Source: Halorussus amylolyticus (GTDB lineage Archaea; Halobacteriota; Halobacteria; Halobacteriales; Haladaptataceae). Taken from it: a stretch of 64,000 nt of DNA. The position numbers and the translations under genes are program-made. How positions within the stretch are numbered: the first letter of the stretch is position 1; the number at the start of each line of letters is the position of its first letter. Below, in pieces: positions 1-64,000 of this stretch. The notes below the pieces were generated by a model, which did no database searches, was not told where the DNA came from, and saw only the letters and a list, made by a program, of their open reading frames with translations. The stretch covers positions 232,917 to 296,916 of the forward strand of contig NZ_ML974130.1 of NCBI RefSeq assembly GCF_004143485.2, given 5' to 3'.

Positions 1-313
1 CCTCGCCGTACTGCTCGTCTGCGGTCTGGTGGTGCTGGTGAAGCCGGTACGCTGATCGGAGCCGTTCCTCATCGTTAGTAATCGCCCAGTAAGGGCGCTT
101 GTGCCGTACGAGACCGCGTTCCTTCAGTCGCGAGAGAATCGCACTGACGGCGTCCGTATCCAACTCAAGTTGCTCGGCAATCGTCGCTGCCTTCCACGCA
201 CGGTCGTCGTTCTCATCGAGGAACAACACGATTCGCTCGGTATCGTTCTGCTCCTCGAATTCGTCGTCGCTGGCGTTCTCGAACTCGTCGATATCGATGG
301 TGCCACTCGACAT
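1..313 (-). CDS. Winged-helix (MarR-like) DNA-binding protein, C-terminus cut off by window edge
   Basis: The first 104 codons of a reverse-strand gene, starting at ATG 313. The acidic N-terminus (MSSGTIDIDEFENA) is followed by a winged-helix fold: helices around DDRAWKAATIAEQL and DTDAVSAILSRLKERGLVRHK, then a wing with PYWAIT. From memory of haloarchaeal genomes, very similar proteins sit directly upstream of PemK/MazF-like genes and are annotated MarR or antitoxin-like; the partner would lie outside the window. A DNA-binding regulator role is inferred from the fold; the antitoxin role is a guess. Confidence 0.75.
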   Translation of the reverse strand, partial: MSSGTIDIDEFENASDDEFEEQNDTERIVLFLDENDDRAWKAATIAEQLELDTDAVSAILSRLKERGLVRHKRPYWAITNDEERLRSAYRLHQHHQTADEQYGE

Positions 314-354
314 AGAAGTAGTGTTGGTACCGTTGTTCCATAGCTGTTTGGGAT

Positions 355-368
355 GTTGGCAGTGTTCA
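355..368. repeat. Left 14-nt direct repeat flanking structured repeat copy C
   Basis: The sequence gttggcagtgttca occurs here and again, identically, at 688-701. The pair encloses structured repeat copy C (423-650). Both copies are also preceded at short distance by gtaccgtt. A matched pair around a multicopy element looks like a target-site duplication or a recombination scar. Confidence 0.6.
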
Positions 369-422
369 GATAAGCGCGGTCAACGACCGTTGCGCTCGAT
401 GAATCAATCCCTTGGCCGGCCT

Positions 423-650
423 GGTGGACTGAAAGGGCGAGGTCGGTCACGCTCGCGGTGCTCGCGTGACCTCGGGAGAGCTTCGCTCTCCCGGCGCTCG
501 ACGAACCCCGGCGACGTCTTCGGGAACGAAGTGACCGAAGGCCCGGAAGACGAGCGAAGCGACATCTTCCGGTGTAAGCACGACAGCGACTGAACGGAGC
601 GACGCGCGCAGCGAGCCGCGGGAGTCGAGCGACCGAGGGATTTCGAGGAC
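423..650 (+). repeat. Structured repeat, copy C (long version)
   Basis: It starts with ggtggactgaaaggg and ends with gggatttcgagg, close to the 5' and 3' borders of copies A (27681-27819) and B (31597-31730), which start ggtgggaatgaaagggg and end ggggctttcg. Inside are perfect hairpins: 445-452 with 464-471 (8 bp), 474-481 with 485-492 (8 bp, TTC loop as in the inner hairpins of A and B), and 545-550 with 565-570. There is no credible ORF. It is larger than A and B and may carry extra hairpins or decay. Function unknown. Confidence 0.55.
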
Positions 651-687
651 GTGGTCTCAGTTCCAACACGCCAATCTGAACAGTACC

Positions 688-701
688 GTTGGCAGTGTTC
701 A
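688..701. repeat. Right 14-nt direct repeat flanking structured repeat copy C
   Basis: An exact second copy of the 14-mer at 355-368. The remaining sequence from 702 to 832 shows no ORF with haloarchaeal codon bias and no obvious structure. Confidence 0.6.
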
Positions 702-832
702 AAGTAGCTGATTCCATGCGAAGGCGAAGGTTTGTAGCCAGTTTTCGGCCGAGCGGTGGGTGGTGTGGCGGAAACGGTTAGCGAACTGGCCGGCTTGCGG
801 TTTACCTCTTTGAAAAGACGTTCGACGCCGTC

Positions 833-2074
833 TCACTCGTACCGGAGCGCGTCGATGGGGTCTGTCCGCGCGGCGTTCCACGCCGGGTACAGTCCAGCGA
901 GAACCCCGACGAGCACGCCAACGCCGACCGCGATGGCGAACCACTCCAGCGGGAAGACGAGGCTGAGACCGATGTACTCCGCGGCGGCGTACGCCCCGAG
1001 GACGCCGACCGGCGTGCCCGCGACCGCGCCGAGGACCCCGAGCATCACGGCTTCGAGCAGGAACAACTGGAGCACGTCGCGGTTCTGCGCGCCGACGGCC
1101 TTCATGATGCCGATTTCGCGGGTTCGCTCGGTCACGGAGACGAGCATGATGTTCGCGATGCCGATGGACCCCACCACGAGCGAGATGACCGCGATGCCGG
1201 TCACGAAGTTGGTGAGGGTGTCGAGCAGTTCTTCGAGTTGGTCCACCAGGTCCTGGTCGGTCCGGACCGAGAACTCGTAGTCGCCGGGCGCGAGGCTCGC
1301 GGCGTCCGACTCGTCGGCGAGGTACGCCCGAACCGACTCCTGCACCTCGGCGACCGCGCCGAAGTCGTTGGCGACCACGGTCACGGTGGGGTAGACGCGT
1401 TGGGTTTCGCCGGTCGCGGGACTCTCGATGGTGGTGTCGTAGAAGGGGTCGGTCGGCACGAACACCAGCGGTTGGGAGTCGAACCCCTCGAACGGCCCCC
1501 CGCCCGACGATGAGTTCAGCAGGCCGACCACCTCGGCGTCGGCCGACTCCCCGGAGGCGAGTCGCAGGGTGACCTCGTCGCCGACGGTGGCCTGCGACTC
1601 GAACAGTCGCGCGGCCTGCTCGTTCAACACGACCTCGCGCTCGCCCTGCTCGAACGCCCGACCCGAGACGAACGTCGCCGAGTCGAAGGAGGCGGGCGAG
1701 GTGGCGATGACTTGGCGCTGTGCCACCGTGTCACCCCCGGACGAGACTGCCGCGGTGGGGACGATTCCGCGCGGAACGACCGCCGAGACGCCCGCGACGT
1801 TTCGGAGTTCCGTGAGGTCGCGCTCGGTGAACACCGGCTGAGCGCCCGCGCCCGGCCCGGCGTTCTGCCCCTCTGGACCCGACCAGACGTAGACGTTCGG
1901 CGTGCGCTCGGCTCCGACCTGTCCGAGGATGTCGGCCTGCAGGCTCGCGCCGAGCGTGACGAAGGTGATGACCGCGCCGACGCCGATGATGATGCCGAGC
2001 GTGGTCAGCACCGACCGGAGTTTGTGGCTTCGAATGGCGCGCCAACTGAGTCGGACGCTTTCGAGGAACTCCAT
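833..2074 (-). CDS. ABC transporter permease, MacB/FtsX family
   Basis: 413 aa. An N-terminal membrane helix (SVLTTLGIIIGVGAVITFVTL, residues about 20-45) is followed by a large extracytoplasmic MacB_PCD-like domain (about 45-280) and three C-terminal helices of the FtsX domain ending in AARTDPIDALRYE, the standard tail of this family. MacB-type permeases work as mechanotransmission exporters of lipoproteins or peptides; the substrate here is unknown. Its ATG overlaps the stop of the ATPase gene by one base (TGATG), so the two are translationally coupled and form one exporter. Confidence 0.9.
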   Translation of the reverse strand: MEFLESVRLSWRAIRSHKLRSVLTTLGIIIGVGAVITFVTLGASLQADILGQVGAERTPNVYVWSGPEGQNAGPGAGAQPVFTERDLTELRNVAGVSAVVPRGIVPTAAVSSGGDTVAQRQVIATSPASFDSATFVSGRAFEQGEREVVLNEQAARLFESQATVGDEVTLRLASGESADAEVVGLLNSSSGGGPFEGFDSQPLVFVPTDPFYDTTIESPATGETQRVYPTVTVVANDFGAVAEVQESVRAYLADESDAASLAPGDYEFSVRTDQDLVDQLEELLDTLTNFVTGIAVISLVVGSIGIANIMLVSVTERTREIGIMKAVGAQNRDVLQLFLLEAVMLGVLGAVAGTPVGVLGAYAAAEYIGLSLVFPLEWFAIAVGVGVLVGVLAGLYPAWNAARTDPIDALRYE

Positions 2075-2832
2075 CAGAAGGCTTCGATTTCGACCCGGCG
2101 GGGGGACTCTATCTCCTCGATGCGCTCTATCGTCCCGTCGAGGACGTGAATCACGCGCTCTGCGTGTTCGGCGATGTGGCGCTCGTGGGTCACCATCAGG
2201 ATGGTGTTGCCCTCGTCGTGGAGTCGCTGGAACAGCCCCATGATTTGCCTGCCGGTCTCGCTGTCGAGGTTACCGGTCGGCTCGTCTGCGAGAATGATGG
2301 CGGGGTCGGTTACGAGCGCGCGAGCGATGGCGACCCGCTGGCGCTGGCCGCCCGAGAGCTCGTTCGGCCTGTGGCCGGTCCGGTCGCCGAGTCCGACTTC
2401 GTCGAGGACGCTCTCGGCGTGACTTTTGCGTTTGCTCCGCGAGACGCCCTGAAAGACGAGCGGGAGCGCGACGTTCTCTGCGGCGGTGAGCTTCGGCATG
2501 AGGTTGAACGTCTGGAACACGAAGCCGATTTCGTCGCCCCGGACCCGCGTGCGGTCGCGCTCGGAGAGCGCCGACACCTCCTTGCCGTTGACGAACACCT
2601 GCCCCTCCGAGGCGGTGTCGAGACACCCGATGAGATTCAGGAGCGTGCTCTTGCCCGACCCGCTCGGTCCCATGACCGCGGTGTACGACCCTCGATGAAT
2701 CGAGAGCGAGACACCGTCGAGCGCGTGGACCGGCTCGCCGAGGTAGTACGTCTTTCGCACGTCGCGGAGCGACACCGCGTCCTCGCTGTCGGTCGTCGTC
2801 TCCGGCCCGGCGTCCGAGTGGCTGGCAGCCAT
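2074..2832 (-). CDS. ABC transporter ATP-binding protein, MacB/LolD type
   Basis: 252 aa from ATG 2832 (MAASHSDAG). The frame stays open upstream but that part is not protein-like. The canonical ATPase motifs are present: Walker [11 protein letters not shown]-loop [13 protein letters not shown], signature [15 protein letters not shown], Walker [13 protein letters not shown], and the switch His in [15 protein letters not shown]. It pairs with the downstream permease, with a one-base overlap. The short, single-domain ATPase with a family name pattern [19 protein letters not shown] is typical of MacB/LolD partners. Confidence 0.92.
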
Positions 2833-2946
2833 TGTCACCCGAGGTACGCGGGGGACGTTCAAAACGGTGGCGTCCGTTGCGGGCGGAAACGTGTCGTTGG
2901 GTCGGGTTCGGCCACACTTTTCACCTCGGAGCGCCCAGTCGCGACC

Positions 2947-3633
2947 ATGAAGACGACCGGCGGAAGCGACCGAGCCAAGCGCGCGGCGGGCGAGAGCGCG
3001 GCCGACGCCGTCGAAGACGGTGCGGTGGTCGGCCTCGGCACCGGCTCGACCGCGGCCCACGCGATTCGCGCCATCGGGCGGGCGGCCGATAGCGGTCTCG
3101 ACGTGCGCGGCGTCCCGACCTCGTTCCAGTCCCGAGAGCTAGCGAAGGAGGCCGGGGTCCCGCTCGTCGCGCTCGACGAGGTGAACGGTGTGGACCTCGC
3201 CATCGACGGCGCGGACCAGTTCTCCGGCCCGCACCTCGTGAAGGGCGGCGGCGCGGCTCACGCCCGCGAGAAGGTGGTCGATGCCGCGGCCGACAGGCTC
3301 CTCGTGGTCGCCGACCCGAGCAAGGCCGCCGGACGGCTCGACCACCCGATTCCGGTCGAGGTGCTCCCCGACGCTCGGACGACCGCGGCCGACGACGTGC
3401 GCGCGCTCGGGGGCGACCCCGCGCTCCGCGAAGCCGAGCGCAAGGACGGCCCGGTCGTGACCGACAACGGGAACCTCGTCCTCGACTGCGCGTTCGGCGA
3501 AATCGACCGACCGGCCGAGCTCGCGGCCGACCTCTCTGCGATTCCGGGCGCGGTCGAACACGGCCTGTTCGTTGGGATGGCCGACGAGATTCACGTCGGC
3601 ACCGACGACGGCGTCGAAGTCAGACGGTTCTGA
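2947..3633 (+). CDS. rpiA: Ribose-5-phosphate isomerase A
   Basis: 228 aa. It interconverts ribose-5-P and ribulose-5-P for nucleotide synthesis. The phosphate loop [12 protein letters not shown] is near residue 30. The active-site block IDGADQ holds the DxxD pair, and [13 protein letters not shown] supplies the catalytic Lys and Glu of RpiA. DGADQ replaces the commoner DGADE, a conservative variation. Start is ATG 2947; the frame extends far upstream, antisense to the ABC ATPase, and that part is rejected. It is divergent from the ABC operon with about 115 bp between. gnd (37456-38361) is another pentose-phosphate gene in this window. Confidence 0.95.
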
Positions 3634-3670
3634 GGACGGGGTTCTGGAGCGTTCGGCGCGAACGAGATTC

Positions 3671-3703
3671 CGACGGCTTCGCGCTGCGAGCGCGAAGCCG
3701 TCG
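3671..3703. terminator. 14-bp hairpin downstream of rpiA
   Basis: Arms 3671-3684 and 3690-3703 are perfectly complementary (14 bp, 5-nt loop). The hairpin lies between the converging rpiA and the histone-fold gene and could end or protect transcripts from either side. Confidence 0.5.
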
Positions 3704-3747
3704 GCTGTGCGACGTGGCGTCGATAAAATAAAAGCGGGTAGTCCAGT

Positions 3748-3915
3748 TTACAGGTCGCGCGGCTGGACGGTCTTTCGGTCGTTGGCCTCGGCGCGGCGGG
3801 CCGCGTCGTCGAGGATGTCTTCGACGCGCTCGTCGAGTGCGTCGTAGAAGTCCGACGCCACGTTCTTGTCGTCCAGTGCGTCCTTGACAGCGGCTTTGAC
3901 GATGAGGTCTGCCAT
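3748..3915 (-). CDS. Small histone-fold protein (DUF1931-like)
   Basis: 55 aa: MADLIVKAAVKDALDD, then helices KNVASDFYDALDERVEDIL and DDAARRAEANDRKTVQPRDL. The alternation and the closing K-T-V-x-P-R-D-L are the signature of the histone fold; haloarchaeal relatives are annotated DUF1931 or histone-like. A role in DNA or protein binding is inferred from the fold. It is too short for a full doublet histone and would act as a homodimer. A TATA-like gctttatta at about 3943-3951, read on this strand, sits about 30 bp upstream of the ATG and fits a leaderless mRNA. Confidence 0.82.
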   Translation of the reverse strand: MADLIVKAAVKDALDDKNVASDFYDALDERVEDILDDAARRAEANDRKTVQPRDL

Positions 3916-4017
3916 ACGAGTTGGAGTTTCCGCCGACTCCTAATAAAGCTTCCCAAATTCGAATGCGAACGGCGGCACGTGGCGTGGTCCACCGACATCT
4001 ACGCAGGTGGCCGAAAA

Positions 4018-4026
4018 CTATAAATA
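4018..4026 (+). promoter_or_regulatory. TATA box for larB
   Basis: The sequence ctataaata sits in an A-rich context preceded by gaaaa (BRE-like). Transcription would begin near 4050, leaving a leader of about 60 nt before ATG 4108. Confidence 0.55.
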
Positions 4027-4107
4027 CGAGTCAGTTGTGTGCCGTCCGGTCGAACTCGCGGACTCGGAGTCGCAGGGTAGGAATACGTAGAGCGTCCACA
4101 CCCCAGT

Positions 4108-4890
4108 ATGCGTGAACTACTCGAAGCAGTCGCGACGGGAGAGGTGAGCGTCGAGGAGGCCGAGGCGTCGCTCGCGGGCTACGCCACCGGAGAGGCCGGA
4201 CGATTCGACGCGGCGCGCGAGACGCGCCGCGGCGTCCCCGAGGCGATTCTAGGCGACGGCAAGACGCCCGAGGAAGTCGGGGCGCTCGCCGCTACCGCGG
4301 TCGAGACCACCGGCCGGGCAATCGCGACCCGGACCGACGCCGACCACCAGGCCGCGGTCCGCGACCGCCTCGCGACCGACTTCCCGAACGCCGAGGTGAC
4401 GGTCCACGACCGGTCGGGCGTGGTCGTGGCTCACGCCCCCTCGTTCGAGACTCCCGACGTCGATGCCACGGTCGGCGTGGTGACTGCGGGCACGAGCGAC
4501 GCGGTTCCGGCGGGCGAGGCCGCTGTCATCGCCGCCGAGATGGGCGCGACCGTCGAGCGCGTCGAGGACGTGGGCGTGGCCGCGCTGACCCGCATCGTGG
4601 ACCAACTCGACGGCCTCAGAGACGCCGACGTGCTGGTGGTGGCGGCGGGCCGGGAGGGCGCGCTCCCGACCGTCGTCGCTGGCTTGGTAGACACGCCCGT
4701 CGTCGGCCTGCCGGTCTCGACTGGCTACGGCCACGGCGGCGACGGCGAGGCCGCGCTCTCGGGGATGTTGCAGTCCTGTACCGTCCTGTCGGTCGTGAAC
4801 GTCGATGCCGGATTCGTGGCCGGCGCACAGGCCGGACTCGTCGCTCGTGCCGTCGGCGCGAAGTCTCGGGAGGGCGCGGGCGACGAGTGA
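4108..4890 (+). CDS. larB: LarB, nickel-pincer cofactor biosynthesis carboxylase/hydrolase
   Basis: 260 aa, the usual LarB length. LarB, a PurE-like enzyme, carboxylates the pyridinium ring of nicotinic acid adenine dinucleotide and hydrolyses the phosphoanhydride in the first step towards the lactate-racemase nickel pincer. The N-terminal helical part (residues 1-90, RELLEAVATGEVSVEEAE) is followed by the PurE-like core with GVVTAGTSDAVPAGEAA, VVAAGREGALPTVVAGL and PVVGLPVSTGYGHGGDGEAALSGMLQSC. larC, larE and larA are not in the window, so the pathway must be split or the target enzyme lies elsewhere. Confidence 0.92.
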   Translation: MRELLEAVATGEVSVEEAEASLAGYATGEAGRFDAARETRRGVPEAILGDGKTPEEVGALAATAVETTGRAIATRTDADHQAAVRDRLATDFPNAEVTVHDRSGVVVAHAPSFETPDVDATVGVVTAGTSDAVPAGEAAVIAAEMGATVERVEDVGVAALTRIVDQLDGLRDADVLVVAAGREGALPTVVAGLVDTPVVGLPVSTGYGHGGDGEAALSGMLQSCTVLSVVNVDAGFVAGAQAGLVARAVGAKSREGAGDE

Positions 4891-5088
4891 GTCGCCGACG
4901 GTTCGAGCGCGCGATTGTACTCCAGTGAGACGGTCTCGCCGGTCCGCGCCTCGCCGCGCACCCGGCAGGAGTTCTGATTCAACAAAAATTACTTTCTACT
5001 CTAAAAAATTGGCGTCGGTTTTTGGAAGCACTTTTGGTGATGGGGGACAAAGATTTGGACACTGGCAGTGTCCCTGCCAGTTGTGAAC

Positions 5089-5238
5089 ATGCCAAAGTGT
5101 GACCACTGTGGCGCGCACGTCTCCGAACGGTTCGCACGGGTGTTCGCCGACGCGAACGGCCACGTCAGAGCGTGTCCGGGCTGTTCGGCGAACGCTGGAA
5201 TCGCAGAGGCCGCGCGTCAACGCGCGAGAAACGCATAG
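5089..5238 (+). CDS. 49-aa zinc-ribbon protein (DUF7563-like)
   Basis: MPKCDHCGAHVSERFARVFA is followed by a turn with ACPGCSANAGIAEAAR. There are two CxxC pairs about 25 residues apart (C4/C7 and C29/C32), a one-zinc knuckle. Such peptides are frequent in haloarchaea and often annotated DUF7563; no function is established here. It ends about 60 bp before the likely start of the GIY-YIG gene, so the two may be co-transcribed. Confidence 0.75.
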   Translation: MPKCDHCGAHVSERFARVFADANGHVRACPGCSANAGIAEAARQRARNA

Positions 5239-5297
5239 TCCACCTACTCGGGCGGGAAACCGAAGGACTGAACCACACCGCGCGAAGCCTGTCAGGC

Positions 5298-5546
5298 GTG
5301 ACGGTCCACTGGGTGTACGTCATCGAATGTGACGACGGCAGCTTTTATACGGGCTACACGACCGACGTACAGCGCCGGGTCCGCGAACACGACCGCGGCG
5401 AGGGCGCGAAGTACACCCGCGGGCGCACGCCGGTCGAACTCGTTCACACCGAGCGATTCGACTCGAAATCCGCGGCGATGTCTCGGGAGTACGAACTCAA
5501 ACAGCTCTCGCGCCCGGAGAAAGAGCGAGTAGTCGCCGACGAGTAG
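5298..5546 (+). CDS. GIY-YIG nuclease superfamily protein (YhbQ-like)
   Basis: 82 aa from GTG 5298. WVYVIECDDGSFYTGYTTDVQRRVREH matches the single-domain GIY-YIG pattern (here VYV...YTG), with the catalytic Arg in RRVREH and a C-terminal Glu in SREYELKQLSRPEK. The length equals that of stand-alone YhbQ proteins, structure-selective endonucleases of unknown cellular role. The frame extends upstream to GTG 5172, but that region overlaps the zinc-ribbon gene and has no family match, so GTG 5298 is preferred. Confidence 0.85.
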   Translation: MTVHWVYVIECDDGSFYTGYTTDVQRRVREHDRGEGAKYTRGRTPVELVHTERFDSKSAAMSREYELKQLSRPEKERVVADE

Positions 5547-5621
5547 CCGGACGGCTACTCGTCGGCTTCGGCCCTCGGCGCGCTCAGTCCCTTCCTGCGC
5601 TCGGCTCCTCGTTGTTCGCGG

Positions 5622-6191
5622 CTAATCGTCGGCTTCGGCCCGCTCGGAGGAGATGCGAGGCTCGATGAACGCGTACTCCACCATCTGCTCGCCGAGCTTT
5701 CGCACCCGGTCTTTGATGCCCTCGTCCACGATTTCGCCGTCCTCGATTTTGTCGCGGGCGTTTCGGATGCCGACCTGATGGGGGAGGACCCACGCATGCA
5801 CGCCGCGGGCGGTCACGCGCATGTGGTCGAGCGTGCTCCCGAACGACCCGCCACCGGCCGAGACCAGCAGGCCAACCGTGGTGTCCTCGTACTCGTCCCA
5901 CCCGCAGTAGTCGTGGACGTTCCGGAACGCCGCGGAGTACGACCCGTGGTAGACCGGGCTTCCCCAGATGACCGAGTCCGCCTCCCGAATCTCGCGCTTG
6001 AATTCGGTCGCTTCGGGCGGTTCGTCCTCGTCGGGGTCGAACATCGGGAGGTCGTACTCGCGCACGTCGAGGAGTTCGGTCTCGGCACCTTCGGCTTCGG
6101 CGGCGTCGAGCGCGTGGCGGAGGGCGGTTCGGGTGTAGCTTCCGTCGCGCATGCTCCCCGCGAGCGCGACGACGGTCGGCGTGGATTCCAT
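5622..6191 (-). CDS. NADPH-dependent FMN reductase family protein
   Basis: 189 aa, flavodoxin-like fold. VVALAGSMRDGSYTRTALRHAL is the FMN phosphate loop (GSxRxxSxT type), DSVIWGSPVYHGSYSAAFRNVHDY the central flavin contact, and VSAGGGSFGSTLDHMRV the third loop. Members reduce FMN, quinones, azo dyes or chromate with NAD(P)H; the physiological substrate cannot be read from sequence. It is a single-gene unit, and its ATG is preceded by an AT-rich stretch (6235-6260). Confidence 0.88.
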   Translation of the reverse strand: MESTPTVVALAGSMRDGSYTRTALRHALDAAEAEGAETELLDVREYDLPMFDPDEDEPPEATEFKREIREADSVIWGSPVYHGSYSAAFRNVHDYCGWDEYEDTTVGLLVSAGGGSFGSTLDHMRVTARGVHAWVLPHQVGIRNARDKIEDGEIVDEGIKDRVRKLGEQMVEYAFIEPRISSERAEADD

Positions 6192-6273
6192 TACTCGGTG
6201 AGTAGGCCCTGACGACGAAAACCCTTTCCGGAACCCGATTTTTGTAAAAATCTAGATACAAACCGGACGAACG

Positions 6274-7587
6274 TCAACGGCGCTCTGTCCGCACGGGCAC
6301 CTCGCCCTTCGGTTGGAGCGTGACCGCCGCCGAGAGGTCGAGGTCGTCGTAGCGTCGGTCGAACGTCCAGTCGCGGGCCACCGTGGCGACCGCGAGTTGG
6401 GCCTCCACCATGGCGAACTGCCGACCGATGCACCGGCGGGGGCCGCCACCGAACGGAAAGTAGGCGTACTCGGGTCGGTCGCGGTCGGCTTCCAGCCACC
6501 GCTCCGGTCGGAACGCCTCGGGGTCGTCCCAGAATCGGTCGTCACGGTGGAGGACCCACGTCGGCAGGACGAGAAGCGACCCCTCCGGCACCGCGTAGTC
6601 ACCGAACGTCACGTCCTTGGCGGGTTCGCGTCGAATTTCGTGGGCTGGCGGGTAGAGGCGCATCGCCTCCTTCACGACGGCGTCGACGTACTCGAACTCG
6701 AATACGTCCTCGACTGTCGGCCGCCCGTCCACGACCTCGTCGAGTTCCTCGCGGAGTCGCGCCTCCGCGTCGGGGTTCCGCGACAGGAGGTCCCAGACGT
6801 ACGTCAGCGTGAGCGCGGTAGTCTCGTGACCCGCGAAGAGGAAGGTCAGCATCTCGTCGCGTATCTGCTCGTCGTCCATCCCCGCGTCCGCGTCCAGCAA
6901 CATCGACAGCAGGTCCTCGCGGTCGGCGTCACCGCGCCGACGCTCGTCGAGAATGTCGTAGACCTGCGCTTCGAGGTGGTCCTTGGCGCGGTTCGCCCGC
7001 CGGAGGAAGGGGACGGGCGCCCAGTCGGGCGCGAGGAACGTCACCGGCTGGTTCCGGGGCCGGAGGGGTTCCTGCATCGCCTCAACCGCGTCGTAGATGC
7101 CTCGTGCTTCGAGGTCGATGTCCTCGCCGAACATCGCCTCGACCAGTATCTCCAGTGTCGTGCGCATCATCTCCTCGCGTAGGTCCACGGTCCCGCCGTC
7201 GCGCCAGCGCTCGACGGTGTCCTCCGTCCGCGACACCATGATGTCCGCGTAGTTGCGGATGTGGCTCATGTAGAACGCCGGCTGAATGGCCTCGTGCTGG
7301 CGTTCCCAACGGTCGCCCTCGCTGGTGAGGAGGCCGTCGCCGACGATTTCCCGGAGCCTGTCGGTGCTGTCGTCGTGCTTCGGGAAGGTGTCGGTGTCCT
7401 CCAGCACCCGCTTCACGTCGTCGGGGTCGGTCAACATGTAGGCGTCCCAGCCGATTATCTCGTAGTTGACGACCCGGCCGTACTCGTCGGCGCATCGCTC
7501 CCGGAAGTCGCAGGGGTCGCGGGCCCACTGGTGGGTGTTGCCGACCACGGGCAGGCCGCGCGGTCCCGGTGGCGTTTGCGTCGTCAT
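6274..7587 (-). CDS. Cytochrome P450
   Basis: 437 aa, a soluble archaeal or bacterial class P450 that lacks a membrane anchor. It starts [24 protein letters not shown] with the proline-rich hinge. The I-helix oxygen-binding motif is [10 protein letters not shown], the K-helix ExxR is KEAMRLYPP, and the haem loop [17 protein letters not shown] carries the thiolate Cys. Substrate unknown. Start ATG 7587 is chosen because the 32 upstream in-frame residues are not conserved-looking and overlap the promoter of the divergent regulator. The next gene (7671, opposite strand) is a Bat-type regulator and an obvious candidate controller. Confidence 0.95.
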
Positions 7588-7641
7588 ACGTAACGATAGG
7601 GACCGGTCGGCCCTGACTCTACTGCCGCGAATCCACGGCTT

Positions 7642-7649
7642 CTTTATAA
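7642..7649 (+). promoter_or_regulatory. TATA box of the Bat-type regulator
   Basis: The sequence ctttataa lies 22-29 bp before ATG 7671, the geometry of leaderless haloarchaeal transcripts. It lies in the 83-bp region shared with the divergent P450 gene. Confidence 0.6.
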
Positions 7650-7670
7650 GTGACAAGCGTACGCCGAGGC

Positions 7671-8330
7671 ATGCGGTACGCACGAGTCCGAGTCACGCCG
7701 ACCGAGGGCGCGGGCGAACACCCGCTCGGCGAGCGCCTCGCGGAGGTCGAGGGCGTCACGCGCGAGCGAATCCATCGCTTCGAGTTACTGGACGACGGCA
7801 CCGGCCTGTTGCTCGCCGAAGCGAGCGGCGACCAGGACCGCTACGAGCGACTCCTCGACGAGAGCGAGTTCGTCCACGATTACGCCGTCACCGGGGAGGA
7901 GGGTAGCTGGTACGCCTACGTCCACTTCGAGCCGAACGACCGAATCAGACGCACGCTGACCGCGCTCCGCGACTCGGAACTGATGATAGAGATGCCCATC
8001 GAGGCGCTTCCGGGCGGGACGCGCGAGATGACCTTCGTCGGTGACGAGGGCGCGTTCACCGATGCGATACCAGCCGACACCGACGCCTACGAGGTCGAAC
8101 TGCTCGAGACCGGCGAGCGCCCGCCGCGAGCAGACGACCTGTTCGCCCGCCTCACCGAGCGCCAGCGGGAGGTGTTGGAGGTCGCGCTCGAACTGGGCTA
8201 CTACGAGGACCCGCGGCGGGCGACCCACGAGGACCTCGCCGGCGAACTCGGCGTGTCGCCCGGCACGGTGGGCGAACACCTCCGAAAGATAGAGTCGCGG
8301 GTGTTTGGACAGTTCGCCCGCGGGCGGTGA
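7671..8330 (+). CDS. Bat-type helix-turn-helix transcriptional regulator
   Basis: 219 aa from ATG 7671. The N-terminal about 140 residues form a haloarchaeal sensor-like domain with no cofactor motif I recognise. The C-terminus has the HTH_10 (bacterio-opsin activator) domain: LFARLTERQREVLEVALELGYY, PRRATHEDLAGELGVSPGTVGEHLRKIESRVF, where the TxxxxxEHLRxxE helix is the recognition helix. It is divergent from the P450 gene, so local regulation is likely. A T-run (8343-8348) follows the stop. Confidence 0.88.
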   Translation: MRYARVRVTPTEGAGEHPLGERLAEVEGVTRERIHRFELLDDGTGLLLAEASGDQDRYERLLDESEFVHDYAVTGEEGSWYAYVHFEPNDRIRRTLTALRDSELMIEMPIEALPGGTREMTFVGDEGAFTDAIPADTDAYEVELLETGERPPRADDLFARLTERQREVLEVALELGYYEDPRRATHEDLAGELGVSPGTVGEHLRKIESRVFGQFARGR

Positions 8331-8373
8331 CGCACGCGGTGGTTTTTTCGCCGGGGGAAGCGATTGGCCGGAT

Positions 8374-9756
8374 ATGGAGACGCCGATTTCGTTCGGAACC
8401 GACGGCTGGCGAGCGACGTTGGACGAGTTCACCGCCCCTCGCGTCCGGATGGTGGGACAGGCGGTCGCCGACTACCTCAGAGAGGTCGAAGACCGCGACG
8501 GGGGAACCGTCGCGGTCGGCTACGACGCCCGCGAGACCTCGCGGGGGTTCGCCGAGGAACTGTGTCGCGTGCTGGCCGCCAACGGCTTCGACGCCCTGAT
8601 TCCGCCCCGGGACTGCCCGACGCCGCTGGCCGTGTGGACCGTCGCCGACCGCGACCTCGCGGGCGCACTGGTGGTGTCGGCCAGCCACAACCCCCCGAAC
8701 TACAACGGCGTGAAGTTCTTTCCCCACGACGCCGCACCCGCGCTCCCTGAAGTCACCGACGAAATAATGGCGCGAATCGCCGAACCCCGCGCGCTCTCCG
8801 AGGACGAGCAGGGGAGCGTCCGCGAGGAGGACCTGCTCGAACCCTACGCCGAGCACCTGTTCGACCTCGTCGATGCCGACCTGGACGGTCTCGAAGTCGT
8901 CTACGACGCGATGCACGGGTCGGGCCGAGGATTCACCGACCAACTCCTCGAACGCGCCGGGGCCGACGTCGAGCGCCTGCGGTGCGAGCAAGACGCCGAG
9001 TTCGGCGGCACTAACCCCGAACCGAGCGCCGAGAATCTACAGGGTCTCGTCGAGGCGGTCCGCGGAGGCGACGCCGACCTCGGTATCGCCAACGACGGCG
9101 ACGCCGACCGAATCGCGCTCGTCACGCCCGAGCGGGGCTTCCTCGACGAGAACCTCTTTTTCGCCGCGACGTACGACTACCTGCTCGAAGACGACTCCGG
9201 TCCCGCGGTTCGGACCGTCTCGACCACCTTCCTCGTGGACCGCGTGGCCGAGGCCCACGGCGAGGAGGTCGTCGAGACCGCGGTCGGCTACAAGTGGGTC
9301 GCCGAGGCGATGGGCGACTACGACGCCCTCATCGGCGGCGAGGAGTCCGGTGGCTTCTCCATCCGGGGCCACAACCGCGAGAAGGACGGCGTGCTGATGG
9401 CCCTGCTCGCCGGGGCGGTCGAGAGCGAACGCTCCTACGACGACCGGGTGGACGGCCTCCTGAGCGAGTTCGGTGAGATACATCAGGACAAGGTCAGCGT
9501 CGATTGTCCCGACGACCAAAAACAGCGCGTCCTCTCGGAGTTGGAAGCCGAACTTCCGGACGAGGTGGCGGGCGAACACGTCGAGGACGTGAACACTACG
9601 GACGGCTTCAAGATTCTGCTCGACGACGGTTCGTGGCTCCTCGTCCGGCCGAGCGGCACGGAACCGAAGATGCGCGTCTACGCCGAAGCGGGGAGCGCCG
9701 AGCGCGTCGCGGCGCTGCTGGAGGCGGGTCGGGAACTGGTCGAACCGCTGGTGTAG
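8374..9756 (+). CDS. Phosphohexomutase (phosphoglucomutase/phosphomannomutase/GlmM-like)
   Basis: 460 aa, the length of the alpha-D-phosphohexomutase family. Domain 1 has the phosphoserine loop VVSASHNPPNYNGVKFF, domain 2 the Mg2+ loop NDGDADRIAL, domain 3 the sugar-binding GGEESGGFSIRGH, and domain 4 the phosphate loop RPSGTEPKMRVYAEAG. It interconverts 1- and 6-phosphates of glucose, mannose or glucosamine; which sugar is not resolvable from sequence. Start METPISFGTDGWRA places the conserved FGTDGWR near the N-terminus. It is convergent with the GNAT gene, whose stop begins at the next base. Confidence 0.93.
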   Translation: METPISFGTDGWRATLDEFTAPRVRMVGQAVADYLREVEDRDGGTVAVGYDARETSRGFAEELCRVLAANGFDALIPPRDCPTPLAVWTVADRDLAGALVVSASHNPPNYNGVKFFPHDAAPALPEVTDEIMARIAEPRALSEDEQGSVREEDLLEPYAEHLFDLVDADLDGLEVVYDAMHGSGRGFTDQLLERAGADVERLRCEQDAEFGGTNPEPSAENLQGLVEAVRGGDADLGIANDGDADRIALVTPERGFLDENLFFAATYDYLLEDDSGPAVRTVSTTFLVDRVAEAHGEEVVETAVGYKWVAEAMGDYDALIGGEESGGFSIRGHNREKDGVLMALLAGAVESERSYDDRVDGLLSEFGEIHQDKVSVDCPDDQKQRVLSELEAELPDEVAGEHVEDVNTTDGFKILLDDGSWLLVRPSGTEPKMRVYAEAGSAERVAALLEAGRELVEPLV

Positions 9757-10149
9757 CTACGTCTCGACTTCGAAGACGCCGCGAAGTCGCCCCTCGCCGA
9801 CCGACGAAACCTCGAATCCCAACGATTCGTAGAACGGTCGCACGCTCGGGTCGAACTCCGCAACCAGCGGCCGCCGAGCGACACGCTCGGCGGCCGCTTG
9901 GACGAGTCGGGTGCCAAGACCCCGCCCGCGGCGCGCGCGCCTGACCGCCACCGCGTCCACGCGCGCGCCGTCGGTTCGGGGCACGAGGACGAGCGCGCCC
10001 AGAATCGGCCCGCCCTCCGCGGCGACCAGCACGTCGCCGGTCTCGATTCGGGTTTCGAGGTCGTCCCGAACGTCGAGCATCGCGGCGTCGAGAACGCGAC
10101 GCACGCCGAGCGAATCGTCCGGGGTCGCTTCGCGAATCCCGACGCTCAT
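9757..10149 (-). CDS. GNAT-family N-acetyltransferase
   Basis: 130 aa, a compact GNAT fold: IREATPDDSLGVRRVLDAAM, the acetyl-CoA loop VRRARRGRGLGTRLVQAAAERV (Q/RxxGxG/A type), and VRPFYESLGFEV near the end. Its ATG overlaps the stop of the SAMP2-redoxin gene by 4 nt (ATGA), so the two are translated together; Lys or N-terminal acetylation linked to the modifier or redoxin is possible but unproven. A 14-bp perfect palindrome with a 3-nt loop (9867-9897) lies in the segment encoding VQAAAERVARR. Confidence 0.85.
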   Translation of the reverse strand: MSVGIREATPDDSLGVRRVLDAAMLDVRDDLETRIETGDVLVAAEGGPILGALVLVPRTDGARVDAVAVRRARRGRGLGTRLVQAAAERVARRPLVAEFDPSVRPFYESLGFEVSSVGEGRLRGVFEVET

Positions 10150-10898
10150 TCGTCGGCTTCGAGCATTCGGTCCACCATCGCCAGCACGTCGTCCGTCGAT
10201 GGTCGGTCGGCGGGCTTGTCGCCGCGGTGGACGGCGAACAGTTCGAGCCCGTCGCGGGCGTCGAGAATCGCGGTCTCGGGCATCCGTCCCACGATGTCGA
10301 GTCGCTTCCCGAGCGCGCCGAATCGCGTCGGTTGGCCGTACTGGTCGGCGACCGACTTCTCCTCGTCGGCGGCGAGCGCGAACGGGAGGTGGAACTTCTT
10401 CTGCCACTTCTCGGCCTTCGCCTTCGGTTCGGGCAGGACCGACACGACCGCGGCGTCGCGGTCCCGGAACTCCCCGTAGCGGTCGGCGACCTCCTCGACC
10501 TGCTCGCGGCAGTTCCGGCAGCGGTAGTCGCGGTGGAAGAAGACGACGATGGCGTCGTTGTCCGGGTCGGCGGCGAGGTCCGAGAGAACGACCGGGTCGG
10601 GACCCGCTCCGGCGTTCGGGAGTTCGAAGTCGAGAGCCGAGACGCCGAGACCCCGGCGTTCGCGGTCGAACTCGGGTATCGGCCCGGCGTCCGCCTCGTC
10701 GCTCCCGCCCTTGATGAGCCGAAGCACTTTGACGTGGTCGGCTTCGACCGGCTGGTCCTCCGGCACGGGGCGGCCGTCCACCATCACCGACACCTCGTGG
10801 GGGCTGAGGTCCACCGCCGCGAGCAGGTCGGCGTAGGTCGCGTCCTCGACTTCGAGGTCGTGGCTCCCCTCGCCGACGACCTCGACGGTGACGTTCAT
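10146..10898 (-). CDS. SAMP2 (ubiquitin-like) domain fused to a redoxin/peroxiredoxin-like domain
   Basis: 250 aa, one uninterrupted frame. Residues 1-65 (MNVTVEVVGEGSHDLEVE ... HVKVLRLIKGG) match the archaeal ubiquitin-like modifier SAMP2, which normally ends at the di-glycine. Here GG is at residues 64-65 (codons 10704-10709) and translation continues into an acidic linker (SDEADAGPIPEFDRERRGL) and an AhpC/TSA-like thioredoxin fold: ALDFELPN, VVFFHRDYRCRNCREQVEEVADRYGEF (C127/C130). There is no stop after GG and no ATG or GTG near the redoxin start, so this is a true fusion in this assembly. Release of active SAMP2 would need a protease (HvJAMM-like). It is coupled to the GNAT gene by a 4-nt overlap. 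Confidence 0.88.
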   Translation of the reverse strand: MNVTVEVVGEGSHDLEVEDATYADLLAAVDLSPHEVSVMVDGRPVPEDQPVEADHVKVLRLIKGGSDEADAGPIPEFDRERRGLGVSALDFELPNAGAGPDPVVLSDLAADPDNDAIVVFFHRDYRCRNCREQVEEVADRYGEFRDRDAAVVSVLPEPKAKAEKWQKKFHLPFALAADEEKSVADQYGQPTRFGALGKRLDIVGRMPETAILDARDGLELFAVHRGDKPADRPSTDDVLAMVDRMLEADE

Positions 10899-10970
10899 GG
10901 GATGAGTTTCCGCGCCGCAGGTGGTAAGCGTGTCGGGGCCGAGATTCCCCGTCGCCGACCGCTTCGGCGG

Positions 10971-11660
10971 TCAGTCGTCGCGGTCACCGACCGCGACGAC
11001 CTCGGTGTCCCGGTCGCCGACGAGCAGTTCCTCGACGGTTCGGACGACCGTCTCGGGGTCGGCGTCGCCGCCGGCCTTCTCGACGCTCCCGACCGAACCC
11101 CGGTCGAAGGGCACGTCGAGCGCGGCGTACACCGGGTCGAGAACGTCCGCGATTTCCTCGTGGTCGCGGACCACCACGACGCCCGAGACGAGCGCCGCGT
11201 TCTTCCGCACGCGCTGGGCGACTCCGACCAGTTTGCCGTCGCGCTGGAGCGAGTAGTCGCCCGCACAGAAACTCGCCTCGGGTTCGCCCCGGAGCGCGGG
11301 CACGCCGAGCCGCCAGAGCGCGCGCTGGACGGCTCTGGTGGTCTCGTCGTAGCGTTCGTCCATCCCGACCCGCATGTCGTCGAGCGGGACCGCGTGGGCG
11401 AACGCGACCGTGTTGCCGGTGTACGCGACCGCCCGCCCGCCGACAGACCGCTCGACCGGGTCGAAGCCGGTGGCGCGAGCGACTCGCTTGGCGACGTCGT
11501 AGCCGTCGGCCCGCGAGTCGCGCCGCCCGAACGCGAGCTGTCGGTGGGGTCGCCACACCCGAATCGCGGCCTCGCCGGTCGCCGCGGTCCGTTCGAGCAT
11601 CGCGGCGGTGGCGTTCCGGTCGGCGTTCGGCGAGTCCGCCCGCCCGCGGAGTACGCGCAT
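10971..11660 (-). CDS. Lipoate/biotin protein ligase family (LplA-like)
   Basis: 229 aa from ATG 11660; an alternative ATG at 11675 adds five residues. It has the BPL/LplA-LipB fold: RVWRPHRQLAFGRRDSRADG, the ligand loop ERSVGGRAVAYTGNTVAFAHAVP (equivalent to the RxxGGGxVxH region of LplA), and the catalytic Lys region CAGDYSLQRDGKLVGVAQRVRKNAAL. It may attach lipoate or octanoate to E2/GcvH proteins. It lacks the C-terminal accessory domain of bacterial LplA, as archaeal forms do. It is upstream of and co-directional with the SAMP2-redoxin gene, 72 bp apart. Confidence 0.82.
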   Translation of the reverse strand: MRVLRGRADSPNADRNATAAMLERTAATGEAAIRVWRPHRQLAFGRRDSRADGYDVAKRVARATGFDPVERSVGGRAVAYTGNTVAFAHAVPLDDMRVGMDERYDETTRAVQRALWRLGVPALRGEPEASFCAGDYSLQRDGKLVGVAQRVRKNAALVSGVVVVRDHEEIADVLDPVYAALDVPFDRGSVGSVEKAGGDADPETVVRTVEELLVGDRDTEVVAVGDRDD

Positions 11661-11714
11661 ATCCGGGGGTTGCATCCGGAGTACCTAAATCCACCGGGGT
11701 TCGAAGTGCGAGCG

Positions 11715-12623
11715 ATGGTCGTCGTTCCCGCGGGGGTGCTCGAACGCTACCCCCGGTTCTCGCTGTACAACTCCCCCTACGTCGCCCACGACGAGGGGTG
11801 TGCAATCGACCTGTATCCGCAGACCGACGACGCTCCCGACAGCGACGATGCCGTCAACTCCGACGACGCGCCGAGTCCGGTCGCGGGCGAGGTCGTCGCC
11901 ACCCGGACCGTCTCCGCGCCGCCGAAACCCTACGCCGTTGCGAACGACCACCTCATCGTGGTGGACACCGGCGACCACCTCGCGCGGATGCTCCACGTCG
12001 AACCTGGTGTCGAACCCGGCGACCGAGTCCGGGTCGGCGACTCGCTCGGAGAGATGGTCCGGTCGGGCTTCTTCGCGCCGTGGGTCGATAATCACATCCA
12101 CCTCGGCTTTCGGGAGCGCGACGCCGACCCCTATCGAGCGTCGGGGTCGCTTCGGGTCGAGGCGGGCGTCGAAGTCGAGCCAGTTCTGTGGGACGGGGCC
12201 GGGGTCGTGGTCGAGCGCGCCGACACCTACGTCGTCCTCGATTCGCCCGACCACCCCGCGCCCGGCGAGCGGTTCGCCGGAATCGCGTGCGAGGAAGGGG
12301 AAGTACTGGACGGCGGGCTTCCGCACTACGACGGCGGCGGCGTTCTCGGCGGTGACACTCTCGGCGAGGAGTCGAACGACGCGAGCGAGACCGCGGCGGC
12401 CGCCGCGGTCTCGCTCGCGGGTCGGCAGGTAGGGGTCGCAGAAGGCCGAACCGTCGCGTGGGACGACGTGACCGTGCTGGCGAACGGGACGCCGATTACC
12501 GGGATTTCGCTGTGCTGTTCGCGACGAGCGTCGTTCGGCGCGAAATTGGTGTGTCCCGACGCGGAATTCACGGTTGGCGAGGAAGTCGAGGTGCGCTTCG
12601 AGGCGCAGACCCCCCCGGCGTGA
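11715..12623 (+). CDS. M23/LytM-like metallopeptidase-fold protein of unknown function
   Basis: 302 aa; no family name is certain. Residues 20-131 carry the zinc-ligand layout of M23 peptidases: YVAHDEGCAIDLYP (H25 and D32), SPVAGEVVATRTV, NDHLIVVDTGDHLARMLHVEPG, and WVDNHIHLGFR (H127-I-H129). Archaea of this class have no peptidoglycan, so the substrate is unclear. There is no signal peptide, so it is likely cytoplasmic. The C-terminal third is different and contains an Ala-rich tract encoded by a perfect 38-nt palindrome. Start ATG 11715 was chosen by proximity to the divergent gene; in-frame sequence further upstream is antisense shadow. Confidence 0.7.
   Translation: MVVVPAGVLERYPRFSLYNSPYVAHDEGCAIDLYPQTDDAPDSDDAVNSDDAPSPVAGEVVATRTVSAPPKPYAVANDHLIVVDTGDHLARMLHVEPGVEPGDRVRVGDSLGEMVRSGFFAPWVDNHIHLGFRERDADPYRASGSLRVEAGVEVEPVLWDGAGVVVERADTYVVLDSPDHPAPGERFAGIACEEGEVLDGGLPHYDGGGVLGGDTLGEESNDASETAAAAAVSLAGRQVGVAEGRTVAWDDVTVLANGTPITGISLCCSRRASFGAKLVCPDAEFTVGEEVEVRFEAQTPPA
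12381..12418. repeat. 38-nt perfect palindrome inside the M23-like gene
   Basis: The 38 bases equal their own reverse complement (18-bp arms plus a self-complementary centre). It encodes an in-frame stretch around SETAAAAAVSLAG, which looks like an added surface segment. Perfect palindromes this long are rarely stable in coding DNA. Confidence 0.8.
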
Positions 12624-12642
12624 CCCGGACATCTTTGAAAAA

Positions 12643-12650
12643 TTTTATAT
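12643..12650 (+). promoter_or_regulatory. TATA box for the 12679-15288 operon
   Basis: The sequence ttttatat sits in an A/T-rich block directly after the stop of the M23-like gene and 29-36 bp before ATG 12679, consistent with a nearly leaderless mRNA for the membrane protein, PH-domain protein and PQQ lipoprotein. Confidence 0.6.
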
Positions 12651-12660
12651 TGTATTCCCG

Positions 12661-12675
12661 ACGGTTGCTAACCGT
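12661..12675. promoter_or_regulatory. Inverted repeat at the predicted transcription start (possible operator)
   Basis: ACGGTT-gct-AACCGT is a perfect 6-bp inverted repeat between the TATA box and ATG 12679. A third half-site, ACGGTTAACGT, follows at 12687-12697 inside the first codons. Position and symmetry suggest a repressor site; no matching regulator gene is adjacent. Confidence 0.4.
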
Positions 12676-12678
12676 AGC

Positions 12679-13476
12679 ATGTCACGGACGGTTAACGTGG
12701 TCTCCGGGCTGTACGACGCGGTGTTCCGACCAGCGTCGCTCGTCGAGGCACGAACCGTCCGCGAGCGACAGGGCTCCGTGTTGAATCAGCTCCGGCAGTT
12801 CCGACAACTGGTCGTCGTCTACGTGGTCAATCTCGCGGCGTACGCCGGGCCACTCACCGTCGCGGGCTTCGGCCGACAGAACGTCCCCGCGATGCCACCG
12901 TGGTTCGAGGGCGCGCTGGCCGGGCTCGGTACTCCCGAGGCGTGGGAGCTCCTGTACGCGTTCGCTCAGAACTCGCTGTTCCTGTTGGCCGCGACGGCGC
13001 TGACGTTGCTGAGCGTCCACGTTTCGATGGTATTGACGCTCCAGTCGAGCGGGGTCCTTCGGTCAGCGTACGCGGTCATCTACAGCACGAGCGCGTACCT
13101 CGCCGGAATCTTCACCGTGGTCTGGTATCTCTCGACCACGTCGGGCGTGACGGCGGCCCGAACCCTGGTCGTCGATCTCCAGAAGACGTTCATCTACGCG
13201 GTCATCGACTGGTTCGGTGCGGACCTCGGACTCCCCGGCGGGCGACCCGGTTCTCTCGAATTCGGTCAGCTCACCCCACACGGGCAGTCGGTCCTGGCGG
13301 TTCTCGCCGTTCTTGTCGCGTACTACCTCTACTCGCTGTACCTCGGTGCGCGCATCAATCATGGGGCGAGCCGGACCGACGGACTACTCGTGGTCATCGC
13401 GGTGGCCCTCTCACCGGTCGTCTACATCGGAGCGTCGATACTCACGTACACCGTCTCCACCGTTCCCGTACCGTGA
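12679..13476 (+). CDS. Multi-pass membrane protein (possibly YIP1-like)
   Basis: 265 aa from ATG 12679. It has five or six predicted membrane helices, for example VVVYVVNLAAYAGPLTVAGF, SLFLLAATALTLLSVHVSMVL, VIYSTSAYLAGIFTVVWYL, SVLAVLAVLVAYYLYSLYL and GLLVVIAVALSPVVYIGASIL. The spacing and the LARxxYAVxYSTSAY-like middle recall YIP1-family proteins, but this is weak. It is followed after 19 bp by a PH-domain membrane protein and then a PQQ lipoprotein, so a cell-envelope role for the operon is inferred. Confidence 0.75.
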   Translation: MSRTVNVVSGLYDAVFRPASLVEARTVRERQGSVLNQLRQFRQLVVVYVVNLAAYAGPLTVAGFGRQNVPAMPPWFEGALAGLGTPEAWELLYAFAQNSLFLLAATALTLLSVHVSMVLTLQSSGVLRSAYAVIYSTSAYLAGIFTVVWYLSTTSGVTAARTLVVDLQKTFIYAVIDWFGADLGLPGGRPGSLEFGQLTPHGQSVLAVLAVLVAYYLYSLYLGARINHGASRTDGLLVVIAVALSPVVYIGASILTYTVSTVPVP

Positions 13477-13495
13477 CGCCTTCCACTTCGACACT

Positions 13496-14041
13496 ATGAG
13501 CGCCCAAACACCCGACACGCGCGACGAAGACGTACCGACCGACGCAGAGAGCGGCGCGACGACGCCGGAGTCGGAGCGGAAGACGGTCTCGACACCGATA
13601 CGGACTCACCCGACGGTTCGGCCGACGCTAATCTGGCTCGGCGTCGTGACGGTGCTCGGGGTCGGAGTGATCGCGGCTATCTGGACCAACACCGATCTGG
13701 TCGGCGGTCCGCAAGTGGCGAACGTCGTGATTCAGGCCGTGGGGCTGCTGACGTTACTGGGCATTCTTCGGTTCCTGGCCCGAGTGTACGTGCTCCGGCA
13801 GACCAAGTACGTCGTCGATGAGGACACCATCACGCGCCAGTACGAACTGTTCTTCCGGACGTGGCAACGCACGGTTCCCGTCTCGAAGGTTCGGAGCCAC
13901 GAACTACGCCAGAGCAGGGTCCAGAAGTTGCTCGGCTACGGTACCATCTCGCTGAATCAGGGGCTGGGTGCCATCGAACTGGAGAACGTCACGAGCCCGC
14001 ATTCGTTGTACGACGACGTCAGTACCTTAGTCGAGCAATGA
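13496..14041 (+). CDS. Membrane protein with bacterial-type PH domain (bPH2/YdbT-like)
   Basis: 181 aa. An acidic Thr/Ser-rich N-terminus (residues 1-40) precedes two helices (IWLGVVTVLGVGVIAAIW and VIQAVGLLTLLGILRFLARVYV) and then a bPH2-type domain: TKYVVDEDTITRQYELFFRTWQRTVPVSKVRSHELRQSRVQKLLGYGTISLNQG. Such proteins line the cytoplasmic face of the membrane with unknown partners. Its TGA overlaps the ATG of the next gene (ATGA), so translation is coupled with the PQQ lipoprotein. Confidence 0.85.
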   Translation: MSAQTPDTRDEDVPTDAESGATTPESERKTVSTPIRTHPTVRPTLIWLGVVTVLGVGVIAAIWTNTDLVGGPQVANVVIQAVGLLTLLGILRFLARVYVLRQTKYVVDEDTITRQYELFFRTWQRTVPVSKVRSHELRQSRVQKLLGYGTISLNQGLGAIELENVTSPHSLYDDVSTLVEQ

Positions 14042-15288
14042 GCGACGACTCGATGTCCCGAGACGGTTCGTGCGTCGTCCGTCGTCGCGACGTCCTCGCA
14101 ACGGTCGGCTCGCTCGTTGCTTCCTCGGGCTGTCTCCGGCTGACGGCGACCGGGGAGGGTACGACCACTCGGGAGACCCAGTCGGACGACGACACCACGA
14201 CCGGCGAGGACGCGCCGACCGACACCGAGCAACCCGACTCGACGACCGAGACGACCGAGACGACCCCGGAGTGGGACGTCGAGTTGGACCCCCAGTGGAG
14301 CCAGCACTTCGAACCGGGCGAGCACGTCCTCGACGACGACGTGCTGTACGTCGCCGACCGCGACCAGACGAGTGACTTGGGACTGCTCGCGCTGAACGTC
14401 GCCGATGGCTCTGAGCGCTGGACGGTCTCGGCACCGTACCGGACGCGCTCGCTCTCGCTGGCCGGCCGGACCCTCTACGCTGGCGTGGGAGAGAGAACCG
14501 AAAGCGACGGCGCGCTGTACGCCGTCGACGCCGAATCGGGGTCCGCAGAGTCCGTCTTTGACGCCGACCAGTCGCCGACGGTCGGCCCGCCGCTGACCAC
14601 CGACGACACCGTGGTCTTCGGGACCACCTACCACGACGAAGGCGAGGACCGCCTCTACGGCCTCTCGCGGGACGGGTACGACGTCTCGTGGTCGTCGAGC
14701 GTCGAGGACGGCTACTACACCGGCGGCGTCCTCGCGGACGGCACCGCCTACCTCGGCGGGTTCGACTACCAGTTCGGAGCCCTCGACCCCGAGACCGGCG
14801 AGTGGGCGTGGCAAGGGAACTGGCAACTCGCACCCGACACCGACCCCGTGGTCCGAGACGGGTCGCTGTTCTTTGTCGACACCGACCGCGGGCTCGTCCG
14901 CCTCGACCCCGAGACCGGCGAGAGCGAGTGGTCCCACGAGGTCGAGCGGGAGACGAACGTCGTCTCGCACGTCTCGGGACCCGTGTTCGACGGCGACGTC
15001 GTCTACCTCACGGTCGGCCCGAACGTCCACGCCACCGAAGTCGGCGGTGACGGTCTGTGGTCGGTCGAACTCCCCGAACCGGTTCGGTACTCGCCAGCAG
15101 TCGTCGGGGACGTGGTGTGGGTCGCCACGCAGGACACCGATGTCCTCCACGGTCTCGACGTCGAGACCGGCGAGACGGTGTACCGCGAGCAACTGCCCGC
15201 CCGGACCGAGCGGACGGTCGCCGCTGGCGACCGATTGGTCGCGTTCCTCGACGACCGCGTGTTGGCGTTCACGGTGTCTCGACCGTAA
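14038..15288 (+). CDS. PQQ-type beta-propeller lipoprotein (Tat-exported)
   Basis: 416 aa. A twin-arginine region with lipobox (VVRRRDVLATVGSLVASSGC, Cys32) and a Thr/Asp-rich tether are followed by a beta-propeller of PQQ-like repeats (blades such as LLALNVADGSERW, LYAVDAESGSAE, FGALDPETGEWAW, LVRLDPETGESEW, LHGLDVETGETVYRE). Probably surface-anchored; no cofactor-binding Trp or Cys pattern of true PQQ dehydrogenases is visible, so it is more likely a binding scaffold. It overlaps the upstream gene by 4 nt and the convergent paralogue by 20 nt at the 3' end. Confidence 0.9.
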   Translation: MSDDSMSRDGSCVVRRRDVLATVGSLVASSGCLRLTATGEGTTTRETQSDDDTTTGEDAPTDTEQPDSTTETTETTPEWDVELDPQWSQHFEPGEHVLDDDVLYVADRDQTSDLGLLALNVADGSERWTVSAPYRTRSLSLAGRTLYAGVGERTESDGALYAVDAESGSAESVFDADQSPTVGPPLTTDDTVVFGTTYHDEGEDRLYGLSRDGYDVSWSSSVEDGYYTGGVLADGTAYLGGFDYQFGALDPETGEWAWQGNWQLAPDTDPVVRDGSLFFVDTDRGLVRLDPETGESEWSHEVERETNVVSHVSGPVFDGDVVYLTVGPNVHATEVGGDGLWSVELPEPVRYSPAVVGDVVWVATQDTDVLHGLDVETGETVYREQLPARTERTVAAGDRLVAFLDDRVLAFTVSRP

Positions 15289-16414
15289 ACGCCTCGACGC
15301 CCCGGTCGTGTTCGACGTAGAGAACGTCGTCGGAACTGGCGAGCCACTTGCCTTCACCGTCGAGTTCCGTCTCGAACAGCACCTCCTCGTGGGTCGGTTC
15401 GACCGCAAGGAGTCGGTTCTCGACCGTGAGAATCCAGACGTAGCCCGCGTGGAACTCCGGCGGAGTCGTGACGTACGTCTCTTCGCCGGTGTCGACCAGC
15501 TTCCGACCGTTCGAGCCGTCCGCCTCGACCGCGTAGAGGCCGTCGAAGCCGCCGACGTACAGGGTCCCGTCGGCCAGCGTCGGCGCGGTGTGGAGGCGTC
15601 TGTTCTCGAAGTTCCACTCCTCTATTCCGCTGGCGACGTCGAGCACACGGAGTCCCTCGTGGGCCGTGAGATACGCGACGCCGTCTTCTACGAGCGGACG
15701 CCCGCTAATCCCCCAGTCCGTCGAGGTGCCCTCCGAGCCATCGTCGAGGGAATATGTCGCGAAGTGATTGGCGTAGCCGACGAACACGGTGCCGTCGGCG
15801 ATGGTGATGCCGTCGACGCTGTCCTCGGAGAACTGACTCGCGTCCCATCTGCCTTCGAGGCCCTCGCGGTCGAACGCGAACAGGATTGGTCCCTCGCGGT
15901 CGGACGAAGTCCCGTAGACGCCCGCGAGAACTGCCTCGTTGCCGACCGTCACCGACCGGAGCGGTCGGTCAACCTCGGTGCGCTCGCGGACCTCTCCGTC
16001 GCCGACCGTCGAGACGACTCCGGTATCCTCGTCGCCGTCGGATGCCGCGCCGACAGCGACCACGCCGTCGTCGGTCGGCGCGACTTCTCTGACCGACGAG
16101 TCGGTGGTCGCAGTCCACCGCTCGTCGCCGGACTCGGGGTCGAGCGCGGTCACGTCCGACCCCGTTCCGACGTAGAGCACGTCCTCACCCATCGCGGTAG
16201 TCGAAGGCCGGTCCGACCACAGCCACGTCGAGTCGACCGAGAGGACCCCCGGTGAGTCGCTCGTCGTCGTGTCGTCCGACGCGTCGTCGTCGGTTGGTCC
16301 GGTCGTCTCCGAGTCGTCGGCGGTTTCCGTCCCGGTTTCGTCGGCGTCAGTCAGGCGGAGACAGCCGCCGAGTGCCGACAGGGCGGTCACGGCGAGCAGT
16401 CGTCTTCGGCGCAT
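15269..16414 (-). CDS. PQQ-type beta-propeller lipoprotein, paralogue of the convergent neighbour
   Basis: 381 aa. A short lipoprotein signal (MRRRRLLAVTALSALGGC, Cys18), an acidic Thr-rich linker, and then propeller blades (DVTALDPESGDERW, LRVLDVASGIEEWNFENRR, LYVGGFDGLYAVEADG, RLLAVEPTHEE). It ends GVEAFTVETP where the opposing gene ends VLAFTVSRP; the two 3' ends overlap by 20 nt antisense. It looks like an inverted duplicate pair with strong divergence. The substrate or ligand is unknown. Confidence 0.88.
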   Translation of the reverse strand: MRRRRLLAVTALSALGGCLRLTDADETGTETADDSETTGPTDDDASDDTTTSDSPGVLSVDSTWLWSDRPSTTAMGEDVLYVGTGSDVTALDPESGDERWTATTDSSVREVAPTDDGVVAVGAASDGDEDTGVVSTVGDGEVRERTEVDRPLRSVTVGNEAVLAGVYGTSSDREGPILFAFDREGLEGRWDASQFSEDSVDGITIADGTVFVGYANHFATYSLDDGSEGTSTDWGISGRPLVEDGVAYLTAHEGLRVLDVASGIEEWNFENRRLHTAPTLADGTLYVGGFDGLYAVEADGSNGRKLVDTGEETYVTTPPEFHAGYVWILTVENRLLAVEPTHEEVLFETELDGEGKWLASSDDVLYVEHDRGVEAFTVETP

Positions 16415-16522
16415 CTGATTCGCGGTTGAGACTCACTGTAAGTATATTTACTGGTTCCCGAAACGACTGGAACGGACGGAGGGGGCGACTGGAGACGCGA
16501 GACCGGGATGTGTCCACCAGCG

Positions 16523-17095
16523 CTACTCGAACTCGATTTCGCCCTTCGTCGTCGTCTCGCCGAACAGCCAGTCCGAATGCTCGACCGCGTACTCTTTGTG
16601 ACTCTCCTCGATGTAGCCGATGGCGTCCTCGATTAGCACCGGTCGGTAGTCCCGGAGGCCCGCGCTTCCGGCGGTGTGGAGGACGCAGACGTTCGCCAGC
16701 GTGCCGCAGATGAGGAGGTCGTCGATTTTGTGCGCGTCGAGATACCCCTCCAAATCGGTCCGATAGAAGGCGTCGTAGGTGTGCTTCTCGACCACGTGGT
16801 CGGTCTCGCGCACGTCGAGGTCGTCGTGGAGTTCGGCCTCCCACGAGTCTTCGAGGACGTGTTCGCCCCAGCGCGCGAACTCGTCGTAGTAGTGGTTGCC
16901 CTCGAACTGCTCGGGCGGATGCACGTCGCGGGTGTACACGACCGACGCGCCCGCGTCGCGCGCGGTCGAGACCACGTCGGCCACGTCTCGGACGGCGTCC
17001 TCGCTGGCGGGCGCGTAGAGGCTCCCGTCGGGGTGACAGAAGCCGTTCTGAACGTCCACGACGACGACTGCGGTGGATTTCGGGTCGAAATTCAT
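16523..17095 (-). CDS. Isochorismatase-family hydrolase (nicotinamidase-like)
   Basis: 190 aa. It has the catalytic triad of the cysteine hydrolase family: Asp in VVVVDVQNGFCHPDGS, Lys in VVEKHTYDAFYRT, and Cys in ICGTLANVCVLHTAGSAGLRDY. The Asp-based metal site of nicotinamidases (DVHPPEQF, as in DxHxxxxF) is present, so nicotinamide deamidation to nicotinate is plausible. Single gene; start ATG 17095 is preceded by an AT-rich patch. A related substrate such as a ureide or isochorismate cannot be excluded. Confidence 0.88.
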   Translation of the reverse strand: MNFDPKSTAVVVVDVQNGFCHPDGSLYAPASEDAVRDVADVVSTARDAGASVVYTRDVHPPEQFEGNHYYDEFARWGEHVLEDSWEAELHDDLDVRETDHVVEKHTYDAFYRTDLEGYLDAHKIDDLLICGTLANVCVLHTAGSAGLRDYRPVLIEDAIGYIEESHKEYAVEHSDWLFGETTTKGEIEFE

Positions 17096-17222
17096 GCGCG
17101 AGTCTACGGCCCGGGGTGAAAAAACGTTTTTTCGTCATCCGGCGAATCACCCCGGTCGCCGGATAACGAATCTCTCGGAGTCTCAGGTTTCTTTCAAGAC
17201 CTTTTTGACCCAGTGGTCCTAC

Positions 17223-18749
17223 ATGATAGTTACACGAATGCGTGCAAGCCTAGCAATCGCGGTCGCGCTCATGCTCGTCGTCGCGGGGTGCTCACAGGCA
17301 CCCGGCGCGGGCACGACGGCGGACACGACCGGTGCGACCGACGCGCCGGGCCAGTCCGACACCGATTCGGACTCGACCGACTCCGGGGGAGAACAGTCTG
17401 CGGTGAACAAACCCGACGACCCCGATTCCGACGTCCTCGGATGGGAGGACGGCATCTGGTACAACGAGACCATCAACGTCACGCCCGAGGACGGCCTGAA
17501 CGACACCGAGTTGGAGAAGGTCGTCTCGCGGTCGATGGCCCGCGTCGAGCAGGTCCGCGGTCTCGAATTCGACGACCGAGTCCCGGTCGAGATACAGACC
17601 CGCGAGGAGTTCCGCGAGGAACAGCAGGGTCAGTCGGTTCCGGACCACCGGAGGGTGTTCGACAACACCAAGTTCGAAGCCCTGTTCATGATCAACGAAT
17701 CGACCGACTCCATCGGCGTCCAGAACAGCAACTCCGGGTCGGCAATCGGCGGCTTCTACAGTCCCGCCGAGGAGCGAATCGTGGTGGTCTCGGAGAACTC
17801 CGAGACGCCCGAACTCAACGAAATCACGCTGTCTCAGGAGCTGTTCCACGCGCTGCAGGACCAGCACTTCGACTTCGATTCGTTCAATCAGTCCACTCGC
17901 GAACTCCACAACGCCAAGGACGGCCTCATCGAGGGCGACGGTAACTACGTCGATTATCTCTACGAACAGCGGTGTGGCGACGAGTGGGGTGGCGACTGTC
18001 TCACCCCGACCCCTCAACAGCAGTCCGGCGAGGGACTCGCCAACATGGGTCCGTACATCCTGAAGTTCCAGCCCTACAGTGACGGCCCGGCGTTCGTTCG
18101 GGGCGTCCACCGCGAGGGCGGCTGGGACGCGGTCAACGACCTCTACGAGAACCAGCCCGAGAGCACCGAGCAGATAATCCACCCCGACAAGTTCGGCGAC
18201 GACTCGCCGACCGAGTTCCGCGTCGAAGACGCGTCGGGCGAGTCGTGGGACCGGCTGAGCGTCGACGGCCGACCCGACTACGCGAGCGTCGGCGAGGCGG
18301 GCATCTTCTCGATGCTCATGTACCCCTACTACAAGTCCGGGGGCGAGTCGCAGGTCATCCCCGCCCAGGACTTCTTCAACGTCGACCAGTCGAGCGGCGA
18401 ACTCCGAACTATCGACCCGCTGAACTACAACAGCACGCCCTCTGACGGCTGGGACGGCGACAAGCTATTCGTCTACACCAACGACGCCACCGACGAGAAC
18501 GAGACGGGCTACGTCTGGCAGTCGGTCTGGGACTCCGAGCAGGACGCCGGGGAGTTCGTCGAGGGGTACGAACGACTCCTGAACTTCAACGACGCGACGC
18601 AAGTGGACGGCCGCGAGAACACGTGGCGCATCGAGGGCGAGTTCGGTGACGCCTTCTACGTCCAGCAGGACGGCGACACGGTGACCATCGTGAACGCCCC
18701 GACCGTCGAGGCGCTTTCGGGCGTTCACGAGGACGCGGCGTCCGAGTAG
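17223..18749 (+). CDS. Hvo_1808-family surface lipoprotein with a degenerate metallopeptidase motif
   Basis: 508 aa from ATG 17223 (ATG 17238 is a good alternative). The lipobox is LMLVVAGC (Cys23), followed by a Thr/Ser/Asp-rich tether. The rest resembles haloarchaeal Hvo_1808-type proteins. The segment LSQELFHALQDQHFD is where related zinc peptidases have HExxH; here the first His is Gln (QELFH), so catalysis is doubtful. Downstream sequence has IEGDGNYVDYLYEQRC. Probably anchored to the outer membrane face. A T-rich run after the stop fits an archaeal terminator. Confidence 0.82.
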   Translation: MIVTRMRASLAIAVALMLVVAGCSQAPGAGTTADTTGATDAPGQSDTDSDSTDSGGEQSAVNKPDDPDSDVLGWEDGIWYNETINVTPEDGLNDTELEKVVSRSMARVEQVRGLEFDDRVPVEIQTREEFREEQQGQSVPDHRRVFDNTKFEALFMINESTDSIGVQNSNSGSAIGGFYSPAEERIVVVSENSETPELNEITLSQELFHALQDQHFDFDSFNQSTRELHNAKDGLIEGDGNYVDYLYEQRCGDEWGGDCLTPTPQQQSGEGLANMGPYILKFQPYSDGPAFVRGVHREGGWDAVNDLYENQPESTEQIIHPDKFGDDSPTEFRVEDASGESWDRLSVDGRPDYASVGEAGIFSMLMYPYYKSGGESQVIPAQDFFNVDQSSGELRTIDPLNYNSTPSDGWDGDKLFVYTNDATDENETGYVWQSVWDSEQDAGEFVEGYERLLNFNDATQVDGRENTWRIEGEFGDAFYVQQDGDTVTIVNAPTVEALSGVHEDAASE

Positions 18750-18760
18750 CGCGGCTCATC

Positions 18761-18770
18761 TTTTTCCTTT
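18761..18770 (+). terminator. T-rich terminator after the surface lipoprotein
   Basis: tttttccttt lies 11 bp past the stop at 18749. T-runs of this kind end transcripts in haloarchaea. Confidence 0.5.
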
Positions 18771-18855
18771 CGCTCGAAACGGAAAACGGATTCGACCTTC
18801 GAAAAACAGACTCGACCTGCGACTGTGGATTCTTTTAATGGGCGTCGCTCGGAAC

Positions 18856-20094
18856 TCAGTACGCGTAGCTCGGAAGCGAGCCTTCGGTCACGATGCCGGT
18901 ATCGTCGTCGCCCTCGTCCAGCTTTTCGATGGCGTCTCGGAAGTCGGCGTCCACGACCTCGGTGCGACCGTCGCGGATGGCGAACATCCCGGCTTCGGTC
19001 GTCAGGCTCTCGATGTGCGCGCCGCTGTAGCCGTCGGTGTCCTTCGCGAGTCGGTCGAAGTCCACGTCGTCGGCGACGCTCATGTCGCGGGTGTGGATGT
19101 CGAGAATCTTCCGACGCGCCTCGGCGTTCGGCTTGGGAACCTCGATGAGGCGGTCGAACCGGCCGGGCCGGAGGATGGCCGAGTCGAGCATGTCGAAGCG
19201 ATTCGTGGCGGCGATGATGCGAATCTCGCCGCGGTCCTCGAAGCCGTCCATCTCCGAGAGGAGTTGCATCATCGTGCGCTGAACCTCGGCGTCGCCGGAG
19301 GTCTTCGAGTCGGTGCGCTTGGACGCCACGGCGTCGATTTCGTCGATGAAGACGATGGCGGGCTCGCGCTCGGCCGCGAGTTCGAACAGGTCCCGGACCA
19401 GCTTCGCGCCCTCGCCGATGAACTTCTGGACGAGTTCGGACCCCGCCATCTTGATGAAGGTGGCGTCGGTCCGGTTGGCGACGGCCTTCGCCAGCATCGT
19501 CTTGCCGGTGCCGGGCGGGCCGTGGAGCAGGACGCCGCTCGGCGGGTCGATGCCCACGGTCTCGAACTGCTCGGGGTTTTCGAGCGGCTGTTCGACCGCT
19601 TCGCGCACCTCGCGGGTCTGTTCTTCGAGACCGCCGATGTCGTCGTAGGTCACCCCGGGCGATTCGTCTATCTCCATTGCCTGCGCGCGGGCGTCCTTCT
19701 CGGAGTCGAGGACGGTCTGGACCGTGAACGAGTCGTTGACCGCGACTCGGTCGCCCGACTCTATCGTGTCGCGCAGGCGCGGGGACACCTCGGTCAGCAC
19801 CTCCTGATTGTTGCCGTGCTGTTTGATGATGACGCCGTCGTCGGTGAGTTCCTCGGCGGTCGCGACGTACAGCGAGGTGGTCTTGAGCGTCTCGTTCTCG
19901 CGTTCGAGCCTATCGACTTCCTCGCGCAGGCCGCGCCTGCGCTCGCGGGCGGCGTCGAGGCGGTCTTCGAGAGCATCGTTGACGCTCACGACTCGTGAGA
20001 AGTGCTCGCGAAGCGCCGCGAGCCGCTCGCCCTCGCTCATTTCGGGGTCGAGTTCGAGTGTCGGGTGGTCGGGGACAGGTGAGCTACGCGACAT
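18856..20094 (-). CDS. pan: Proteasome-activating nucleotidase (PAN)
   Basis: 412 aa, the usual PAN length. The N-terminal coiled coil ([29 protein letters not shown], about residues 40-75) is followed by an OB domain and the AAA+ module: Walker [16 protein letters not shown], Walker [17 protein letters not shown], sensor 1 [12 protein letters not shown], Arg fingers in [13 protein letters not shown]. It unfolds substrates, including SAMP-modified ones, for the 20S proteasome. The C-terminus reads SLPSYAY, so Tyr is last and third-last rather than penultimate as in a strict HbYX gate-opening motif. Confidence 0.95.
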
Positions 20095-20177
20095 TCTTGT
20101 TGTTCACCTATAGGCCACCGTCTTAAAAGTGCCTTTGGGTCTCGGTCGTTCTCCCGCAAAAAAGTGTTTCGTTCGGG

Positions 20178-21890
20178 TCAATCGGCGCGGGTGGGGTTCG
20201 GACCCGCCGTGGTCGCCGCCGAATCGGCATCCGGAAGCGTGAACGACCCGAGTCGGGCGTCGAGTTGGTCGGCCTTCGCCGACAGCGACACCAACTGCTC
20301 GGAGACCGTCGAGAGCGACGTCGCCTGCTGGTCGCTCGCGGCCGCCGCGGTCTCGGACTCCGCGGTAGTCTCCTCGCTGATGGCCGCGACCTCCTCGACC
20401 ATCGTGACCACGTCGGTCGCCGATTCGGCCTGCTGGTCGGTCGCGTCGCTTATCTCGTGGACGCTCGCGTCCACGTCGGTCACCACGTCCGCGATGTCTT
20501 CGAAGTCGTCGAGCGCCGCCTCGACGGTTTCGACGCTGTGGGACACCTGCTCGCGAGTCTCTCGCACGTCGGCGACCGTCTCGGCCGACCGGTCCTGTAT
20601 CGCGTCGATTCGGTCCGTTATCTCGTCGGCGGCCTCGCCGGTGTCCTCGGCGAGGTTCTTCACCTCGTCGGCGACCACGCCGAACCCGTCGCCGCGCTCG
20701 CCCGCTCGCGCGGCCTCGACCGACGCGTTGAGCGCGAGGAGGTTCGTCTCGGTCGCCACCTCGTCGATGAACGACGCGACTTGGTCGATTTCCTCGATGT
20801 CGCTCGCCAGCGCCTCGACCGATTCGGCCGCCCGCTCGATGCCGTCCTCGACTCGGTCGAGTTCTGCGACCGCCTCGCGCGCGGCGTTCCGGCCCGACTC
20901 GGCGCGGTTGGCCGCGGTGCCCGCGGTCTTCGCCACCTCGTCGGCCGAGGCCGCGATTTCCTCGACGGTCGCCGACAGCGTGCTCATCTCGGCCACCACC
21001 TCGTCGAGGCGCTCGGTCTGCTCGGCCGCGCCCTCCGAAATCTCGCCGACCGCTCCGGCGACCTCGTCGCTGGCCTCGCTGACCTCGCGCACGTCGGTCT
21101 CGGCGCGCTCGCTCGCGGCCGCCACCTCGTCGGCGAACGTCGCGAGTTCGGCCATCGTCTCGCCGAGGGTCTCGACCAGCGCGTTGTAGTTCGCCACGAC
21201 CTCCTCGTGGGCGTCTTCCTCGGCGACCGCGGGGTCGATGGCCGCGGTCAGGTCGCCGTCGCCCGCGCGCTCGGTCGCGTCGGCGAACGCCTCCACGAGC
21301 GCCTGTAGATGCTCGGACCGGCGTTCGAGGTCGGCGGTCGTGGCTTCGAGGTCGGCGGTCGTGGCTTCGAGGTCGGCGGTGTACCGCTTGAGGCTCTCGG
21401 CCATCCGGTCGAGCGCCGCGCCGAACTCGCCGGGCACCTCGCGGTCGAGCGCGGGGTCGTCGAACGCCTGTCGGGAGAGCGCGTCGGCTTGGTCGGCCAC
21501 CACGTCGAGGTACGCCCGCATGTCGGCGAACGACCCCACGAGGTGGCCGAGTTCGTCGCTCTGGTCGGTCTCGGGAAGCGGCGCGTCGAGGTCGCCGCTG
21601 GCGATTGCGTCCGCGCCGCGGTCGAGCGCCAGAATCGGCTCCACGAGGTCGCGTCTCGCGATGAGGACGGTGTTCACGAACGCGACCACCGACAGCGCGA
21701 GGAGTCCGATTGTGAGCACGACTCGCGCGAAACTCCCGACCAGAAACGGGAGCGCCGCGAACGCCACCGTGACCGAAAACTGGATGGCAACCGCCGCGAC
21801 CACCTTTCGTTCGACCGATTCGGTCACGCCGAGACGGTCCATCGACCACCACAGCGCGTCCTCGTACTTCGAGCGAAGTGTTTGGCTCAT
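20178..21890 (-). CDS. Methyl-accepting chemotaxis transducer
   Basis: 570 aa. Two adjacent N-terminal helices (VAAVAIQFSVTVAFAALPFLV, VVLTIGLLALSVVAFVNTVLIA) leave no periplasmic domain, so the signal is internal or comes from membrane or partner proteins. HAMP (about 75-130) and a coiled coil follow, then the MCP signalling tip with GERGDGFGVVADEVKNLAEDTGEAADEI. Glu/Gln-rich methylation helices flank it. The linker has the tandem heptad DLEATTADLEATTADLE, encoded by a 21-bp repeat (about 21338-21380). No che genes are in the window. Confidence 0.93.
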   Translation of the reverse strand: MSQTLRSKYEDALWWSMDRLGVTESVERKVVAAVAIQFSVTVAFAALPFLVGSFARVVLTIGLLALSVVAFVNTVLIARRDLVEPILALDRGADAIASGDLDAPLPETDQSDELGHLVGSFADMRAYLDVVADQADALSRQAFDDPALDREVPGEFGAALDRMAESLKRYTADLEATTADLEATTADLERRSEHLQALVEAFADATERAGDGDLTAAIDPAVAEEDAHEEVVANYNALVETLGETMAELATFADEVAAASERAETDVREVSEASDEVAGAVGEISEGAAEQTERLDEVVAEMSTLSATVEEIAASADEVAKTAGTAANRAESGRNAAREAVAELDRVEDGIERAAESVEALASDIEEIDQVASFIDEVATETNLLALNASVEAARAGERGDGFGVVADEVKNLAEDTGEAADEITDRIDAIQDRSAETVADVRETREQVSHSVETVEAALDDFEDIADVVTDVDASVHEISDATDQQAESATDVVTMVEEVAAISEETTAESETAAAASDQQATSLSTVSEQLVSLSAKADQLDARLGSFTLPDADSAATTAGPNPTRAD

Positions 21891-22020
21891 ACTCGGTGAT
21901 TCACACGACCCCTAATTAAACCGAGGTACGTTTTCTCACGAACTGAAAACGGGGATGGCCACGAGCAAATACAAACGCGACTGGAACGAGACCCGACCGA
22001 CCTCGACGAGACGGCCGCGC

Positions 22021-23811
22021 TCAGACGAGCGCGGCCATCTCGTCGAGGTACTCGTCGTACACGTCGAGCGCGCGCTGGATGGGTTCGGGCGAGGACATAT
22101 CGACGCCCGCGATTTCGAGGAGTTCGAGCGGGTACTGTCGCGACCCGCTGGAGAGGAATTCGAGGTAGTCCTCGACCGCTGGCTCGCCCTCCTCCAGAAT
22201 TCGGTCGGCGAGCGCGACCGCCGCGCTGATGCCCGTGCTGTACTGGTAGACGTAGTAACTTCGGAAGAAGTGCGGGATTCGAGACCACTCGCGGGCGATG
22301 CGGTCGTCCACGACCGCGGGTTCGTAGAACTCCGTCTTGAGGTCGCCGTAAATCTCGTCGGCCGTCTCGGGCGTCAGCGCGCCGCCCTCCTCGACCACCT
22401 GATGGGCCTGGTGCTCGAAGTCGGCGAACATGGTCTGGCGGTACAGCGTCGAGCGGAAGCGTTCGAGGTACTCGTTGAGGACGTGTCGCCGGAACGTGGG
22501 GTCCTCGACGGTTTCGAGCAGGTGGTTGGTCAGCAGGGTCTCGTTGACCGTACTGGCGACCTCCGCGACGAAGATTTCGTAGCTCCCGTAGACGTAGGGC
22601 TGATTCTCGCTGGTGAGTTGGGAGTGGAGCGAGTGGCCGAGTTCGTGGGCCAGCGTGAACATCGAGGAGATATCGTCCTGCCAGTTCAGCAGGATGAACG
22701 GCTGGGTGTCGTACGTGCCGCCGCTGTACGCGCCCGCTCGCTTGTTCTGCGTCTCGTACACGTCCACCCACTTCGATTCGAGGCCCTCGGCGACCCGATT
22801 CTGGTAGTCTTCGCCCAGGGTACCGAGCGACTCGACCACGTGGTCGGTCGCGGTCTCGTACTCCACGTCGGGCGTCTCGGTCTCGGTCATGGGCATGTAG
22901 AGGTCCCACATCCGAAGCTCCTCGACGCCGAGGCTCTCGCGTTTGAGTTCGGCGTGGCGGTGGAGTTTGTCGAGGTTGTCACGGACCGTCTCCACGAGAT
23001 TATCGTACACCTCGGTCGGGATGTTCGGCCCGTCCATCGCGGCCTCGCGCGCGGTCTCGTAATTGTGAATCCGGGCCAACTGCACGTCGGCCTTCACGTT
23101 GTTCTTGTACGCGGTGCCAATGGTGTTGTGGACCTCGCCGAGTCCGTCGTAGAACTCCTCGTACACCGTCTGTCGGAACTCCCGGTCGGGGTTCTTCTGG
23201 AGCGTAGTGAAGTTGCTCTGAGTTATCTCGACCGCCTCGCCGTCGGGCTTTTCGACCGTCGGGAATTCGAGGTCGGCGTTCATCAGCATGCCGTAGATGT
23301 CACCCGACGCGCCGGTCACCTCGCCGAGTTCCGCTAGCACGTTCTCGACCTCCGCCGAGCGCGTGTGGTCGGCCATCCGAAGCACGTCGTCGAGGTAGTG
23401 GTCGTACTCTTCGAGTCCGTCGGTCGATTCGACCATCCGCTCGACCGCCTCGCGGTCGAGGCGCTGAATCTCCGGCCCGATGAAGCTCGCGGCGCTGCTC
23501 GCGTCCGACGATAGCGACATCGCCCGCCCTTCGAGCGCCTGATACTGCTGGTCGGTGGTGTCCTCGTCCTTCCGCATTCTGGCGTACGAGGCTATCATGC
23601 TCACCTCGCGCATCACTTCGTCCCGGAGTTCGAGCACCGACAGCAGCGTCTCGCCGTCGTCGGTGGCTTGCCCCTCGTAGGACGCCAGTTCGTCTATCTG
23701 CTCCTCGACGGCGTCGTAGGCCGCCTCCCACTCGTCGTCGGTCGCGTAGATGCTCTCTAAGTCCCACTTGTACTCGGCATCTATCTCCGACCGCTCGGGA
23801 ACCGAACTCAT
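22021..23811 (-). CDS. pepF: Oligoendopeptidase F (M3B family)
   Basis: 596 aa, the standard PepF length. The N-terminal helical domain (ERSEIDAEYKWDLESIYATDDEWEAAY) is followed by the M3 catalytic domain with FTLAHELGHSLHSQ (HExxH zinc ligands) and the third-ligand Glu in GSYEIFVAEVASTVNE. The C-terminus has FFRSYYVYQYSTGISAAVALAD. A cytoplasmic zinc peptidase that trims peptides of about 7-17 residues; it could process peptides released by the PAN/proteasome system encoded 3.7 kb away. Confidence 0.95.
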   Translation of the reverse strand: MSSVPERSEIDAEYKWDLESIYATDDEWEAAYDAVEEQIDELASYEGQATDDGETLLSVLELRDEVMREVSMIASYARMRKDEDTTDQQYQALEGRAMSLSSDASSAASFIGPEIQRLDREAVERMVESTDGLEEYDHYLDDVLRMADHTRSAEVENVLAELGEVTGASGDIYGMLMNADLEFPTVEKPDGEAVEITQSNFTTLQKNPDREFRQTVYEEFYDGLGEVHNTIGTAYKNNVKADVQLARIHNYETAREAAMDGPNIPTEVYDNLVETVRDNLDKLHRHAELKRESLGVEELRMWDLYMPMTETETPDVEYETATDHVVESLGTLGEDYQNRVAEGLESKWVDVYETQNKRAGAYSGGTYDTQPFILLNWQDDISSMFTLAHELGHSLHSQLTSENQPYVYGSYEIFVAEVASTVNETLLTNHLLETVEDPTFRRHVLNEYLERFRSTLYRQTMFADFEHQAHQVVEEGGALTPETADEIYGDLKTEFYEPAVVDDRIAREWSRIPHFFRSYYVYQYSTGISAAVALADRILEEGEPAVEDYLEFLSSGSRQYPLELLEIAGVDMSSPEPIQRALDVYDEYLDEMAALV

Positions 23812-23955
23812 ACTGTCGAATTAGGAACGGCTTCGTGTAAGCTTTTGTTATTCGGTGGCGCGCCACGACTCGATTATGGCCCCACTCGATTCTCGCCTCC
23901 CGAACACTCGCCCCGACCCACGGCTTTTTGCGTTCGGCCCGCCAGTGTCCGAGCG

Positions 23956-24621
23956 ATGAGTCACGACGGACGAAACGGCCCGCCGACCGACCGCGAATCG
24001 CCGGTGGGTCAGCCGGTGGTCCGCGGCGACGAGACCGTCACCGGCCGGAACGCCGCGCGGGCCAAGGCGTTCGACCCGAGCGACCCCGACAGCCTCGCGG
24101 AGGCCGCCGAAACCGTGAGCCAGTTCGCCGAGAACACCGCTGGCGGAGCCGACAACGTCTACATGCTCCGGGGCGCGGCGGCGTGCGCCGCGCTCGTCCG
24201 CGGCGAGGGGTCGTACAAGCGGGCGGCCGAGCGCGCGGGCGAGGGCGTGACGGTCGCGTTCATCCGAAAGTGGGCCAGAGTTCACGACCTGCCCCAGTCC
24301 ATCCGGCGCTACGTCGCGATGGGGTACGTCGCGCCGACCGCCGCGAAGCACATCGCCCGCGTGGACGGTGAAGACCGCTTCCAACTCGCGTGGGCGGTCC
24401 TCGACGGCGGCCTCACTGTCCGGGAGGTCCGAGCGGTCGCGAGCGCGGTCAACGGCGGTACGCCGGTCGAGTCCGCGCTGGCCGACCACGGCGTGACGCC
24501 CGGCGAACTCGAACTCTCGCTCCCGGCCGGCACCTACCGGGAACTCCGCCGGGCGGCCGCGCTGGAAGGGAAAGAACCGGGAGAAGTCGTTGACGAGGCG
24601 TTAGAGGCGTGGCTATCCTAA
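23956..24621 (+). CDS. Haloarchaeal conserved protein (DUF7119-like) with HTH-like core
   Basis: 221 aa from ATG 23956. A polar N-terminus precedes a helical middle (AACAALVRGEGSYKRAAERAGEGVTVAFIRKWARVHDLPQSIRRYVAMGYVAPTAAKHIARV) that resembles the ParB-like HTH arrangement, and a C-terminal ribbon-helix-like segment (ELSLPAGTYRELRRAAALEGKEPGEVVDEALEAWL). DNA binding is inferred from these shapes; the family is uncharacterised as far as I know. Its last 9 nt overlap the convergent M20 gene. Confidence 0.78.
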   Translation: MSHDGRNGPPTDRESPVGQPVVRGDETVTGRNAARAKAFDPSDPDSLAEAAETVSQFAENTAGGADNVYMLRGAAACAALVRGEGSYKRAAERAGEGVTVAFIRKWARVHDLPQSIRRYVAMGYVAPTAAKHIARVDGEDRFQLAWAVLDGGLTVREVRAVASAVNGGTPVESALADHGVTPGELELSLPAGTYRELRRAAALEGKEPGEVVDEALEAWLS

Positions 24622-25899
24622 GAACTCCTTCGCCGCGTCTGCCAGCACTTCTCCACCGGTCAGCACCTCCGACCAGTCGATGTGTTCGTCGGGGAAGTGA
24701 GCCTGGTCCACGGTTCCCGGCCCGAACATGACCGTCGGGATTCCGGCATCGATGTAGTGGCGCGCGTCCGCGCCGTAGGTCGCACCTCGCGGCTCGGCGT
24801 TCGGCAGGTCGTGGGTCGCCATCGCGCGCTGGACGGCGTTCACCACGGGTTCGTCGCCCGAGATTTCCGACGGCTCGAACTGGACCGAGAACCGCTCGAA
24901 CTCCGGCGGATGCTCGGTCAGCCACTCGTCGTCGGCCGCGATTTCGGCGAGTCGGTCCTCGAACTGGGCTTCGACCTCGTCTACGGTCTCGCCCGGCGCG
25001 ACCCCGATTCGCATCTCGGCGGTGAGTTCCGACGGGACCGACGAGGCCCAGTCGCCCGCCTCGACCCGACCCACGACCACGGGCACCTTGACTGGGAACT
25101 CCTCGTAGAGCGGGTGGTCTATCGCGTCGTCGCGCTCGGCTTCGAGGTCCATGAACGCCCGGCGGATTCGCTCGAACTTCGGGAGCACGTCTACGCCTTC
25201 CCACCGAGAGGCGGCGTGAGCCGACCGCCCGGTCAGGTGGAGGCGCTTCATCACGGACCCCTCGGAGGCGACGATGGGCCGGAGTTCGGTCGGTTCGGCG
25301 ATGATGGCCGCGTCGCGCTCGAAGGGGAAGGGATTCGACAGCGCCGACGACGCCGCGCCGATGCCACCGGCCTCCTCGTCCACGACCGCTTCGACCGCGA
25401 TGCGACCGTCGAGGTCCGGGTCAGAATCGCGGAGGTGCTTGGCGGCGAAGATGCACGCCGCGAGTCCGCACTTCATGTCGGCCGCGCCGCGGGCGGTGAG
25501 CGTCTCGGTTCCGTCTTCCTCGCGCCACGTCGGTTCGAAGGGGTCGCTCGACCACGATTCACGCGCGGCCGGGACTACGTCGATGTGGCCGTTCAGCACG
25601 AGCGTTCGGCCCGCCTCGGGGTCGCCGAACTCCAGCACGCCGCCGACGCTCGGCCGGTCGGAGACCGGAATCTCGTCGGGGTCGTCCGGAAACGAGGGGT
25701 GGTCGGCCAGCAGCTCGGCGTCTCCGGTCCACTCGTACGTTTCGAATCCCAAGTCCGTGAGCCGTCCGCGGAGCCACTCTTGTGCGGGCAATTCGTTTCC
25801 TCCGGTGGTGTCGAATTGGAGGAAATCTTCAACGAACTCTCGCATGTCGGAATCGTGTTCGGCAGAGAACTCTCCCATGGGAGTGAGAACCAAAGACAC
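24613..25899 (-). CDS. M20 family ArgE/DapE-like deacylase
   Basis: 428 aa (an internal ATG at 25878, MGEFSAEHDSD, is an alternative start). It has the M20 di-zinc motifs: LVLNGHIDVVPA (His and catalytic Asp), LTARGAADMKCGLAA (bridging Asp), VVDEEAGGIGA (Glu-Glu), and GATYGADARHYIDAGIPTVMFGPG near the end. It removes acyl groups from amino acids such as acetylornithine or succinyl-diaminopimelate, or is an amino-acylase; specificity unknown. A TATA-like aaacgtttaa lies about 50 bp upstream. Confidence 0.9.
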   Translation of the reverse strand: MSLVLTPMGEFSAEHDSDMREFVEDFLQFDTTGGNELPAQEWLRGRLTDLGFETYEWTGDAELLADHPSFPDDPDEIPVSDRPSVGGVLEFGDPEAGRTLVLNGHIDVVPAARESWSSDPFEPTWREEDGTETLTARGAADMKCGLAACIFAAKHLRDSDPDLDGRIAVEAVVDEEAGGIGAASSALSNPFPFERDAAIIAEPTELRPIVASEGSVMKRLHLTGRSAHAASRWEGVDVLPKFERIRRAFMDLEAERDDAIDHPLYEEFPVKVPVVVGRVEAGDWASSVPSELTAEMRIGVAPGETVDEVEAQFEDRLAEIAADDEWLTEHPPEFERFSVQFEPSEISGDEPVVNAVQRAMATHDLPNAEPRGATYGADARHYIDAGIPTVMFGPGTVDQAHFPDEHIDWSEVLTGGEVLADAAKEFLG

Positions 25900-25983
25900 C
25901 GGCGTAAATCTTGCGACGTGGAGCCGCCGACTGTCCCGGGAAATGGTAAACGTTTAACCTTGGCCGTCCACAAGTAGAATCAA

Positions 25984-26093
25984 GGGCCGGTAGCTCAGTT
26001 AGGCAGAGCGTCTGGCTTTTAACACAGCCAATCGAATTTCGGGTGGTTGTGGAAGAGACCAGACGGCCGGGGGTTCAAATCCCTCCCGGCCCG
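25984..26093 (+). tRNA. tRNA-Lys(UUU) with a 36-nt intron
   Basis: The acceptor GGGCCGG (25984-25990) pairs with CCGGCCC (26086-26092), discriminator G, no encoded CCA. The anticodon stem is TCTGG/CCAGA (26011-26015, 26059-26063) and the anticodon TTT is at 26018-26020. The intron (26022-26057) starts after position 37 and forms a CACAGCC/GGTTGTG helix, as expected for a bulge-helix-bulge substrate of the archaeal splicing endonuclease. The T-arm is GGGGG-TTCAAAT-CCCTC. Its 3' end is repeated downstream in hairpin elements. Confidence 0.93.
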
Positions 26094-26225
26094 TTTTCCT
26101 GCGAACGAAGTGAGCAGTGAAAACGATAGTGGGAGGATTTGAACCCTGCAAGTCGCACGCCCGGAAACGCAGGCGAAGCGAGCATCCCGGACCGTCTTGC
26201 TTCGGCTCAAATCCCTCCCGGCCCG
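26094..26225 (+). repeat. tRNA-Lys-linked hairpin element, unit 1
   Basis: A 132-bp unit directly after tRNA-Lys. Hairpin H1 runs from GTTTTC to GAAAAC (26093-26123). H2 opens with ggatttgaa, which is the reverse complement of the tRNA's own T-arm (ttcaaatcc), then gcaagtcgcacgcccgg, and closes with cccggaccgtcttgc. The unit ends in ggctcaaatccctcccggcccg (26204-26225), a 21/22 copy of the tRNA 3' end (26072-26093). GCAAG pairs with CTTGC; the tRNA-Met units have GCGAG with CTCGC, a compensatory change. Confidence 0.8.
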
Positions 26226-26381
26226 TACTTTTGCGCCGAACTCGACTGCGAGCAGCTTGTCTGCTCGCAAATTCGTGAGGCGCAAATTCGAACGCAGGAG
26301 GATTCGAAGTAGACGAGTCGCACGCCCGCACAACGCAGTGCGCAGGAACGTCTCGGCGTCGTTCAAACCCCTTCTAGCCCG
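26226..26381 (+). repeat. tRNA-Lys-linked hairpin element, unit 2 (degenerate)
   Basis: A second copy in tandem. H1 has outer arms TTTTGCGC/GCGCAAA and an inner GCGAGCA/TGCTCGC stem. The core gacgagtcgcacgcccg is kept. It ends in gttcaaaccccttctagcccg (26361-26381), a decayed copy of the tRNA-Lys 3' end (about 16 of 21 positions). It is older than unit 1 by this measure. Confidence 0.65.
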
Positions 26382-26456
26382 TCACTTCCCACCAGCAAAT
26401 CGGCGAGCGCCGCGGCGCTCGCCGATTTGCTCGTCCGTACATCTGCGAAGAAGCCG

Positions 26457-27044
26457 TCAGACCTTCTCGAAGTCCGTCGTCACGTTCCCGTCTCGGTCCA
26501 AGTCAACGATGGCGTCGAACAGGCCCATGAACTTCTCGACGTGGGTCTCGTCGTGGACGCCCTTCGAGAGGTGGAACAGGCCGACAGCGTCCTCCTCGTC
26601 CAACAGCGCGAGAATCTCGCGGATGAGGTCTCGAACGCGGGACTCGTCGGCGTAGTAGGCCATCTCGGTGATGGAGTCGAGACTGATGCGGCGCTTGCCG
26701 TCGCTCGATTCGAGGAACTTCCGGGTGATTTCGAGGACGCCGTCCAAGTCGTCGGGCGAGGAGACGTAGTGGACGTGGTCGGTGCTGCGCCGGGAGTAGC
26801 CGCGCTCGATGCTGAGGGTGTCGAGGATTTCGGCGTTGTTCTCGTCCACGTCGTAGTGGTCGAGTTTCTGTTTGACCTCGCGCGCGGTGGTCCGCGTCGA
26901 GATGACGAGGAAGCGGTCGGTGTCGGTCTTGAGGAAGTCGGTGTCGATTCGGTCGGTCTCTCCGGTGCTCGGATGGAGGAGCAGGATTCCCGTGCCACCG
27001 GGTATCGAGTCGGGGGCGTTCTCGATGGCGAGTCGATAGTCCAT
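26457..27044 (-). CDS. RecA/KaiC-like haloarchaeal protein without P-loop
   Basis: 195 aa. The layout resembles RAD55/KaiC-like ATPases (GGTGILLLHPSTGETDRID, FLVISTRTTAREVKQKL, RRISLDSITEMAYYADESRVRDLIREILALLDEEDAVGLFHLSKGVHDE), but the Walker A lysine-containing GxxxxGKT is missing. It is therefore probably a non-ATPase regulatory paralogue, a type common in haloarchaea under DUF names. No neighbour clarifies the role. Confidence 0.72.
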   Translation of the reverse strand: MDYRLAIENAPDSIPGGTGILLLHPSTGETDRIDTDFLKTDTDRFLVISTRTTAREVKQKLDHYDVDENNAEILDTLSIERGYSRRSTDHVHYVSSPDDLDGVLEITRKFLESSDGKRRISLDSITEMAYYADESRVRDLIREILALLDEEDAVGLFHLSKGVHDETHVEKFMGLFDAIVDLDRDGNVTTDFEKV

Positions 27045-27129
27045 ACCGACGGATAAGACAGGGACGCGACTTAAGAATACGGGTCAACCGTGGCGAGAAA
27101 CCAGTTCGCGGCGGGGGAGTGCCGGGCGT

Positions 27130-27570
27130 TCAGAACACGCTGTCGGCGGTCGCCGCACCGACCACGCTGAACACCGCGCCGACGCTGATGGCCTTCAGCG
27201 TGGTCGTGACGGTCGTCATGGTAGGCTCGCTCGCGTCGTACGTCTCCGCGATGAAGGTGTCGGGCGCGCCGAACGCGAGCGTGAGGATGGCGACCGACCC
27301 GTACGACACCAGCATGAGCGAGATAAATCGGGTCGGGATGCCCGCGACCTCGGATTCTCGGTCGGGGTCGCGGTCGTCGTCGGCCTTGTAGAGCGCGCCG
27401 TAGCCGATGAGAAAGACGATGAGAACCGTCGAGAGCGCCTGCAGGGTAGTCATGTCGCTCGCCAGCGCCCACACCTCCTCGGTCACGACGAACGGTCCCG
27501 CGAGCAGGAACCCGCCGACTATCTGCTGGGCGGAGTCCGCCACTGCGAACCGCTTTTTCCGACCGACCAT
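27130..27570 (-). CDS. DUF2391-like integral membrane protein
   Basis: 146 aa from ATG 27570 (MVGRKKRFAVADSAQQIVGGFLLAG). It has four predicted helices: IVGGFLLAGPFVVTEEVWALA, LSTVLIVFLIGYGALY, FISLMLVSYGSVAILTLAFG, and LKAISVGAVFSVVGAATADSVF. The pattern fits the DUF2391/TIGR02587 family; function unknown. The upstream in-frame part to 27720 falls in the structured repeat and is rejected. Confidence 0.75.
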   Translation of the reverse strand: MVGRKKRFAVADSAQQIVGGFLLAGPFVVTEEVWALASDMTTLQALSTVLIVFLIGYGALYKADDDRDPDRESEVAGIPTRFISLMLVSYGSVAILTLAFGAPDTFIAETYDASEPTMTTVTTTLKAISVGAVFSVVGAATADSVF

Positions 27571-27680
27571 ACCCGACGTGATACACCCCGTAGATAAAAG
27601 GCTCCTGCTATGGGGGATTCGTCTTGGAAGGGGATTCGAAGGGCGCTTCGTGACCACGGCAGAAAGTACCGCAGTGACTA

Positions 27681-27819
27681 CCTCGAAAGCCCCCGCCCGG
27701 TCGCGGTCGCTCAGCGACATATCCTCGGCTCACGCCTTCGGCGTTCGCCTCGGATAGAGGCCGCTGAGGCGACCACAGGCCTTCGGCCCGCGACCGGGCG
27801 GCCCCTTTCATTCCCACCC
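27681..27819 (-). repeat. Structured repeat, copy A
   Basis: Read on the reverse strand it starts ggtgggaatgaaagggg and ends ggggctttcgagg. GAAAG and CTTTC close the element, then an 11-bp perfect stem (27694-27704 with 27790-27800). Inside are a GGCC-TTC-GGCC hairpin (27778-27788) and a longer arm TATCC..ACGCC-TTC-GGCGT..GGATA with symmetric tc/tc internal loops. Copy B keeps each helix with compensatory changes. A short ORF beginning MGMKGA that runs through it is spurious. Probably a structured RNA or a folded mobile element. Confidence 0.65.
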
Positions 27820-27828
27820 GTGGTTCGC

Positions 27829-27918
27829 GTCACCGGCCGATTTCGGTTGACTGTGTCACCGGCCGATTTCGGTTGACTGTGTCACCGGCCGATTTCGGTT
27901 GACTGTGTCACCGGCCGA
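27829..27918. repeat. Three tandem 26-bp repeats plus a 12-nt partial
   Basis: The unit gtcaccggccgatttcggtt+gactgt occurs at 27829-27854, 27855-27880 and 27881-27906, all identical, followed by the first 12 nt of a fourth. There are no spacers, so it is not a CRISPR. A single diverged copy (gtgtcatcggccgattctcgg, about 31764-31784) lies at the same side of structured repeat B, so this unit belongs to the repeat family and has been amplified here. Confidence 0.8.
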
Positions 27919-27919
27919 C

Positions 27920-27960
27920 TCGGAACGACCGCCCGCCGAGACGGCGGGCGGTCGTTCCGA
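27920..27960. terminator. 18-bp perfect hairpin upstream of the methyltransferase
   Basis: Arms 27920-27937 and 27943-27960 pair perfectly with a 5-nt loop. It ends 34 bp before ATG 27995. It could be a transcription barrier for the repeat region or a 5' control element; it lacks a T-run. Confidence 0.5.
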
Positions 27961-27994
27961 ACTCGTTTAGTTCCTCGCGCGCCTCCCCGCGAGC

Positions 27995-28675
27995 ATGAGC
28001 GTTCGCGAGGAATTCGACGACTGGGCCGCGGATGGCCGCGACAAGGGCATGGAAGACCGCCACTGGCACACCGCCAAGTACGTGCTGGCCCGGATGCCGG
28101 TCGAGGAGGGCCAAACCGTCCTCGATTTGGGCACCGGGAGCGGGTACGCCGCTCGCGGGCTCCGGGACACCAAGCGCGCCGGTCGGGCGTACGGACTCGA
28201 CGGCTCGCCCGAGATGGCGCGAAACGCCCGCGGGTACACCGACGATTCGGACGTGGGCTTTCTGGTCGGCGACTTCGACCACCTCCCGTTCGCCGACGAC
28301 AGCGTGGACCACGCGTTCACCATGGAGGCGTTCTACTACGCCAACGACCCGACCGAGACTCTGCGCGAAATCGCGCGCATCCTCCGACCCGGCGGCACCT
28401 TCTTCTGTGCCGTGAATTACTACGAGGAGAACGTCCACTCGCACGGCTGGCAGGAGAACATCGACGTGGAGATGACCCGGTGGTCGGCAACCGAGTACCG
28501 CGAGGCGTTCCGCGATGCGGGGCTTCACGTCGCCGAGCAGGACAACATCCCCGACCGCGAAACCGAGATTCCCGACGAGACCGAGTTCCCGACCGATAGC
28601 TGGGAGACCCGAGAGGCGATGGTCGAGCGATACCGGGAGTTCGGCACGCTGTTGACGGTCGGGGTCGCGCCCTGA
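27995..28675 (+). CDS. Class I SAM-dependent methyltransferase
   Basis: 226 aa. A short N-terminus (VREEFDDWAADGRDKGMEDRHWHTAKYVL) precedes motif I TVLDLGTGSGYAARGL, motif II AYGLDGSPEMARNA, motif III DFDHLPFADDSVDHAFTMEAFYY and post-motif REIARILRPGGTFFCAVNYYEENV (Methyltransf_11 pattern). The substrate is unknown; the C-terminus carries an acidic variable region. It is followed after 41 bp by an Lrp-type regulator. Confidence 0.88.
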   Translation: MSVREEFDDWAADGRDKGMEDRHWHTAKYVLARMPVEEGQTVLDLGTGSGYAARGLRDTKRAGRAYGLDGSPEMARNARGYTDDSDVGFLVGDFDHLPFADDSVDHAFTMEAFYYANDPTETLREIARILRPGGTFFCAVNYYEENVHSHGWQENIDVEMTRWSATEYREAFRDAGLHVAEQDNIPDRETEIPDETEFPTDSWETREAMVERYREFGTLLTVGVAP

Positions 28676-28716
28676 GACCCGAAACTACTCGTATTTTCGA
28701 CTCACGAGATGGGTGT

Positions 28717-29184
28717 ATGCGCACCGAGGATTTGGACGAGCTGGACGAATTTATCCTCCACGAACTCCAGGGAAACGCCCGACACACCTCCGCGAGCACC
28801 ATCGCCGAACAGATGGACGTGGCCGCGAGCACGGTCCGAAATCGCATCCGACAACTCGAAGACTGCGACGTCATCAGAGGCTACCCGCTCGACATCGATT
28901 ACGAACTCGCGGGCTATCCGCTCCACACCATCATCCTCTGTACCGCGCCGATGCCAGAGCGCGAGACCCTCGCCCGCGAGGCGCTCGACGTTTCGGGCGT
29001 GGTCGCGGTCCGCGAGATAATGACCGGCGAGCAGAACGTCCACGTCAGCGTCGTCGGCACCGACCACGACGACTTGAGCCGGATCGGTCAGGACCTGAAC
29101 GAACTCGGTCTCGAAGTCGTCGAAGAAGAACTCATCCGCAACGAGTACACCCAGTCGTACCAGCGATTCGACTGTTCGGAGTGA
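28717..29184 (+). CDS. Lrp/AsnC-family transcriptional regulator
   Basis: 155 aa. N-terminal HTH (LDELDEFILHELQGNARHTSASTIAEQMDVAASTVRNRIRQLEDCDVIRGYPLDI) and a C-terminal RAM/ligand domain (LHTIILCTAPMPERETLAREALDVSGVVAVREIMTGEQNVHVSVVGTDHDDL). It forms octamers or dimers that sense amino acids or related effectors in this family. Target genes unknown; the methyltransferase and the antiporter flank it. Confidence 0.9.
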   Translation: MRTEDLDELDEFILHELQGNARHTSASTIAEQMDVAASTVRNRIRQLEDCDVIRGYPLDIDYELAGYPLHTIILCTAPMPERETLAREALDVSGVVAVREIMTGEQNVHVSVVGTDHDDLSRIGQDLNELGLEVVEEELIRNEYTQSYQRFDCSE

Positions 29185-29345
29185 CGACCGGACTCGGTTC
29201 CCGAAGCTGACAGAACGAATCGGGATATTAAAGGAGTTTAATTCTCGTTTCGGGATTTTATGACAGTCTTTATGTCGTATCGGGAGCTACCCTCGGTCGT
29301 AATGGGGAAACGACCACCCGAACGACACACTCGACTCGGTGACAG

Positions 29346-29534
29346 ATGACCGATATCAGCACGCGTCGGAGCCTCGCGGACGGAGAGTCCGTCGTCGAGG
29401 CCGCTGTCGCCGGGGCCGACAGCATGAATTTACTCGCTACGAAACTACTCTCCATGCACCGTTTTGAACGCGTCACCGACTCCGACGGTGCGCGAAATTC
29501 TCTCCCGACGACCGACCGAAACGCCGAACCGTGA
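29346..29534 (+). CDS. Short ORF, possibly a small protein (62 aa)
   Basis: MTDISTRRSLADGESVVEAAVAGADSMNLLATKLLSMHRFERV and so on. I recognise no family. It lies between the Lrp gene and the antiporter operon, downstream of AT-rich promoter-like sequence (about 29230-29275). Codon bias is only moderately haloarchaeal. The rest of 29185-29345 holds no other ORF that I trust. Confidence 0.3.
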   Translation: MTDISTRRSLADGESVVEAAVAGADSMNLLATKLLSMHRFERVTDSDGARNSLPTTDRNAEP

Positions 29535-29545
29535 CTTTCCCAGCT

Positions 29546-29623
29546 ATGTACGAACACAAAACGGTAGCCGCCGCTGAACTGCCCGACGACCGACCCCCGA
29601 ATCGAACGGAGGTGACGACCTGA
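29546..29623 (+). CDS. 25-aa leader-type ORF coupled to the antiporter
   Basis: MYEHKTVAAAELPDDRPPNR is followed by TEVTT and TGA at 29621-29623. The TGA overlaps the ATG of the antiporter (TGATG), and the strong Shine-Dalgarno sequence of the antiporter lies inside this ORF. This geometry suggests translational coupling, a leader peptide or a small partner protein. Confidence 0.5.
   Translation: MYEHKTVAAAELPDDRPPNRTEVTT
29608..29615 (+). promoter_or_regulatory. Strong Shine-Dalgarno sequence for the CPA2 antiporter
   Basis: ggaggtga, with 7 nt to ATG 29623. Many haloarchaeal first genes are leaderless; this SD indicates the antiporter is an internal cistron and fixes its start. Confidence 0.7.
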
Positions 29624-30867
29624 TGGTAGAAGCCGTCGGCTTCGACATCCTGAATCTCCTGCTCGTCCTCGCGCTGGCGTGGGTGTTCGGGGCGTTCTCC
29701 GAGCGACTCGGCTACCCCGCACTGATGGGCGAACTCCTCGCGGGAATCGTGTTCGGGCCGCCGCTGCTCGGCCTGCTCCACCCTGCGGAGGAACTCGACA
29801 TCCTCGCCGAACTCGGCGTGTTCCTGCTGATGCTCTACGTCGGGATGGAGGTGGACATCCACGACCTGTTCGAGTTGGGAACCAAGTCGCTGTTAATCGC
29901 GCTCGGCGGCTTCGTGGTTCCGTTCGGACTCGGGTACGCCGCCGGGGCGAGTCTCGGTCTGGCGGTCGGACCCTCGCTGTTCATCGGCATCGCGATGGCC
30001 GCCACGTCGCTGGCGACCAAGTCGCGCATCCTCGTGGACCTCGACCTGCTCGACACCCGCATCGCCGGGGTGTTGCTCGGCGGCGCGCTCATCTCCGACG
30101 TGGGCGTGCTGGTCGTGTTCGCGGGCGTCATCGGCTTCATCGAGGCCGGGTCGGTCGAACCGATAGCCATCGCCGAAATCGCGGGCAAGGCGCTCGCGTT
30201 CTTCGCGGTCGCGCTGGTCATCGGCGACCGATTCCTCCCCGTCGTCTGGACTCGCTTCGAGAAACTCCGCGAACACTACGGCTTCGTGGACCGGACCTCG
30301 GCGTTCACCGTCGCGATGGTGGTCGCGCTCCTGTTCGCGTACCTCGCGGACCTCGCGGGTCTCCACATGATTATCGGCGGCTTCATCGCCGGTCTGTTCC
30401 TCCGGCAGGCCGACCTCGAACCCGCGCTCTACGACCAGGTGTACGACGTCATCTACGACCTCGCAATCGGTTTCTTCGCGCCGATTTTCTTCGTCACGGT
30501 GGCGTTCGACCTCTCGCTGTCGGTGTTCTCGGAGGACCTCGGCCTGCTCGCGCTCCTGACCGCAATCGCGTTCGTCGGCAAAATCTTCGGGTCGTGGCTG
30601 TTCTCGCTCCCGACCGACCTCACCTCACGCGAGGGGTTCGTCGTGGGTCTCGGCATGAACGGCCGCGGCACCGTCGAGATAATCATCGCCTCCATCGGCC
30701 TGAGCGCGGGCATCATCAACCAACAGTTGTTCTCGATTCTGGTGTTCCTCGCCATCCTGACCACCGCGCTCGTCCCGGTCACGATGAAGTGGGGCGTCGA
30801 TTGGCTGGAGAGCGTCGGCGAACTGGTCCAGATGGACGACGCCGAGACTCCGGACGTGGAAGCGTAA
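29623..30867 (+). CDS. Cation:proton antiporter, CPA2 (KefB/NapA-like) family
   Basis: 414 aa with about 12 membrane helices. ERLGYPALMGELLAGIVFGPPLLGLL starts the domain; VFLLMLYVGMEVDI, IAMAATSLATKSRILVDLDLLDTRI and GGALISDVGVLVVFAGVIGF follow, and SREGFVVGLGMNGRGTVEIIIASIGLSAGIINQQLFSILVFLAILTT closes it. There is no C-terminal TrkA-N domain, so it is a stand-alone transporter for Na+ or K+ against H+. The canonical double-Asp ion site of NapA (DD or ND) is not evident: SDVGV has a single Asp, as in electroneutral members. Confidence 0.9.
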   Translation: MVEAVGFDILNLLLVLALAWVFGAFSERLGYPALMGELLAGIVFGPPLLGLLHPAEELDILAELGVFLLMLYVGMEVDIHDLFELGTKSLLIALGGFVVPFGLGYAAGASLGLAVGPSLFIGIAMAATSLATKSRILVDLDLLDTRIAGVLLGGALISDVGVLVVFAGVIGFIEAGSVEPIAIAEIAGKALAFFAVALVIGDRFLPVVWTRFEKLREHYGFVDRTSAFTVAMVVALLFAYLADLAGLHMIIGGFIAGLFLRQADLEPALYDQVYDVIYDLAIGFFAPIFFVTVAFDLSLSVFSEDLGLLALLTAIAFVGKIFGSWLFSLPTDLTSREGFVVGLGMNGRGTVEIIIASIGLSAGIINQQLFSILVFLAILTTALVPVTMKWGVDWLESVGELVQMDDAETPDVEA

Positions 30868-30915
30868 GACCGCGTCCGGCGGTTCAACCGCCGGAAATCG
30901 CTCGTTCGAAGACGA

Positions 30916-31467
30916 TTACGCTTTCTCGCCCGCCAAAATCTCGGTCTCCAGCCAGTTCTCCTCGGGCGGGAGCGGGCAGGCGAACGTCTCGCTGTACGCG
31001 CAGAACGGCGAGTACGCGAGGTTGAAATCGAGGACCATCTCCGCGCCGTCTTCCAACTCCTCGTCGGTCTCGAACTCCATGTACCGCCCTCCCTCGTAGG
31101 TCTGCTGGCCCGTCGTCTTGTCGCGGAAGGGGACGAACAGCCCCTCGTGGTCCTCTCGGCTGTACCCCGCGAGTTCGTACTCCTCGCCCTCGATTTCGAA
31201 GTGGAGGGTCGCCACCCGGAGGTATCGCTGTGGCACGCCCGCGCTCACGTCCATCTCCACCGGGTCGGGGTCGTCGTGGACCTCGACCGTGGCGCTCACG
31301 CGGTAGTCGGGGTCGGGGTCGAAGTAATCGAGGCGCTCGAAGTCCTCGCGCTCGCCCGGCGGAATCGGCGACTGCGGGTGGTCGGCGAAGAAGTCGTCCT
31401 TCTCTCGACGGTGGGACTGGAGTTCGTCGCGCCACGACTCGGCGTCGAAGCTCTCGGCGTCGGTCAT
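30916..31467 (-). CDS. DUF1684-family protein
   Basis: 183 aa from ATG 31467 (MTDAESFDAESWRDELQSHRREKDDFF). The DUF1684 pattern is clear: SPIPPGEREDFERLDYFDPDPDYRV, FVPFRDKTTGQQTYEGGRYMEFE, VLDFNLAYSPFCAYSETFACPLPPEENWL, with the conserved RY, DFN and NPPCAY-like blocks. These proteins occur in many bacteria and haloarchaea and their function is unknown. Upstream, a 14-nt perfect palindrome (31530-31543) could be an operator. Confidence 0.88.
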   Translation of the reverse strand: MTDAESFDAESWRDELQSHRREKDDFFADHPQSPIPPGEREDFERLDYFDPDPDYRVSATVEVHDDPDPVEMDVSAGVPQRYLRVATLHFEIEGEEYELAGYSREDHEGLFVPFRDKTTGQQTYEGGRYMEFETDEELEDGAEMVLDFNLAYSPFCAYSETFACPLPPEENWLETEILAGEKA

Positions 31468-31529
31468 GCGTGGCGGTACTCGCTCGCGCCGGGTAACGGT
31501 TTGCATGACTCGCTGGCGAAAACTCCCGA

Positions 31530-31543
31530 GTGTTCCGGAACAC
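31530..31543. promoter_or_regulatory. 14-nt perfect palindrome upstream of the DUF1684 gene
   Basis: gtgttccggaacac lies about 62 bp upstream of ATG 31467, with CGAGT/ACTCG continuing the symmetry after a 2-nt slip. It resembles a dimeric regulator site, without a known partner. Confidence 0.35.
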
Positions 31544-31596
31544 CCACTCGTTCCTGTTGAGTCGCGACGCTGAAAGCAACTGAGATACTGAACTCT

Positions 31597-31730
31597 CCGA
31601 AAGCCCCCGTCCGCTCGCGGTCGCTGAGCGGGATATTTCGCGCGCGCAGTTCTGCGCGCGCGAAATAGTGGCCCGCGCAGACGACCACGCCCTTCGGGCG
31701 CGACCGGACGGCCCCTTTCATTCCCACCCC
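31597..31730 (-). repeat. Structured repeat, copy B
   Basis: Reverse strand, borders as in copy A (ggtgggaatgaaagggg ... gggggctttcgg). The outer stem CGTCCG/CGGACG (31608-31613, 31705-31710) replaces CGCCCG/CGGGCG of copy A. The small hairpin is CGCCC-TTC-GGGCG (31688-31700), and the long arm is a 16-bp perfect hairpin (31634-31649 with 31652-31667) starting and ending with TAT/ATA. Copies A and B therefore differ mainly by compensatory changes. A spurious MGMKGA ORF crosses it. Confidence 0.65.
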
Positions 31731-31859
31731 GCTGTTGGCTGCGCTTGCTGATTTTCGGTGGAGTGTGTCATCGGCCGATTCTCGGCGGCCGTCTCACCGA
31801 ACGACACCCTTCGAAATTCGATAGCCACGCTTTACGTCGCTCGCGCCGACACCTCGCAC

Positions 31860-32390
31860 ATGACCGACGACTGGCGACTCATCGAATCCGTCACGGAGTA
31901 CGAGACCGGGTGGTACACCGGCGGCTACGACCTCGTCGAACAGCCCGACGGCTCGACGAAAAAGTACTACTGGGCCGAACTCCCTCCCGCGGTGGTCGTG
32001 GTCGCCGTCACCGACGGGCGGGTCGTCTTCGTCGAGCAGTACCGCCCGGCCATCCGCGAGACGTGTCTGGAGTGCCCCGCCGGAATCGTAGAGGACGGCG
32101 AATCCTACACGACCGCGGGAGCGCGCGAACTCCGCGAGGAGACCGGCTTCGACCCCGCGGGGGTCAGCCTGCTGGAGGATTTCTACTGCTCGACCGGCGT
32201 CCTCCGCCACGAGCGCGGTATCGTCTTCGCCGAGGGGCTGACCCCTGTCGAGCGAAAACTGGACAGCAACGAGTTCATCACGGTCCGCTCGCTTCCGGTC
32301 GAGGACGCCCTCGACGCGGCGCGCGCCGACCCCGCCAACGACGCGACCATCGAGGCGCTCCTGCTCGCGGAGCGAGAGGGTCTGTTGTAG
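31860..32390 (+). CDS. NUDIX hydrolase (ADP-ribose pyrophosphatase-like)
   Basis: 176 aa from ATG 31860. A complete Nudix box GIVEDGESYTTAGARELREETGF (G-x5-E-x7-REUxEExGU). The upstream ECPAG preceding the box and the N-terminal strand pair (VTEYETGWYTGGYDLVEQPDGS) are typical of ADP-sugar pyrophosphatases. Members hydrolyse ADP-ribose or other nucleoside diphosphates linked to a group X. An in-frame upstream extension to 31758 lies in the repeat flank and is not used. Confidence 0.92.
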   Translation: MTDDWRLIESVTEYETGWYTGGYDLVEQPDGSTKKYYWAELPPAVVVVAVTDGRVVFVEQYRPAIRETCLECPAGIVEDGESYTTAGARELREETGFDPAGVSLLEDFYCSTGVLRHERGIVFAEGLTPVERKLDSNEFITVRSLPVEDALDAARADPANDATIEALLLAEREGLL

Positions 32391-32413
32391 CTCACACCGG
32401 GCCTGCACTGCGC

Positions 32414-33040
32414 TCACACCACGGCCGCGATTCGGTCCCGAATCGCGGCCGCGTACTCCTCGCGGGTGTAGCCGAGTCGCGGGAGCCAGACGTTCTGATA
32501 CGAGGGGTGGACCAGCGGGAGGACGACGGCGTCGAAATCCGAGGTCTCGACCGGGTCGAGAACCGAATCGAGGAACGACTCCGGAGCCTCCTCGCCCAGC
32601 ACCGAGCGCGTAGCGTGCGTGCCGGTCGTCGCCACCATCGCGGGGTCCACCTGCCGAATTTCGGTTCGGAGGTGGGTCCGGCAGTTCGCGCGCTCCTCGG
32701 CGGTGGGTTCGCGGTTCGTCTCCGGGTCGTCTTCGACCGCTGGAAAGCACTTCACCGCGTTCGTGAAGTAGCAGTTCCCGGCGAATCCGGCGTCGGCGAA
32801 CACGTCTCTCACCGTCCGACCCGAGTGGAGCGAGGTGTACGCCATCCCGGTCCAGTTGCCGCCGCGCCACTGCTCTGCGTCCGGGTCGCCGAAGGCGGGC
32901 GCTTCGCCAACGACCATCACGTCGGCGTCGTGTGCGCCGTTGCCCCACGCGATGCGCTCGCGGCACGCCGCGAGCGCGGGACACCGGTCGCATCCGGGTT
33001 CGAGCGCGTTTCGCGAATCCGGGTCGGGGAACTCGGCCAT
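32414..33040 (-). CDS. Uracil-DNA glycosylase superfamily protein
   Basis: 208 aa from ATG 33040 (MAEFPDPDSRN). Motif A VMVVGEAPAFGDPDAEQWRGGNWTG, motif B-like LPLVHPSYQNVW, and Cys residues (GCDRCPALAAC, CYFTNAVKCFP, NCRTHL) that could hold an Fe-S cluster as in family 4/5 enzymes. It would remove uracil or damaged bases from DNA. The active-site variation from family 4 (GEAPGxxED) leaves the exact class open. It is convergent with the NUDIX gene and divergent from the GNAT gene. Confidence 0.85.
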   Translation of the reverse strand: MAEFPDPDSRNALEPGCDRCPALAACRERIAWGNGAHDADVMVVGEAPAFGDPDAEQWRGGNWTGMAYTSLHSGRTVRDVFADAGFAGNCYFTNAVKCFPAVEDDPETNREPTAEERANCRTHLRTEIRQVDPAMVATTGTHATRSVLGEEAPESFLDSVLDPVETSDFDAVVLPLVHPSYQNVWLPRLGYTREEYAAAIRDRIAAVV

Positions 33041-33117
33041 ACCCGTCCTCGGTGGCGCGTGGGCCTGAATCTCACGCTCGCGAAAGCTATTTGACACGCT
33101 CCGGACAATTCGACGGC

Positions 33118-33609
33118 ATGGCGTTCGAGATTCGAGACGCGACCCCCGACGACGCGCGGGCGATTCGCCGAATCGCCCGCGCGTCGTGGCACGCCGCCTA
33201 CGACGACATTCTCGGGGAGGAGGCGGTCGATTCGGTCGTGGACGATTGGTACGGTGTCGAAGGTCTCCGCGAGTCCATCTCCCGCGACGACGCCCGATTT
33301 CTGGTCGCGGACGCGGACGCCCCGGTCGGATTCGCGCAGGCCGTCCGCGATGACGACGGTCCGGCGTGGTTCCCCCGAATCTACGTCCACCCCGGCCGCT
33401 GGGGCGAGCGAATCGGCTCCGAGATGCTCGCCGAAATCGAGTCGTGGCTCCGCGGCGGGGACCAAGAGCGTCTCAGACTCGCGGTCATCGCCGACAACGA
33501 GGTCGGAAACGCGTTCTACGAGAAGCGGGGGTACGAGGTCGTCTCGGAGACCGACGAGGAACTGTTCGGCGTGGAGTTCGAGGAGTACGTCCGCGAGAAG
33601 GAACTGTAG
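33118..33609 (+). CDS. GNAT-family N-acetyltransferase
   Basis: 163 aa. IRDATPDDARAIRRIARASWHAAYDDILGEE, the acetyl-CoA region YVHPGRWGERIGSEMLAEIESWL, and LAVIADNEVGNAFYEKRGYEVVSETDEELFG. The order and the NAFYEKRGY motif are classical for GNATs acting on small molecules or protein N-termini. Start ATG 33118 gives a full N-terminal strand. The substrate is unknown. Confidence 0.9.
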   Translation: MAFEIRDATPDDARAIRRIARASWHAAYDDILGEEAVDSVVDDWYGVEGLRESISRDDARFLVADADAPVGFAQAVRDDDGPAWFPRIYVHPGRWGERIGSEMLAEIESWLRGGDQERLRLAVIADNEVGNAFYEKRGYEVVSETDEELFGVEFEEYVREKEL

Positions 33610-33623
33610 GCGGTCCGACTCGG

Positions 33624-34901
33624 TCACTCGCGCTCGGCGGCGAGTTCGCGTTCGAGACGCTTTCGCTCGGTGATGTCGGTGTAGATGACGAAGCCGTCGG
33701 CGTCGTCGCTCGGGGTCCGAACCGTGTGGAGGAGGAAGTCCCGCAGACCCTCGTCGGTGACCCGCCGGACCTCCCTCGTGACCTGTTCGCCCTCGCGCAT
33801 CCGTTCGTTGACCGCTTCGGCCTCGGACTTCGCCTCCTCCGTGTCCGGAACGATGAGGTCGTCGATGGGCGCGTCTTCGATTTCGTCGATGTCCCACCCG
33901 AACACCTCCCCGAACCGGGGGTTCGCTTCGCGGATGACGGGGTCGTCGTCCCTGAACCGACCCACGCAGACGGCGTGCGGGATGTTTTCGAAGAGCGTGG
34001 CGAACTTATCGCGCTCGTCGCGGAGTCGCGCCTCGGATTCGATGCGGTCGAGCGCGGCCCCGACGTGAGCCAACAGGAGTTCGGCGAGTTCGCGGTCGCG
34101 GGCGTCGAAGCCGTCGACGGTTCGAGACACCGCCTGAAATACGCCGTGGTCGTCGATTGGAACCGTCAGCGTCGAGCGATAGTCGGACTCCGCCGGAGCG
34201 AAATTGCAATCCCTGAGGTCGTCGATTCGAACGGTCTCGCCCGCCCGATACGCTCGGGCCGCCACGCTCTCGTCGGTCTCGGTTGGCGTCGAGCGGTAGA
34301 AGCCGTCGGTCGGGACGCCCTTCGAGACGGCTTTGGGTACGAGTCGGTCGCCCTCGCACAGGCTGATGTCGCAGATGTCGAACGCCAGAATCTCCTCGGC
34401 GGCCGCGACCGCGAGCTGGCAGAGCGGCGTCCGGTCCGAGCAGGTGGCCGCGCGGGCCGCGGTCTGGTGAAGCGCTTCGATTCGCTCGCGCGTCTCCCGA
34501 AGTTCGACTCGCGCGCGGTTCTCCGACACCGCGTTGTCGATTCGGTTCGCCAACACCTCGTAGTGGTCGGTGCCGGTCTGCTTCTGGAGGTAGTCGGTCA
34601 CGCCCGCCGAAATCGCCTCGCTCGCAATCTCCTCGCTCCCCTTCCCGGTGTAGAGGATGAACGGGAGCCTCGGGTACTCCTCGCGAACCGCTTCGAGAAA
34701 CTCCAGACCGTTGGTCTCCGGCATGTTGTAGTCGGAAACGACGCAATCGAATTCGGTGTTCCGGACGAGCGCGAGCCCGTCGGTCGCGTTCGTCACGGCT
34801 CGGACGCTCATCCCGTCACCGACTCGTTCGAGATACTCCGCCGCCAACTCCGCGAGACCCGGCTCGTCGTCGACGACGAGGACTCGCTTCCGATTGTTCA
34901 T
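33624..34901 (-). CDS. Response regulator with REC-GAF-PAS architecture
   Basis: 425 aa. The REC domain (residues 1-120) has VLVVDDEPGLAEL, phospho-acceptor Asp in CVVSDYNMPETNG, and conserved Lys in YTGKGSEEIASEAI. A coiled linker is followed by GAF (about 150-300, including FDICDISLCEGDRLVPKAVSKG) and PAS (about 305-420, FENIPHAVCVGRF, TPSDDADGFVIYTDITERKRLEREL). There is no kinase or HTH domain, so it receives a phosphate and relays by interaction. Such orphan regulators are abundant in haloarchaea. Confidence 0.92.
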   Translation of the reverse strand: MNNRKRVLVVDDEPGLAELAAEYLERVGDGMSVRAVTNATDGLALVRNTEFDCVVSDYNMPETNGLEFLEAVREEYPRLPFILYTGKGSEEIASEAISAGVTDYLQKQTGTDHYEVLANRIDNAVSENRARVELRETRERIEALHQTAARAATCSDRTPLCQLAVAAAEEILAFDICDISLCEGDRLVPKAVSKGVPTDGFYRSTPTETDESVAARAYRAGETVRIDDLRDCNFAPAESDYRSTLTVPIDDHGVFQAVSRTVDGFDARDRELAELLLAHVGAALDRIESEARLRDERDKFATLFENIPHAVCVGRFRDDDPVIREANPRFGEVFGWDIDEIEDAPIDDLIVPDTEEAKSEAEAVNERMREGEQVTREVRRVTDEGLRDFLLHTVRTPSDDADGFVIYTDITERKRLERELAAERE

Positions 34902-34976
34902 CGTCGTCCGTAAACATAGCGAAATATCGTATAAAGTTTCCGACTACTGTCTCCGGTCTCAAAACTGCTCGTCGAG

Positions 34977-36257
34977 TCAGTCGTCCTCGACGATTTCGAT
35001 GCCGCGGTTGTTGACCGCCGCGGGGTCGAGACCGACCTCTTGGAGGTACTGCTTGTACTCGCGCTCGCACGCCTCGGCGTCGGCCTGCTTGTCGCTCGCG
35101 CGGTCACAGAGCGCCACGAGGTCCTCGGGCACGTCGTTGGTGTACACTATCCAGTGGTTGATGAGGTCCGAGAGCCGTCGGATGGGACTCGTGAAGTGGC
35201 CGTAAATCTCGAAGTTGAGCGCGTGGTGGCCGCCGAAGGGGTCGTTCATGTACTTCGCGCGCGGCATCACCTTCATCACGGCCCACTGAATCTTGTCGAG
35301 TTGGCGTGCGGGCGCGTCTTCGAGCGTGGCGTTGACCGCCTTTCGGGGGTCGTCCCACGCCTCGCCCGGAATCGAGACGCCGTCGAGTTCCTGAATCTCC
35401 TGCAGCGCCTCGCCCCACTCGTCGGGCGTCGGCTGCGGGTGGACCCGGTACATCGCCTCGACGCCCCGATTCCACATGAGTTCGTGCGTGACGGCCTTGT
35501 TGGCCTTCAGCATGCACTCCTCGATGATGGTGTGGGCGCGGTCCCGCCGGGGGTTGAGGACGAGGCTCCCCTCCTCCTTGCGCTGTTCGTGCATCCGGTC
35601 TGCGACCTCGAACGCGAGCGCGTTGTCCTCGTGGAGCGGCGCGTCCTCGTCGTCGATTCGGTTCTCGGCCTGCGAGTACGTGAGTCGCTCGTCGCTCCGG
35701 ATGACCGACTTGTAAATCTCGATGTTTTCGTAGCCCAGATGCTCCTTGTCGAGGTGCATCTCCACGGTGTGCGCCAGTCTATCTTCCTCGGGGACGAGTG
35801 AGCAGACGGTCTCGGCCAGCACCGGCGGGAGCATGTGGACGGTGTACGACGGGAGGTAGACGGTGTTACCTCGCTCGACGGCTTCTGCCCACATGTTGGT
35901 CTCGGGATTGACGTAGTGGGTCACGTCGGCGATGTGGACCCAGAGGACGTACTCGTCGTCGCGCTCCTCGATGGAGATGGCGTCGTCGAAGTCCTGGGCG
36001 TCGATGGGGTCGGTCGTCCACGTCGTCATGTCCCGGAGGTCGCGGCGCTCTTCGAGTTCGTCCTGTATGTCCTGTTCGACGTTCTCGGTTCGCTTCTCGG
36101 CCTCCGTCAGCACTGCTTGGGGAAATCCGTCGCGAATCTCGAACTTCTCGAAGAGGTCTTCGCGCTTGTCTTCGAGTCGGTCGGCCAATTCAGGGGAAAT
36201 CTCGACTGGACCTTGGCCCTCCGCGGTTCCGGCCTCGGCCTGGGCGTCGCTCGTCAT
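34977..36257 (-). CDS. RNase R-like exoribonuclease (RNB domain)
   Basis: 426 aa, shorter than bacterial RNase R (no cold-shock or S1 domains), the haloarchaeal form. The RNB catalytic signature TTDPIDAQDFDDAISIEE supplies the four Asp residues that bind Mg2+, followed by YVLWVHIADVTHYV and VHMLPPVLAETVCSLVPEEDRLAHTVEM. The C-terminus has YGHFTSPIRRLSDLINHW, the conserved RNB tail. Probably a 3'-to-5' RNA degradation enzyme; archaea otherwise rely on the exosome, which haloarchaea lack. Confidence 0.93.
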   Translation of the reverse strand: MTSDAQAEAGTAEGQGPVEISPELADRLEDKREDLFEKFEIRDGFPQAVLTEAEKRTENVEQDIQDELEERRDLRDMTTWTTDPIDAQDFDDAISIEERDDEYVLWVHIADVTHYVNPETNMWAEAVERGNTVYLPSYTVHMLPPVLAETVCSLVPEEDRLAHTVEMHLDKEHLGYENIEIYKSVIRSDERLTYSQAENRIDDEDAPLHEDNALAFEVADRMHEQRKEEGSLVLNPRRDRAHTIIEECMLKANKAVTHELMWNRGVEAMYRVHPQPTPDEWGEALQEIQELDGVSIPGEAWDDPRKAVNATLEDAPARQLDKIQWAVMKVMPRAKYMNDPFGGHHALNFEIYGHFTSPIRRLSDLINHWIVYTNDVPEDLVALCDRASDKQADAEACEREYKQYLQEVGLDPAAVNNRGIEIVEDD

Positions 36258-36346
36258 ACAGAAACGTAACGGCGACGAGTAGTTAGTCGTGTCGGGTCAG
36301 TTCGCGGACGAGTCGCGGCGGCCGTACGAAGGCGAGTAGCGCGGGC

Positions 36347-36646
36347 CTACCGCTCGTGGTCGAGTCGCCCGTATCGTTCCTCGACCGCCCGCGCGTAGCG
36401 CGCGAGAAACTCCACTTCGGTTAGCTCTCCGGCCTCGATGTCCACCAGTAGGCTCTCCAGTTCGTCTCGCGGTTGGTGACAGAGGTCGGTGTGACACGCC
36501 TTGCAGAGATGCTCGAACGACTTGCCCTTCCGGTCCCAGCGGTCGCCCTCTTTGTCGTACTCGCGGGCGTCCGACCGAGCGATGGTGTCGCCGCACGCGA
36601 TGCAGTCTACCGAGTCGTTTCCCCGGCTCCTCCGGGTTCCCCACAT
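36347..36646 (-). CDS. Small zinc-finger protein (DUF7562-like)
   Basis: 99 aa from ATG 36646 (MWGTRRSRGND). It has CIACGDTIARSDAREYDKEGDRWDRKGKSFEHLCKACHTDLCHQPRDELESLL: CxxC plus CxxCH, one treble-clef-like zinc site. C-terminal helices follow (EAGELTEVEFLARYARAVEERYG). The family occurs only in haloarchaea as far as I know; role unknown. Confidence 0.75.
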   Translation of the reverse strand: MWGTRRSRGNDSVDCIACGDTIARSDAREYDKEGDRWDRKGKSFEHLCKACHTDLCHQPRDELESLLVDIEAGELTEVEFLARYARAVEERYGRLDHER

Positions 36647-36802
36647 ACTCCCTCCCACGCTCCGGCGTTACTTGCTGTTTTTGGTAATCGGCCAGATACG
36701 TTCGGAGATTCGAAACACGAAAGTAACGCGGGCTTACTCGCCGCCGTCCCGGCGATTTCCGCGGACCACACGCTTTTGGCTTCACCTCCCGAGGAGACCA
36801 CC

Positions 36803-37417
36803 ATGACCACCAGAATCGCGGTCGTCGTCTACGACGGCTTCGACGAGATGGACGCCGTGGGACCGTACGAAGTCCTGTCGTCGGCCGCCGGTCGAGGCTG
36901 TGACCTCGACGTGAGTATCCGGACGCTCGACCCGACAGACACCGTGACCGCGGCCCACGGCCTCCGAATCGGCGTGGACGGCACCCTTGCCGACGCGGAC
37001 CCCGACATCGTCGTGGTTCCGGGCGGCGGGTGGAGCGCCCGGACGCCCGAGGCGAGCGCGTGGGCCGAGGCGCAGAAGGGCGACCTGCCCGCCGCGCTCG
37101 CGGACCTCCACGAGCGCGGCGTCGAACTCGCGGCGGTCTGCACCGGCGGAATGTTGCTGGCGGAGGCCGGGATTCTCGACGGTCGGCCCGCCGTCACCCA
37201 CGCCAGCGCGGTCTCGGACCTCCGGGAGACCGACGCCGAGGTCGTGGACGCCCGCGTCGTGGACGACGGCGACGTGCTGACTGCGGGCGGCGTGACCTCG
37301 GGGATAGATTTGGCGCTCCACTTGGTCGAGCGACTCTGCGGCGAGGAGATGGCGGAGGAGATGGCGACTCGAATCGAATACGACTACCGGGAGGACGTGT
37401 ACGGGTCAAACTCCTAA
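36803..37417 (+). CDS. DJ-1/PfpI family protein
   Basis: 204 aa from ATG 36803. The fold IAVVVYDGFDEMDAVGPYEVLSSA, VVVPGGGW, and nucleophile elbow ELAAVCTGGMLLAEAGILDGRPAVTHASAV, with Cys after LAAV and His in VTHAS. Members include isonitrile hydratases, glyoxalases and AraC-like amidotransferase-type sensors; the FDEMDAVGP beginning is common to isonitrile-hydratase-like proteins. The function is not certain. Confidence 0.9.
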   Translation: MTTRIAVVVYDGFDEMDAVGPYEVLSSAAGRGCDLDVSIRTLDPTDTVTAAHGLRIGVDGTLADADPDIVVVPGGGWSARTPEASAWAEAQKGDLPAALADLHERGVELAAVCTGGMLLAEAGILDGRPAVTHASAVSDLRETDAEVVDARVVDDGDVLTAGGVTSGIDLALHLVERLCGEEMAEEMATRIEYDYREDVYGSNS

Positions 37418-37455
37418 GAGTTCGGACGGCTACTCCTCGCGCTTCGCTCGCGGGA

Positions 37456-38361
37456 CTACTCCTCGCGCCGGGCGACCTCGTGCCGCCCGAAGCCGTATCG
37501 AAGCCGATTCGCGAGTCGTCGCGAGAATCGGCCCTCCTCGGGCGCACGCGACCCGAATCGCTCCGAGAGCGCCTGATAGATGAGCGGGAGGGGAACCTCC
37601 TGCTCCAAGGCCTCTTGGACGGTCCACGTCCCCGTCGAACCGCCAGCGATGTAGTCGTCAACGTCTCCGAGGTCGGTGCCCTCCTCGCGGAACGCCTCCT
37701 CGCAGAGTTCGAGCAACCACGACCGGATGACCGCGCCGTTGTTCCACGTCCGGGCCACGTTCTCCAAGTCGAGGTCGTACCGGCCCTCAGCGAGGAGTTC
37801 GAAGCCCTCGCCGTAGGTCTGCATCAGCGCGTACTCGACGCCGTTGTGGACCATCTTGACGTAGTGGCCCGACCCCGCGGGACCCATACGGTTGTGGCCT
37901 GCCGGTCCGGTCGCCACCGCGTCGAAGACGGGGCACATCTCGTCGTAGGCCCACTCCGGGCCGCCGACCATCAGCGAGAAGCCGAGTTCCGCCCCTGCCG
38001 GACCGCCGGAGGTGCCACAATCGAGGTACGCCGCCGAGGTTCCTTCAGCGCGTCGGGTGGAGTCCTCGAAGTGGGAGTTGCCGCCGTCCACGACGATGTC
38101 CTGCTCGGAGAGATGGGATTCGAGGTCGTCCAAGGCGGCATCGACCGGCGCTCCGGCAGGGACCATCAGCCAGATGCGCTTCTCGTCGCCGAGTTTCTCG
38201 GCGAGGTCCACCACGGAGTCGGCGGGGGTCGCGCCCGCGTCCGCGGCGTTCGCGACGGCCTGCTCGTCCAAATCGAAGGCCACGATGTCGTGACCCTCGG
38301 CTATCGTTCGGTCCACGACGATGCGGCCCATCCGGCCCAGTCCGATGACGCCCAGTTGCAT
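37456..38361 (-). CDS. gnd: 6-phosphogluconate dehydrogenase (decarboxylating), archaeal short form
   Basis: 301 aa, the short class of Gnd. The NAD(P) loop MQLGVIGLGRMGRIVV, YLDCGTSGGPAGAELGFSLMVGG, and the catalytic region GSGHYVKMVHNGVEYALMQTYGEGFELL (Lys and substrate contacts), then DYIAGGSTGTWTVQEAL. It converts 6-phosphogluconate to ribulose-5-P, giving NADPH and feeding rpiA. It starts ATG 38361; the upstream frame extension to 38676 is rejected. Confidence 0.93.
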   Translation of the reverse strand: MQLGVIGLGRMGRIVVDRTIAEGHDIVAFDLDEQAVANAADAGATPADSVVDLAEKLGDEKRIWLMVPAGAPVDAALDDLESHLSEQDIVVDGGNSHFEDSTRRAEGTSAAYLDCGTSGGPAGAELGFSLMVGGPEWAYDEMCPVFDAVATGPAGHNRMGPAGSGHYVKMVHNGVEYALMQTYGEGFELLAEGRYDLDLENVARTWNNGAVIRSWLLELCEEAFREEGTDLGDVDDYIAGGSTGTWTVQEALEQEVPLPLIYQALSERFGSRAPEEGRFSRRLANRLRYGFGRHEVARREE

Positions 38362-38494
38362 GGGGAAGGGTGGTTCGGGGGCGAAGGTAGGGGTTGCGGT
38401 TTCGCGGTCGTTTTCGCGAGAATCCTCTCCCCCGAAAGCACTGATTCCGGTCATGAACACTCTTATCACCGTTCCACCCGAAACTGTAGACAGT

Positions 38495-38725
38495 ATGGCT
38501 ACTTCCGCTCGGCGGGACCCCGACGACCCGCAGCGGGAAATTCGGCTTATCGAGGAAGACGACGGATGGTGGTCGGCAATAGACGAGCAGACCGGCGTTG
38601 CGAGCCAAGGCGAAACTCGTCGCGCGGCTCTCGACAATCTCGATGAGGCGGTCGAACTCACCGAGCAAGCGCGCAACGAGGATACGCCCGCACCCGAATC
38701 GGACGCGCCGTGGTTCGATACCTAA
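38495..38725 (+). CDS. HicB-family antitoxin-like protein
   Basis: 76 aa from ATG 38495 (an ATG at 38453 adds 14 residues). The HicB pattern EIRLIEEDDGWWSAIDEQTGVASQGETRRAALDNLDEAVELTEQA is nearly complete: it is the partial-RNase H fold that neutralises HicA. The expected HicA toxin lies directly downstream but only its first codons survive (38728), so this antitoxin is an orphan. Haloarchaeal HicBs have exactly this GWWSAxDxxTGVASQG core. It is upstream of the Fic/Doc-like patch. Confidence 0.85.
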   Translation: MATSARRDPDDPQREIRLIEEDDGWWSAIDEQTGVASQGETRRAALDNLDEAVELTEQARNEDTPAPESDAPWFDT

Positions 38726-38727
38726 CT

Positions 38728-38784
38728 GTGCCGACGCGCGATTTCTCCGGTAGAGGCCCGATACGAGCGAAACGAGAGCTGTGA
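38728..38784 (+). pseudogene. hicA stump (N-terminus only)
   Basis: GTG 38728, 3 nt after the hicB stop, encodes MPTRDFSGR, which is the conserved N-terminus of haloarchaeal HicA, and then diverges (GPIRAKREL, stop). The remaining HicA domain with its catalytic His is missing. The junction near 38752 marks the left border of AT-richer DNA containing the Fic/Doc-like gene. Confidence 0.65.
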
Positions 38785-38856
38785 CCGTCCACTTCACAAG
38801 AGACGCTAATCGAACGGAAGTCGAAAAGATTGAAACAGTTGGTTGGCTGAGTACTG

Positions 38857-39696
38857 ATGATGGACTCTCCGGAGCAGGCATTCCTCACGGATACCGAGCT
38901 TTTGGAGTGGCTGTCTAATTGTGAGCCTGCGGCCCCTCGCGACATTGCGGAAAGCCGTCGTCGAGAAAACGTCATCCGACTCCAGTGCAGGCAACTCCGT
39001 GATTGTGGACTCCTCCAACAGGTCACTCACGACGTGTACGAATTAACACAACGGGGGCGAAAACATGTCGGCGGTGAACTCGACCTCCCCGAAACCGACG
39101 GCGACCTACCAGTCGAGTTATCACGTATCGCCCCACGGTGGCAAAGGGACGACGACCGCATCACCGATGTTGACGGCATTGACGCCGAGACGATAATCGC
39201 ATTCAATTTCGAACGGTACGAGGACGAAGTAGACCAGTACGGATTAGTCCAAAATTCGCGTCGTATCACGAAACGACGGATTGGAAACGTCTCGGAGCGA
39301 GACGTTGACCGAGTACTTCGTGAATTCCCACGGCAGGAACCGCTGGTGCAACAGTGTGCGCACTGGGTGCGAGCTATCTCTGGTCTCCACTTTTTTCCGG
39401 ATGCAAATCACCGTACTGCGATGGGGAGTCTTCGAGCACTCCTATACCTCAACGATATCTCGGCTCCGGACGAATGGCCGGGTCACGAAATCAACCGAAC
39501 GATACTCAAAGCGAAGTTCATTCGAAACTTCGTGGTTGATGTTCGGTTCGATACTCTGTGGGAGAAAGACGAACTCTATCACCTCTGGCACCGCCACTTC
39601 CGTAACCTCTTCTTCGACTTAGAACCGACTTCGGTACACAAACATTCGACTACAAGGTTAGGGAATGCGCTCGATGCGGCACGGAAGCAGGGATAA
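38857..39696 (+). CDS. Fic/Doc-domain protein with N-terminal winged helix
   Basis: 279 aa. The N-terminal winged helix (FLTDTELLEWLSNCEPAAPRDIAESRRRENVIRLQCRQLRDCGLLQQVTHDVYELTQRGRKHVGG) is followed by a helical region and the Fic-type loop LHFFPDANHRTAMGSLRALLYL, close to HPFxDGNxRTA of Doc. The His of HxFx(D/E)(G/A)N is present. Such proteins modify proteins by AMPylation or phosphorylation and may be toxins. Base composition is AT-richer than its neighbours, and it lies next to a broken hicA, so transfer is likely. Confidence 0.75.
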   Translation: MMDSPEQAFLTDTELLEWLSNCEPAAPRDIAESRRRENVIRLQCRQLRDCGLLQQVTHDVYELTQRGRKHVGGELDLPETDGDLPVELSRIAPRWQRDDDRITDVDGIDAETIIAFNFERYEDEVDQYGLVQNSRRITKRRIGNVSERDVDRVLREFPRQEPLVQQCAHWVRAISGLHFFPDANHRTAMGSLRALLYLNDISAPDEWPGHEINRTILKAKFIRNFVVDVRFDTLWEKDELYHLWHRHFRNLFFDLEPTSVHKHSTTRLGNALDAARKQG

Positions 39697-39705
39697 GAGT
39701 AACAC

Positions 39706-39882
39706 TTACTGTTCGTCACGACCGGTCGATTCAGCTTCAGCCATTTTGGTGTACGCAGCACGATTTTCCTTGACATCCTGCTGCATGATTTTGAGTGCTT
39801 TTTCCTTCATACTGTCACCCGTTTTGGAGTGTCGGGACGGGAGTTGGGCGTTGCTTGGCTCGAACTGACACTCCAACGCCAC
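39706..39882 (-). CDS. 58-aa small protein, possible Fic/Doc partner
   Basis: From GTG 39882: MALECQFEPSNAQLPSRHSK, then TGDSMKEKALKIMQQDVKE and NRAAYTKMAEAESTGRDEQ. An internal ATG at 39810 would give 34 aa. A SD-like ggaggt precedes the start closely, and TATA-like sequence (ttattataa, 39889-39897, and cttaataag further out) suits a leaderless GTG mRNA. It is convergent with the Fic/Doc gene; an antitoxin role is only suggested by the neighbourhood. Confidence 0.5.
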   Translation of the reverse strand: MALECQFEPSNAQLPSRHSKTGDSMKEKALKIMQQDVKENRAAYTKMAEAESTGRDEQ

Positions 39883-39888
39883 TACCTC

Positions 39889-39897
39889 CTTATAATA
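39889..39897 (-). promoter_or_regulatory. AT-rich promoter region of the 58-aa ORF
   Basis: ttattataa (reverse strand), with a second box cttaataag about 10 bp further upstream (about 39905-39913). The block 39885-39920 is one of the most AT-rich in the window. The remaining sequence to 40180 has no gene; a TATA-like cctttatc near 40048 could serve valS. Confidence 0.45.
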
Positions 39898-40180
39898 ATT
39901 ACTTACTTATTAAGTGTACCGGTGATCTACCCCGTGGTCAGAGAGGAGCGCTTTTCTCCCTACTGTAACGGCGTACAGAGATGGCACTCGTCTCCTTAGA
40001 TTCGATTCTGAAAATATGGCCACTGAACTCTCTTCTACAACGAGAACCTTTATCAGTCCCGCCCGATTCCGTTGTCGTATGAGGCTGACCGCGTCGGTAG
40101 TACGTTGAACAGTTCAGCGCAGCGGCGCGTCTTTCTCGACGGACCAACTTTCCACCGATAGAGTCAGCTACACTTCCATC

Positions 40181-42856
40181 ATGACCGACGTTCCCGACAG
40201 CTACGACCCCGAGACAGTCGAACCGAAGTGGCAAGAAGAGTGGCGCGAGTCGGAGGTGTACTACCACGAGGGCGAACCCGACTACGTCATCGACACCCCG
40301 CCGCCGTACCCCACCGGCCAGCTCCACATCGGCCACGCGCTCGGCTGGAGCTACATGGACTTCGCGGCGCGATTCCACCGCCTGCTCGGCGAGGAAGTCC
40401 TCTTCCCGCAGGGATGGGACTGCCACGGCCTGCCGACCGAGGTGAAAGTCGAGGAGGAAGAGGACATCCACCGGACCGACGTGCCCCGCGAGGAGTTCCG
40501 CGACCTCTGCGTCGAACTGTCCGAGCGACGCATCGACAGCATGAAGGACACGATGCACGCGCTCGGCTTCTCGCAGGACTGGTCGGCGGAGTACCGGACG
40601 ATGGACAGCGAGTACTGGGCGAAGACCCAGCAGTCGTTCGTGGAGATGGAGGCGGGCGAGGGCGAGGAAAGCTACGTCTACCGCGACGAGCACCCCGTGA
40701 ACTGGTGTCCGCGGTGCGAGACCGCGATTGCGGACGCCGAGGTCGAGAACATCGACCGCGAGGGCACGCTCCACTACATCACCTTCTCCGGCGTGGACAA
40801 CGACGACACCGACGAGCAAAGCTCGTCGAGCAATCGGACGTCGTCCGATGACATCGAAATCGCGACGACCCGCCCCGAACTGCTCGCGGCCTGCGTCGGG
40901 ATGGCCGTGGACCCCGACGACGAGCGATACTCGGACCGAATCGGCGACACCTTCGAGGTCCCGCTGTTCGGCCAAGAGGTCGAACTTCTCGCCGACGACG
41001 ACGTTGACGGCGACTTCGGGACCGGCGCGGTCATGATTTGCACGTTCGGCGACAAGCAGGACGTGACCTGGTGGGCCGAACACGACCTCGACCTCCGGCC
41101 GGTGTTCACCGAGGACGGCCGCCTCGGCGAACTCGCGGGCGAGTACGAGGGCCTGACCGTCGAGGAGGCGAAGGCGACCATCGCCGAGGACTTGGACGAG
41201 GCGGGCTACCTCGAAGACACCGAACCCACCGACCAGTCGGTCGGCGCGTGCTGGCGGTGCGACACGCCCATCGAAATCCTGAGCAAGGAGCAGTGGTTCG
41301 TGGAGGTCCGACAGGACGAGATTCTGGAGAAGGCAGAGCAGGTCGAGTGGATTCCCGACCACATGTACGACCGCCTCGAAGACTGGACCGAGGGGATGGA
41401 GTGGGACTGGGTCATCTCCCGCCAGCGCGTCTTCGCGACCCCGATTCCGGCGTGGTTCTGCCGCGAGTGCGACCACGTCCACGTCGCCGAAATCGAGGAA
41501 CTCCCGCTCGACCCGACCGAGCAAGACCCCGAAGTCGGAAGCTGTCCCGAATGCGGTGCCGAGAACTGGGAGGGAGAGACCGACGTGATGGACACGTGGA
41601 TGGACTCGTCCATCTCGCCGATGCACGTCCAGGGGTGGCCCGACGAGGAGTTCACGCCGACCACGCTCCGCGAGCAGGGCCACGACATCATCCGGACGTG
41701 GGCGTTCTACACCCTCCTCCGGGTCACCGCGCTCGAAGACGAGATTCCGTGGGACGAGGCGCTCGTCAACGGCATGGTGTTCGGCGACGACGGCCACAAG
41801 ATGAGCAAGTCCCGCGGTAACGCCGTCGGCCCCGAGGAGGCGGTCGCGGAGTACAGCGCCGATTCGGTTCGCCAGGCGCTCGCGCTCGGCGGCCAACCGG
41901 GAAGCGACATCCAGTTCCAGTGGAAGGAGGTCAAGTCGGCATCCAGATTCCTCACCAAGTGCTGGAACATCTTCCAGTTCTCGTCGGGCCACTTCGACGA
42001 GTCCACGCCCGATATTTCGGCTCCGGCGTACCGGGACGCCGACAAGTGGATTCTGACGAAGCTCGCCAGCACAATCGAAGAAGTCGAGGCCGACATGCGC
42101 GAGTACCGCTTCGACTCGGCGCTCCGCAAACTCCGGGAGTTCGTCTGGGAGGACTTGGCCGACGACTACCTCGAACTCGTGAAGGGGCGGCTCTACGAGG
42201 GTCGCCCCGGCGAGCGAGACGCCGCGCGTCACGCGCTCTACACCGCGGTCTCGGCGTCGATGCGCATGCTCGCGCCGTTCTCCCCCCACTTCGCCGAGGA
42301 GGTGTACCACCACCTGCCCGGCACCGAGGGGAGCGTCCACGTCGCGCCGTGGCCCGACGCCGACTTCGGCATCGAGGACGAGGACGCCGAGGCGAAAGGC
42401 GACGTTATCGCCGAAGTCGCCAGCACGGTCCGGGCGTGGAAGTCCGACGAGGGGATGGCGCTCAACGCCGACTTGCAGCGCATCGAGGTCTACTCCGACC
42501 ACGGCCGAGGCTACGACACCTACGACCTGAGCGAGGCGGTCAACGCCCCGGTCTACCTCGAAACCGGGTCGCCGAACGTCGAACTCGTCCCGGTCGGCGT
42601 CGACCCCGACCACAGCGTCATCGGCCCGCAGTTCCGCGACAAGGCCGGACAGGTCGTCGCGGCGTTGGAGTCGTCGGACTTCACGCAGTTGAAGAACCAG
42701 AAGAAAATCGAGGGCGAAATCTCGCTCGAACTCGACGGCGAGACGGTGACCATCGACGGCGACGCGGTCGAAATCGAGGAGGAGTATCGCGCCGAGGGCG
42801 GCGAGGAGGTCGAAGTGGTCGAGACCGACTCGGCGACGATTCTGGTGTTCCCCTAG
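40181..42856 (+). CDS. valS: Valyl-tRNA synthetase
   Basis: 891 aa, class Ia synthetase. HIGH-type signature [20 protein letters not shown]1 editing domain (about residues 190-340, ending in [21 protein letters not shown]), KMSKS loop [12 protein letters not shown], then the anticodon-binding helices and a C-terminal acidic tail. An added Ser/Asp-rich loop ([17 protein letters not shown], codons about 40802-40852) in the editing domain is encoded by two 17-nt perfect palindromes. It charges tRNA-Val and removes mischarged Thr. Confidence 0.96.
40811..40849. repeat. Two 17-nt palindromes inside valS
   Basis: 40811-40827 (GACGAGC-aaa-GCTCGTC) and 40833-40849 (ATCGGAC-gtc-GTCCGAT), each with a 7-bp stem and 3-nt loop, and starts 22 nt apart. 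They encode an extra loop of the editing domain. The same format occurs three times in the histidine kinase (57491-57552). Confidence 0.8.
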
Positions 42857-42991
42857 CGGAATCGGCATCGATTTTCGAAGCGTTGTACTCGTTCGCGCGC
42901 CTCTGCGTGCAGGCGTTTCGTGGTTGCGGTCGCCCTTCGACGATAGTTTAGAGGGATAGACATATACGAGTCCCTCCCGAGACATTGTGTA

Positions 42992-43791
42992 ATGTACGCT
43001 CCACCGAATCGCGACGGGAACCGCCGGGTGGAAGCCCCCGCCCTCCTGCTCGCGTTGCTCGCGCTCTCGCTCGGGGTGGTCGCCGCGGTCAGACTCATGG
43101 CCGACACCTACTCCCCGCCGGTGTGGATGGTCGTCGAGTACGGTCTCACCTTTGCACTCCCCGCAGCGTTGATGTACGGCGCATTCTGGCTGGCGACGGG
43201 GGAGTTCACGACCGACGAACTCTGGCGCACGCTCTGGTGGACCGTCGGCGGCATCGTTTCGCTGACAGCGTCGCGGGATTCGTCTTGCTCCACCGGCGCT
43301 TCGAGGGGGCCGGACTGGTCGAACCCGTCTTCCTCGTGGCGGTGCTCTCGATGGTCGGCGGCGTCGTCGGCTTCGCGACGGCGGTCACGCAACTCCACGG
43401 GACGCGCGTGGCCGCCGAATCCTCGGTTGAGTCCGACCGGGACGACGACTCTCGGTCCTCGGAGTCTGAAGCGACCGACGACATCGACGCCCGAACTGGC
43501 TCCGCCGACGTTGCTGGCCCGGAACTCCTCCGGGACCGGGCGGAAGAGCAGTCGCTCACTCGCCAGTGGGCGACCGTGGAAGCGGTCGCAGAGTGCGGTG
43601 ATTGTTCGCTCGACGAACTCGCGACGATGCTGGCTCGCGACCCTCGTAATTCGTTTGTCGCCGACTGCGACCACGTGAAAATTCATCTGTACCATCACTT
43701 CCTCCCGGCTCTCTCAGACACCGGACTAATCGAGTTCGACCGGGCGACGAAGCTCGTCCGGTACACCGGTCCGGAGACGCTCGCGCACTGA
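42992..43791 (+). pseudogene. Membrane sensor with DUF7344 domain, broken by a 1-nt frameshift
   Basis: The 5' part (MYAPPNRDGNRRVEAPALLL, several membrane helices to WTVGGIVS) and the 3' part (DSVAGFVLLHRRFEGAG, LVEPVFLVAVLSMVGGVVGFATAV, then the DUF7344-type winged domain LTRQWATVEAVAECGDCSLDELATML ... LIEFDRATKLVRYTG) are in different frames. They join if one T is restored at the T-run 43257-43259, giving IVFADSVAGF. Intact, it would be about 266 aa. Either a pseudogene or a homopolymer error. Confidence 0.75.
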
Positions 43792-43876
43792 GCCTCGATT
43801 GGCGCATTTTTCGCTCGACCGCCGACGAGGCGCGGGGAACCGTCGCCGTTTTCACCGCCCGCTCCGAGGGTGGGAT

Positions 43877-44974
43877 ATGGACCAGCGAATCTACGACCAC
43901 GCCGAGGTGTTGGTCGATTGGAGCGCGCGAATCGAGGCGGGCGACGACGTGGTAATTCGGGTGGACGACGGCGCACACGACCTCGCGGTCGCGGTCGCCG
44001 AGCGTCTCGGCGACCGCGGCGCGAACTACCTCGCGACCTACATCTCCGACGAGGTGGAGGCGGCGTTCCTCCGGGGCCACGACGCCGATTTCGAGCAGGA
44101 CCCCGACTTCGAGTTGGCGATGCTCGAACGCGCAGACAGCGTGCTCTCGCTCCGCGGCAAGTCGAACGTCGCCGAGGAGGCCTCGGTGCCGGGCGGGCGG
44201 CGGTCGGCGTACAAGAAGTCCCGAACCGGAATCAAGGCCGCCCGACTCGACACCGACTGGGTCGCGACCCAACACCCCACCCGTGCACACGCTCAGCAGG
44301 CGGGCATGGGCTACGCCGAGTACAAGGACTTCGTCTACGACGCCGTCCTCCGGGACTGGGAGAGTCTGGCCGACGAGATGGCGAACATGAAGGACCTCCT
44401 CGACGCCGGGAGCGAGGTCCGACTCGTCAAGGAGGGAACCGACCTCACGATGTCCATCGAGGACCGAACCGCGGTCAACAGCGCGGCGTCGGTCGCCTAC
44501 GGGTCGCACAATCTCCCGTCGGGCGAGGTGTTCACCGCGCCCGAAGACCCCGAGGGAACCGTCCACTTCGACGTGCCGATGACACACAATGGCGCGCGAA
44601 TCCGCGACGTTCACCTGACCTTCGAGGACGGCGAGGTCGTGGACTGGTCGGCCGAAGTCGGCGAGTCGGCACTCGGAGACATCCTCGCGACCGACGACGG
44701 CGCGCGCCGACTCGGCGAACTCGGCATCGGGATGAACCGCGGCATCGACCGCTTCACCGACAGCATCCTCTTCGACGAGAAGATGGGCAACACCGTCCAC
44801 CTCGCGGTCGGCCGGGCGTACGGGTCCTGCCTCCCGGAGGGCGAGGAGGGCAATCAATCGGCGGTCCACGTCGATATGATTACCGACGTGAGCGAGGATT
44901 CGCGACTGGAAATCGACGGCGAAGTCGTCCAGCGGAACGGGCGGTTCCGGTGGGAGGACGGCTTCGAGGGGTAG
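43877..44974 (+). CDS. Aminopeptidase, M29 family
   Basis: 365 aa from ATG 43877. M29 features: SGEVFTAPEDPEGTVHFDVPM, GNTVHLAVGRAYGSCLP and SAVHVDMITDV, which supply the Glu and His/Asp metal ligands. The metal is typically Co2+ or Zn2+ and the enzyme removes N-terminal residues from oligopeptides. The length is near 370-410 aa, as usual. It is convergent with the matrixin-like gene, with a strong hairpin between. Confidence 0.93.
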   Translation: MDQRIYDHAEVLVDWSARIEAGDDVVIRVDDGAHDLAVAVAERLGDRGANYLATYISDEVEAAFLRGHDADFEQDPDFELAMLERADSVLSLRGKSNVAEEASVPGGRRSAYKKSRTGIKAARLDTDWVATQHPTRAHAQQAGMGYAEYKDFVYDAVLRDWESLADEMANMKDLLDAGSEVRLVKEGTDLTMSIEDRTAVNSAASVAYGSHNLPSGEVFTAPEDPEGTVHFDVPMTHNGARIRDVHLTFEDGEVVDWSAEVGESALGDILATDDGARRLGELGIGMNRGIDRFTDSILFDEKMGNTVHLAVGRAYGSCLPEGEEGNQSAVHVDMITDVSEDSRLEIDGEVVQRNGRFRWEDGFEG

Positions 44975-44999
44975 CCCAGCAAGGAACTGGACGCCGGTC

Positions 45000-45025
45000 G
45001 TCGCGGGCGCAGTTGCGCCCGCGAC
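45000..45025. terminator. 12-bp hairpin between convergent peptidase genes
   Basis: Arms 45000-45011 and 45014-45025 pair perfectly with a 2-nt loop. It lies in the 105 bp between the stops of the M29 and the matrixin-like genes. Confidence 0.5.
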
Positions 45026-45079
45026 GAGCGCCAAGTCCGCGACGACCGCCGAGTCCGGGACGAGCGCGAACGGTCCGAC

Positions 45080-46117
45080 TCACTCCCACCACTCACCCTG
45101 TCGCTCGTCGTCGGTCGCGTTTCGGAACGGTTCGGGCCACTCCGACTCGTCCTCGAAGCCGAATCCGTAGCCGAGCCAGTAGCCGACGTGCCACCCGACC
45201 GCATCGGGGTCCACGTCCGAGAGCGTGACGTGCAGTTCGTCGTACTGTTCGAGCGCGCCGTCGCCGTCGGGGTCGGTGCCCCGCACCTCACCGCACGACC
45301 CGGTTTCGGCCTCCCTGCACGATAGCTCCTCGGAGGCGTTCACTACCACGTCGGCGTCGGTCCGGTTGGTCACGAACTCGGCGGTGACGTTCGCCGGGAC
45401 GGTGCCGTTCGCGCCGCCGGCGTAGTAGTCGAGCGCGCGTCCGACCTGCTCGCGGAGTCGGTCGGCGTCGCCGTCGGCCGTTTCGTCGGCGACGTACACC
45501 GTGAAGTTAGAATCGTCCCACGGCAGGTCGCGCTCGGTCGCGTTGGGCCGGGGCAGGGTCGTGAGTTGCGAAGTCGGGGACATCACCGACTGGGGTTCGG
45601 CCGAGTGATTCAGCCCGAGGGTGTGGCCGAGTTCGTGCTTGAGGATGAGCAGGGTGGACTCGTTCGAGTACGACTCGGCGACCTCCACGCTGACCGGCGG
45701 GGAGACGCCGCTCTCGGCCGTGACGAACGGCGCGCACCCCGCGGCGTCGGTCACGTTCGCACACGAGTCGATTCGCTCGACGAACCGCACCACGATGTCG
45801 GGGTCGGAGGCGTTCGGTTCGAGGTCGTAGCCGACCGAGTACGGGACGTACTCCGTGCTGTTGTTCGCCCAGAAGTCGAGCGCGGTTTCGACGAGCGGGT
45901 GGAAGTTCCGCGAGTCGTTCGCGGTGTTGTTGACCGCGACGGTCAGATTCGAGTCGCCCCACGGGTTCGACGGGTCGGCGTCCTCCGGCGTGAGCGCCCG
46001 GTCGGTTGGAGCATCGCCCCCGGATTCGGCGGCCGTCGTCGAATCGGCGAGTTCCGGGCCGGTCGTCGCACACCCCGAGAGGACGAGGAGCGCCGCGACG
46101 AGGAGTGGACGCCACAT
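45080..46117 (-). CDS. Matrixin-like metallopeptidase lipoprotein with a degenerate second half
   Basis: 345 aa from ATG 46117. The lipobox LLVLSGC (Cys15/16) is followed by an acidic tether. The first half has LILKHELGHTLGLNHSAEPQSVMSP: zinc motif HExxHxxGxxH plus the Met-turn of metzincins. The second half repeats the fold (DDSNFTVYVADE, LREQVGRALDYY), but its equivalent motif reads WHVGYWLGYGFGFED and lacks the zinc ligands. Surface-anchored peptidase; substrate unknown. Confidence 0.85.
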   Translation of the reverse strand: MWRPLLVAALLVLSGCATTGPELADSTTAAESGGDAPTDRALTPEDADPSNPWGDSNLTVAVNNTANDSRNFHPLVETALDFWANNSTEYVPYSVGYDLEPNASDPDIVVRFVERIDSCANVTDAAGCAPFVTAESGVSPPVSVEVAESYSNESTLLILKHELGHTLGLNHSAEPQSVMSPTSQLTTLPRPNATERDLPWDDSNFTVYVADETADGDADRLREQVGRALDYYAGGANGTVPANVTAEFVTNRTDADVVVNASEELSCREAETGSCGEVRGTDPDGDGALEQYDELHVTLSDVDPDAVGWHVGYWLGYGFGFEDESEWPEPFRNATDDERQGEWWE

Positions 46118-46144
46118 CACAACCGAGAACGACGGCCTTCTGTA

Positions 46145-47047
46145 TCAATGTTTCCCGTCTATTTGATAACAGTCGAAGTCCGCGACGTGCGAGAACGACG
46201 CCGACTCGACCTGTATCGTCGCGTGGTCGATGTCGAACTCCCGACCTAATCGGGTCCGACACACCCCGAGGAGTTCGTCGGGGTCGGCGTCCTCGGCGAC
46301 GACGATGTGGGCCGACAGCGAGTAGTCAGTCGAACTCAGTGCCCAGACGTGAACGTCGTGAACGTCGAGAACGCCCGGAAGGTCCCGGAGGTACTCCGTC
46401 ACTTCCGCAACTGACACGCCCCGCGGGGTCCCCTGCAGGAGGATGTTGAGACTGTCGGCGAGCAGGTCCTTCGCGGAGTATATCACGAGACCCGACACGA
46501 CGAGCGCGAACAGCGGGTCGAGAATCAGCAGGTCGGTAAAGACGAGCGCGATGCCGACGCCAATCGCGGCCACACTCCCCAGCGCGTCGGCGAGCAGGTG
46601 GACGAACGCGCCCTCGACGTTCAGCACGTCGCGGCGCTCGCGCAGGACCCACGCCGCCGCGAGGTTGGCGGCGAGTCCGAGCAGGCCGACGCCGACCACG
46701 ACCAGCGGGCGAACCGGCCGCGGGTCCTGAAATCGCTGGACCGACTCGTAGAGGATGTACCCTACGGTCGCGAACAGGAAGATGGCGTTGACGAACGCCG
46801 CCACGACCTCGGCGCGCTGGTAGCCGTAGGTCCGCTTGGCGTCGGCGGGGCGGGCCGTGACCCACGCCGCGAACAGGGCGAGACCGAGGCTGGCGCTGTC
46901 GGTCAGCATGTGGACCGCGTCGGCGAGCAGGGTGAGCGAGTCGGCGTAGAGCGCGCCGACGACTTCCACGACGAGGAAGACGGTGTTGATAGTGAGCGCC
47001 ACCGCGAGCGCCCGGAGTCCGGTGTCGTGTGCGTGGTCGTGTGACAT
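46145..47047 (-). CDS. Cation diffusion facilitator (CDF) metal exporter
   Basis: 300 aa. An N-terminal His-rich start (MSHDHAHDTG), six membrane helices, and the CDF metal-site residues in LTLLADAVHMLTDSASL (HxxxD) and in GAFVHLLADALGSV (HxxxD), with zinc as the commonest substrate. The C-terminal cytoplasmic domain (GVLDVHDVHVWALSSTDYSLSAHIVVAED) is a metal-sensing ferredoxin-like dimer. It would export Zn2+, Cd2+ or Co2+ against H+. Confidence 0.93.
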   Translation of the reverse strand: MSHDHAHDTGLRALAVALTINTVFLVVEVVGALYADSLTLLADAVHMLTDSASLGLALFAAWVTARPADAKRTYGYQRAEVVAAFVNAIFLFATVGYILYESVQRFQDPRPVRPLVVVGVGLLGLAANLAAAWVLRERRDVLNVEGAFVHLLADALGSVAAIGVGIALVFTDLLILDPLFALVVSGLVIYSAKDLLADSLNILLQGTPRGVSVAEVTEYLRDLPGVLDVHDVHVWALSSTDYSLSAHIVVAEDADPDELLGVCRTRLGREFDIDHATIQVESASFSHVADFDCYQIDGKH

Positions 47048-47173
47048 TTCGGGATTTGATTCGGGTGGACTACGACGCGAGTCGCCTTGGGTCTCGTGGC
47101 GAGGGGGTTGGGATAATCGGATGTGTTCTGAAGTCGAGGTCGAAGCGATGACACGGATGAATGGCAGGCTGAA

Positions 47174-47478
47174 GCTAGCTACTTCCGGTACCTATGAAAA
47201 GAAGCCCTCAGTCGTTGCTCGCTCCCTATCGGTCGCTCGCGCCTCCTTCGCCCTTCATCCCCCAGGGTCCCCACACCTCCCCACGCGCGCACCTCCGGTG
47301 CGCGGTGCATCCGACCGCGAGGCCCGAACGGGGACGGCGTTTTCGGAGGCCGACCGGACCACGGGACGCGCCGCGCTTGCGCCCTCACGAGGGCGCAAGC
47401 GCACGCGGGGAGGCACGGGGGCGCGGGGCGGTGCAGGGCGGTCGCGGTGCGGTTTCAAATGTACCGGGAGTAGCTAGC
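47174..47478. repeat. 305-bp non-coding element with 18-bp terminal inverted repeats
   Basis: The ends gctagctacttccggtac (47174-47191) and gtaccgggagtagctagc (47461-47478) pair over 18 positions (one U-G in RNA). Inside, tgaaa at 47195 and tttca at 47453 continue the pairing, and further hairpins are 47286-47304 (8 bp) and 47373-47402 (13 bp, 4-nt loop). There is no protein-like ORF. It lies between the CDF and cca genes. A MITE-like insertion or a folded ncRNA. Confidence 0.7.
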
Positions 47479-47558
47479 GTCACCGTCTTGCGGTGAGTCA
47501 CCCGGTTCGCAGTCCCCCTGACACGTCCAAACCAGGCGAACCCCAACACCCCACTCGC

Positions 47559-48962
47559 TCACGGCTTCGGGTCGAAATACTCCGCGAGTTCCACCCCGAA
47601 CTCACCGGCCAACTCCCCCACCTCGTCGCCGACCAGCACCTCGTAGCCGTCTTCGAGCGCCCTCTCGACCCGGACGCCGAGCGCCGCGTCGAAGATGGCC
47701 TCGCTCTCCAGAAAGTCAACTGCGCTCTCGAACTCCCGGTCGCGCTCCACGACGTACCGCTCCCCGTCGATGAACGGGCCGTAGTCGTCCGAATCGGCGT
47801 ACTTCCCGTAGAAGCCCGCGGCGTGCTGGCGGACGTGGACCGGCGGCCCCTCGTGGCGCTCGACTGCGGGGCGCTCGGCGACTTCGAGTTCCGCGAGCAC
47901 CACCGCGGAGTCGTCGGCGAACGCCGCCGCCCGCAGCACGTCGAATCCCCGGCGGTCGAGCGCGTCCCGAATCCCCGAGAGAGACTTCCGGAGTTGGGGG
48001 TAGAGTTGGTCCTCGACGATGTCGGGCGCGTCGAATCGCACCGCGACCGGCGTGGTGCCCCGGGTCCGGACGTGGTCGCGAACGCCGTCAGCAGAGAGTG
48101 GGTCGGTCGGCTCGGGGAAAAAGAGGTCCTCGCGTGGCGCTTCGAGCAGTTCGCGAGCGTAGTGTTGGAGGGTGGCGACCTTCTCTGGCGAACAGACCGC
48201 GGCGACGTTGCGCTCGGGGTCGGTCGGGTCGATGACCACGAGCGGGTCGTCGAACTCGGCTCGCCCGTGGTCCTCCGGGTCGAAGCGAACCGGCGGGTGC
48301 CAGTCGGCCGCGGCCTCGACGGTCTCGCGGAAGCCGCCGTGTTCGAGGACGAGGAGTTCGGTCAGGTAGCCCGAGAAGCCCCGCGTCCGGAGGTCGCTCC
48401 CGTACGCGCCGATGCCCTTCAGAAACTGTTTGAACAGTCGGACCTCCCCAGCGAGGCCCGCGTCGGGGCTCGAATCCACATCCGAATCGGAGGCTGATTC
48501 CGAGCGGAGACGCTCGGCCACGTAGTCGTTGTGGAACGGCGTGCGGTCCACCGCCGACTGGATGTCGGTCGCCGAGTCGAGTCGATAGCACGGCACGAGG
48601 TCAACGTCGAAGCCGTCGTACTCGCCGGTGACGTAGGGGTGTTCGGCGAACTCCTCGCGGCCGTCGGGGAGGACGGCGTGGCCCGCCGCGAGTCCGTACT
48701 CCTCCAGTCGCTCGCGGTCGAGGTCGGACGGGAAGCGCACGAACAGGTCGATGTCGCGGTCGCCCGCAATCCACGTCCCGCGGGCCGTGCTTCCGACCTG
48801 TCGCACGTCGGCATCGACCGGGAGGTCGGCGATGGCCGCGTCGGCGCGCTCGGTGAGCGCGCCGACCGCCTCGCGCATCCGCTCACGCTCGCGCTCGTCG
48901 GGGTCGATGCGCTCGCCGACTCCGGCGACTACCGCCTCGAAATCCCCGTCTCTGTCGGTCAT
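47559..48962 (-). CDS. cca: CCA-adding tRNA nucleotidyltransferase, archaeal class I
   Basis: 467 aa. The class I nucleotidyltransferase signature VGSTARGTWIAGDRDIDLFVRF carries GS and DxD; the second carboxylate is in GFDVDLVPCY. The C-terminal regions (FLKGIGAYGSDLRTRGFSGYLTELLVLEHGGF) bind the tRNA. It adds CCA to tRNA 3' ends, which none of the three tRNA genes here encode. It is adjacent to tRNA-Asn and tRNA-Met. An acidic loop (SASDSDVDSSPD) is a probable halophilic insertion. Confidence 0.95.
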   Translation of the reverse strand: MTDRDGDFEAVVAGVGERIDPDERERERMREAVGALTERADAAIADLPVDADVRQVGSTARGTWIAGDRDIDLFVRFPSDLDRERLEEYGLAAGHAVLPDGREEFAEHPYVTGEYDGFDVDLVPCYRLDSATDIQSAVDRTPFHNDYVAERLRSESASDSDVDSSPDAGLAGEVRLFKQFLKGIGAYGSDLRTRGFSGYLTELLVLEHGGFRETVEAAADWHPPVRFDPEDHGRAEFDDPLVVIDPTDPERNVAAVCSPEKVATLQHYARELLEAPREDLFFPEPTDPLSADGVRDHVRTRGTTPVAVRFDAPDIVEDQLYPQLRKSLSGIRDALDRRGFDVLRAAAFADDSAVVLAELEVAERPAVERHEGPPVHVRQHAAGFYGKYADSDDYGPFIDGERYVVERDREFESAVDFLESEAIFDAALGVRVERALEDGYEVLVGDEVGELAGEFGVELAEYFDPKP

Positions 48963-49030
48963 TGCTTGCCGATTACCGGCCCGCCTCCGAAAACGTATCG
49001 CCTCACCGCCCGCGGGTGAAAACGAAAGTC

Positions 49031-49038
49031 CTATTAAA
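49031..49038 (+). promoter_or_regulatory. TATA box for tRNA-Asn
   Basis: ctattaaa, about 32-39 bp before the first base of tRNA-Asn at 49070. Confidence 0.55.
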
Positions 49039-49069
49039 GCATTCGCGCATACATTCGAATGCGTTCGAA

Positions 49070-49142
<73 letters not shown>

Positions 49143-49299
49143 CTTCTCTCGGCGAACAACGACGACGAGCGAAGCGAGTCGTCCGTGAGCCGAAGAACCC
49201 AATCTCGACAGGACTCGGGCAGACGAGTCGCACGCCCGGAATGGCCCGGAGGGCCACATGCCCGGACCGTCTCGGCGAGTTCGAGTCCTGGCGACGGCG
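49143..49299 (+). repeat. tRNA-Asn-linked hairpin element
   Basis: 157-bp period. H1: TTC..TCGGC paired with GCCGA.GAA, with an inner GACGAC/GTCGTC stem. H2: ggactcg (reverse complement of the tRNA's cgagtcc), gacgagtcgcacgcccgg, a TGGCCC-gga-GGGCCA hairpin, cccggaccgtctcg. It ends in an exact copy of the tRNA 3' end (49279-49299), and the copy continues for nine bases of flank (cttctctcg). Confidence 0.8.
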
Positions 49300-49389
49300 C
49301 TTCTCTCGCCGGTTCGTTTTCACACCGTTACCGCTTCGTACCCCACGAAGCGATAGGCTAAAAAGGAGGGACGGGAAAACAGTACGTGC

Positions 49390-49494
49390 GGGCCCGTAGC
49401 TAAGTCTGGTAAAGCCCCCGGCTCATATTGACGACTGGTGTTCCAGCGTCATGGGTCACCGGGTGATTCCTTGGTTCGAATCCGAGCGGGCCCA
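49390..49494 (+). tRNA. tRNA-Met(CAU), elongator, with a 30-nt intron
   Basis: Acceptor GGGCCCG (49390-49396) with CGGGCCC (49487-49493), discriminator A. Anticodon CAT at 49424-49426 in loop CTCAT-A. The intron 49428-49457 follows position 37 and folds by GACG/CGTC and CTGG/CCAG. Anticodon stem CCCGG/CCGGG; T-arm CTTGG-TTCGAAT-CCGAG. Introns in elongator tRNA-Met are usual in haloarchaea. The 3' end is duplicated twice downstream. Confidence 0.93.
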
Positions 49495-49667
49495 TTTTCT
49501 GCGACAAACCGTGAGCGGCGCGAAGCGACGCGAACGAAAACGGTCGCAGAAAATGAACGAACCCGGATTCGAATCCTGCGAGTCGCAGGCCCGGAACGGC
49601 CCGAGCGCGTCGCGCTCGGGCCGCACGCCCGGACCGTCTCGCTCCGGTTCGAATCCGAGCGGGCCCA
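49495..49667 (+). repeat. tRNA-Met-linked hairpin element, unit 1
   Basis: H1: TTTTCTGCGAC (49495-49505) pairs perfectly with GTCGCAGAAAA (49543-49553). H2: ggattcgaa...gcgagtcgca, a 12-bp hairpin with GTC loop (49597-49608 with 49612-49623), then cccggaccgtctcgctccgg, ending in ggttcgaatccgagcgggccca (49646-49667), an exact copy of the tRNA-Met 3' end (49473-49494). Confidence 0.8.
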
Positions 49668-49830
49668 TTTTGCCGACGCAGACCGCGAGCACCGCGAAGC
49701 GTGTGCGAGCAACACACCGCGTCGGCAAATAGCCAACCGCGGATTCGAACCCTGCGAGTCGCACGCCCGGAAGCGCAACGCCGTGAGCATCCCGGAATGT
49801 CTTGCTCCGGTTCGAATCCGAGCGGGCCCA
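49668..49830 (+). repeat. tRNA-Met-linked hairpin element, unit 2
   Basis: Tandem with unit 1. H1 has new arms with the same shape: TTTGCCGACGC and GCGTCGGCAAA (11 bp). H2 keeps ggattcgaaccctgcgagtcgcacgcccgg and ends in a third exact copy of the tRNA 3' end (49809-49830). After it, 49831-49853 repeats the first 23 nt of unit 1 (ttttctgcgacaaaccgtga+gcg), the start of a further, truncated unit. No gene is seen from 49854 to 49948. Confidence 0.8.
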
Positions 49831-49948
49831 TTTTCTGCGACAAACCGTGAGCGTGAGCGAACTCCTCCGAGACCATGTCGCCGTTTTTCAAAACCTGAGA
49901 ATCGGATTCCGGCTTGATTAGGAAGTCGCCCGTAGCATCACACGAACC

Positions 49949-50176
49949 ATGACCACAACCGTCATCGACCCCATCAAGACCGCACTCGGCGTGTTCGTCG
50001 TCCTCGGCGTCGTCCTGACCGGCGTCGCGGGGTACGCGCTCCTGTCTACCGTCGGAAGTCCCGTCGCGCTGTCGCCCGGTCTGGCCGTCGCGCTGCTCTC
50101 GGGCGGGTCGCTCGTCGCGTTCGTACTGGTCGCGTCGAAGCTGTTCCAGCGCCGGACGCACCGCCGAACCGCCTGA
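49949..50176 (+). CDS. Small two-helix membrane protein
   Basis: 75 aa: helices TALGVFVVLGVVLTGVAGYALL and SPGLAVALLSGGSLVAFVLVASKLF, ending in a basic tail (QRRTHRRTA). No family recognised. It sits between the tRNA-linked repeats and the oxidase operon, divergent from neither; composition is typical for the genome. Confidence 0.6.
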   Translation: MTTTVIDPIKTALGVFVVLGVVLTGVAGYALLSTVGSPVALSPGLAVALLSGGSLVAFVLVASKLFQRRTHRRTA

Positions 50177-50284
50177 ACTGTTTTTCGGACTCCGAGGTTC
50201 GAGACCGGATTTCGTCTGACAGTCGGTACTGTTCTCGCGGCGTCGAACTGAGGCGGTTCGAGTTCACCGCAAAAATCGGCGCTC

Positions 50285-50950
50285 CTACCGGCGCAGTCCG
50301 ACCCAGAGCGCCGCGACGGTGAGCAGGAACACCGCGGTCGAGAGGTCGTACGACCTGGCCATCGCCGCGGAAACCGCGGCCGAAGACCCACCGAGTGTCC
50401 CGGCGAGGAGCGTGCCGAGGACCGACCCGGTGCAACTCACACACGTCGCGAGACCGACGATACCCGAGAGCACGCCGCGACTCGCTCGCGCGAGCGCGGC
50501 GTACACGAGCGCCGCGAGACCGACGTAGCCGACGACCTTGAACGGGACGAGCGTGACGTGAACTGCGCCGCCGCCCACCGTGAGTATCGGTCCCCACCCC
50601 GGCATCGCCGGGAGCACGCTCACCGTTCCGAACCCCGTCCCGGTTCCCGCCGAAACGAGACCGCCCGCCCAGCAGAGGACGAGGAAGTAGCCCGCCGCGG
50701 CGACGAGCGCGCCCCGGGCGACTCGGTCGCTGGGCCGCGGAATCGGCGCGTACGCCACCGCGAGGACCGCGGCGTTCGTCCAGACGAACGGGTACGCGAG
50801 ATGCCGAACCGAGAGCACGGTCGCGTCCGCGATTGCGAGATACGCGCCCACGACGAGCGCCTCCGCGACCGTGAGGACGACGAGCGCGCGGGCCGCTCGG
50901 GCCGGACGACCGAGGCGCACGGTCGAGTCCGAGACGGCGTTCGCGGACAT
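50285..50950 (-). CDS. Six-to-seven-helix membrane protein of the oxidase cluster (DUF7546-like)
   Basis: 221 aa. Helices such as ALVVLTVAEALVVGAYLAIA, YPFVWTNAAVLAVAYAPI, GALVAAAGYFLVLCWAGGLVSA, VVGYVGLAALVYAALA, VLSGIVGLATCVSCTGSVLGTLLAGTLGGSSA and AVFLLTVAALWVGLRR. The CVSC motif in a membrane helix is unusual and could hold copper or a disulfide. It is last in the oxidase operon, 3 nt after the small subunit stop. Function not established; copper delivery or assembly is inferred. Confidence 0.75.
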   Translation of the reverse strand: MSANAVSDSTVRLGRPARAARALVVLTVAEALVVGAYLAIADATVLSVRHLAYPFVWTNAAVLAVAYAPIPRPSDRVARGALVAAAGYFLVLCWAGGLVSAGTGTGFGTVSVLPAMPGWGPILTVGGGAVHVTLVPFKVVGYVGLAALVYAALARASRGVLSGIVGLATCVSCTGSVLGTLLAGTLGGSSAAVSAAMARSYDLSTAVFLLTVAALWVGLRR

Positions 50951-50953
50951 CGG

Positions 50954-51151
50954 TCAGGGCCCCGTCGCGGTCTCCGGTTCGGCCGTGATTGCGTACGCGA
51001 CGAGGATGGCGGCGACGAGTATCACCTCGAACACGCCGACAGCCGCGAGCGGGAGGTCGATGCCGAACAGTCCGAACACCGTCCGAAGTTCGATGGCGAC
51101 CGGGACGCTGAACGCCACGAGGATTAGAACGCCAGCACGCGTGAGCTTCAC
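50954..51151 (-). CDS. Small membrane protein of the ba3 oxidase operon (CbaC-like position)
   Basis: 65 aa from GTG 51151. MKLTRAGVLILVAFSVPVAIEL, an amphipathic turn, and VGVFEVILVAAILVAYAIT: two helices. Its start overlaps the stop of the subunit I gene by 4 nt (GTGA). Position and size fit the CbaC-type small protein of haloarchaeal ba3 operons; the sequence alone is not diagnostic. Confidence 0.65.
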   Translation of the reverse strand: MKLTRAGVLILVAFSVPVAIELRTVFGLFGIDLPLAAVGVFEVILVAAILVAYAITAEPETATGP

Positions 51152-52860
51152 GCTACCACCTCCTTCAACATGGCGACGGCGTCTATCAGCACCGGGAAGC
51201 CGGGGCTGTCGCCGAACAGTCCGGCGTCGGTGACGATGCTCCCGAGCGGGAGCGTGTAGGCGAGTATCACGAGGACGATTGCGATGCCGGTCCAGAGTCG
51301 GAGGTCGTCGAGGACGAGCGGACTCCCCTCGGCCCCCGAGAGGGGGGCGGGCAGGCTGTCGTCCACCGGCGACTCCATCGGGGTTTCGAACGACGACAGC
51401 AGGATGTTGAACAGGAACAGCACGACCGACACGAACAGCAGGAAGCCGCCGAACGCGATTTGCGCCTGCAGTTCGCCCACGCTCCCCAGAGCGGTCGAGA
51501 AGTCGAAGCTCTGGTACTGGGGTTCGGCGGTCCGGCGGGGCACGCCCGCGAGTCCGGCCCGGTGCATCGCGTTCGACATGAACACCATGCCGACGAACCA
51601 CAGAACGACCTGCAGCAGACCGATGGGCCGACTGTAGAGGCGCTTGCCGGTCAGTTGCGGGACGAGCCAGTACGACCCGGCCATCATCGTCAGCGCCACC
51701 GCGGTGCCGACGGTCATGTGGAAGTGGCCGGGGACCCACAGCGTGTTGTGGATGAGATAGTTGATGTTCATCCCGGCGTTTATCATGCCCGAGAAGCCGC
51801 CCGCCGCGAACATGAGTCCCGCGAGCGCCATGCCGGTGAACGCGGGGTCGCGCCACGGGAGCGCCCCGAGCCACTTGAAGTAGCCCTCACCGCCGCGCTG
51901 GCGCGCGCCGTGTTCCATCGACGCGACCACGGTGAACGCCGTGAGCAGGCTCGGGAGCAGGAGGAACATCGTGTTCGTCATCGCGATGAACTTGAACCCC
52001 TCCGAGATGCCGGGGTCGAGGTACTGGTGGTGGATGCCGACCGGCGTCGAGAGCAGGAGGAAGAGGACGAACACCACCCGCGCGAGCGGGTCGCTGAACA
52101 GCCGACCGCCCGCGAGCTTCGGCAGAACGGTGTACCACAGCAGGTACGCGGGCATCAGCCAGAAGTAGACGACCGGGTGGCCGAAGAACCAGAACAGGGT
52201 CCGCGTGAGCAGGGGGTTGACCGTCTCGACGATGCCGAACGACCACGGCAGGAGGAAGAACACGGCCGACACCGCGACGCCGATGGTCGAGAGATACCAC
52301 ATCAGCATCGTCGTCAACACCATGAACGTCTGGAGCGGGATGCGGTCGTCGGGGTTGTCGGCGCGCCACGCCCGGTAGGCGAGGAACCAGTCCGCCCCGG
52401 CCATCCACGTTCCGACGATGAACATGGTGAGTCCGGCGTAGAACAGCGGATGGGCCTGTAACGGCGCGTAGAACGTGTAGAGGACGTCGGCGCTCACGCC
52501 CAGACTCGGGATGAGTCCCGCGAGGATGGCGACGGCCACGAGCGTCGCGCCCGTGGTCGTGAGTCCGAACCACGCCCACGTCAGCCGAATGTCGGGCAAC
52601 GGACGCTCTAAGCTTCGCGCGACCGCCCACGTGAACAGTCCGAGGAGGAAGAAGATGGTGAACACCAGCGCGAGCAGGACGCCGTGACCCGTGAGGATGG
52701 TGTAGTAGTCCACCGAGTCGAGTATCCGAACGTAGCCGGTCCGGTGGAGCGCCTGAATCAGCCCGAAGAACGCGCCGATTCCGAGCGAGACGAACGCGAC
52801 GACGAACGTCGCTCTGACGACCGCGGCCTCCTCGGGGTATCGGTCCACGAACGTCGCCAT
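51148..52860 (-). CDS. cbaA: ba3-type cytochrome c oxidase subunit I
   Basis: 570 aa from ATG 52860 (MATFVDRYPEE); the upstream 41 in-frame residues are shadow. Haem-copper oxidase core: YTILTGHGVLLALVFTIF (low-spin haem His), WFFGHPVVYFWLMPAYLLWYTVLP (CuB His and active-site Tyr), IHHQYLDPG (CuB His pair) and GHFHMTVGTAVALTMMAGSYWL (haem His residues). It lacks the D-channel signature, as B-type oxidases do. It reduces O2 to water and pumps protons. It begins one base after coxB (TGAGATG). Confidence 0.93.
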   Translation of the reverse strand: MATFVDRYPEEAAVVRATFVVAFVSLGIGAFFGLIQALHRTGYVRILDSVDYYTILTGHGVLLALVFTIFFLLGLFTWAVARSLERPLPDIRLTWAWFGLTTTGATLVAVAILAGLIPSLGVSADVLYTFYAPLQAHPLFYAGLTMFIVGTWMAGADWFLAYRAWRADNPDDRIPLQTFMVLTTMLMWYLSTIGVAVSAVFFLLPWSFGIVETVNPLLTRTLFWFFGHPVVYFWLMPAYLLWYTVLPKLAGGRLFSDPLARVVFVLFLLLSTPVGIHHQYLDPGISEGFKFIAMTNTMFLLLPSLLTAFTVVASMEHGARQRGGEGYFKWLGALPWRDPAFTGMALAGLMFAAGGFSGMINAGMNINYLIHNTLWVPGHFHMTVGTAVALTMMAGSYWLVPQLTGKRLYSRPIGLLQVVLWFVGMVFMSNAMHRAGLAGVPRRTAEPQYQSFDFSTALGSVGELQAQIAFGGFLLFVSVVLFLFNILLSSFETPMESPVDDSLPAPLSGAEGSPLVLDDLRLWTGIAIVLVILAYTLPLGSIVTDAGLFGDSPGFPVLIDAVAMLKEVVA

Positions 52861-52861
52861 C

Positions 52862-53377
52862 TCAGTCACCCCCCTCGGGTCCGTCGTACTCGTCCTCGGG
52901 GACGACTTCCATCGTGCCCTCCATCGCGTGGTGGGCCGACCCACAGTACTCGTTACAGAGGATGCCGTAGTCGCGCGGTCCATCGACTTCGACCGTGAAG
53001 GTCGCGACCTGACCGGGGATTGCCATCGTGTTGGCGTTGGTGCCGACCACCTCGAAGCCGTGAATCACGTCGGCGGAGGTGACGTGGAACGTCACGGTGC
53101 TGTTCGCGGGCACCTCGATGGGGTCGGACGTGCCCGGTCGGAACGCGAACTGCTCGGCGACGACGTACACGTCGTACTCGTCCTCACCCGACTCGTAGAC
53201 GCCGGGGTCGCCGAACTTGGGGTGGTCGTCGAGCGCCTCCGGGTCAACCGTACCGCCCTCGTCGCCTATCATCTCGATGCCCGCGCCGACCGCGCCGTAC
53301 GAGACGGTGGCGATGAGACCGACGATGAGCAACAGCGCCGCGGCGAGCCAGAACTTCTCGTAGGCGTGAATCTCCAT
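52862..53377 (-). CDS. cbaB: ba3-type cytochrome c oxidase subunit II
   Basis: 171 aa. One N-terminal anchor (KFWLAAALLLIVGLIATVSYGAV), then a cupredoxin domain with the CuA site YGILCNEYCGSAHHAMEGTMEVV (Cys-x3-Cys-x3-His, Met) and the upstream His of SADVIHGFEV. It receives electrons from a soluble donor such as halocyanin, the usual haloarchaeal partner. An acidic linker is adapted to high salt. Confidence 0.93.
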   Translation of the reverse strand: MEIHAYEKFWLAAALLLIVGLIATVSYGAVGAGIEMIGDEGGTVDPEALDDHPKFGDPGVYESGEDEYDVYVVAEQFAFRPGTSDPIEVPANSTVTFHVTSADVIHGFEVVGTNANTMAIPGQVATFTVEVDGPRDYGILCNEYCGSAHHAMEGTMEVVPEDEYDGPEGGD

Positions 53378-53378
53378 C

Positions 53379-53615
53379 TCAGCCCACCACCGTGATGCCC
53401 CGACCCAGGAACTCGACGAAGTACATGAACGCCCACATCACCGCCAGAATCACGAAGTACACGAGGATGATGCCGAGCGTTCCGATTGGGTCGAACTCGT
53501 CGTGGCTCAGTTCGCGCTCTACGTCGTCCGGACCCGACCCGACGACGTAGCCCGGGGGGCGGTCGTCGGGGTCGTCGCCCCGTTCGGGGTGTTCCCGTGT
53601 GGTCTCTATCGACAT
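53379..53615 (-). CDS. Small first subunit of the ba3 oxidase operon
   Basis: 78 aa from ATG 53615 (MSIETTREHPERGDD). A polar N-terminus and one helix, IGTLGIILVYFVILAVMWAFMYFVEFLG. It resembles the single-helix subunit IIa of Thermus ba3 oxidase in size and position. First gene of the operon; the TATA box lies 23-30 bp upstream. Confidence 0.75.
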   Translation of the reverse strand: MSIETTREHPERGDDPDDRPPGYVVGSGPDDVERELSHDEFDPIGTLGIILVYFVILAVMWAFMYFVEFLGRGITVVG

Positions 53616-53637
53616 AAGCGACGGTACGAACACTCGG

Positions 53638-53645
53638 TATTTAAT
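53638..53645 (-). promoter_or_regulatory. TATA box of the ba3 oxidase operon
   Basis: tatttaat (the reverse strand reads attaaata), 23-30 bp from ATG 53615, which fits a leaderless first cistron. Confidence 0.55.
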
Positions 53646-53714
53646 GCGTCTCCGCGATTCTCAGTCGATGAAAACCGTCGAAAACCGGTACTACGACCGC
53701 TTCGAACGGCCCGT

Positions 53715-53960
53715 ATGGACCAGTCTGAGACCCAATCTCGATTTAAAAAGGCACTGGCGAACCGTTCGGCTCGGAGTGTAAGTGTGCTCGCGCTCCTCGC
53801 GCTCGCTCCGGTCGTCCTGTTCGCGGCCGGTCGGAGCCTGTACGCGGGAGTCGTGACGACGGTGAACGTTCTGCTCATCTTCGGGAGCATCTATCTCCTC
53901 ACCTCGCCCGTCGAGAGCGAAGACGCGGGCGAGCACCAGAACGAGGAGTCGACCGTCTGA
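53715..53960 (+). CDS. Small two-helix membrane protein beside the oxidase operon
   Basis: 81 aa from ATG 53715. SVSVLALLALAPVVLFAAGRSLYAGVVTTVNVLLIFGSIYLL, polar ends. Such proteins sit at this place in several haloarchaeal oxidase clusters, to my recollection. It is divergent from the oxidase and is followed after 7 nt by the SafE-like gene, so it opens the copper-handling operon. Confidence 0.65.
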   Translation: MDQSETQSRFKKALANRSARSVSVLALLALAPVVLFAAGRSLYAGVVTTVNVLLIFGSIYLLTSPVESEDAGEHQNEESTV

Positions 53961-53967
53961 GACGGTG

Positions 53968-54774
53968 ATGACATTCGTTCCACTTCACGGAACCGGGGCG
54001 GTCCCTGCGGGCGGGAACCTCGACGCCGCGGTGTTCCTCGCGGTCGGCTTGCTCGGCGGCGCGCACTGTGTCGGTATGTGCGGGCCGCTGGTGAGCGTCT
54101 ACGCCGACCGGATTCGTGCCCAAGAGGGGTCCGCTGAGACGACGCTGACGCTCCGGCAGGTCCGCCAGCACGTCGTGTTCAACCTCGGGCGAACAGCGGG
54201 CTACGCCGCGGTCGGGGCGGTCCTCGCGGCAATCGGGGCCGTCGCGGTCGGTGCGACCGGGCGGCTCCTCGCGGTCGGAACGAGCGTACAGGCGGTGACC
54301 GCGCTGCTCACCGGCGGATTCATCGTCGTGATGGGAGCCTCCTACGCTGGTGGGTCGAGCGCGCACCCGTCGTTCGGCCCGCTGGGCGACCTGTTTCGGC
54401 GGGTCAGCGGCGTCCTCACCCGCCGGGTGGACGCGTTCGTCGGCGACGCTCGCATCGCGGGGCTGGGGGTTGTCCACGCGCTGTTGCCGTGTCCTATCAC
54501 CTACCCCGCATACGCCTACGCGTTCGCGCTCGGCGACCCACCCCGCGCGGCGTTCCTGCTCGCGCTCGTCGGCCTCGGGACGTTTCCGACCCTGCTGGTG
54601 TACGGGACCGTGTTCGGCTCGCTGTCGGCGAGTCGGCGGGTCCATCGGGTACTCGGCGTCGTGTTCGTCGTTCTGGGGTACACGCTGGTGGCCCACGGCC
54701 TGAATCTGTTCGGCATCGGCGTTCCGTCGCTCGAACTCCCGCTTCCGACGCCGGAATACTCTCCGAGGGGGTGA
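53968..54774 (+). CDS. SafE/TauE-like membrane protein (HCxGMCGP family)
   Basis: 268 aa from ATG 53968 (a GTG at 53965 adds one residue). Six or seven helices and the diagnostic GGAHCVGMCGPLVSVYADR, as in CcoH2/UreH-like proteins next to CcoI pumps, plus VVHALLPCPITYPAYAYAFALGD. Members may pass copper or reductant during oxidase assembly. It lies 3 nt upstream of the P-type ATPase, in one operon. Confidence 0.85.
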   Translation: MTFVPLHGTGAVPAGGNLDAAVFLAVGLLGGAHCVGMCGPLVSVYADRIRAQEGSAETTLTLRQVRQHVVFNLGRTAGYAAVGAVLAAIGAVAVGATGRLLAVGTSVQAVTALLTGGFIVVMGASYAGGSSAHPSFGPLGDLFRRVSGVLTRRVDAFVGDARIAGLGVVHALLPCPITYPAYAYAFALGDPPRAAFLLALVGLGTFPTLLVYGTVFGSLSASRRVHRVLGVVFVVLGYTLVAHGLNLFGIGVPSLELPLPTPEYSPRG

Positions 54775-54777
54775 CGA

Positions 54778-57192
54778 ATGGGCACGACTGGGGTGACGGC
54801 GGCCGATGGGACCGCGACCGTCGAGGAGTGTACGCTCTGTGGCCTGCCGACCGAGGGGTCGCCCGTGACCGACGACGGCGTTCCGGGCGGGTACTGCTGT
54901 CGCGGCTGTCTCGAAATCGCGCGGACCGTGGACGACGTGGAATCGGCCGACCCCGAGGCGGTCCGGGACGAGCGCGAATCCGGACTCGCGGACGCGCCCG
55001 ACGACGCCGACAGCACGTTCTTCGGCGTCGAGGGGATGCACTGTGCGACCTGCGAGACGTTCATCGAGTCGGCCGCCGCCGACGCCGACGGGGTGTACGG
55101 CGCGGAGGCGAGCTACGCCACCGACATGCTCAGGATCGTCCACGACGGGGGCGCGGACCTCGACTCGCTCGGCGGCCGACTCGACAGATACGGCTACGCG
55201 GTCGGCGACCCCGACCGCGGCGCGGGCGACGACGAGCGCGGCGACACCAGCGTCGTCAGGTTCCTCCTCGGCGGCGGCATGTTCGGCATGATGGTGATGG
55301 TGTGGTACGTCCTCTTTCTCTACCCGACCTACCTCGGTTTCGACCCCCTCGTGAATCTGGGCGGCTTCGACGGTCTCTACCTGTTCGGAAACGTCTGGCT
55401 GATGACCTCCATCGTGCTGTTTTACACGGGCTACCCGCTCCTCCGGGGTGCGGTGGTCAGCCTCCGGGCGGGCCAGCCGAACATGGACCTGCTGGTGTCG
55501 CTCGCGGCCGCGAGTTCGTACCTCTACAGCACCGTGGCTGTCGTCGTCGGTCGGACCCACGTCTACTTCGACGTGACCGTCGCCATCGTCCTCGTCGTCA
55601 CCCTCGGCAACTACTACGAGGACCGAATCAAGCGCAAGGCCGCGAGCGGTCTCTCGGAGTTGACCAGCGCGCGCGTGAGCGAGGCGACTCTGGTGACCGA
55701 CGACGGCGACCACGAGGCGGTTCCGGTCGCGGACCTCGCGGGCGGCGAGCGCGTCGTCGTCCGACCGGGCGAGCGCGTTCCGGTGGACGGCGAAGTGGTC
55801 GAGGGAACCGCGGCCGTGGACGAGTCGCTCGTGACCGGCGAGTCCGTGCCCGTGACCCGACGCCCCGGCGACCGCGTCCTCGGCGGGACGGTGGTCGCCG
55901 ACGGGCCGCTCGTGGTCGCAGTCGGCGCGGACGCCGCCAGCACGCTCGACCGACTCGTGGACCTCCTCTGGCAGATACAGAGTTCGCGGTCGGGCGTCCA
56001 GCGACTCGCCGACAAACTCGCGACGCTGTTCGTCCCGACCGTCCTCGCGCTCGCGGTAGTCGCGACCGGGTGGCACCTCCTCGGCGGCGCGCCGGTCGCC
56101 GACGCCCTGCTCGCGGGGCTGACGGTGCTCATCGTCTCGTGTCCGTGCGCGCTCGGACTCGCCACGCCGCTGGCGGTCGCCTCCGGCGTCCGCGAGGCGG
56201 CCGACCGCGGCGTCGTCGTCGCCTCCGACGCCGTGTTCGAGACCGCTCCCGAGGCCGACGTGGTGGTCCTCGACAAGACCGGGACGCTCACCGACGGCGC
56301 GATGACGGTCCGCGACGTGGTCGTAGACGGTTCCGGGGCGGCGAGCCCAGACGAAGTGCTGGCCCGCGCTGGCGCGCTCGAACGCTACGCCGCCCATCCC
56401 ATCGCGGAGGCGGTCGCGGACGCCGCGGACGCCGCTGACACCGCTGACTCACTGCCCGAAGCCGAAACAATCGAGGTCCACGACCGCGGCGTGACCGGCG
56501 TCGTCGCCGACGACGCCGGTCACACCGCAGTCGGCCACCCCGACATGCTCGACGCGCGTGGCTTCGCGATTTCGACCGACCTCTGCGCGGCGGTCGAAAC
56601 CGCGCGCGACGACGGCGCGGTTCCGGTCGCGGTCGGGTGGGACGGCCGAGTTCGTGGCGTCATCGCGGTCGGCGACGCGCCCCGAGAGGGGTGGCAGGAC
56701 GCGCTCGCAGACCTCGGAGCGGGTCGGGAGGTCGTAGTTCTCACGGGCGACGACGAGCGCGCGACCGCCCGATTCCGAGCCGACCCGAACGTCTCGGAGG
56801 TGTTCGCGGGGGTTCCACCCGAAGCCAAGGCCGAGACGGTCGAGCGATTGAAATCACGCGGAACGGTCGCGATGGTGGGCGACGGGAGCAACGACGCGCC
56901 CGCGCTCGCGGCGGCCGACCTCGGAATCGCGCTCGGGAGCGGCACCGACCTCGCGGGTGATGCCGCCGACGCGGTGCTCGTGGACGGCCGCCTCGACGCC
57001 GTCCCCGAAGTGTTCGCCATCGCTCGCGGCACGAAACGGCGTATCCGGCACAACCTCGGGTGGGCGTTCCTCTACAACGCCGTCGCGGTCCCGCTCGCGG
57101 TGCTCGGCCTGTTGAATCCGCTGTTCGCCGCGGTCGCGATGGGCACGAGCAGTCTCGTCGTGGTCGCGAACTCGGCGCGGTCGTTGCGGTGA
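54778..57192 (+). CDS. Heavy-metal P-type ATPase, CcoI/CopA type
   Basis: 804 aa. N-terminal Cys cluster [10 protein letters not shown]...[11 protein letters not shown] as in CcoI/FixI, then an HMA domain with [16 protein letters not shown]1B-1 copper signatures: CPC in [17 protein letters not shown], phosphorylation DKTGTLTDG, and hinge [22 protein letters not shown]. It exports Cu+ to the outer face, where oxidase subunits I and II receive it. It stands across from the ba3 operon with the SafE-like gene. Confidence 0.93.
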
Positions 57193-57231
57193 CTCCGCGA
57201 GCGAGGTTCGTGGGCCGGTCGGGGCCGCCCG

Positions 57232-60200
57232 TCAGTCCGCCAATTCGACGTTCCTGAACTCGAAGCGCGCGCCACCCTTTTCGCTCTCGGTAATCTCGCA
57301 TTCCCAGTCGTGGGCCTCGACCAATTGGCCGACCACCGCTAGCCCGAACCCGATGCCGACGTTGCTGGTCGAGTAGCCCGGTTCGAACACCTGCTCGCGC
57401 TCGTCGGCCGGGATGCCCGGCCCGTCGTCCGCCACGAAGAAGCCGTTCGGAAGGTTACCGACTCGGACCGTGACCGTCTCTCCGTCGTCCGTGGAGCCGT
57501 GCTCCACGGCGTCGTCGCACGTCGTGCGACTGCTCGTCGAACCGTGTTCGACGGCGTTCCGGAACAGATTTTCGAGCAGTTGGCCCAACCGCGACGGGTC
57601 GGCCCAAATCCGGCGGTCGGTGTCGATTCGGAGCGTCCCCTCGCGGTCGTCGAGCGATTCCCACCACTGTTCGGCGGCGTCTCCGAGGTCCACGGTCTCG
57701 GTGGTGTCCACGTCGCCACCCCGCCGGGTCACGACGAGGAGGGTGTCTATCATCTCCTCGATTCGGTCGAGCGCCTGCTCGACTTCGCGGAACGACCGCG
57801 CGGTGTCCGGGTCGGTCGGGGTACTCCCGATTCCCATGTCGAGGTAAATCTGGGCGATTTCGAGGGGGTTCCGGAGCTCGTGAGCCAGCATGCTCGCGAA
57901 GGCGTCGAGGCGCTCGTTCTGGGCTTCGAGTTCGCGCTCGCGCTCCTTTCGCTCGGTGATGTCCCGAGTCACGCCTGTCCGGGCGAACTCACCGTCGTCG
58001 GACCGGTACGGGCCGAATCGGCTCTCGATCGGAATCGTCTCGCCGTTCTTCGCCCGCAGTTCGAGTTCGAGCGTCACGCTCCCGAGTTCGTCTTCGACTT
58101 GCTTGCTCATCTCGGCGGCGCGCTCGTTGACCTCGTCGCTGTGGACGACCGATGCGTGTCGCCCGAGGAGTTCGTCGCGGTCGTACCCCGTCATTTCGAG
58201 GAACGCGTCGTTGACCATCACGAACCGCTCGTCGGCGTCGAGCGCGTACACGCCGTCCTCGACGGTCTCGACGATGGTCTCGTAGCGTTCGAGTTGGGTC
58301 TCGCGCTCCCGCCGTCGAAGCCCGGTCGTGAGGACGTGGGCCATGCTCTGGACGAACTGCACGTCGTGGTCTTCGTACGACCGGCGCTCGGAGGTATGGG
58401 TTTCGAGGATTCCCCACGGTTCGTCGAACGACCCGATGACGGTGCTGATGCCGCTCGTGACCCCGTGGGACGCGAGCAGGTCGGGACACGAGAATCGGTC
58501 CTCGGTCTCGAAGTCCTCGACTACCACCGCCTCTTTGGACAGGAGCGTGTAGCCCGCTTGCGACCCGAGTTCGGTGTCCACGGTGGCCGACCCGACCACG
58601 TCGTCGTCCCAGCCGTTCCCCGCCCTGAGTAGGAGGTCGCTCTGCCCGGGCCGGAGTTCGAGCACCTTGCTGTACTCGTGGCCGAGGGTTTCGGCGACGA
58701 GTTCGACCGCCTCATCCATCAGGTCGTCGAACGGTCGGTCTTCGAGCGCGCGCTGGGAGAACTCCGAGACCACGCGCTGTTGCTGAATTCGGCTCTCCAA
58801 CTCGGTCTCTCGGCGCTTCTGCTCGGTGATATCGCGCACCACGCCGATGTGTTCGAGCCCCGCGTCGGTCTCTCGGGAGACGAACAGTATCTCCGCCGGG
58901 AACGTCGTCCCGTCCCCGGCCTCGACCACCACCTCGACGGTCGCGGAGGTCCGGTCGCCCGCCACCATCTCGGCGACCTGCTCGGCGACCACCTCGCGGA
59001 CCTCCTCGTCGTTGGCGATGAACTCCCAGCCCGACCGCCCGAGCAGGTCCTCGCGGTCGCGGCCCACCATCCCGGTCAGCGCGGTGTTGACCATCGAGAA
59101 CTCCATGTCGTCGTTCAGAATGTAGATGCCGTCGTCGGTCGTCTCCACGATGGTCTCGTAGCGTTCGAGTTCGCGCTCGCGGCGCTCGCGCTCGCTCACG
59201 TCCCGAAAGTACACCGAGAGACCCGTCTCGGAGGGGTACGCCCGCACCTCGAACCACGCCGACAGCGGCGAGAAGTACTCCACGAACGACACCGCCTCCT
59301 GGGTCTCCATCGCTCGCTCGTACTCGTCCTGAAACGTCGTCCCGACCGCGTCCGAGAAGGCGTCCCAGACGCTCTTGCCGACGAGTTCGGCCTCGGTGCG
59401 CCAAAGTAGTTCCTCGGCGGTGTCGTTGACGTAGGTGAACGTCCAGTCGTCGTCGAGCGCGAAGAACGCGTCGGTGACGCGGTCGAACACCTCCCCGAGT
59501 TCGGTTTCGAGTTCGTCGCGTCGGCGTTCGAGTTCGACCTGCGTGCGCTTGAGTTCGGTAATCTCCTCGGCGGTGCTGACGACCCGGCGTATCTCGCCGT
59601 CCTCGGACACCGGGGCGACGTCCACCGAGAGCCACACCCGCGAGCCGTCGCGTCGGTCCACCGCGATTTCCTCGCCGAAGACGGCCTCGCCCGTCCGGAG
59701 CGTGCGCGCGACCGGGAACTCCTCCTCGGCGAGCGGGTCGCCGTCGGCGTCGTACACCGTCCAGTCGTCGCAGCTCTCCGCATCGAATGGGAGTTCGCCG
59801 TCGTCGCCGACCCCGACCAGTTCGGTGGCCCGGTCGTTCGCGCGCAGCAGTTCGCCGCCGGCGTCCCGAACCGCGAACGCGATGGGGCTGGTGTCGAAAA
59901 TCTCCCCCACGAGCGCCTGCTCGTCGCGCAGGCGCTCGTCCCGGTTCCCCATCTCGGGCGCTTCGCGGAAGACGCCGGTGAACAGCGTTCGCCCCTCGAC
60001 TCCGTGTTCGAACCCCGACACCGAGACGTGCCGCTCGTCGCCGGTCGCGGTGACCAACGCCGCGTCGAACGCGTCGTTCCCGGTCGCGTCGTCGGACGAA
60101 CTCCCCGCATCGCCGTCCCCACAGCGACTGCGCCACGTCTCGTATCGCTCCTCGAAGCGCTCGGGAACGAGGTCGAGGAATCGCTGGCCTCGGAGGGTCT

Positions 60201-60378
60201 CGGGCGCGTACCCCAGTAGCTCCTCGGCGGCCGGATTCGCGTAGACGACGGTCCCGTCGGCGTCGGTCGTCACGACCGCGTCGGTCGCGGACTTCACTAA
60301 TCGCTCGAAAAAGTCACTGCTCTCGGACGGGTTCGCGGTCACACCCTCCCCTTCAGTCGGCTCGTCGTGACACCCCAT
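57232..60378 (-). CDS. Multi-PAS/GAF sensor histidine kinase
   Basis: 1048 aa, soluble. Five PAS-type modules (about 20-140, 145-270, 290-405, 405-535, 700-825), a GAF domain (about 555-690), HisKA with LDAFASMLAHELRNPLEIAQ, and HATPase with LENLFRNAVEHG and FVADDGPGIPADEREQVFEPG..GIGFGLAVV. Redox, light or small ligands are typical inputs, but no chromophore motif is clear. The ATP-lid-side insertion SRTTCDDAVEHGSTDD is encoded by three 17-nt palindromes. No partner regulator adjoins it. Confidence 0.93.
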   Translation of the reverse strand: MGCHDEPTEGEGVTANPSESSDFFERLVKSATDAVVTTDADGTVVYANPAAEELLGYAPETLRGQRFLDLVPERFEERYETWRSRCGDGDAGSSSDDATGNDAFDAALVTATGDERHVSVSGFEHGVEGRTLFTGVFREAPEMGNRDERLRDEQALVGEIFDTSPIAFAVRDAGGELLRANDRATELVGVGDDGELPFDAESCDDWTVYDADGDPLAEEEFPVARTLRTGEAVFGEEIAVDRRDGSRVWLSVDVAPVSEDGEIRRVVSTAEEITELKRTQVELERRRDELETELGEVFDRVTDAFFALDDDWTFTYVNDTAEELLWRTEAELVGKSVWDAFSDAVGTTFQDEYERAMETQEAVSFVEYFSPLSAWFEVRAYPSETGLSVYFRDVSERERRERELERYETIVETTDDGIYILNDDMEFSMVNTALTGMVGRDREDLLGRSGWEFIANDEEVREVVAEQVAEMVAGDRTSATVEVVVEAGDGTTFPAEILFVSRETDAGLEHIGVVRDITEQKRRETELESRIQQQRVVSEFSQRALEDRPFDDLMDEAVELVAETLGHEYSKVLELRPGQSDLLLRAGNGWDDDVVGSATVDTELGSQAGYTLLSKEAVVVEDFETEDRFSCPDLLASHGVTSGISTVIGSFDEPWGILETHTSERRSYEDHDVQFVQSMAHVLTTGLRRRERETQLERYETIVETVEDGVYALDADERFVMVNDAFLEMTGYDRDELLGRHASVVHSDEVNERAAEMSKQVEDELGSVTLELELRAKNGETIPIESRFGPYRSDDGEFARTGVTRDITERKERERELEAQNERLDAFASMLAHELRNPLEIAQIYLDMGIGSTPTDPDTARSFREVEQALDRIEEMIDTLLVVTRRGGDVDTTETVDLGDAAEQWWESLDDREGTLRIDTDRRIWADPSRLGQLLENLFRNAVEHGSTSSRTTCDDAVEHGSTDDGETVTVRVGNLPNGFFVADDGPGIPADEREQVFEPGYSTSNVGIGFGLAVVGQLVEAHDWECEITESEKGGARFEFRNVELAD
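57491..57552. repeat. Three 17-nt palindromes inside the histidine kinase
   Basis: 57491-57507 (GTGGAGC-cgt-GCTCCAC), 57514-57530 (GTCGCAC-gtc-GTGCGAC) and 57536-57552 (GTCGAAC-cgt-GTTCGAC): each has a 7-bp stem and 3-nt loop, with starts 23 and 22 nt apart, in frame. They encode EHGST-type repeats next to the N-box of the ATPase domain. Same design as in valS. Confidence 0.8.
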
Positions 60379-60507
60379 AGTGATGAAAGTCGTGTCGTAC
60401 CAGTATCGGCTACAGGGTAAATAGCTTCACGCTTGCGTGAATGTTGCACGCGCGGTCGGTTCCCGACTTGCCGTCTCTCCCGCCACCACCCCACCGACGC
60501 CAACCCC

Positions 60508-60990
60508 CTACACCGACGCCAATCGCGCGATGTACACCAGGCTCAGCACGTGGTCGTCCATGTCGAGGTCGGCCGGACCCGGCCGGTCGGGGTCGAAGCT
60601 CTCGACCTCCGAGAATCCGCGCATGTACTCCCGGAGGCGTTCGCGGGTCGTCTCGGTTATCCAGCCCACGTCCTCGTAGTACTGGAGGGCGTTGCCGGTG
60701 TTCTCGAACCCGGCCTTGTTGATGAGGAAATCGAGCCACTCGAAGACGACGACCTCCGCGCCGTAGCGGTCCGGAAGTCCGTCGAGGTACGGCTTCTCGG
60801 GGAGCGCGCCGACCGCCGAAAACTGGCTCTGGAGCCGAACCAGTTCGTCGCGTTGGCCGTGTCTGAGCACCTCGTCGGGCGGCGCGGGCAGTTGCTCGCC
60901 CTCCTCGGCGAACGCCTCGGGGGTCTCCCGGTTCGGGTCCGCGAGGCGGCGAAGGTCGCGCAGGTCGTGGGCTCCGGAGTTGGTCGGCAT
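60508..60990 (-). CDS. FlaD/FlaE (ArlD/E)-like archaellum domain protein
   Basis: 160 aa from ATG 60990. The C-terminal region EKPYLDGLPDRYGAEVVVFEWLDFLINKAGFENTGNALQYYEDVGWITETTRERLREYMRGF has the FlaD/E fold signature (L-P-x2-Y-A/G-x-E-x2-x-FEWLxFL...ALxYYxxIGWI). The rest is helical. In the archaellum, ArlC/D/E form the ring linking the motor to chemotaxis CheF/CheY; a stand-alone gene here may be a paralogue or accessory. TATA-like acttaaatg is about 40 bp upstream. Confidence 0.78.
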   Translation of the reverse strand: MPTNSGAHDLRDLRRLADPNRETPEAFAEEGEQLPAPPDEVLRHGQRDELVRLQSQFSAVGALPEKPYLDGLPDRYGAEVVVFEWLDFLINKAGFENTGNALQYYEDVGWITETTRERLREYMRGFSEVESFDPDRPGPADLDMDDHVLSLVYIARLASV

Positions 60991-60992
60991 GG

Positions 60993-61021
60993 TGTGCGAG
61001 TAGTTTCGGGTAACTCGCACA
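60993..61021. promoter_or_regulatory. Inverted repeat at the start of the FlaD/E-like gene
   Basis: tgtgcgag (60993-61000) and ctcgcaca (61014-61021): an 8-bp perfect inverted repeat between the TATA-like box and the ATG (60990). It may be an operator or a 5'-end hairpin. Confidence 0.45.
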
Positions 61022-61140
61022 TCACATTTAAGTTTTTGTGCCGAACTGTTGAACAGTGGTCGGGTCGAGAAGGTGTGACATTCCGCGAGCAAACGCCGTC
61101 ATCTCGACTCACGAAGGCTTCAAAAACCGATAGAGAACGC

Positions 61141-61506
61141 TTAGTTCCGACGCTTTCGAGCGACGGCCGCCACGCTCGCGGCCGCGAGGACCAGTCCGAG
61201 GACGCCCGCCAGCTTTCCTTTCGCGCCGCCGCTCGATTCGGACGCCTCCTCGCCCGATTCGACTTCGACCTCCATCTCGACGGTCTCCTCGTCGCTCCCG
61301 CGACCCCGGAGTCGGCGGCCGAGCAGGCCGATTACGGCGAGCGCGGCGAGGACGCCGACGACTTTCGCACCACCGCCCCGGCCGCCGCGTTCGCCGTCCT
61401 CGCTTCGAACGGTTCGCTCGCGGGCGGTTCGGCCGGACGACTCGCCGCTACCGGGTCGCTCCTCGATGAGTGCAGGCTTTTCGAGGTTGATTTCGATGAG
61501 TGCCAT
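61141..61506 (-). CDS. Small membrane protein, acidic, with two helices
   Basis: 121 aa from ATG 61506 (MALIEINLEKPALIEERPGSGE). Helices AKVVGVLAALAVIGLLGRRLRG and KLAGVLGLVLAAASVAAVARKRRN are separated by an acidic stretch (DEETVEMEVEVESGEEASE). The C-terminal helix plus Arg/Lys tail resembles a tail anchor. No family recognised. Confidence 0.6.
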   Translation of the reverse strand: MALIEINLEKPALIEERPGSGESSGRTARERTVRSEDGERGGRGGGAKVVGVLAALAVIGLLGRRLRGRGSDEETVEMEVEVESGEEASESSGGAKGKLAGVLGLVLAAASVAAVARKRRN

Positions 61507-61674
61507 CGGGTGTAATTCGTCGCTCGAACGGATGTACATTGCGGCCTCTCCGAAAGTGAAGCGCCTTGCGGCCGCTTCGAAAGCGACGCCGAGCGCGGTC
61601 TCCGACCGCGCTCGGCGTCGTGGAGTTCGGAGTCGGCCACAACGTATTCCGGGTCGGCGACCCTACGCCAGACG

Positions 61675-61848
61675 ATGCCAGAGTGCCCGGTCTGCGGGAT
61701 GGACGTGGACGCGACCAGCCCCGAGGAGACCGACTACCGCGAGGAGTCCTACGCTCCGGCGACGGTCGAGTACGAGGGCGAACTCTACGCATTTTGCGGT
61801 GAGGAACACCGGGCCGCGTTCGAAGAAAATCCCGAGCAGTACGTCTGA
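61675..61848 (+). CDS. YHS-domain metal-binding protein
   Basis: 57 aa. MPECPVCGMDVDATSPEETD precedes the core ATVEYEGELYAFCGEEHRAAFEENPEQYV: the YHS domain, with CPVCGM and FCGEEHxxxFxxNPxxY. Typically binds Cu, Zn or haem-linked metal; often found beside metal pumps. Here the copper ATPase is 4.5 kb away. It is convergent with the flavoprotein gene. Confidence 0.85.
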   Translation: MPECPVCGMDVDATSPEETDYREESYAPATVEYEGELYAFCGEEHRAAFEENPEQYV

Positions 61849-61892
61849 ATCGCTCCCGAGGAGTGCGTCTGAACCGCTTCAGTACGTCCGAA

Positions 61893-63308
61893 TCACTCCA
61901 ACTGCTCGGCCGCGTCCCGAATCAGGCCGTCGAGAATCTCGGGCGTCGTAGGGTGGTAGGCCCGGTCGGGAATCTCGCGCACGTCGAGTTCCATCTCCAC
62001 CGCCATCTGCATCGTCTTCGCCATCACGTCGGCGTGGTAGTGCAGTCCCTGATACCCCAGCACGGTGCCGTCGTCGGCGTCCACGACCAACTTCGCGAGT
62101 CCCTCCGGGACCGCCTTGGTCTTGAAGACGCCGTCGTTCCGCGCCTCGCGCTCGACCGCGACGTATTCGCGGTTCTCGGCCGCCACCGCGCTTTCCGAGA
62201 CGCCGACGCGGGCGAAGGGGTAGACGCCCACGCCCGAGAAGACCACGTGGTGGTGGACGTTGCGGTACGGTTCGACCTCCCCGCCGTCGCGGTGCGCGAC
62301 GATGTTGTCCGCCGCGAGGAACCCCTGCTCTTTGGCGACGTGGAGGATGGGTTCGTGGCCGTTCGCGTCACCGACCACGAACACCCGGTCGTCTGAACTC
62401 GCCTGCATCGTGTCGGCGACCCACCCGGATTCGGGTTCGAGAGGTGTGTTCTCCAGTCCGAGAGTGTCCACCGCCGGACGGCGACCCGTGAACAGGAACA
62501 GTTCGTCGGCCTCTATCGCACTCGCTTCCGTCCCATCGTCGCCATCCTCGCGCTCGACGTGGAGGCGAACCCCGCCGTCGTCGGTCGATTCCACAGACTG
62601 CTCGGAGGCGTTGGTCACCACCTCGACGCCGAACTCCTCGCGGTAGAGGTCGAGCAGAGTCTCGCCGAACGGGTCGTCGGCCTCGTCGAGCGGGTAGTCG
62701 TCGTGTTCGATGACGGTGATGTCCATCCCGGCGGCCTCGGTGAGATACGGCACCAGTTCGAGACCGACGTAGCCGAAACCCATCACGACGCCCGAATCGG
62801 GGAACTCGGTCGCGTCGAGCACGTCCGCGCTGGTCGTGTAGTCCACGTCTTCGAGACCCTCCAAGTCGGGGACGTTGACGGTCGAACCCGTGGCGACGAC
62901 GACGTAGTCGGCTTCGATTTCCCGGTCGCCGACCGCGACCGTGCGGTCGTCCACGAACCGAGCGGTCTCGCGGATAAATTCGACGTTCTCGCGCTCGGCG
63001 AGTCCGTGGACCGCGGCCCGGCGGTGTTTGGCGAAGTTCTGGACGTGTTCCTCTTTGGTCTCCACGACCGCGTCCAAATCGACCTCGGGCGTCCCTTCGG
63101 TCCGGTCGTCGTGGCGCACCTGAAATCGGTGTTCGGCCGCCGACAGCACCTCCTTCGAAGGCATGCACCCCCGGAGGATGCAGAGGCCGCCGCCGGGGTC
63201 GCCGTCGTCTGCGAGGACGAGGTCAACGTCGGGTTCGTCGGCCAATCGCTGTGCGACCGCGACTCCGGCGCTTCCGTAGGCTCCGATGACGACGACGCGA
63301 GTGGTCAT
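61893..63308 (-). CDS. Dihydrolipoamide dehydrogenase-like flavoprotein (pyridine nucleotide-disulfide oxidoreductase)
   Basis: 471 aa. FAD loop VVVIGAYGSAGVAVAQRL, redox disulfide GGGLCILRGCMPSKEVL (Cys-x4-Cys), NAD loop VVMGFGYVGLELVPYLTEAAG, and C-terminal catalytic His in HPTTPEI. The CILRGCMPSK block differs from the common CxNxGCxPSK of Lpd, and an LPYLTEAAG NAD region is also seen in soluble mercuric-reductase relatives. Substrate: lipoamide, thiol or metal; not resolved. Confidence 0.88.
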   Translation of the reverse strand: MTTRVVVIGAYGSAGVAVAQRLADEPDVDLVLADDGDPGGGLCILRGCMPSKEVLSAAEHRFQVRHDDRTEGTPEVDLDAVVETKEEHVQNFAKHRRAAVHGLAERENVEFIRETARFVDDRTVAVGDREIEADYVVVATGSTVNVPDLEGLEDVDYTTSADVLDATEFPDSGVVMGFGYVGLELVPYLTEAAGMDITVIEHDDYPLDEADDPFGETLLDLYREEFGVEVVTNASEQSVESTDDGGVRLHVEREDGDDGTEASAIEADELFLFTGRRPAVDTLGLENTPLEPESGWVADTMQASSDDRVFVVGDANGHEPILHVAKEQGFLAADNIVAHRDGGEVEPYRNVHHHVVFSGVGVYPFARVGVSESAVAAENREYVAVEREARNDGVFKTKAVPEGLAKLVVDADDGTVLGYQGLHYHADVMAKTMQMAVEMELDVREIPDRAYHPTTPEILDGLIRDAAEQLE

Positions 63309-63404
63309 ACGTCGTGTCTCGACGGCCGATACATTAGAAGTTCGCCCGCGGCACGCGCGGCCGCGACCGAAGCGACTCGGAACCCGAAGAACGCTCGACT
63401 CGGC

Positions 63405-64000
63405 TCACCGGCGTCGGGCGAGAAGCGCGCCCGCGACGGCCGCGCCGACCGCGACGGCCGCGGTCCCCGGCGTGAAGCCGGGGACCGCTCCGTCGCTCTC
63501 GCCGGGAGTCGTCCTCTCTCTGGGAGTCGTTTCTTCGTCAGGCGTCGTCTCCTCGGAGTCGTCGGTCGTCCCCAGTTCGGTCGTGGTTTCCGGTGCGGCC
63601 GCAGTTTCCGATTCGGTCGTCGTCGCCGTCTCGGTCGTCGTCTCTGGCGCGGGCGGCGCGTCCGACGACATCGAAATCGTGCGCTCGGAGAAGCGGTTCA
63701 CCGCGACCAGCACGTCGGCGGTGGTCTCGCCGCCCTCGGCCACCAGAAACCGCGAGCGCTCGCTTCCGAGTGCGCTCTCCAGTTGGGTCACGGCCGCGGC
63801 CTCGACGGCCTCCTCGCCGTCCACCGCGACCCGGAGGTTTCCGGTGGTGTTCAGGACGCGCTCGGAGACGTGCGCGATGACGACCGTTCCCTCCGGAATC
63901 GTTCGATTCACCTCAATTTCGACCGCGCCTTGCGTCGTTCGGTTCGCCGAGAGCGTCGTCTCGTCGTCGTAGCTGACGGTGTCGGCGACCACCTCGCCGT
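63405..64000 (-). CDS. Surface protein with PGF-CTERM signal, 5' end outside window
   Basis: The visible C-terminal about 195 residues: beta-rich segments (VNRTIPEGTVVIAHVSERVL, LRVAVDGEEAVEAAAV), a Thr/Glu-rich glycosylatable stalk, and a final tripartite tail AVPGFTPGTAAVAVGAAVAGALLARRR. PGF followed by a membrane helix and Arg cluster is the archaeosortase A signal: the protein is cleaved and lipid-anchored at the surface. No clear N-terminal function can be read. Confidence 0.85.
   Translation of the reverse strand, partial: GEVVADTVSYDDETTLSANRTTQGAVEIEVNRTIPEGTVVIAHVSERVLNTTGNLRVAVDGEEAVEAAAVTQLESALGSERSRFLVAEGGETTADVLVAVNRFSERTISMSSDAPPAPETTTETATTTESETAAAPETTTELGTTDDSEETTPDEETTPRERTTPGESDGAVPGFTPGTAAVAVGAAVAGALLARRR

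Follow-up and report, generated by a model that had tools for sequence, protein, structure and literature searches.

Haloarchaeal SAMP2, a ubiquitin-like (Ubl) modifier, is usually regarded as being made with a ready GG end, yet the genus Halorussus makes only a fused SAMP2. In the stretch of Halorussus amylolyticus DNA analysed here (the window, 64,000 nucleotides of contig NZ_ML974130.1), the GG of SAMP2 is internal rather than at the translated C-terminus, and a linker and a redoxin come after it.

A SAMP2 domain and a redoxin in one reading frame

The gene and its parts are as follows.

10146-10898, minus strand: SAMP2-redoxin fusion gene, a single open reading frame of 250 aa with an ATG start and a TGA stop
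10704-10898, minus strand: SAMP2 domain (beta-grasp, ubiquitin-like), residues 1-65 (PF21965, NF041919, AlphaFold2)
10704-10709, minus strand: codons of Gly64-Gly65, with the predicted cut directly after Gly65 (from the invariance of KGG and the HvJAMM1 paper, PMC4443979)
10647-10703, minus strand: acidic, variable linker, residues 66-84 (19 residues; from pLDDT, dN/dS and the lack of an in-frame start)
10149-10646, minus strand: AhpC/TSA redoxin domain (peroxiredoxin fold), residues 85-250 (PF00578 and Foldseek)
10509-10520, minus strand: C127-R-N-C130 motif in the redoxin domain (from the sequence)

The first-pass annotation of the window had matched residues 1-65 to SAMP2 up to its di-glycine, and two profiles bear this out. 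Residues 1-62 match Pfam SAMP2 (PF21965) with E 6.7e-31 and 106.9 bits (cut-off 27), and residues 1-65 match the NCBIfam SAMP2 model (NF041919) with 116.6 bits (cut-off 70). AlphaFold2 places the strands and helix of a compact beta-grasp in residues 1-60 (pLDDT about 90), and the nearest solved chains to this part of the fusion are those of SAMP2 (2l32, 4hrs). The domain ends in LRLIKGG, and the first residue past the GG of this 28 kDa protein is Ser66. Residues 63-79 have a pLDDT below 50 and the linker is predicted to be disordered to at least residue 79; in this model the GG region is thus predicted to be accessible and disordered.

Residues 85-213 match AhpC-TSA (PF00578) with E 2.9e-18 and 66.4 bits (cut-off 26), and Foldseek matches the redoxin model to peroxiredoxins, for example 5enu (E 5.6e-10) and 3drn. 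Against the SelL-related redox protein model NF040769 the redoxin scores 53.8 bits, under the subfamily cut-off of 120. The annotation had left the strand of the frame unstated; it is the minus strand. Where the annotation had described an acidic linker leading into a CxxC redoxin, the redoxin stands. The CxxC is not a fixed feature of it, because among 16 fusions from Halorussus 6 have Ser in place of C127 and 1 has Ser in place of C130, with both cysteines lost in none. The annotation was also right that no stop, start or frameshift separates the domains: the frame is single, and the linker of the H. amylolyticus fusion contains no in-frame ATG, GTG or TTG. An intact Ubl with its GG is therefore followed by an unrelated domain within one open reading frame, as expected of a processed Ubl precursor of the ubiquitin-fusion type.

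A sole SAMP2 gene, fused here and in relatives

A profile search of the H. amylolyticus genome found no second SAMP2 over the cut-off. Exactly one SAMP2 is present in each of 18 Halorussus genomes, and nearly all of 392 Halobacteria genomes likewise have one. An in-frame SAMP2-redoxin fusion occurs in 17 of the 18 Halorussus genomes and in five genomes from three other genera. The annotation had called for a search for a stand-alone SAMP2 gene and for the same fusion in relatives; the former appears neither in this genome nor in the fusion-bearing sister genomes, and the latter is present in nearly all of Halorussus, so that a fusion unique to one strain is rejected. Since SAMP2 is encoded only as a fusion, its reactive end would have to be cut free post-translationally.

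The sole Halorussus exception (G074) has a GGGGGG run at the GG codons that is apparently one base short; its SAMP2 ends in KGGAV-stop and the redoxin lies in another frame (L050, 1501-1704). Either a true re-split or a homopolymer sequencing slip could account for this frame change. In one of the 17, the MAG G171, the frame breaks later, within the redoxin. A further incomplete MAG (G139, L029), in which the SAMP2 start is in frame with the redoxin, was left out as an extra fusion, since the middle of its SAMP2 is scrambled and no GG is present; it is probably a misassembly or a pseudogene.

In other families samp2 has a stop, and the same redoxin begins only a few bases further on or at most about 160 bases away. 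Parsimony on a maximum-likelihood tree of the redoxin gives four state changes, which we read as three fusions (in Halorussus, in f5g38 together with f5g89, and in f5g82) and one re-split. An adjacent or fused samp2-redoxin pair is present in at least 53 sampled genomes, but among SAMP2 loci that were not chosen for a nearby redoxin the pairing occurs in only 3 of 88. The pair is therefore recurrent, not general.

Selection on the two domains

Median dN/dS in the 16 Halorussus fusions is 0.09 for SAMP2, 0.35 for the redoxin and 0.67 for the linker. The value for SAMP2 is 0.08-0.09 when fused and 0.096 when stand-alone in Haladaptatus; SAMP2 is equally constrained fused or free. The motif L-R-L-I-K-G-G is identical in 21 of 21 aligned fusions across separate origins. 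Immediately after KGG the alignment columns vary in sequence and length, and conservation falls sharply. Ubl domains that reside permanently within larger proteins usually lack a terminal GG, while processed precursors keep it, a contrast that gives a lead but is no test of the fusion. In principle, the invariant GG of the fusions could be kept for some other reason.

In the surveyed genomes masked GG ends occur only with JAMM1

Both in vitro and in vivo, the HvJAMM1 protease severs a linear SAMP1-MoaE fusion exactly behind the last Gly, a cut that is required for activity (PMC4443979). Linear linkages of SAMP1-3 are HvJAMM1 substrates (PMC4048286), and the JAMM of C. subterraneum (Caldiarchaeum) processes SAMP precursors (PMC6043591). 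We refer to a GG as masked when SAMP2 is fused or extended beyond it. Our 160 SAMP2 loci are a non-random sample, composed of the best-scoring SAMP2 matches and of loci with redoxin neighbours; 22 encode fusions, a tail of 1-24 residues past the GG is present in about 32, and the others stop exactly at GG. Some tail past the GG is thus present in about a third of the surveyed genes, in a sample enriched for redoxin neighbours. Stand-alone SAMP2 genes with tails of 1-24 residues include L244 (G055), L106 (G002), L053 (G201), L055 (G138), L237 (G308) and others. Genome G308 has two SAMP2 genes (L237, L246), whose tails past GG are 17 and 2 residues long.

A JAMM1-type gene, called from a PF14464 match with E at most 1e-12, is present in 280 of the 392 Halobacteria genomes. 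All 18 Halorussus genomes have one, with the metal site EE...HSHP...S..D intact. Among the masked-GG genomes it is found in 52 of 52 (22 fused, 30 extended), and a masked GG is found in 0 of 103 genomes without JAMM1. These 103 were assembled in two stages. In the first set all masked genomes had JAMM1, and in the 25 genomes without it SAMP2 always stopped at GG; a protein-level recheck upheld 24 of the 25 absences, and G192 was moved out of the JAMM1-lacking class after a weak match (E 3.6e-9). In a prospective test 80 further JAMM1-lacking genomes were searched, of which 79 yielded SAMP2, and 79 of 79 end in GG (one in GGGG). Thus 79 of the 103 were examined only after the prediction was set; seven JAMM1-lacking genomes, mostly incomplete MAGs, lie outside this test.

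The association of masked GG with JAMM1 gives a plain Fisher p of 5e-16, a value inflated by the relatedness of the genomes; stratified by family it gives p=2e-4, and at genus level, in the first set, p is 0.007. On the redoxin tree at most 3 of 3 independent pairs agree with the association, too few for significance. Close relatives of the fusions in which samp2 has its own stop (f6g8, f5g59/g60, f8g81) are largely without JAMM1. The protease is also found in many free-GG genomes, as expected from its deconjugating role, and its presence alone therefore proves nothing. A UbaA-like E1 and an NcsA-like tRNA thiolase are kept across Halorussus, the E1-like protein being missed only in a 62%-complete MAG. 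With JAMM1 kept as well, the pathway that uses a free GG appears intact, and a protease that, judging from the HvJAMM1 literature, should be able to cut after GG co-occurs with the fusion.

A precursor probably matured by JAMM1

We consider it probable, from these sequence comparisons, that the gene encodes a ubiquitin-style precursor that JAMM1 matures to free SAMP2 and redoxin. It had been suggested at first pass that such a precursor would need a protease to free the GG end. The lack of any other SAMP2, the invariant KGG and the co-occurrence of JAMM1 all favour this suggestion; the cleavage itself we infer. The whole 250-aa chain is made as one polypeptide, as the open reading frame and its conservation show, and a JAMM1-type metalloprotease would then act on the exposed and flexible linker, cutting it immediately behind Gly64-Gly65. 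The products would be a free SAMP2, ending in the GG on which the E1-like UbaA relies for sampylation and tRNA thiolation, and an equimolar amount of redoxin bearing a short acidic N-terminal tail. If the fusion were uncut it would give the tryptic peptide GGSDEADAGPIPEFDR, and a cut after Gly65 would give the semi-tryptic peptide SDEADAGPIPEFDR. Masked tails depend strictly on JAMM1, and this dependence points to a so far unrecognised role of the haloarchaeal protease in maturation, parallel to the processing of ubiquitin precursors. Such a role would explain why SAMP2 stops exactly at GG where JAMM1 has been lost.

The fusion probably arose when a samp2-redoxin pair, of the kind still kept by other haloarchaea, lost the stop codon between its two genes, a loss that, we propose, was tolerated because JAMM1 was already there. 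It may then have been retained neutrally, or through a functional tie of Urm1-like modifiers with peroxiredoxins. Under oxidative conditions eukaryotes attach Urm1, their counterpart of these dual sulfur-carrier modifiers, to peroxiredoxins (PMC7016264, PMC8561144), and Thermococcales Ubl genes adjoin genes for OsmC-type peroxiredoxins (PMC2948915). Together with the oxidant sensitivity of samp2 mutants, these conjugates and neighbours make a functional tie between SAMP2 and the redoxin plausible. A fixed redox mechanism should not be assumed, given the loss of one CxxC cysteine in part of Halorussus, and neutral stop-codon loss, tolerated through JAMM1 cutting, fits the data equally well. The recurrent redoxin link makes the connection of Urm1-like modifiers with peroxiredoxins, as yet unexplained, accessible to genetics.

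Other readings of the fusion

The domains might instead stay joined, with SAMP2 acting as a permanent Ubl tag or docking domain, a fixed counterpart of Urm1-Ahp1, and no free SAMP2 being made. In yeast and fly Urm1 does become attached to 2-Cys peroxiredoxins, and the peroxidatic cysteine is needed for this (PMC7016264, PMC8561144); mutation of samp2 makes H. volcanii sensitive to oxidants (PMC5587910), and the fusion arose about three times. If the tag were permanent, however, there would be no other SAMP2 to serve the retained UbaA and NcsA functions, KGG would be needless and yet is invariant while the residues just past it vary, and there would be no reason to expect masked GG to go with JAMM1. 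Further, 6 of 16 redoxins have lost C127, so that strict maintenance of a joint redox function is not seen. The annotation had offered a permanently attached domain as its alternative; weakened by the sole SAMP2, the invariant KGG, the C127 losses and the JAMM1 tie, it now seems unlikely.

Cleavage might also be partial, so that cut and uncut forms both matter, in a ratio set by redox state or by JAMM1 activity. DMSO-induced sampylation and the oxidant-sensitive samp2 mutants connect the pathway with oxidative stress (PMC5587910), and the two genes are neighbours or fused in those 53 or more sampled genomes. No sign of regulation was seen, however, the linker varies in length and sequence, and cysteines are lost in part of Halorussus; we regard a regulated ratio as quite unlikely. 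Little credence is likewise given to redox-gated maturation, in which the redoxin tail would sense oxidant and set the rate at which JAMM1 releases SAMP2, the uncut fusion mimicking a Urm1-peroxiredoxin conjugate. If this were true, oxidative stress would set the supply of the SAMP2 modifier.

Internal initiation, an internal promoter or a programmed frameshift might yield SAMP2 and redoxin separately from the one gene, but this is very improbable. In its favour is G074, where a one-base change in the G run gives SAMP2-GGAV-stop and a redoxin in another frame. But an in-frame start is absent from the linker in 14 of 21 fusions, that of H. amylolyticus included, a TATA-like element before the redoxin was not found, and alternative-frame stops past the GG lie at scattered, unconserved distances. 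An independent promoter and start for the redoxin, which the annotation had named as grounds for abandoning the fusion, thus failed to appear. An assembly or sequencing artefact (a lost stop or an indel), for which the frame irregularities of the single genomes G074 and G139 could be cited, deserves almost no weight, because independent genomes (17 of 18 Halorussus, with diverged linkers, and five from three other genera) carry the fusion in frame.

Relation to known systems

Ubl-fusion precursors and JAMM cleavage are already known kinds. In the eukaryotic Ub-L40, Ub-S27a and Fubi-S30 an N-terminal Ubl is made joined to a protein unrelated to it, from which it is freed after GG. These ubiquitin-ribosomal precursors are cut by cysteine-protease DUBs, their partners are ribosomal and further ubiquitin genes exist, whereas the Halorussus fusion is the only SAMP2 gene. 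The SAMP1-MoaE fusion and natural Ubl-MoaE proteins resemble the Halorussus protein in that an N-terminal archaeal Ubl is joined via GG to a second protein, and JAMM1 restores SAMP1-MoaE activity by cutting exactly after GG; however, the H. volcanii fusion was engineered and its partner is MoaE, not a redoxin, and the natural Ubl-MoaE proteins are MoaD-type and reported from bacteria and Crenarchaeota (PMC4443979). The CsUb and CsSAMP precursors of Caldiarchaeum are likewise archaeal and matured by a JAMM-family protease, but belong to a different lineage, and CsUb-pre has a short peptide tail of nine residues past GG, not a folded second domain (PMC6043591). In yeast Urm1-Ahp1 a Urm1-type sulfur-carrier modifier is coupled to a peroxiredoxin-family protein, though by a post-translational isopeptide bond and not by genetic fusion (PMC7016264). 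A thaumarchaeal Ubl-Cgi121 fusion and the Thermococcales Ubl/OsmC-type neighbours also place an archaeal Ubl within or beside another protein, but with another partner or another redoxin family (PMC2948915); the portion consulted contained no SAMP2-redoxin fusion. In the searchable literature, where absence is no proof, we found no report of a genus whose sole SAMP2 is fused to a redoxin, of haloarchaeal SAMP2 tails or of their dependence on JAMM1.

Neighbouring genes

The fusion is followed directly by one further gene.

9757-10149, minus strand: GNAT acetyltransferase gene, downstream of the fusion (PF13508, 1.4e-12)

The start of this gene overlaps the stop of the fusion (ATGA), and the two are therefore probably translationally coupled. 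In the sister genus Haladaptatus a GNAT-type gene directly follows the stand-alone samp2 (TTGA overlap), and no redoxin is present. The samp2-GNAT pairing is thus common to Haladaptatus and Halorussus, and the redoxin is not. Upstream of the fusion, at 10971-11675 on the minus strand, lies a lipoyl/biotin ligase-like gene (LplA-B_cat, PF21948).
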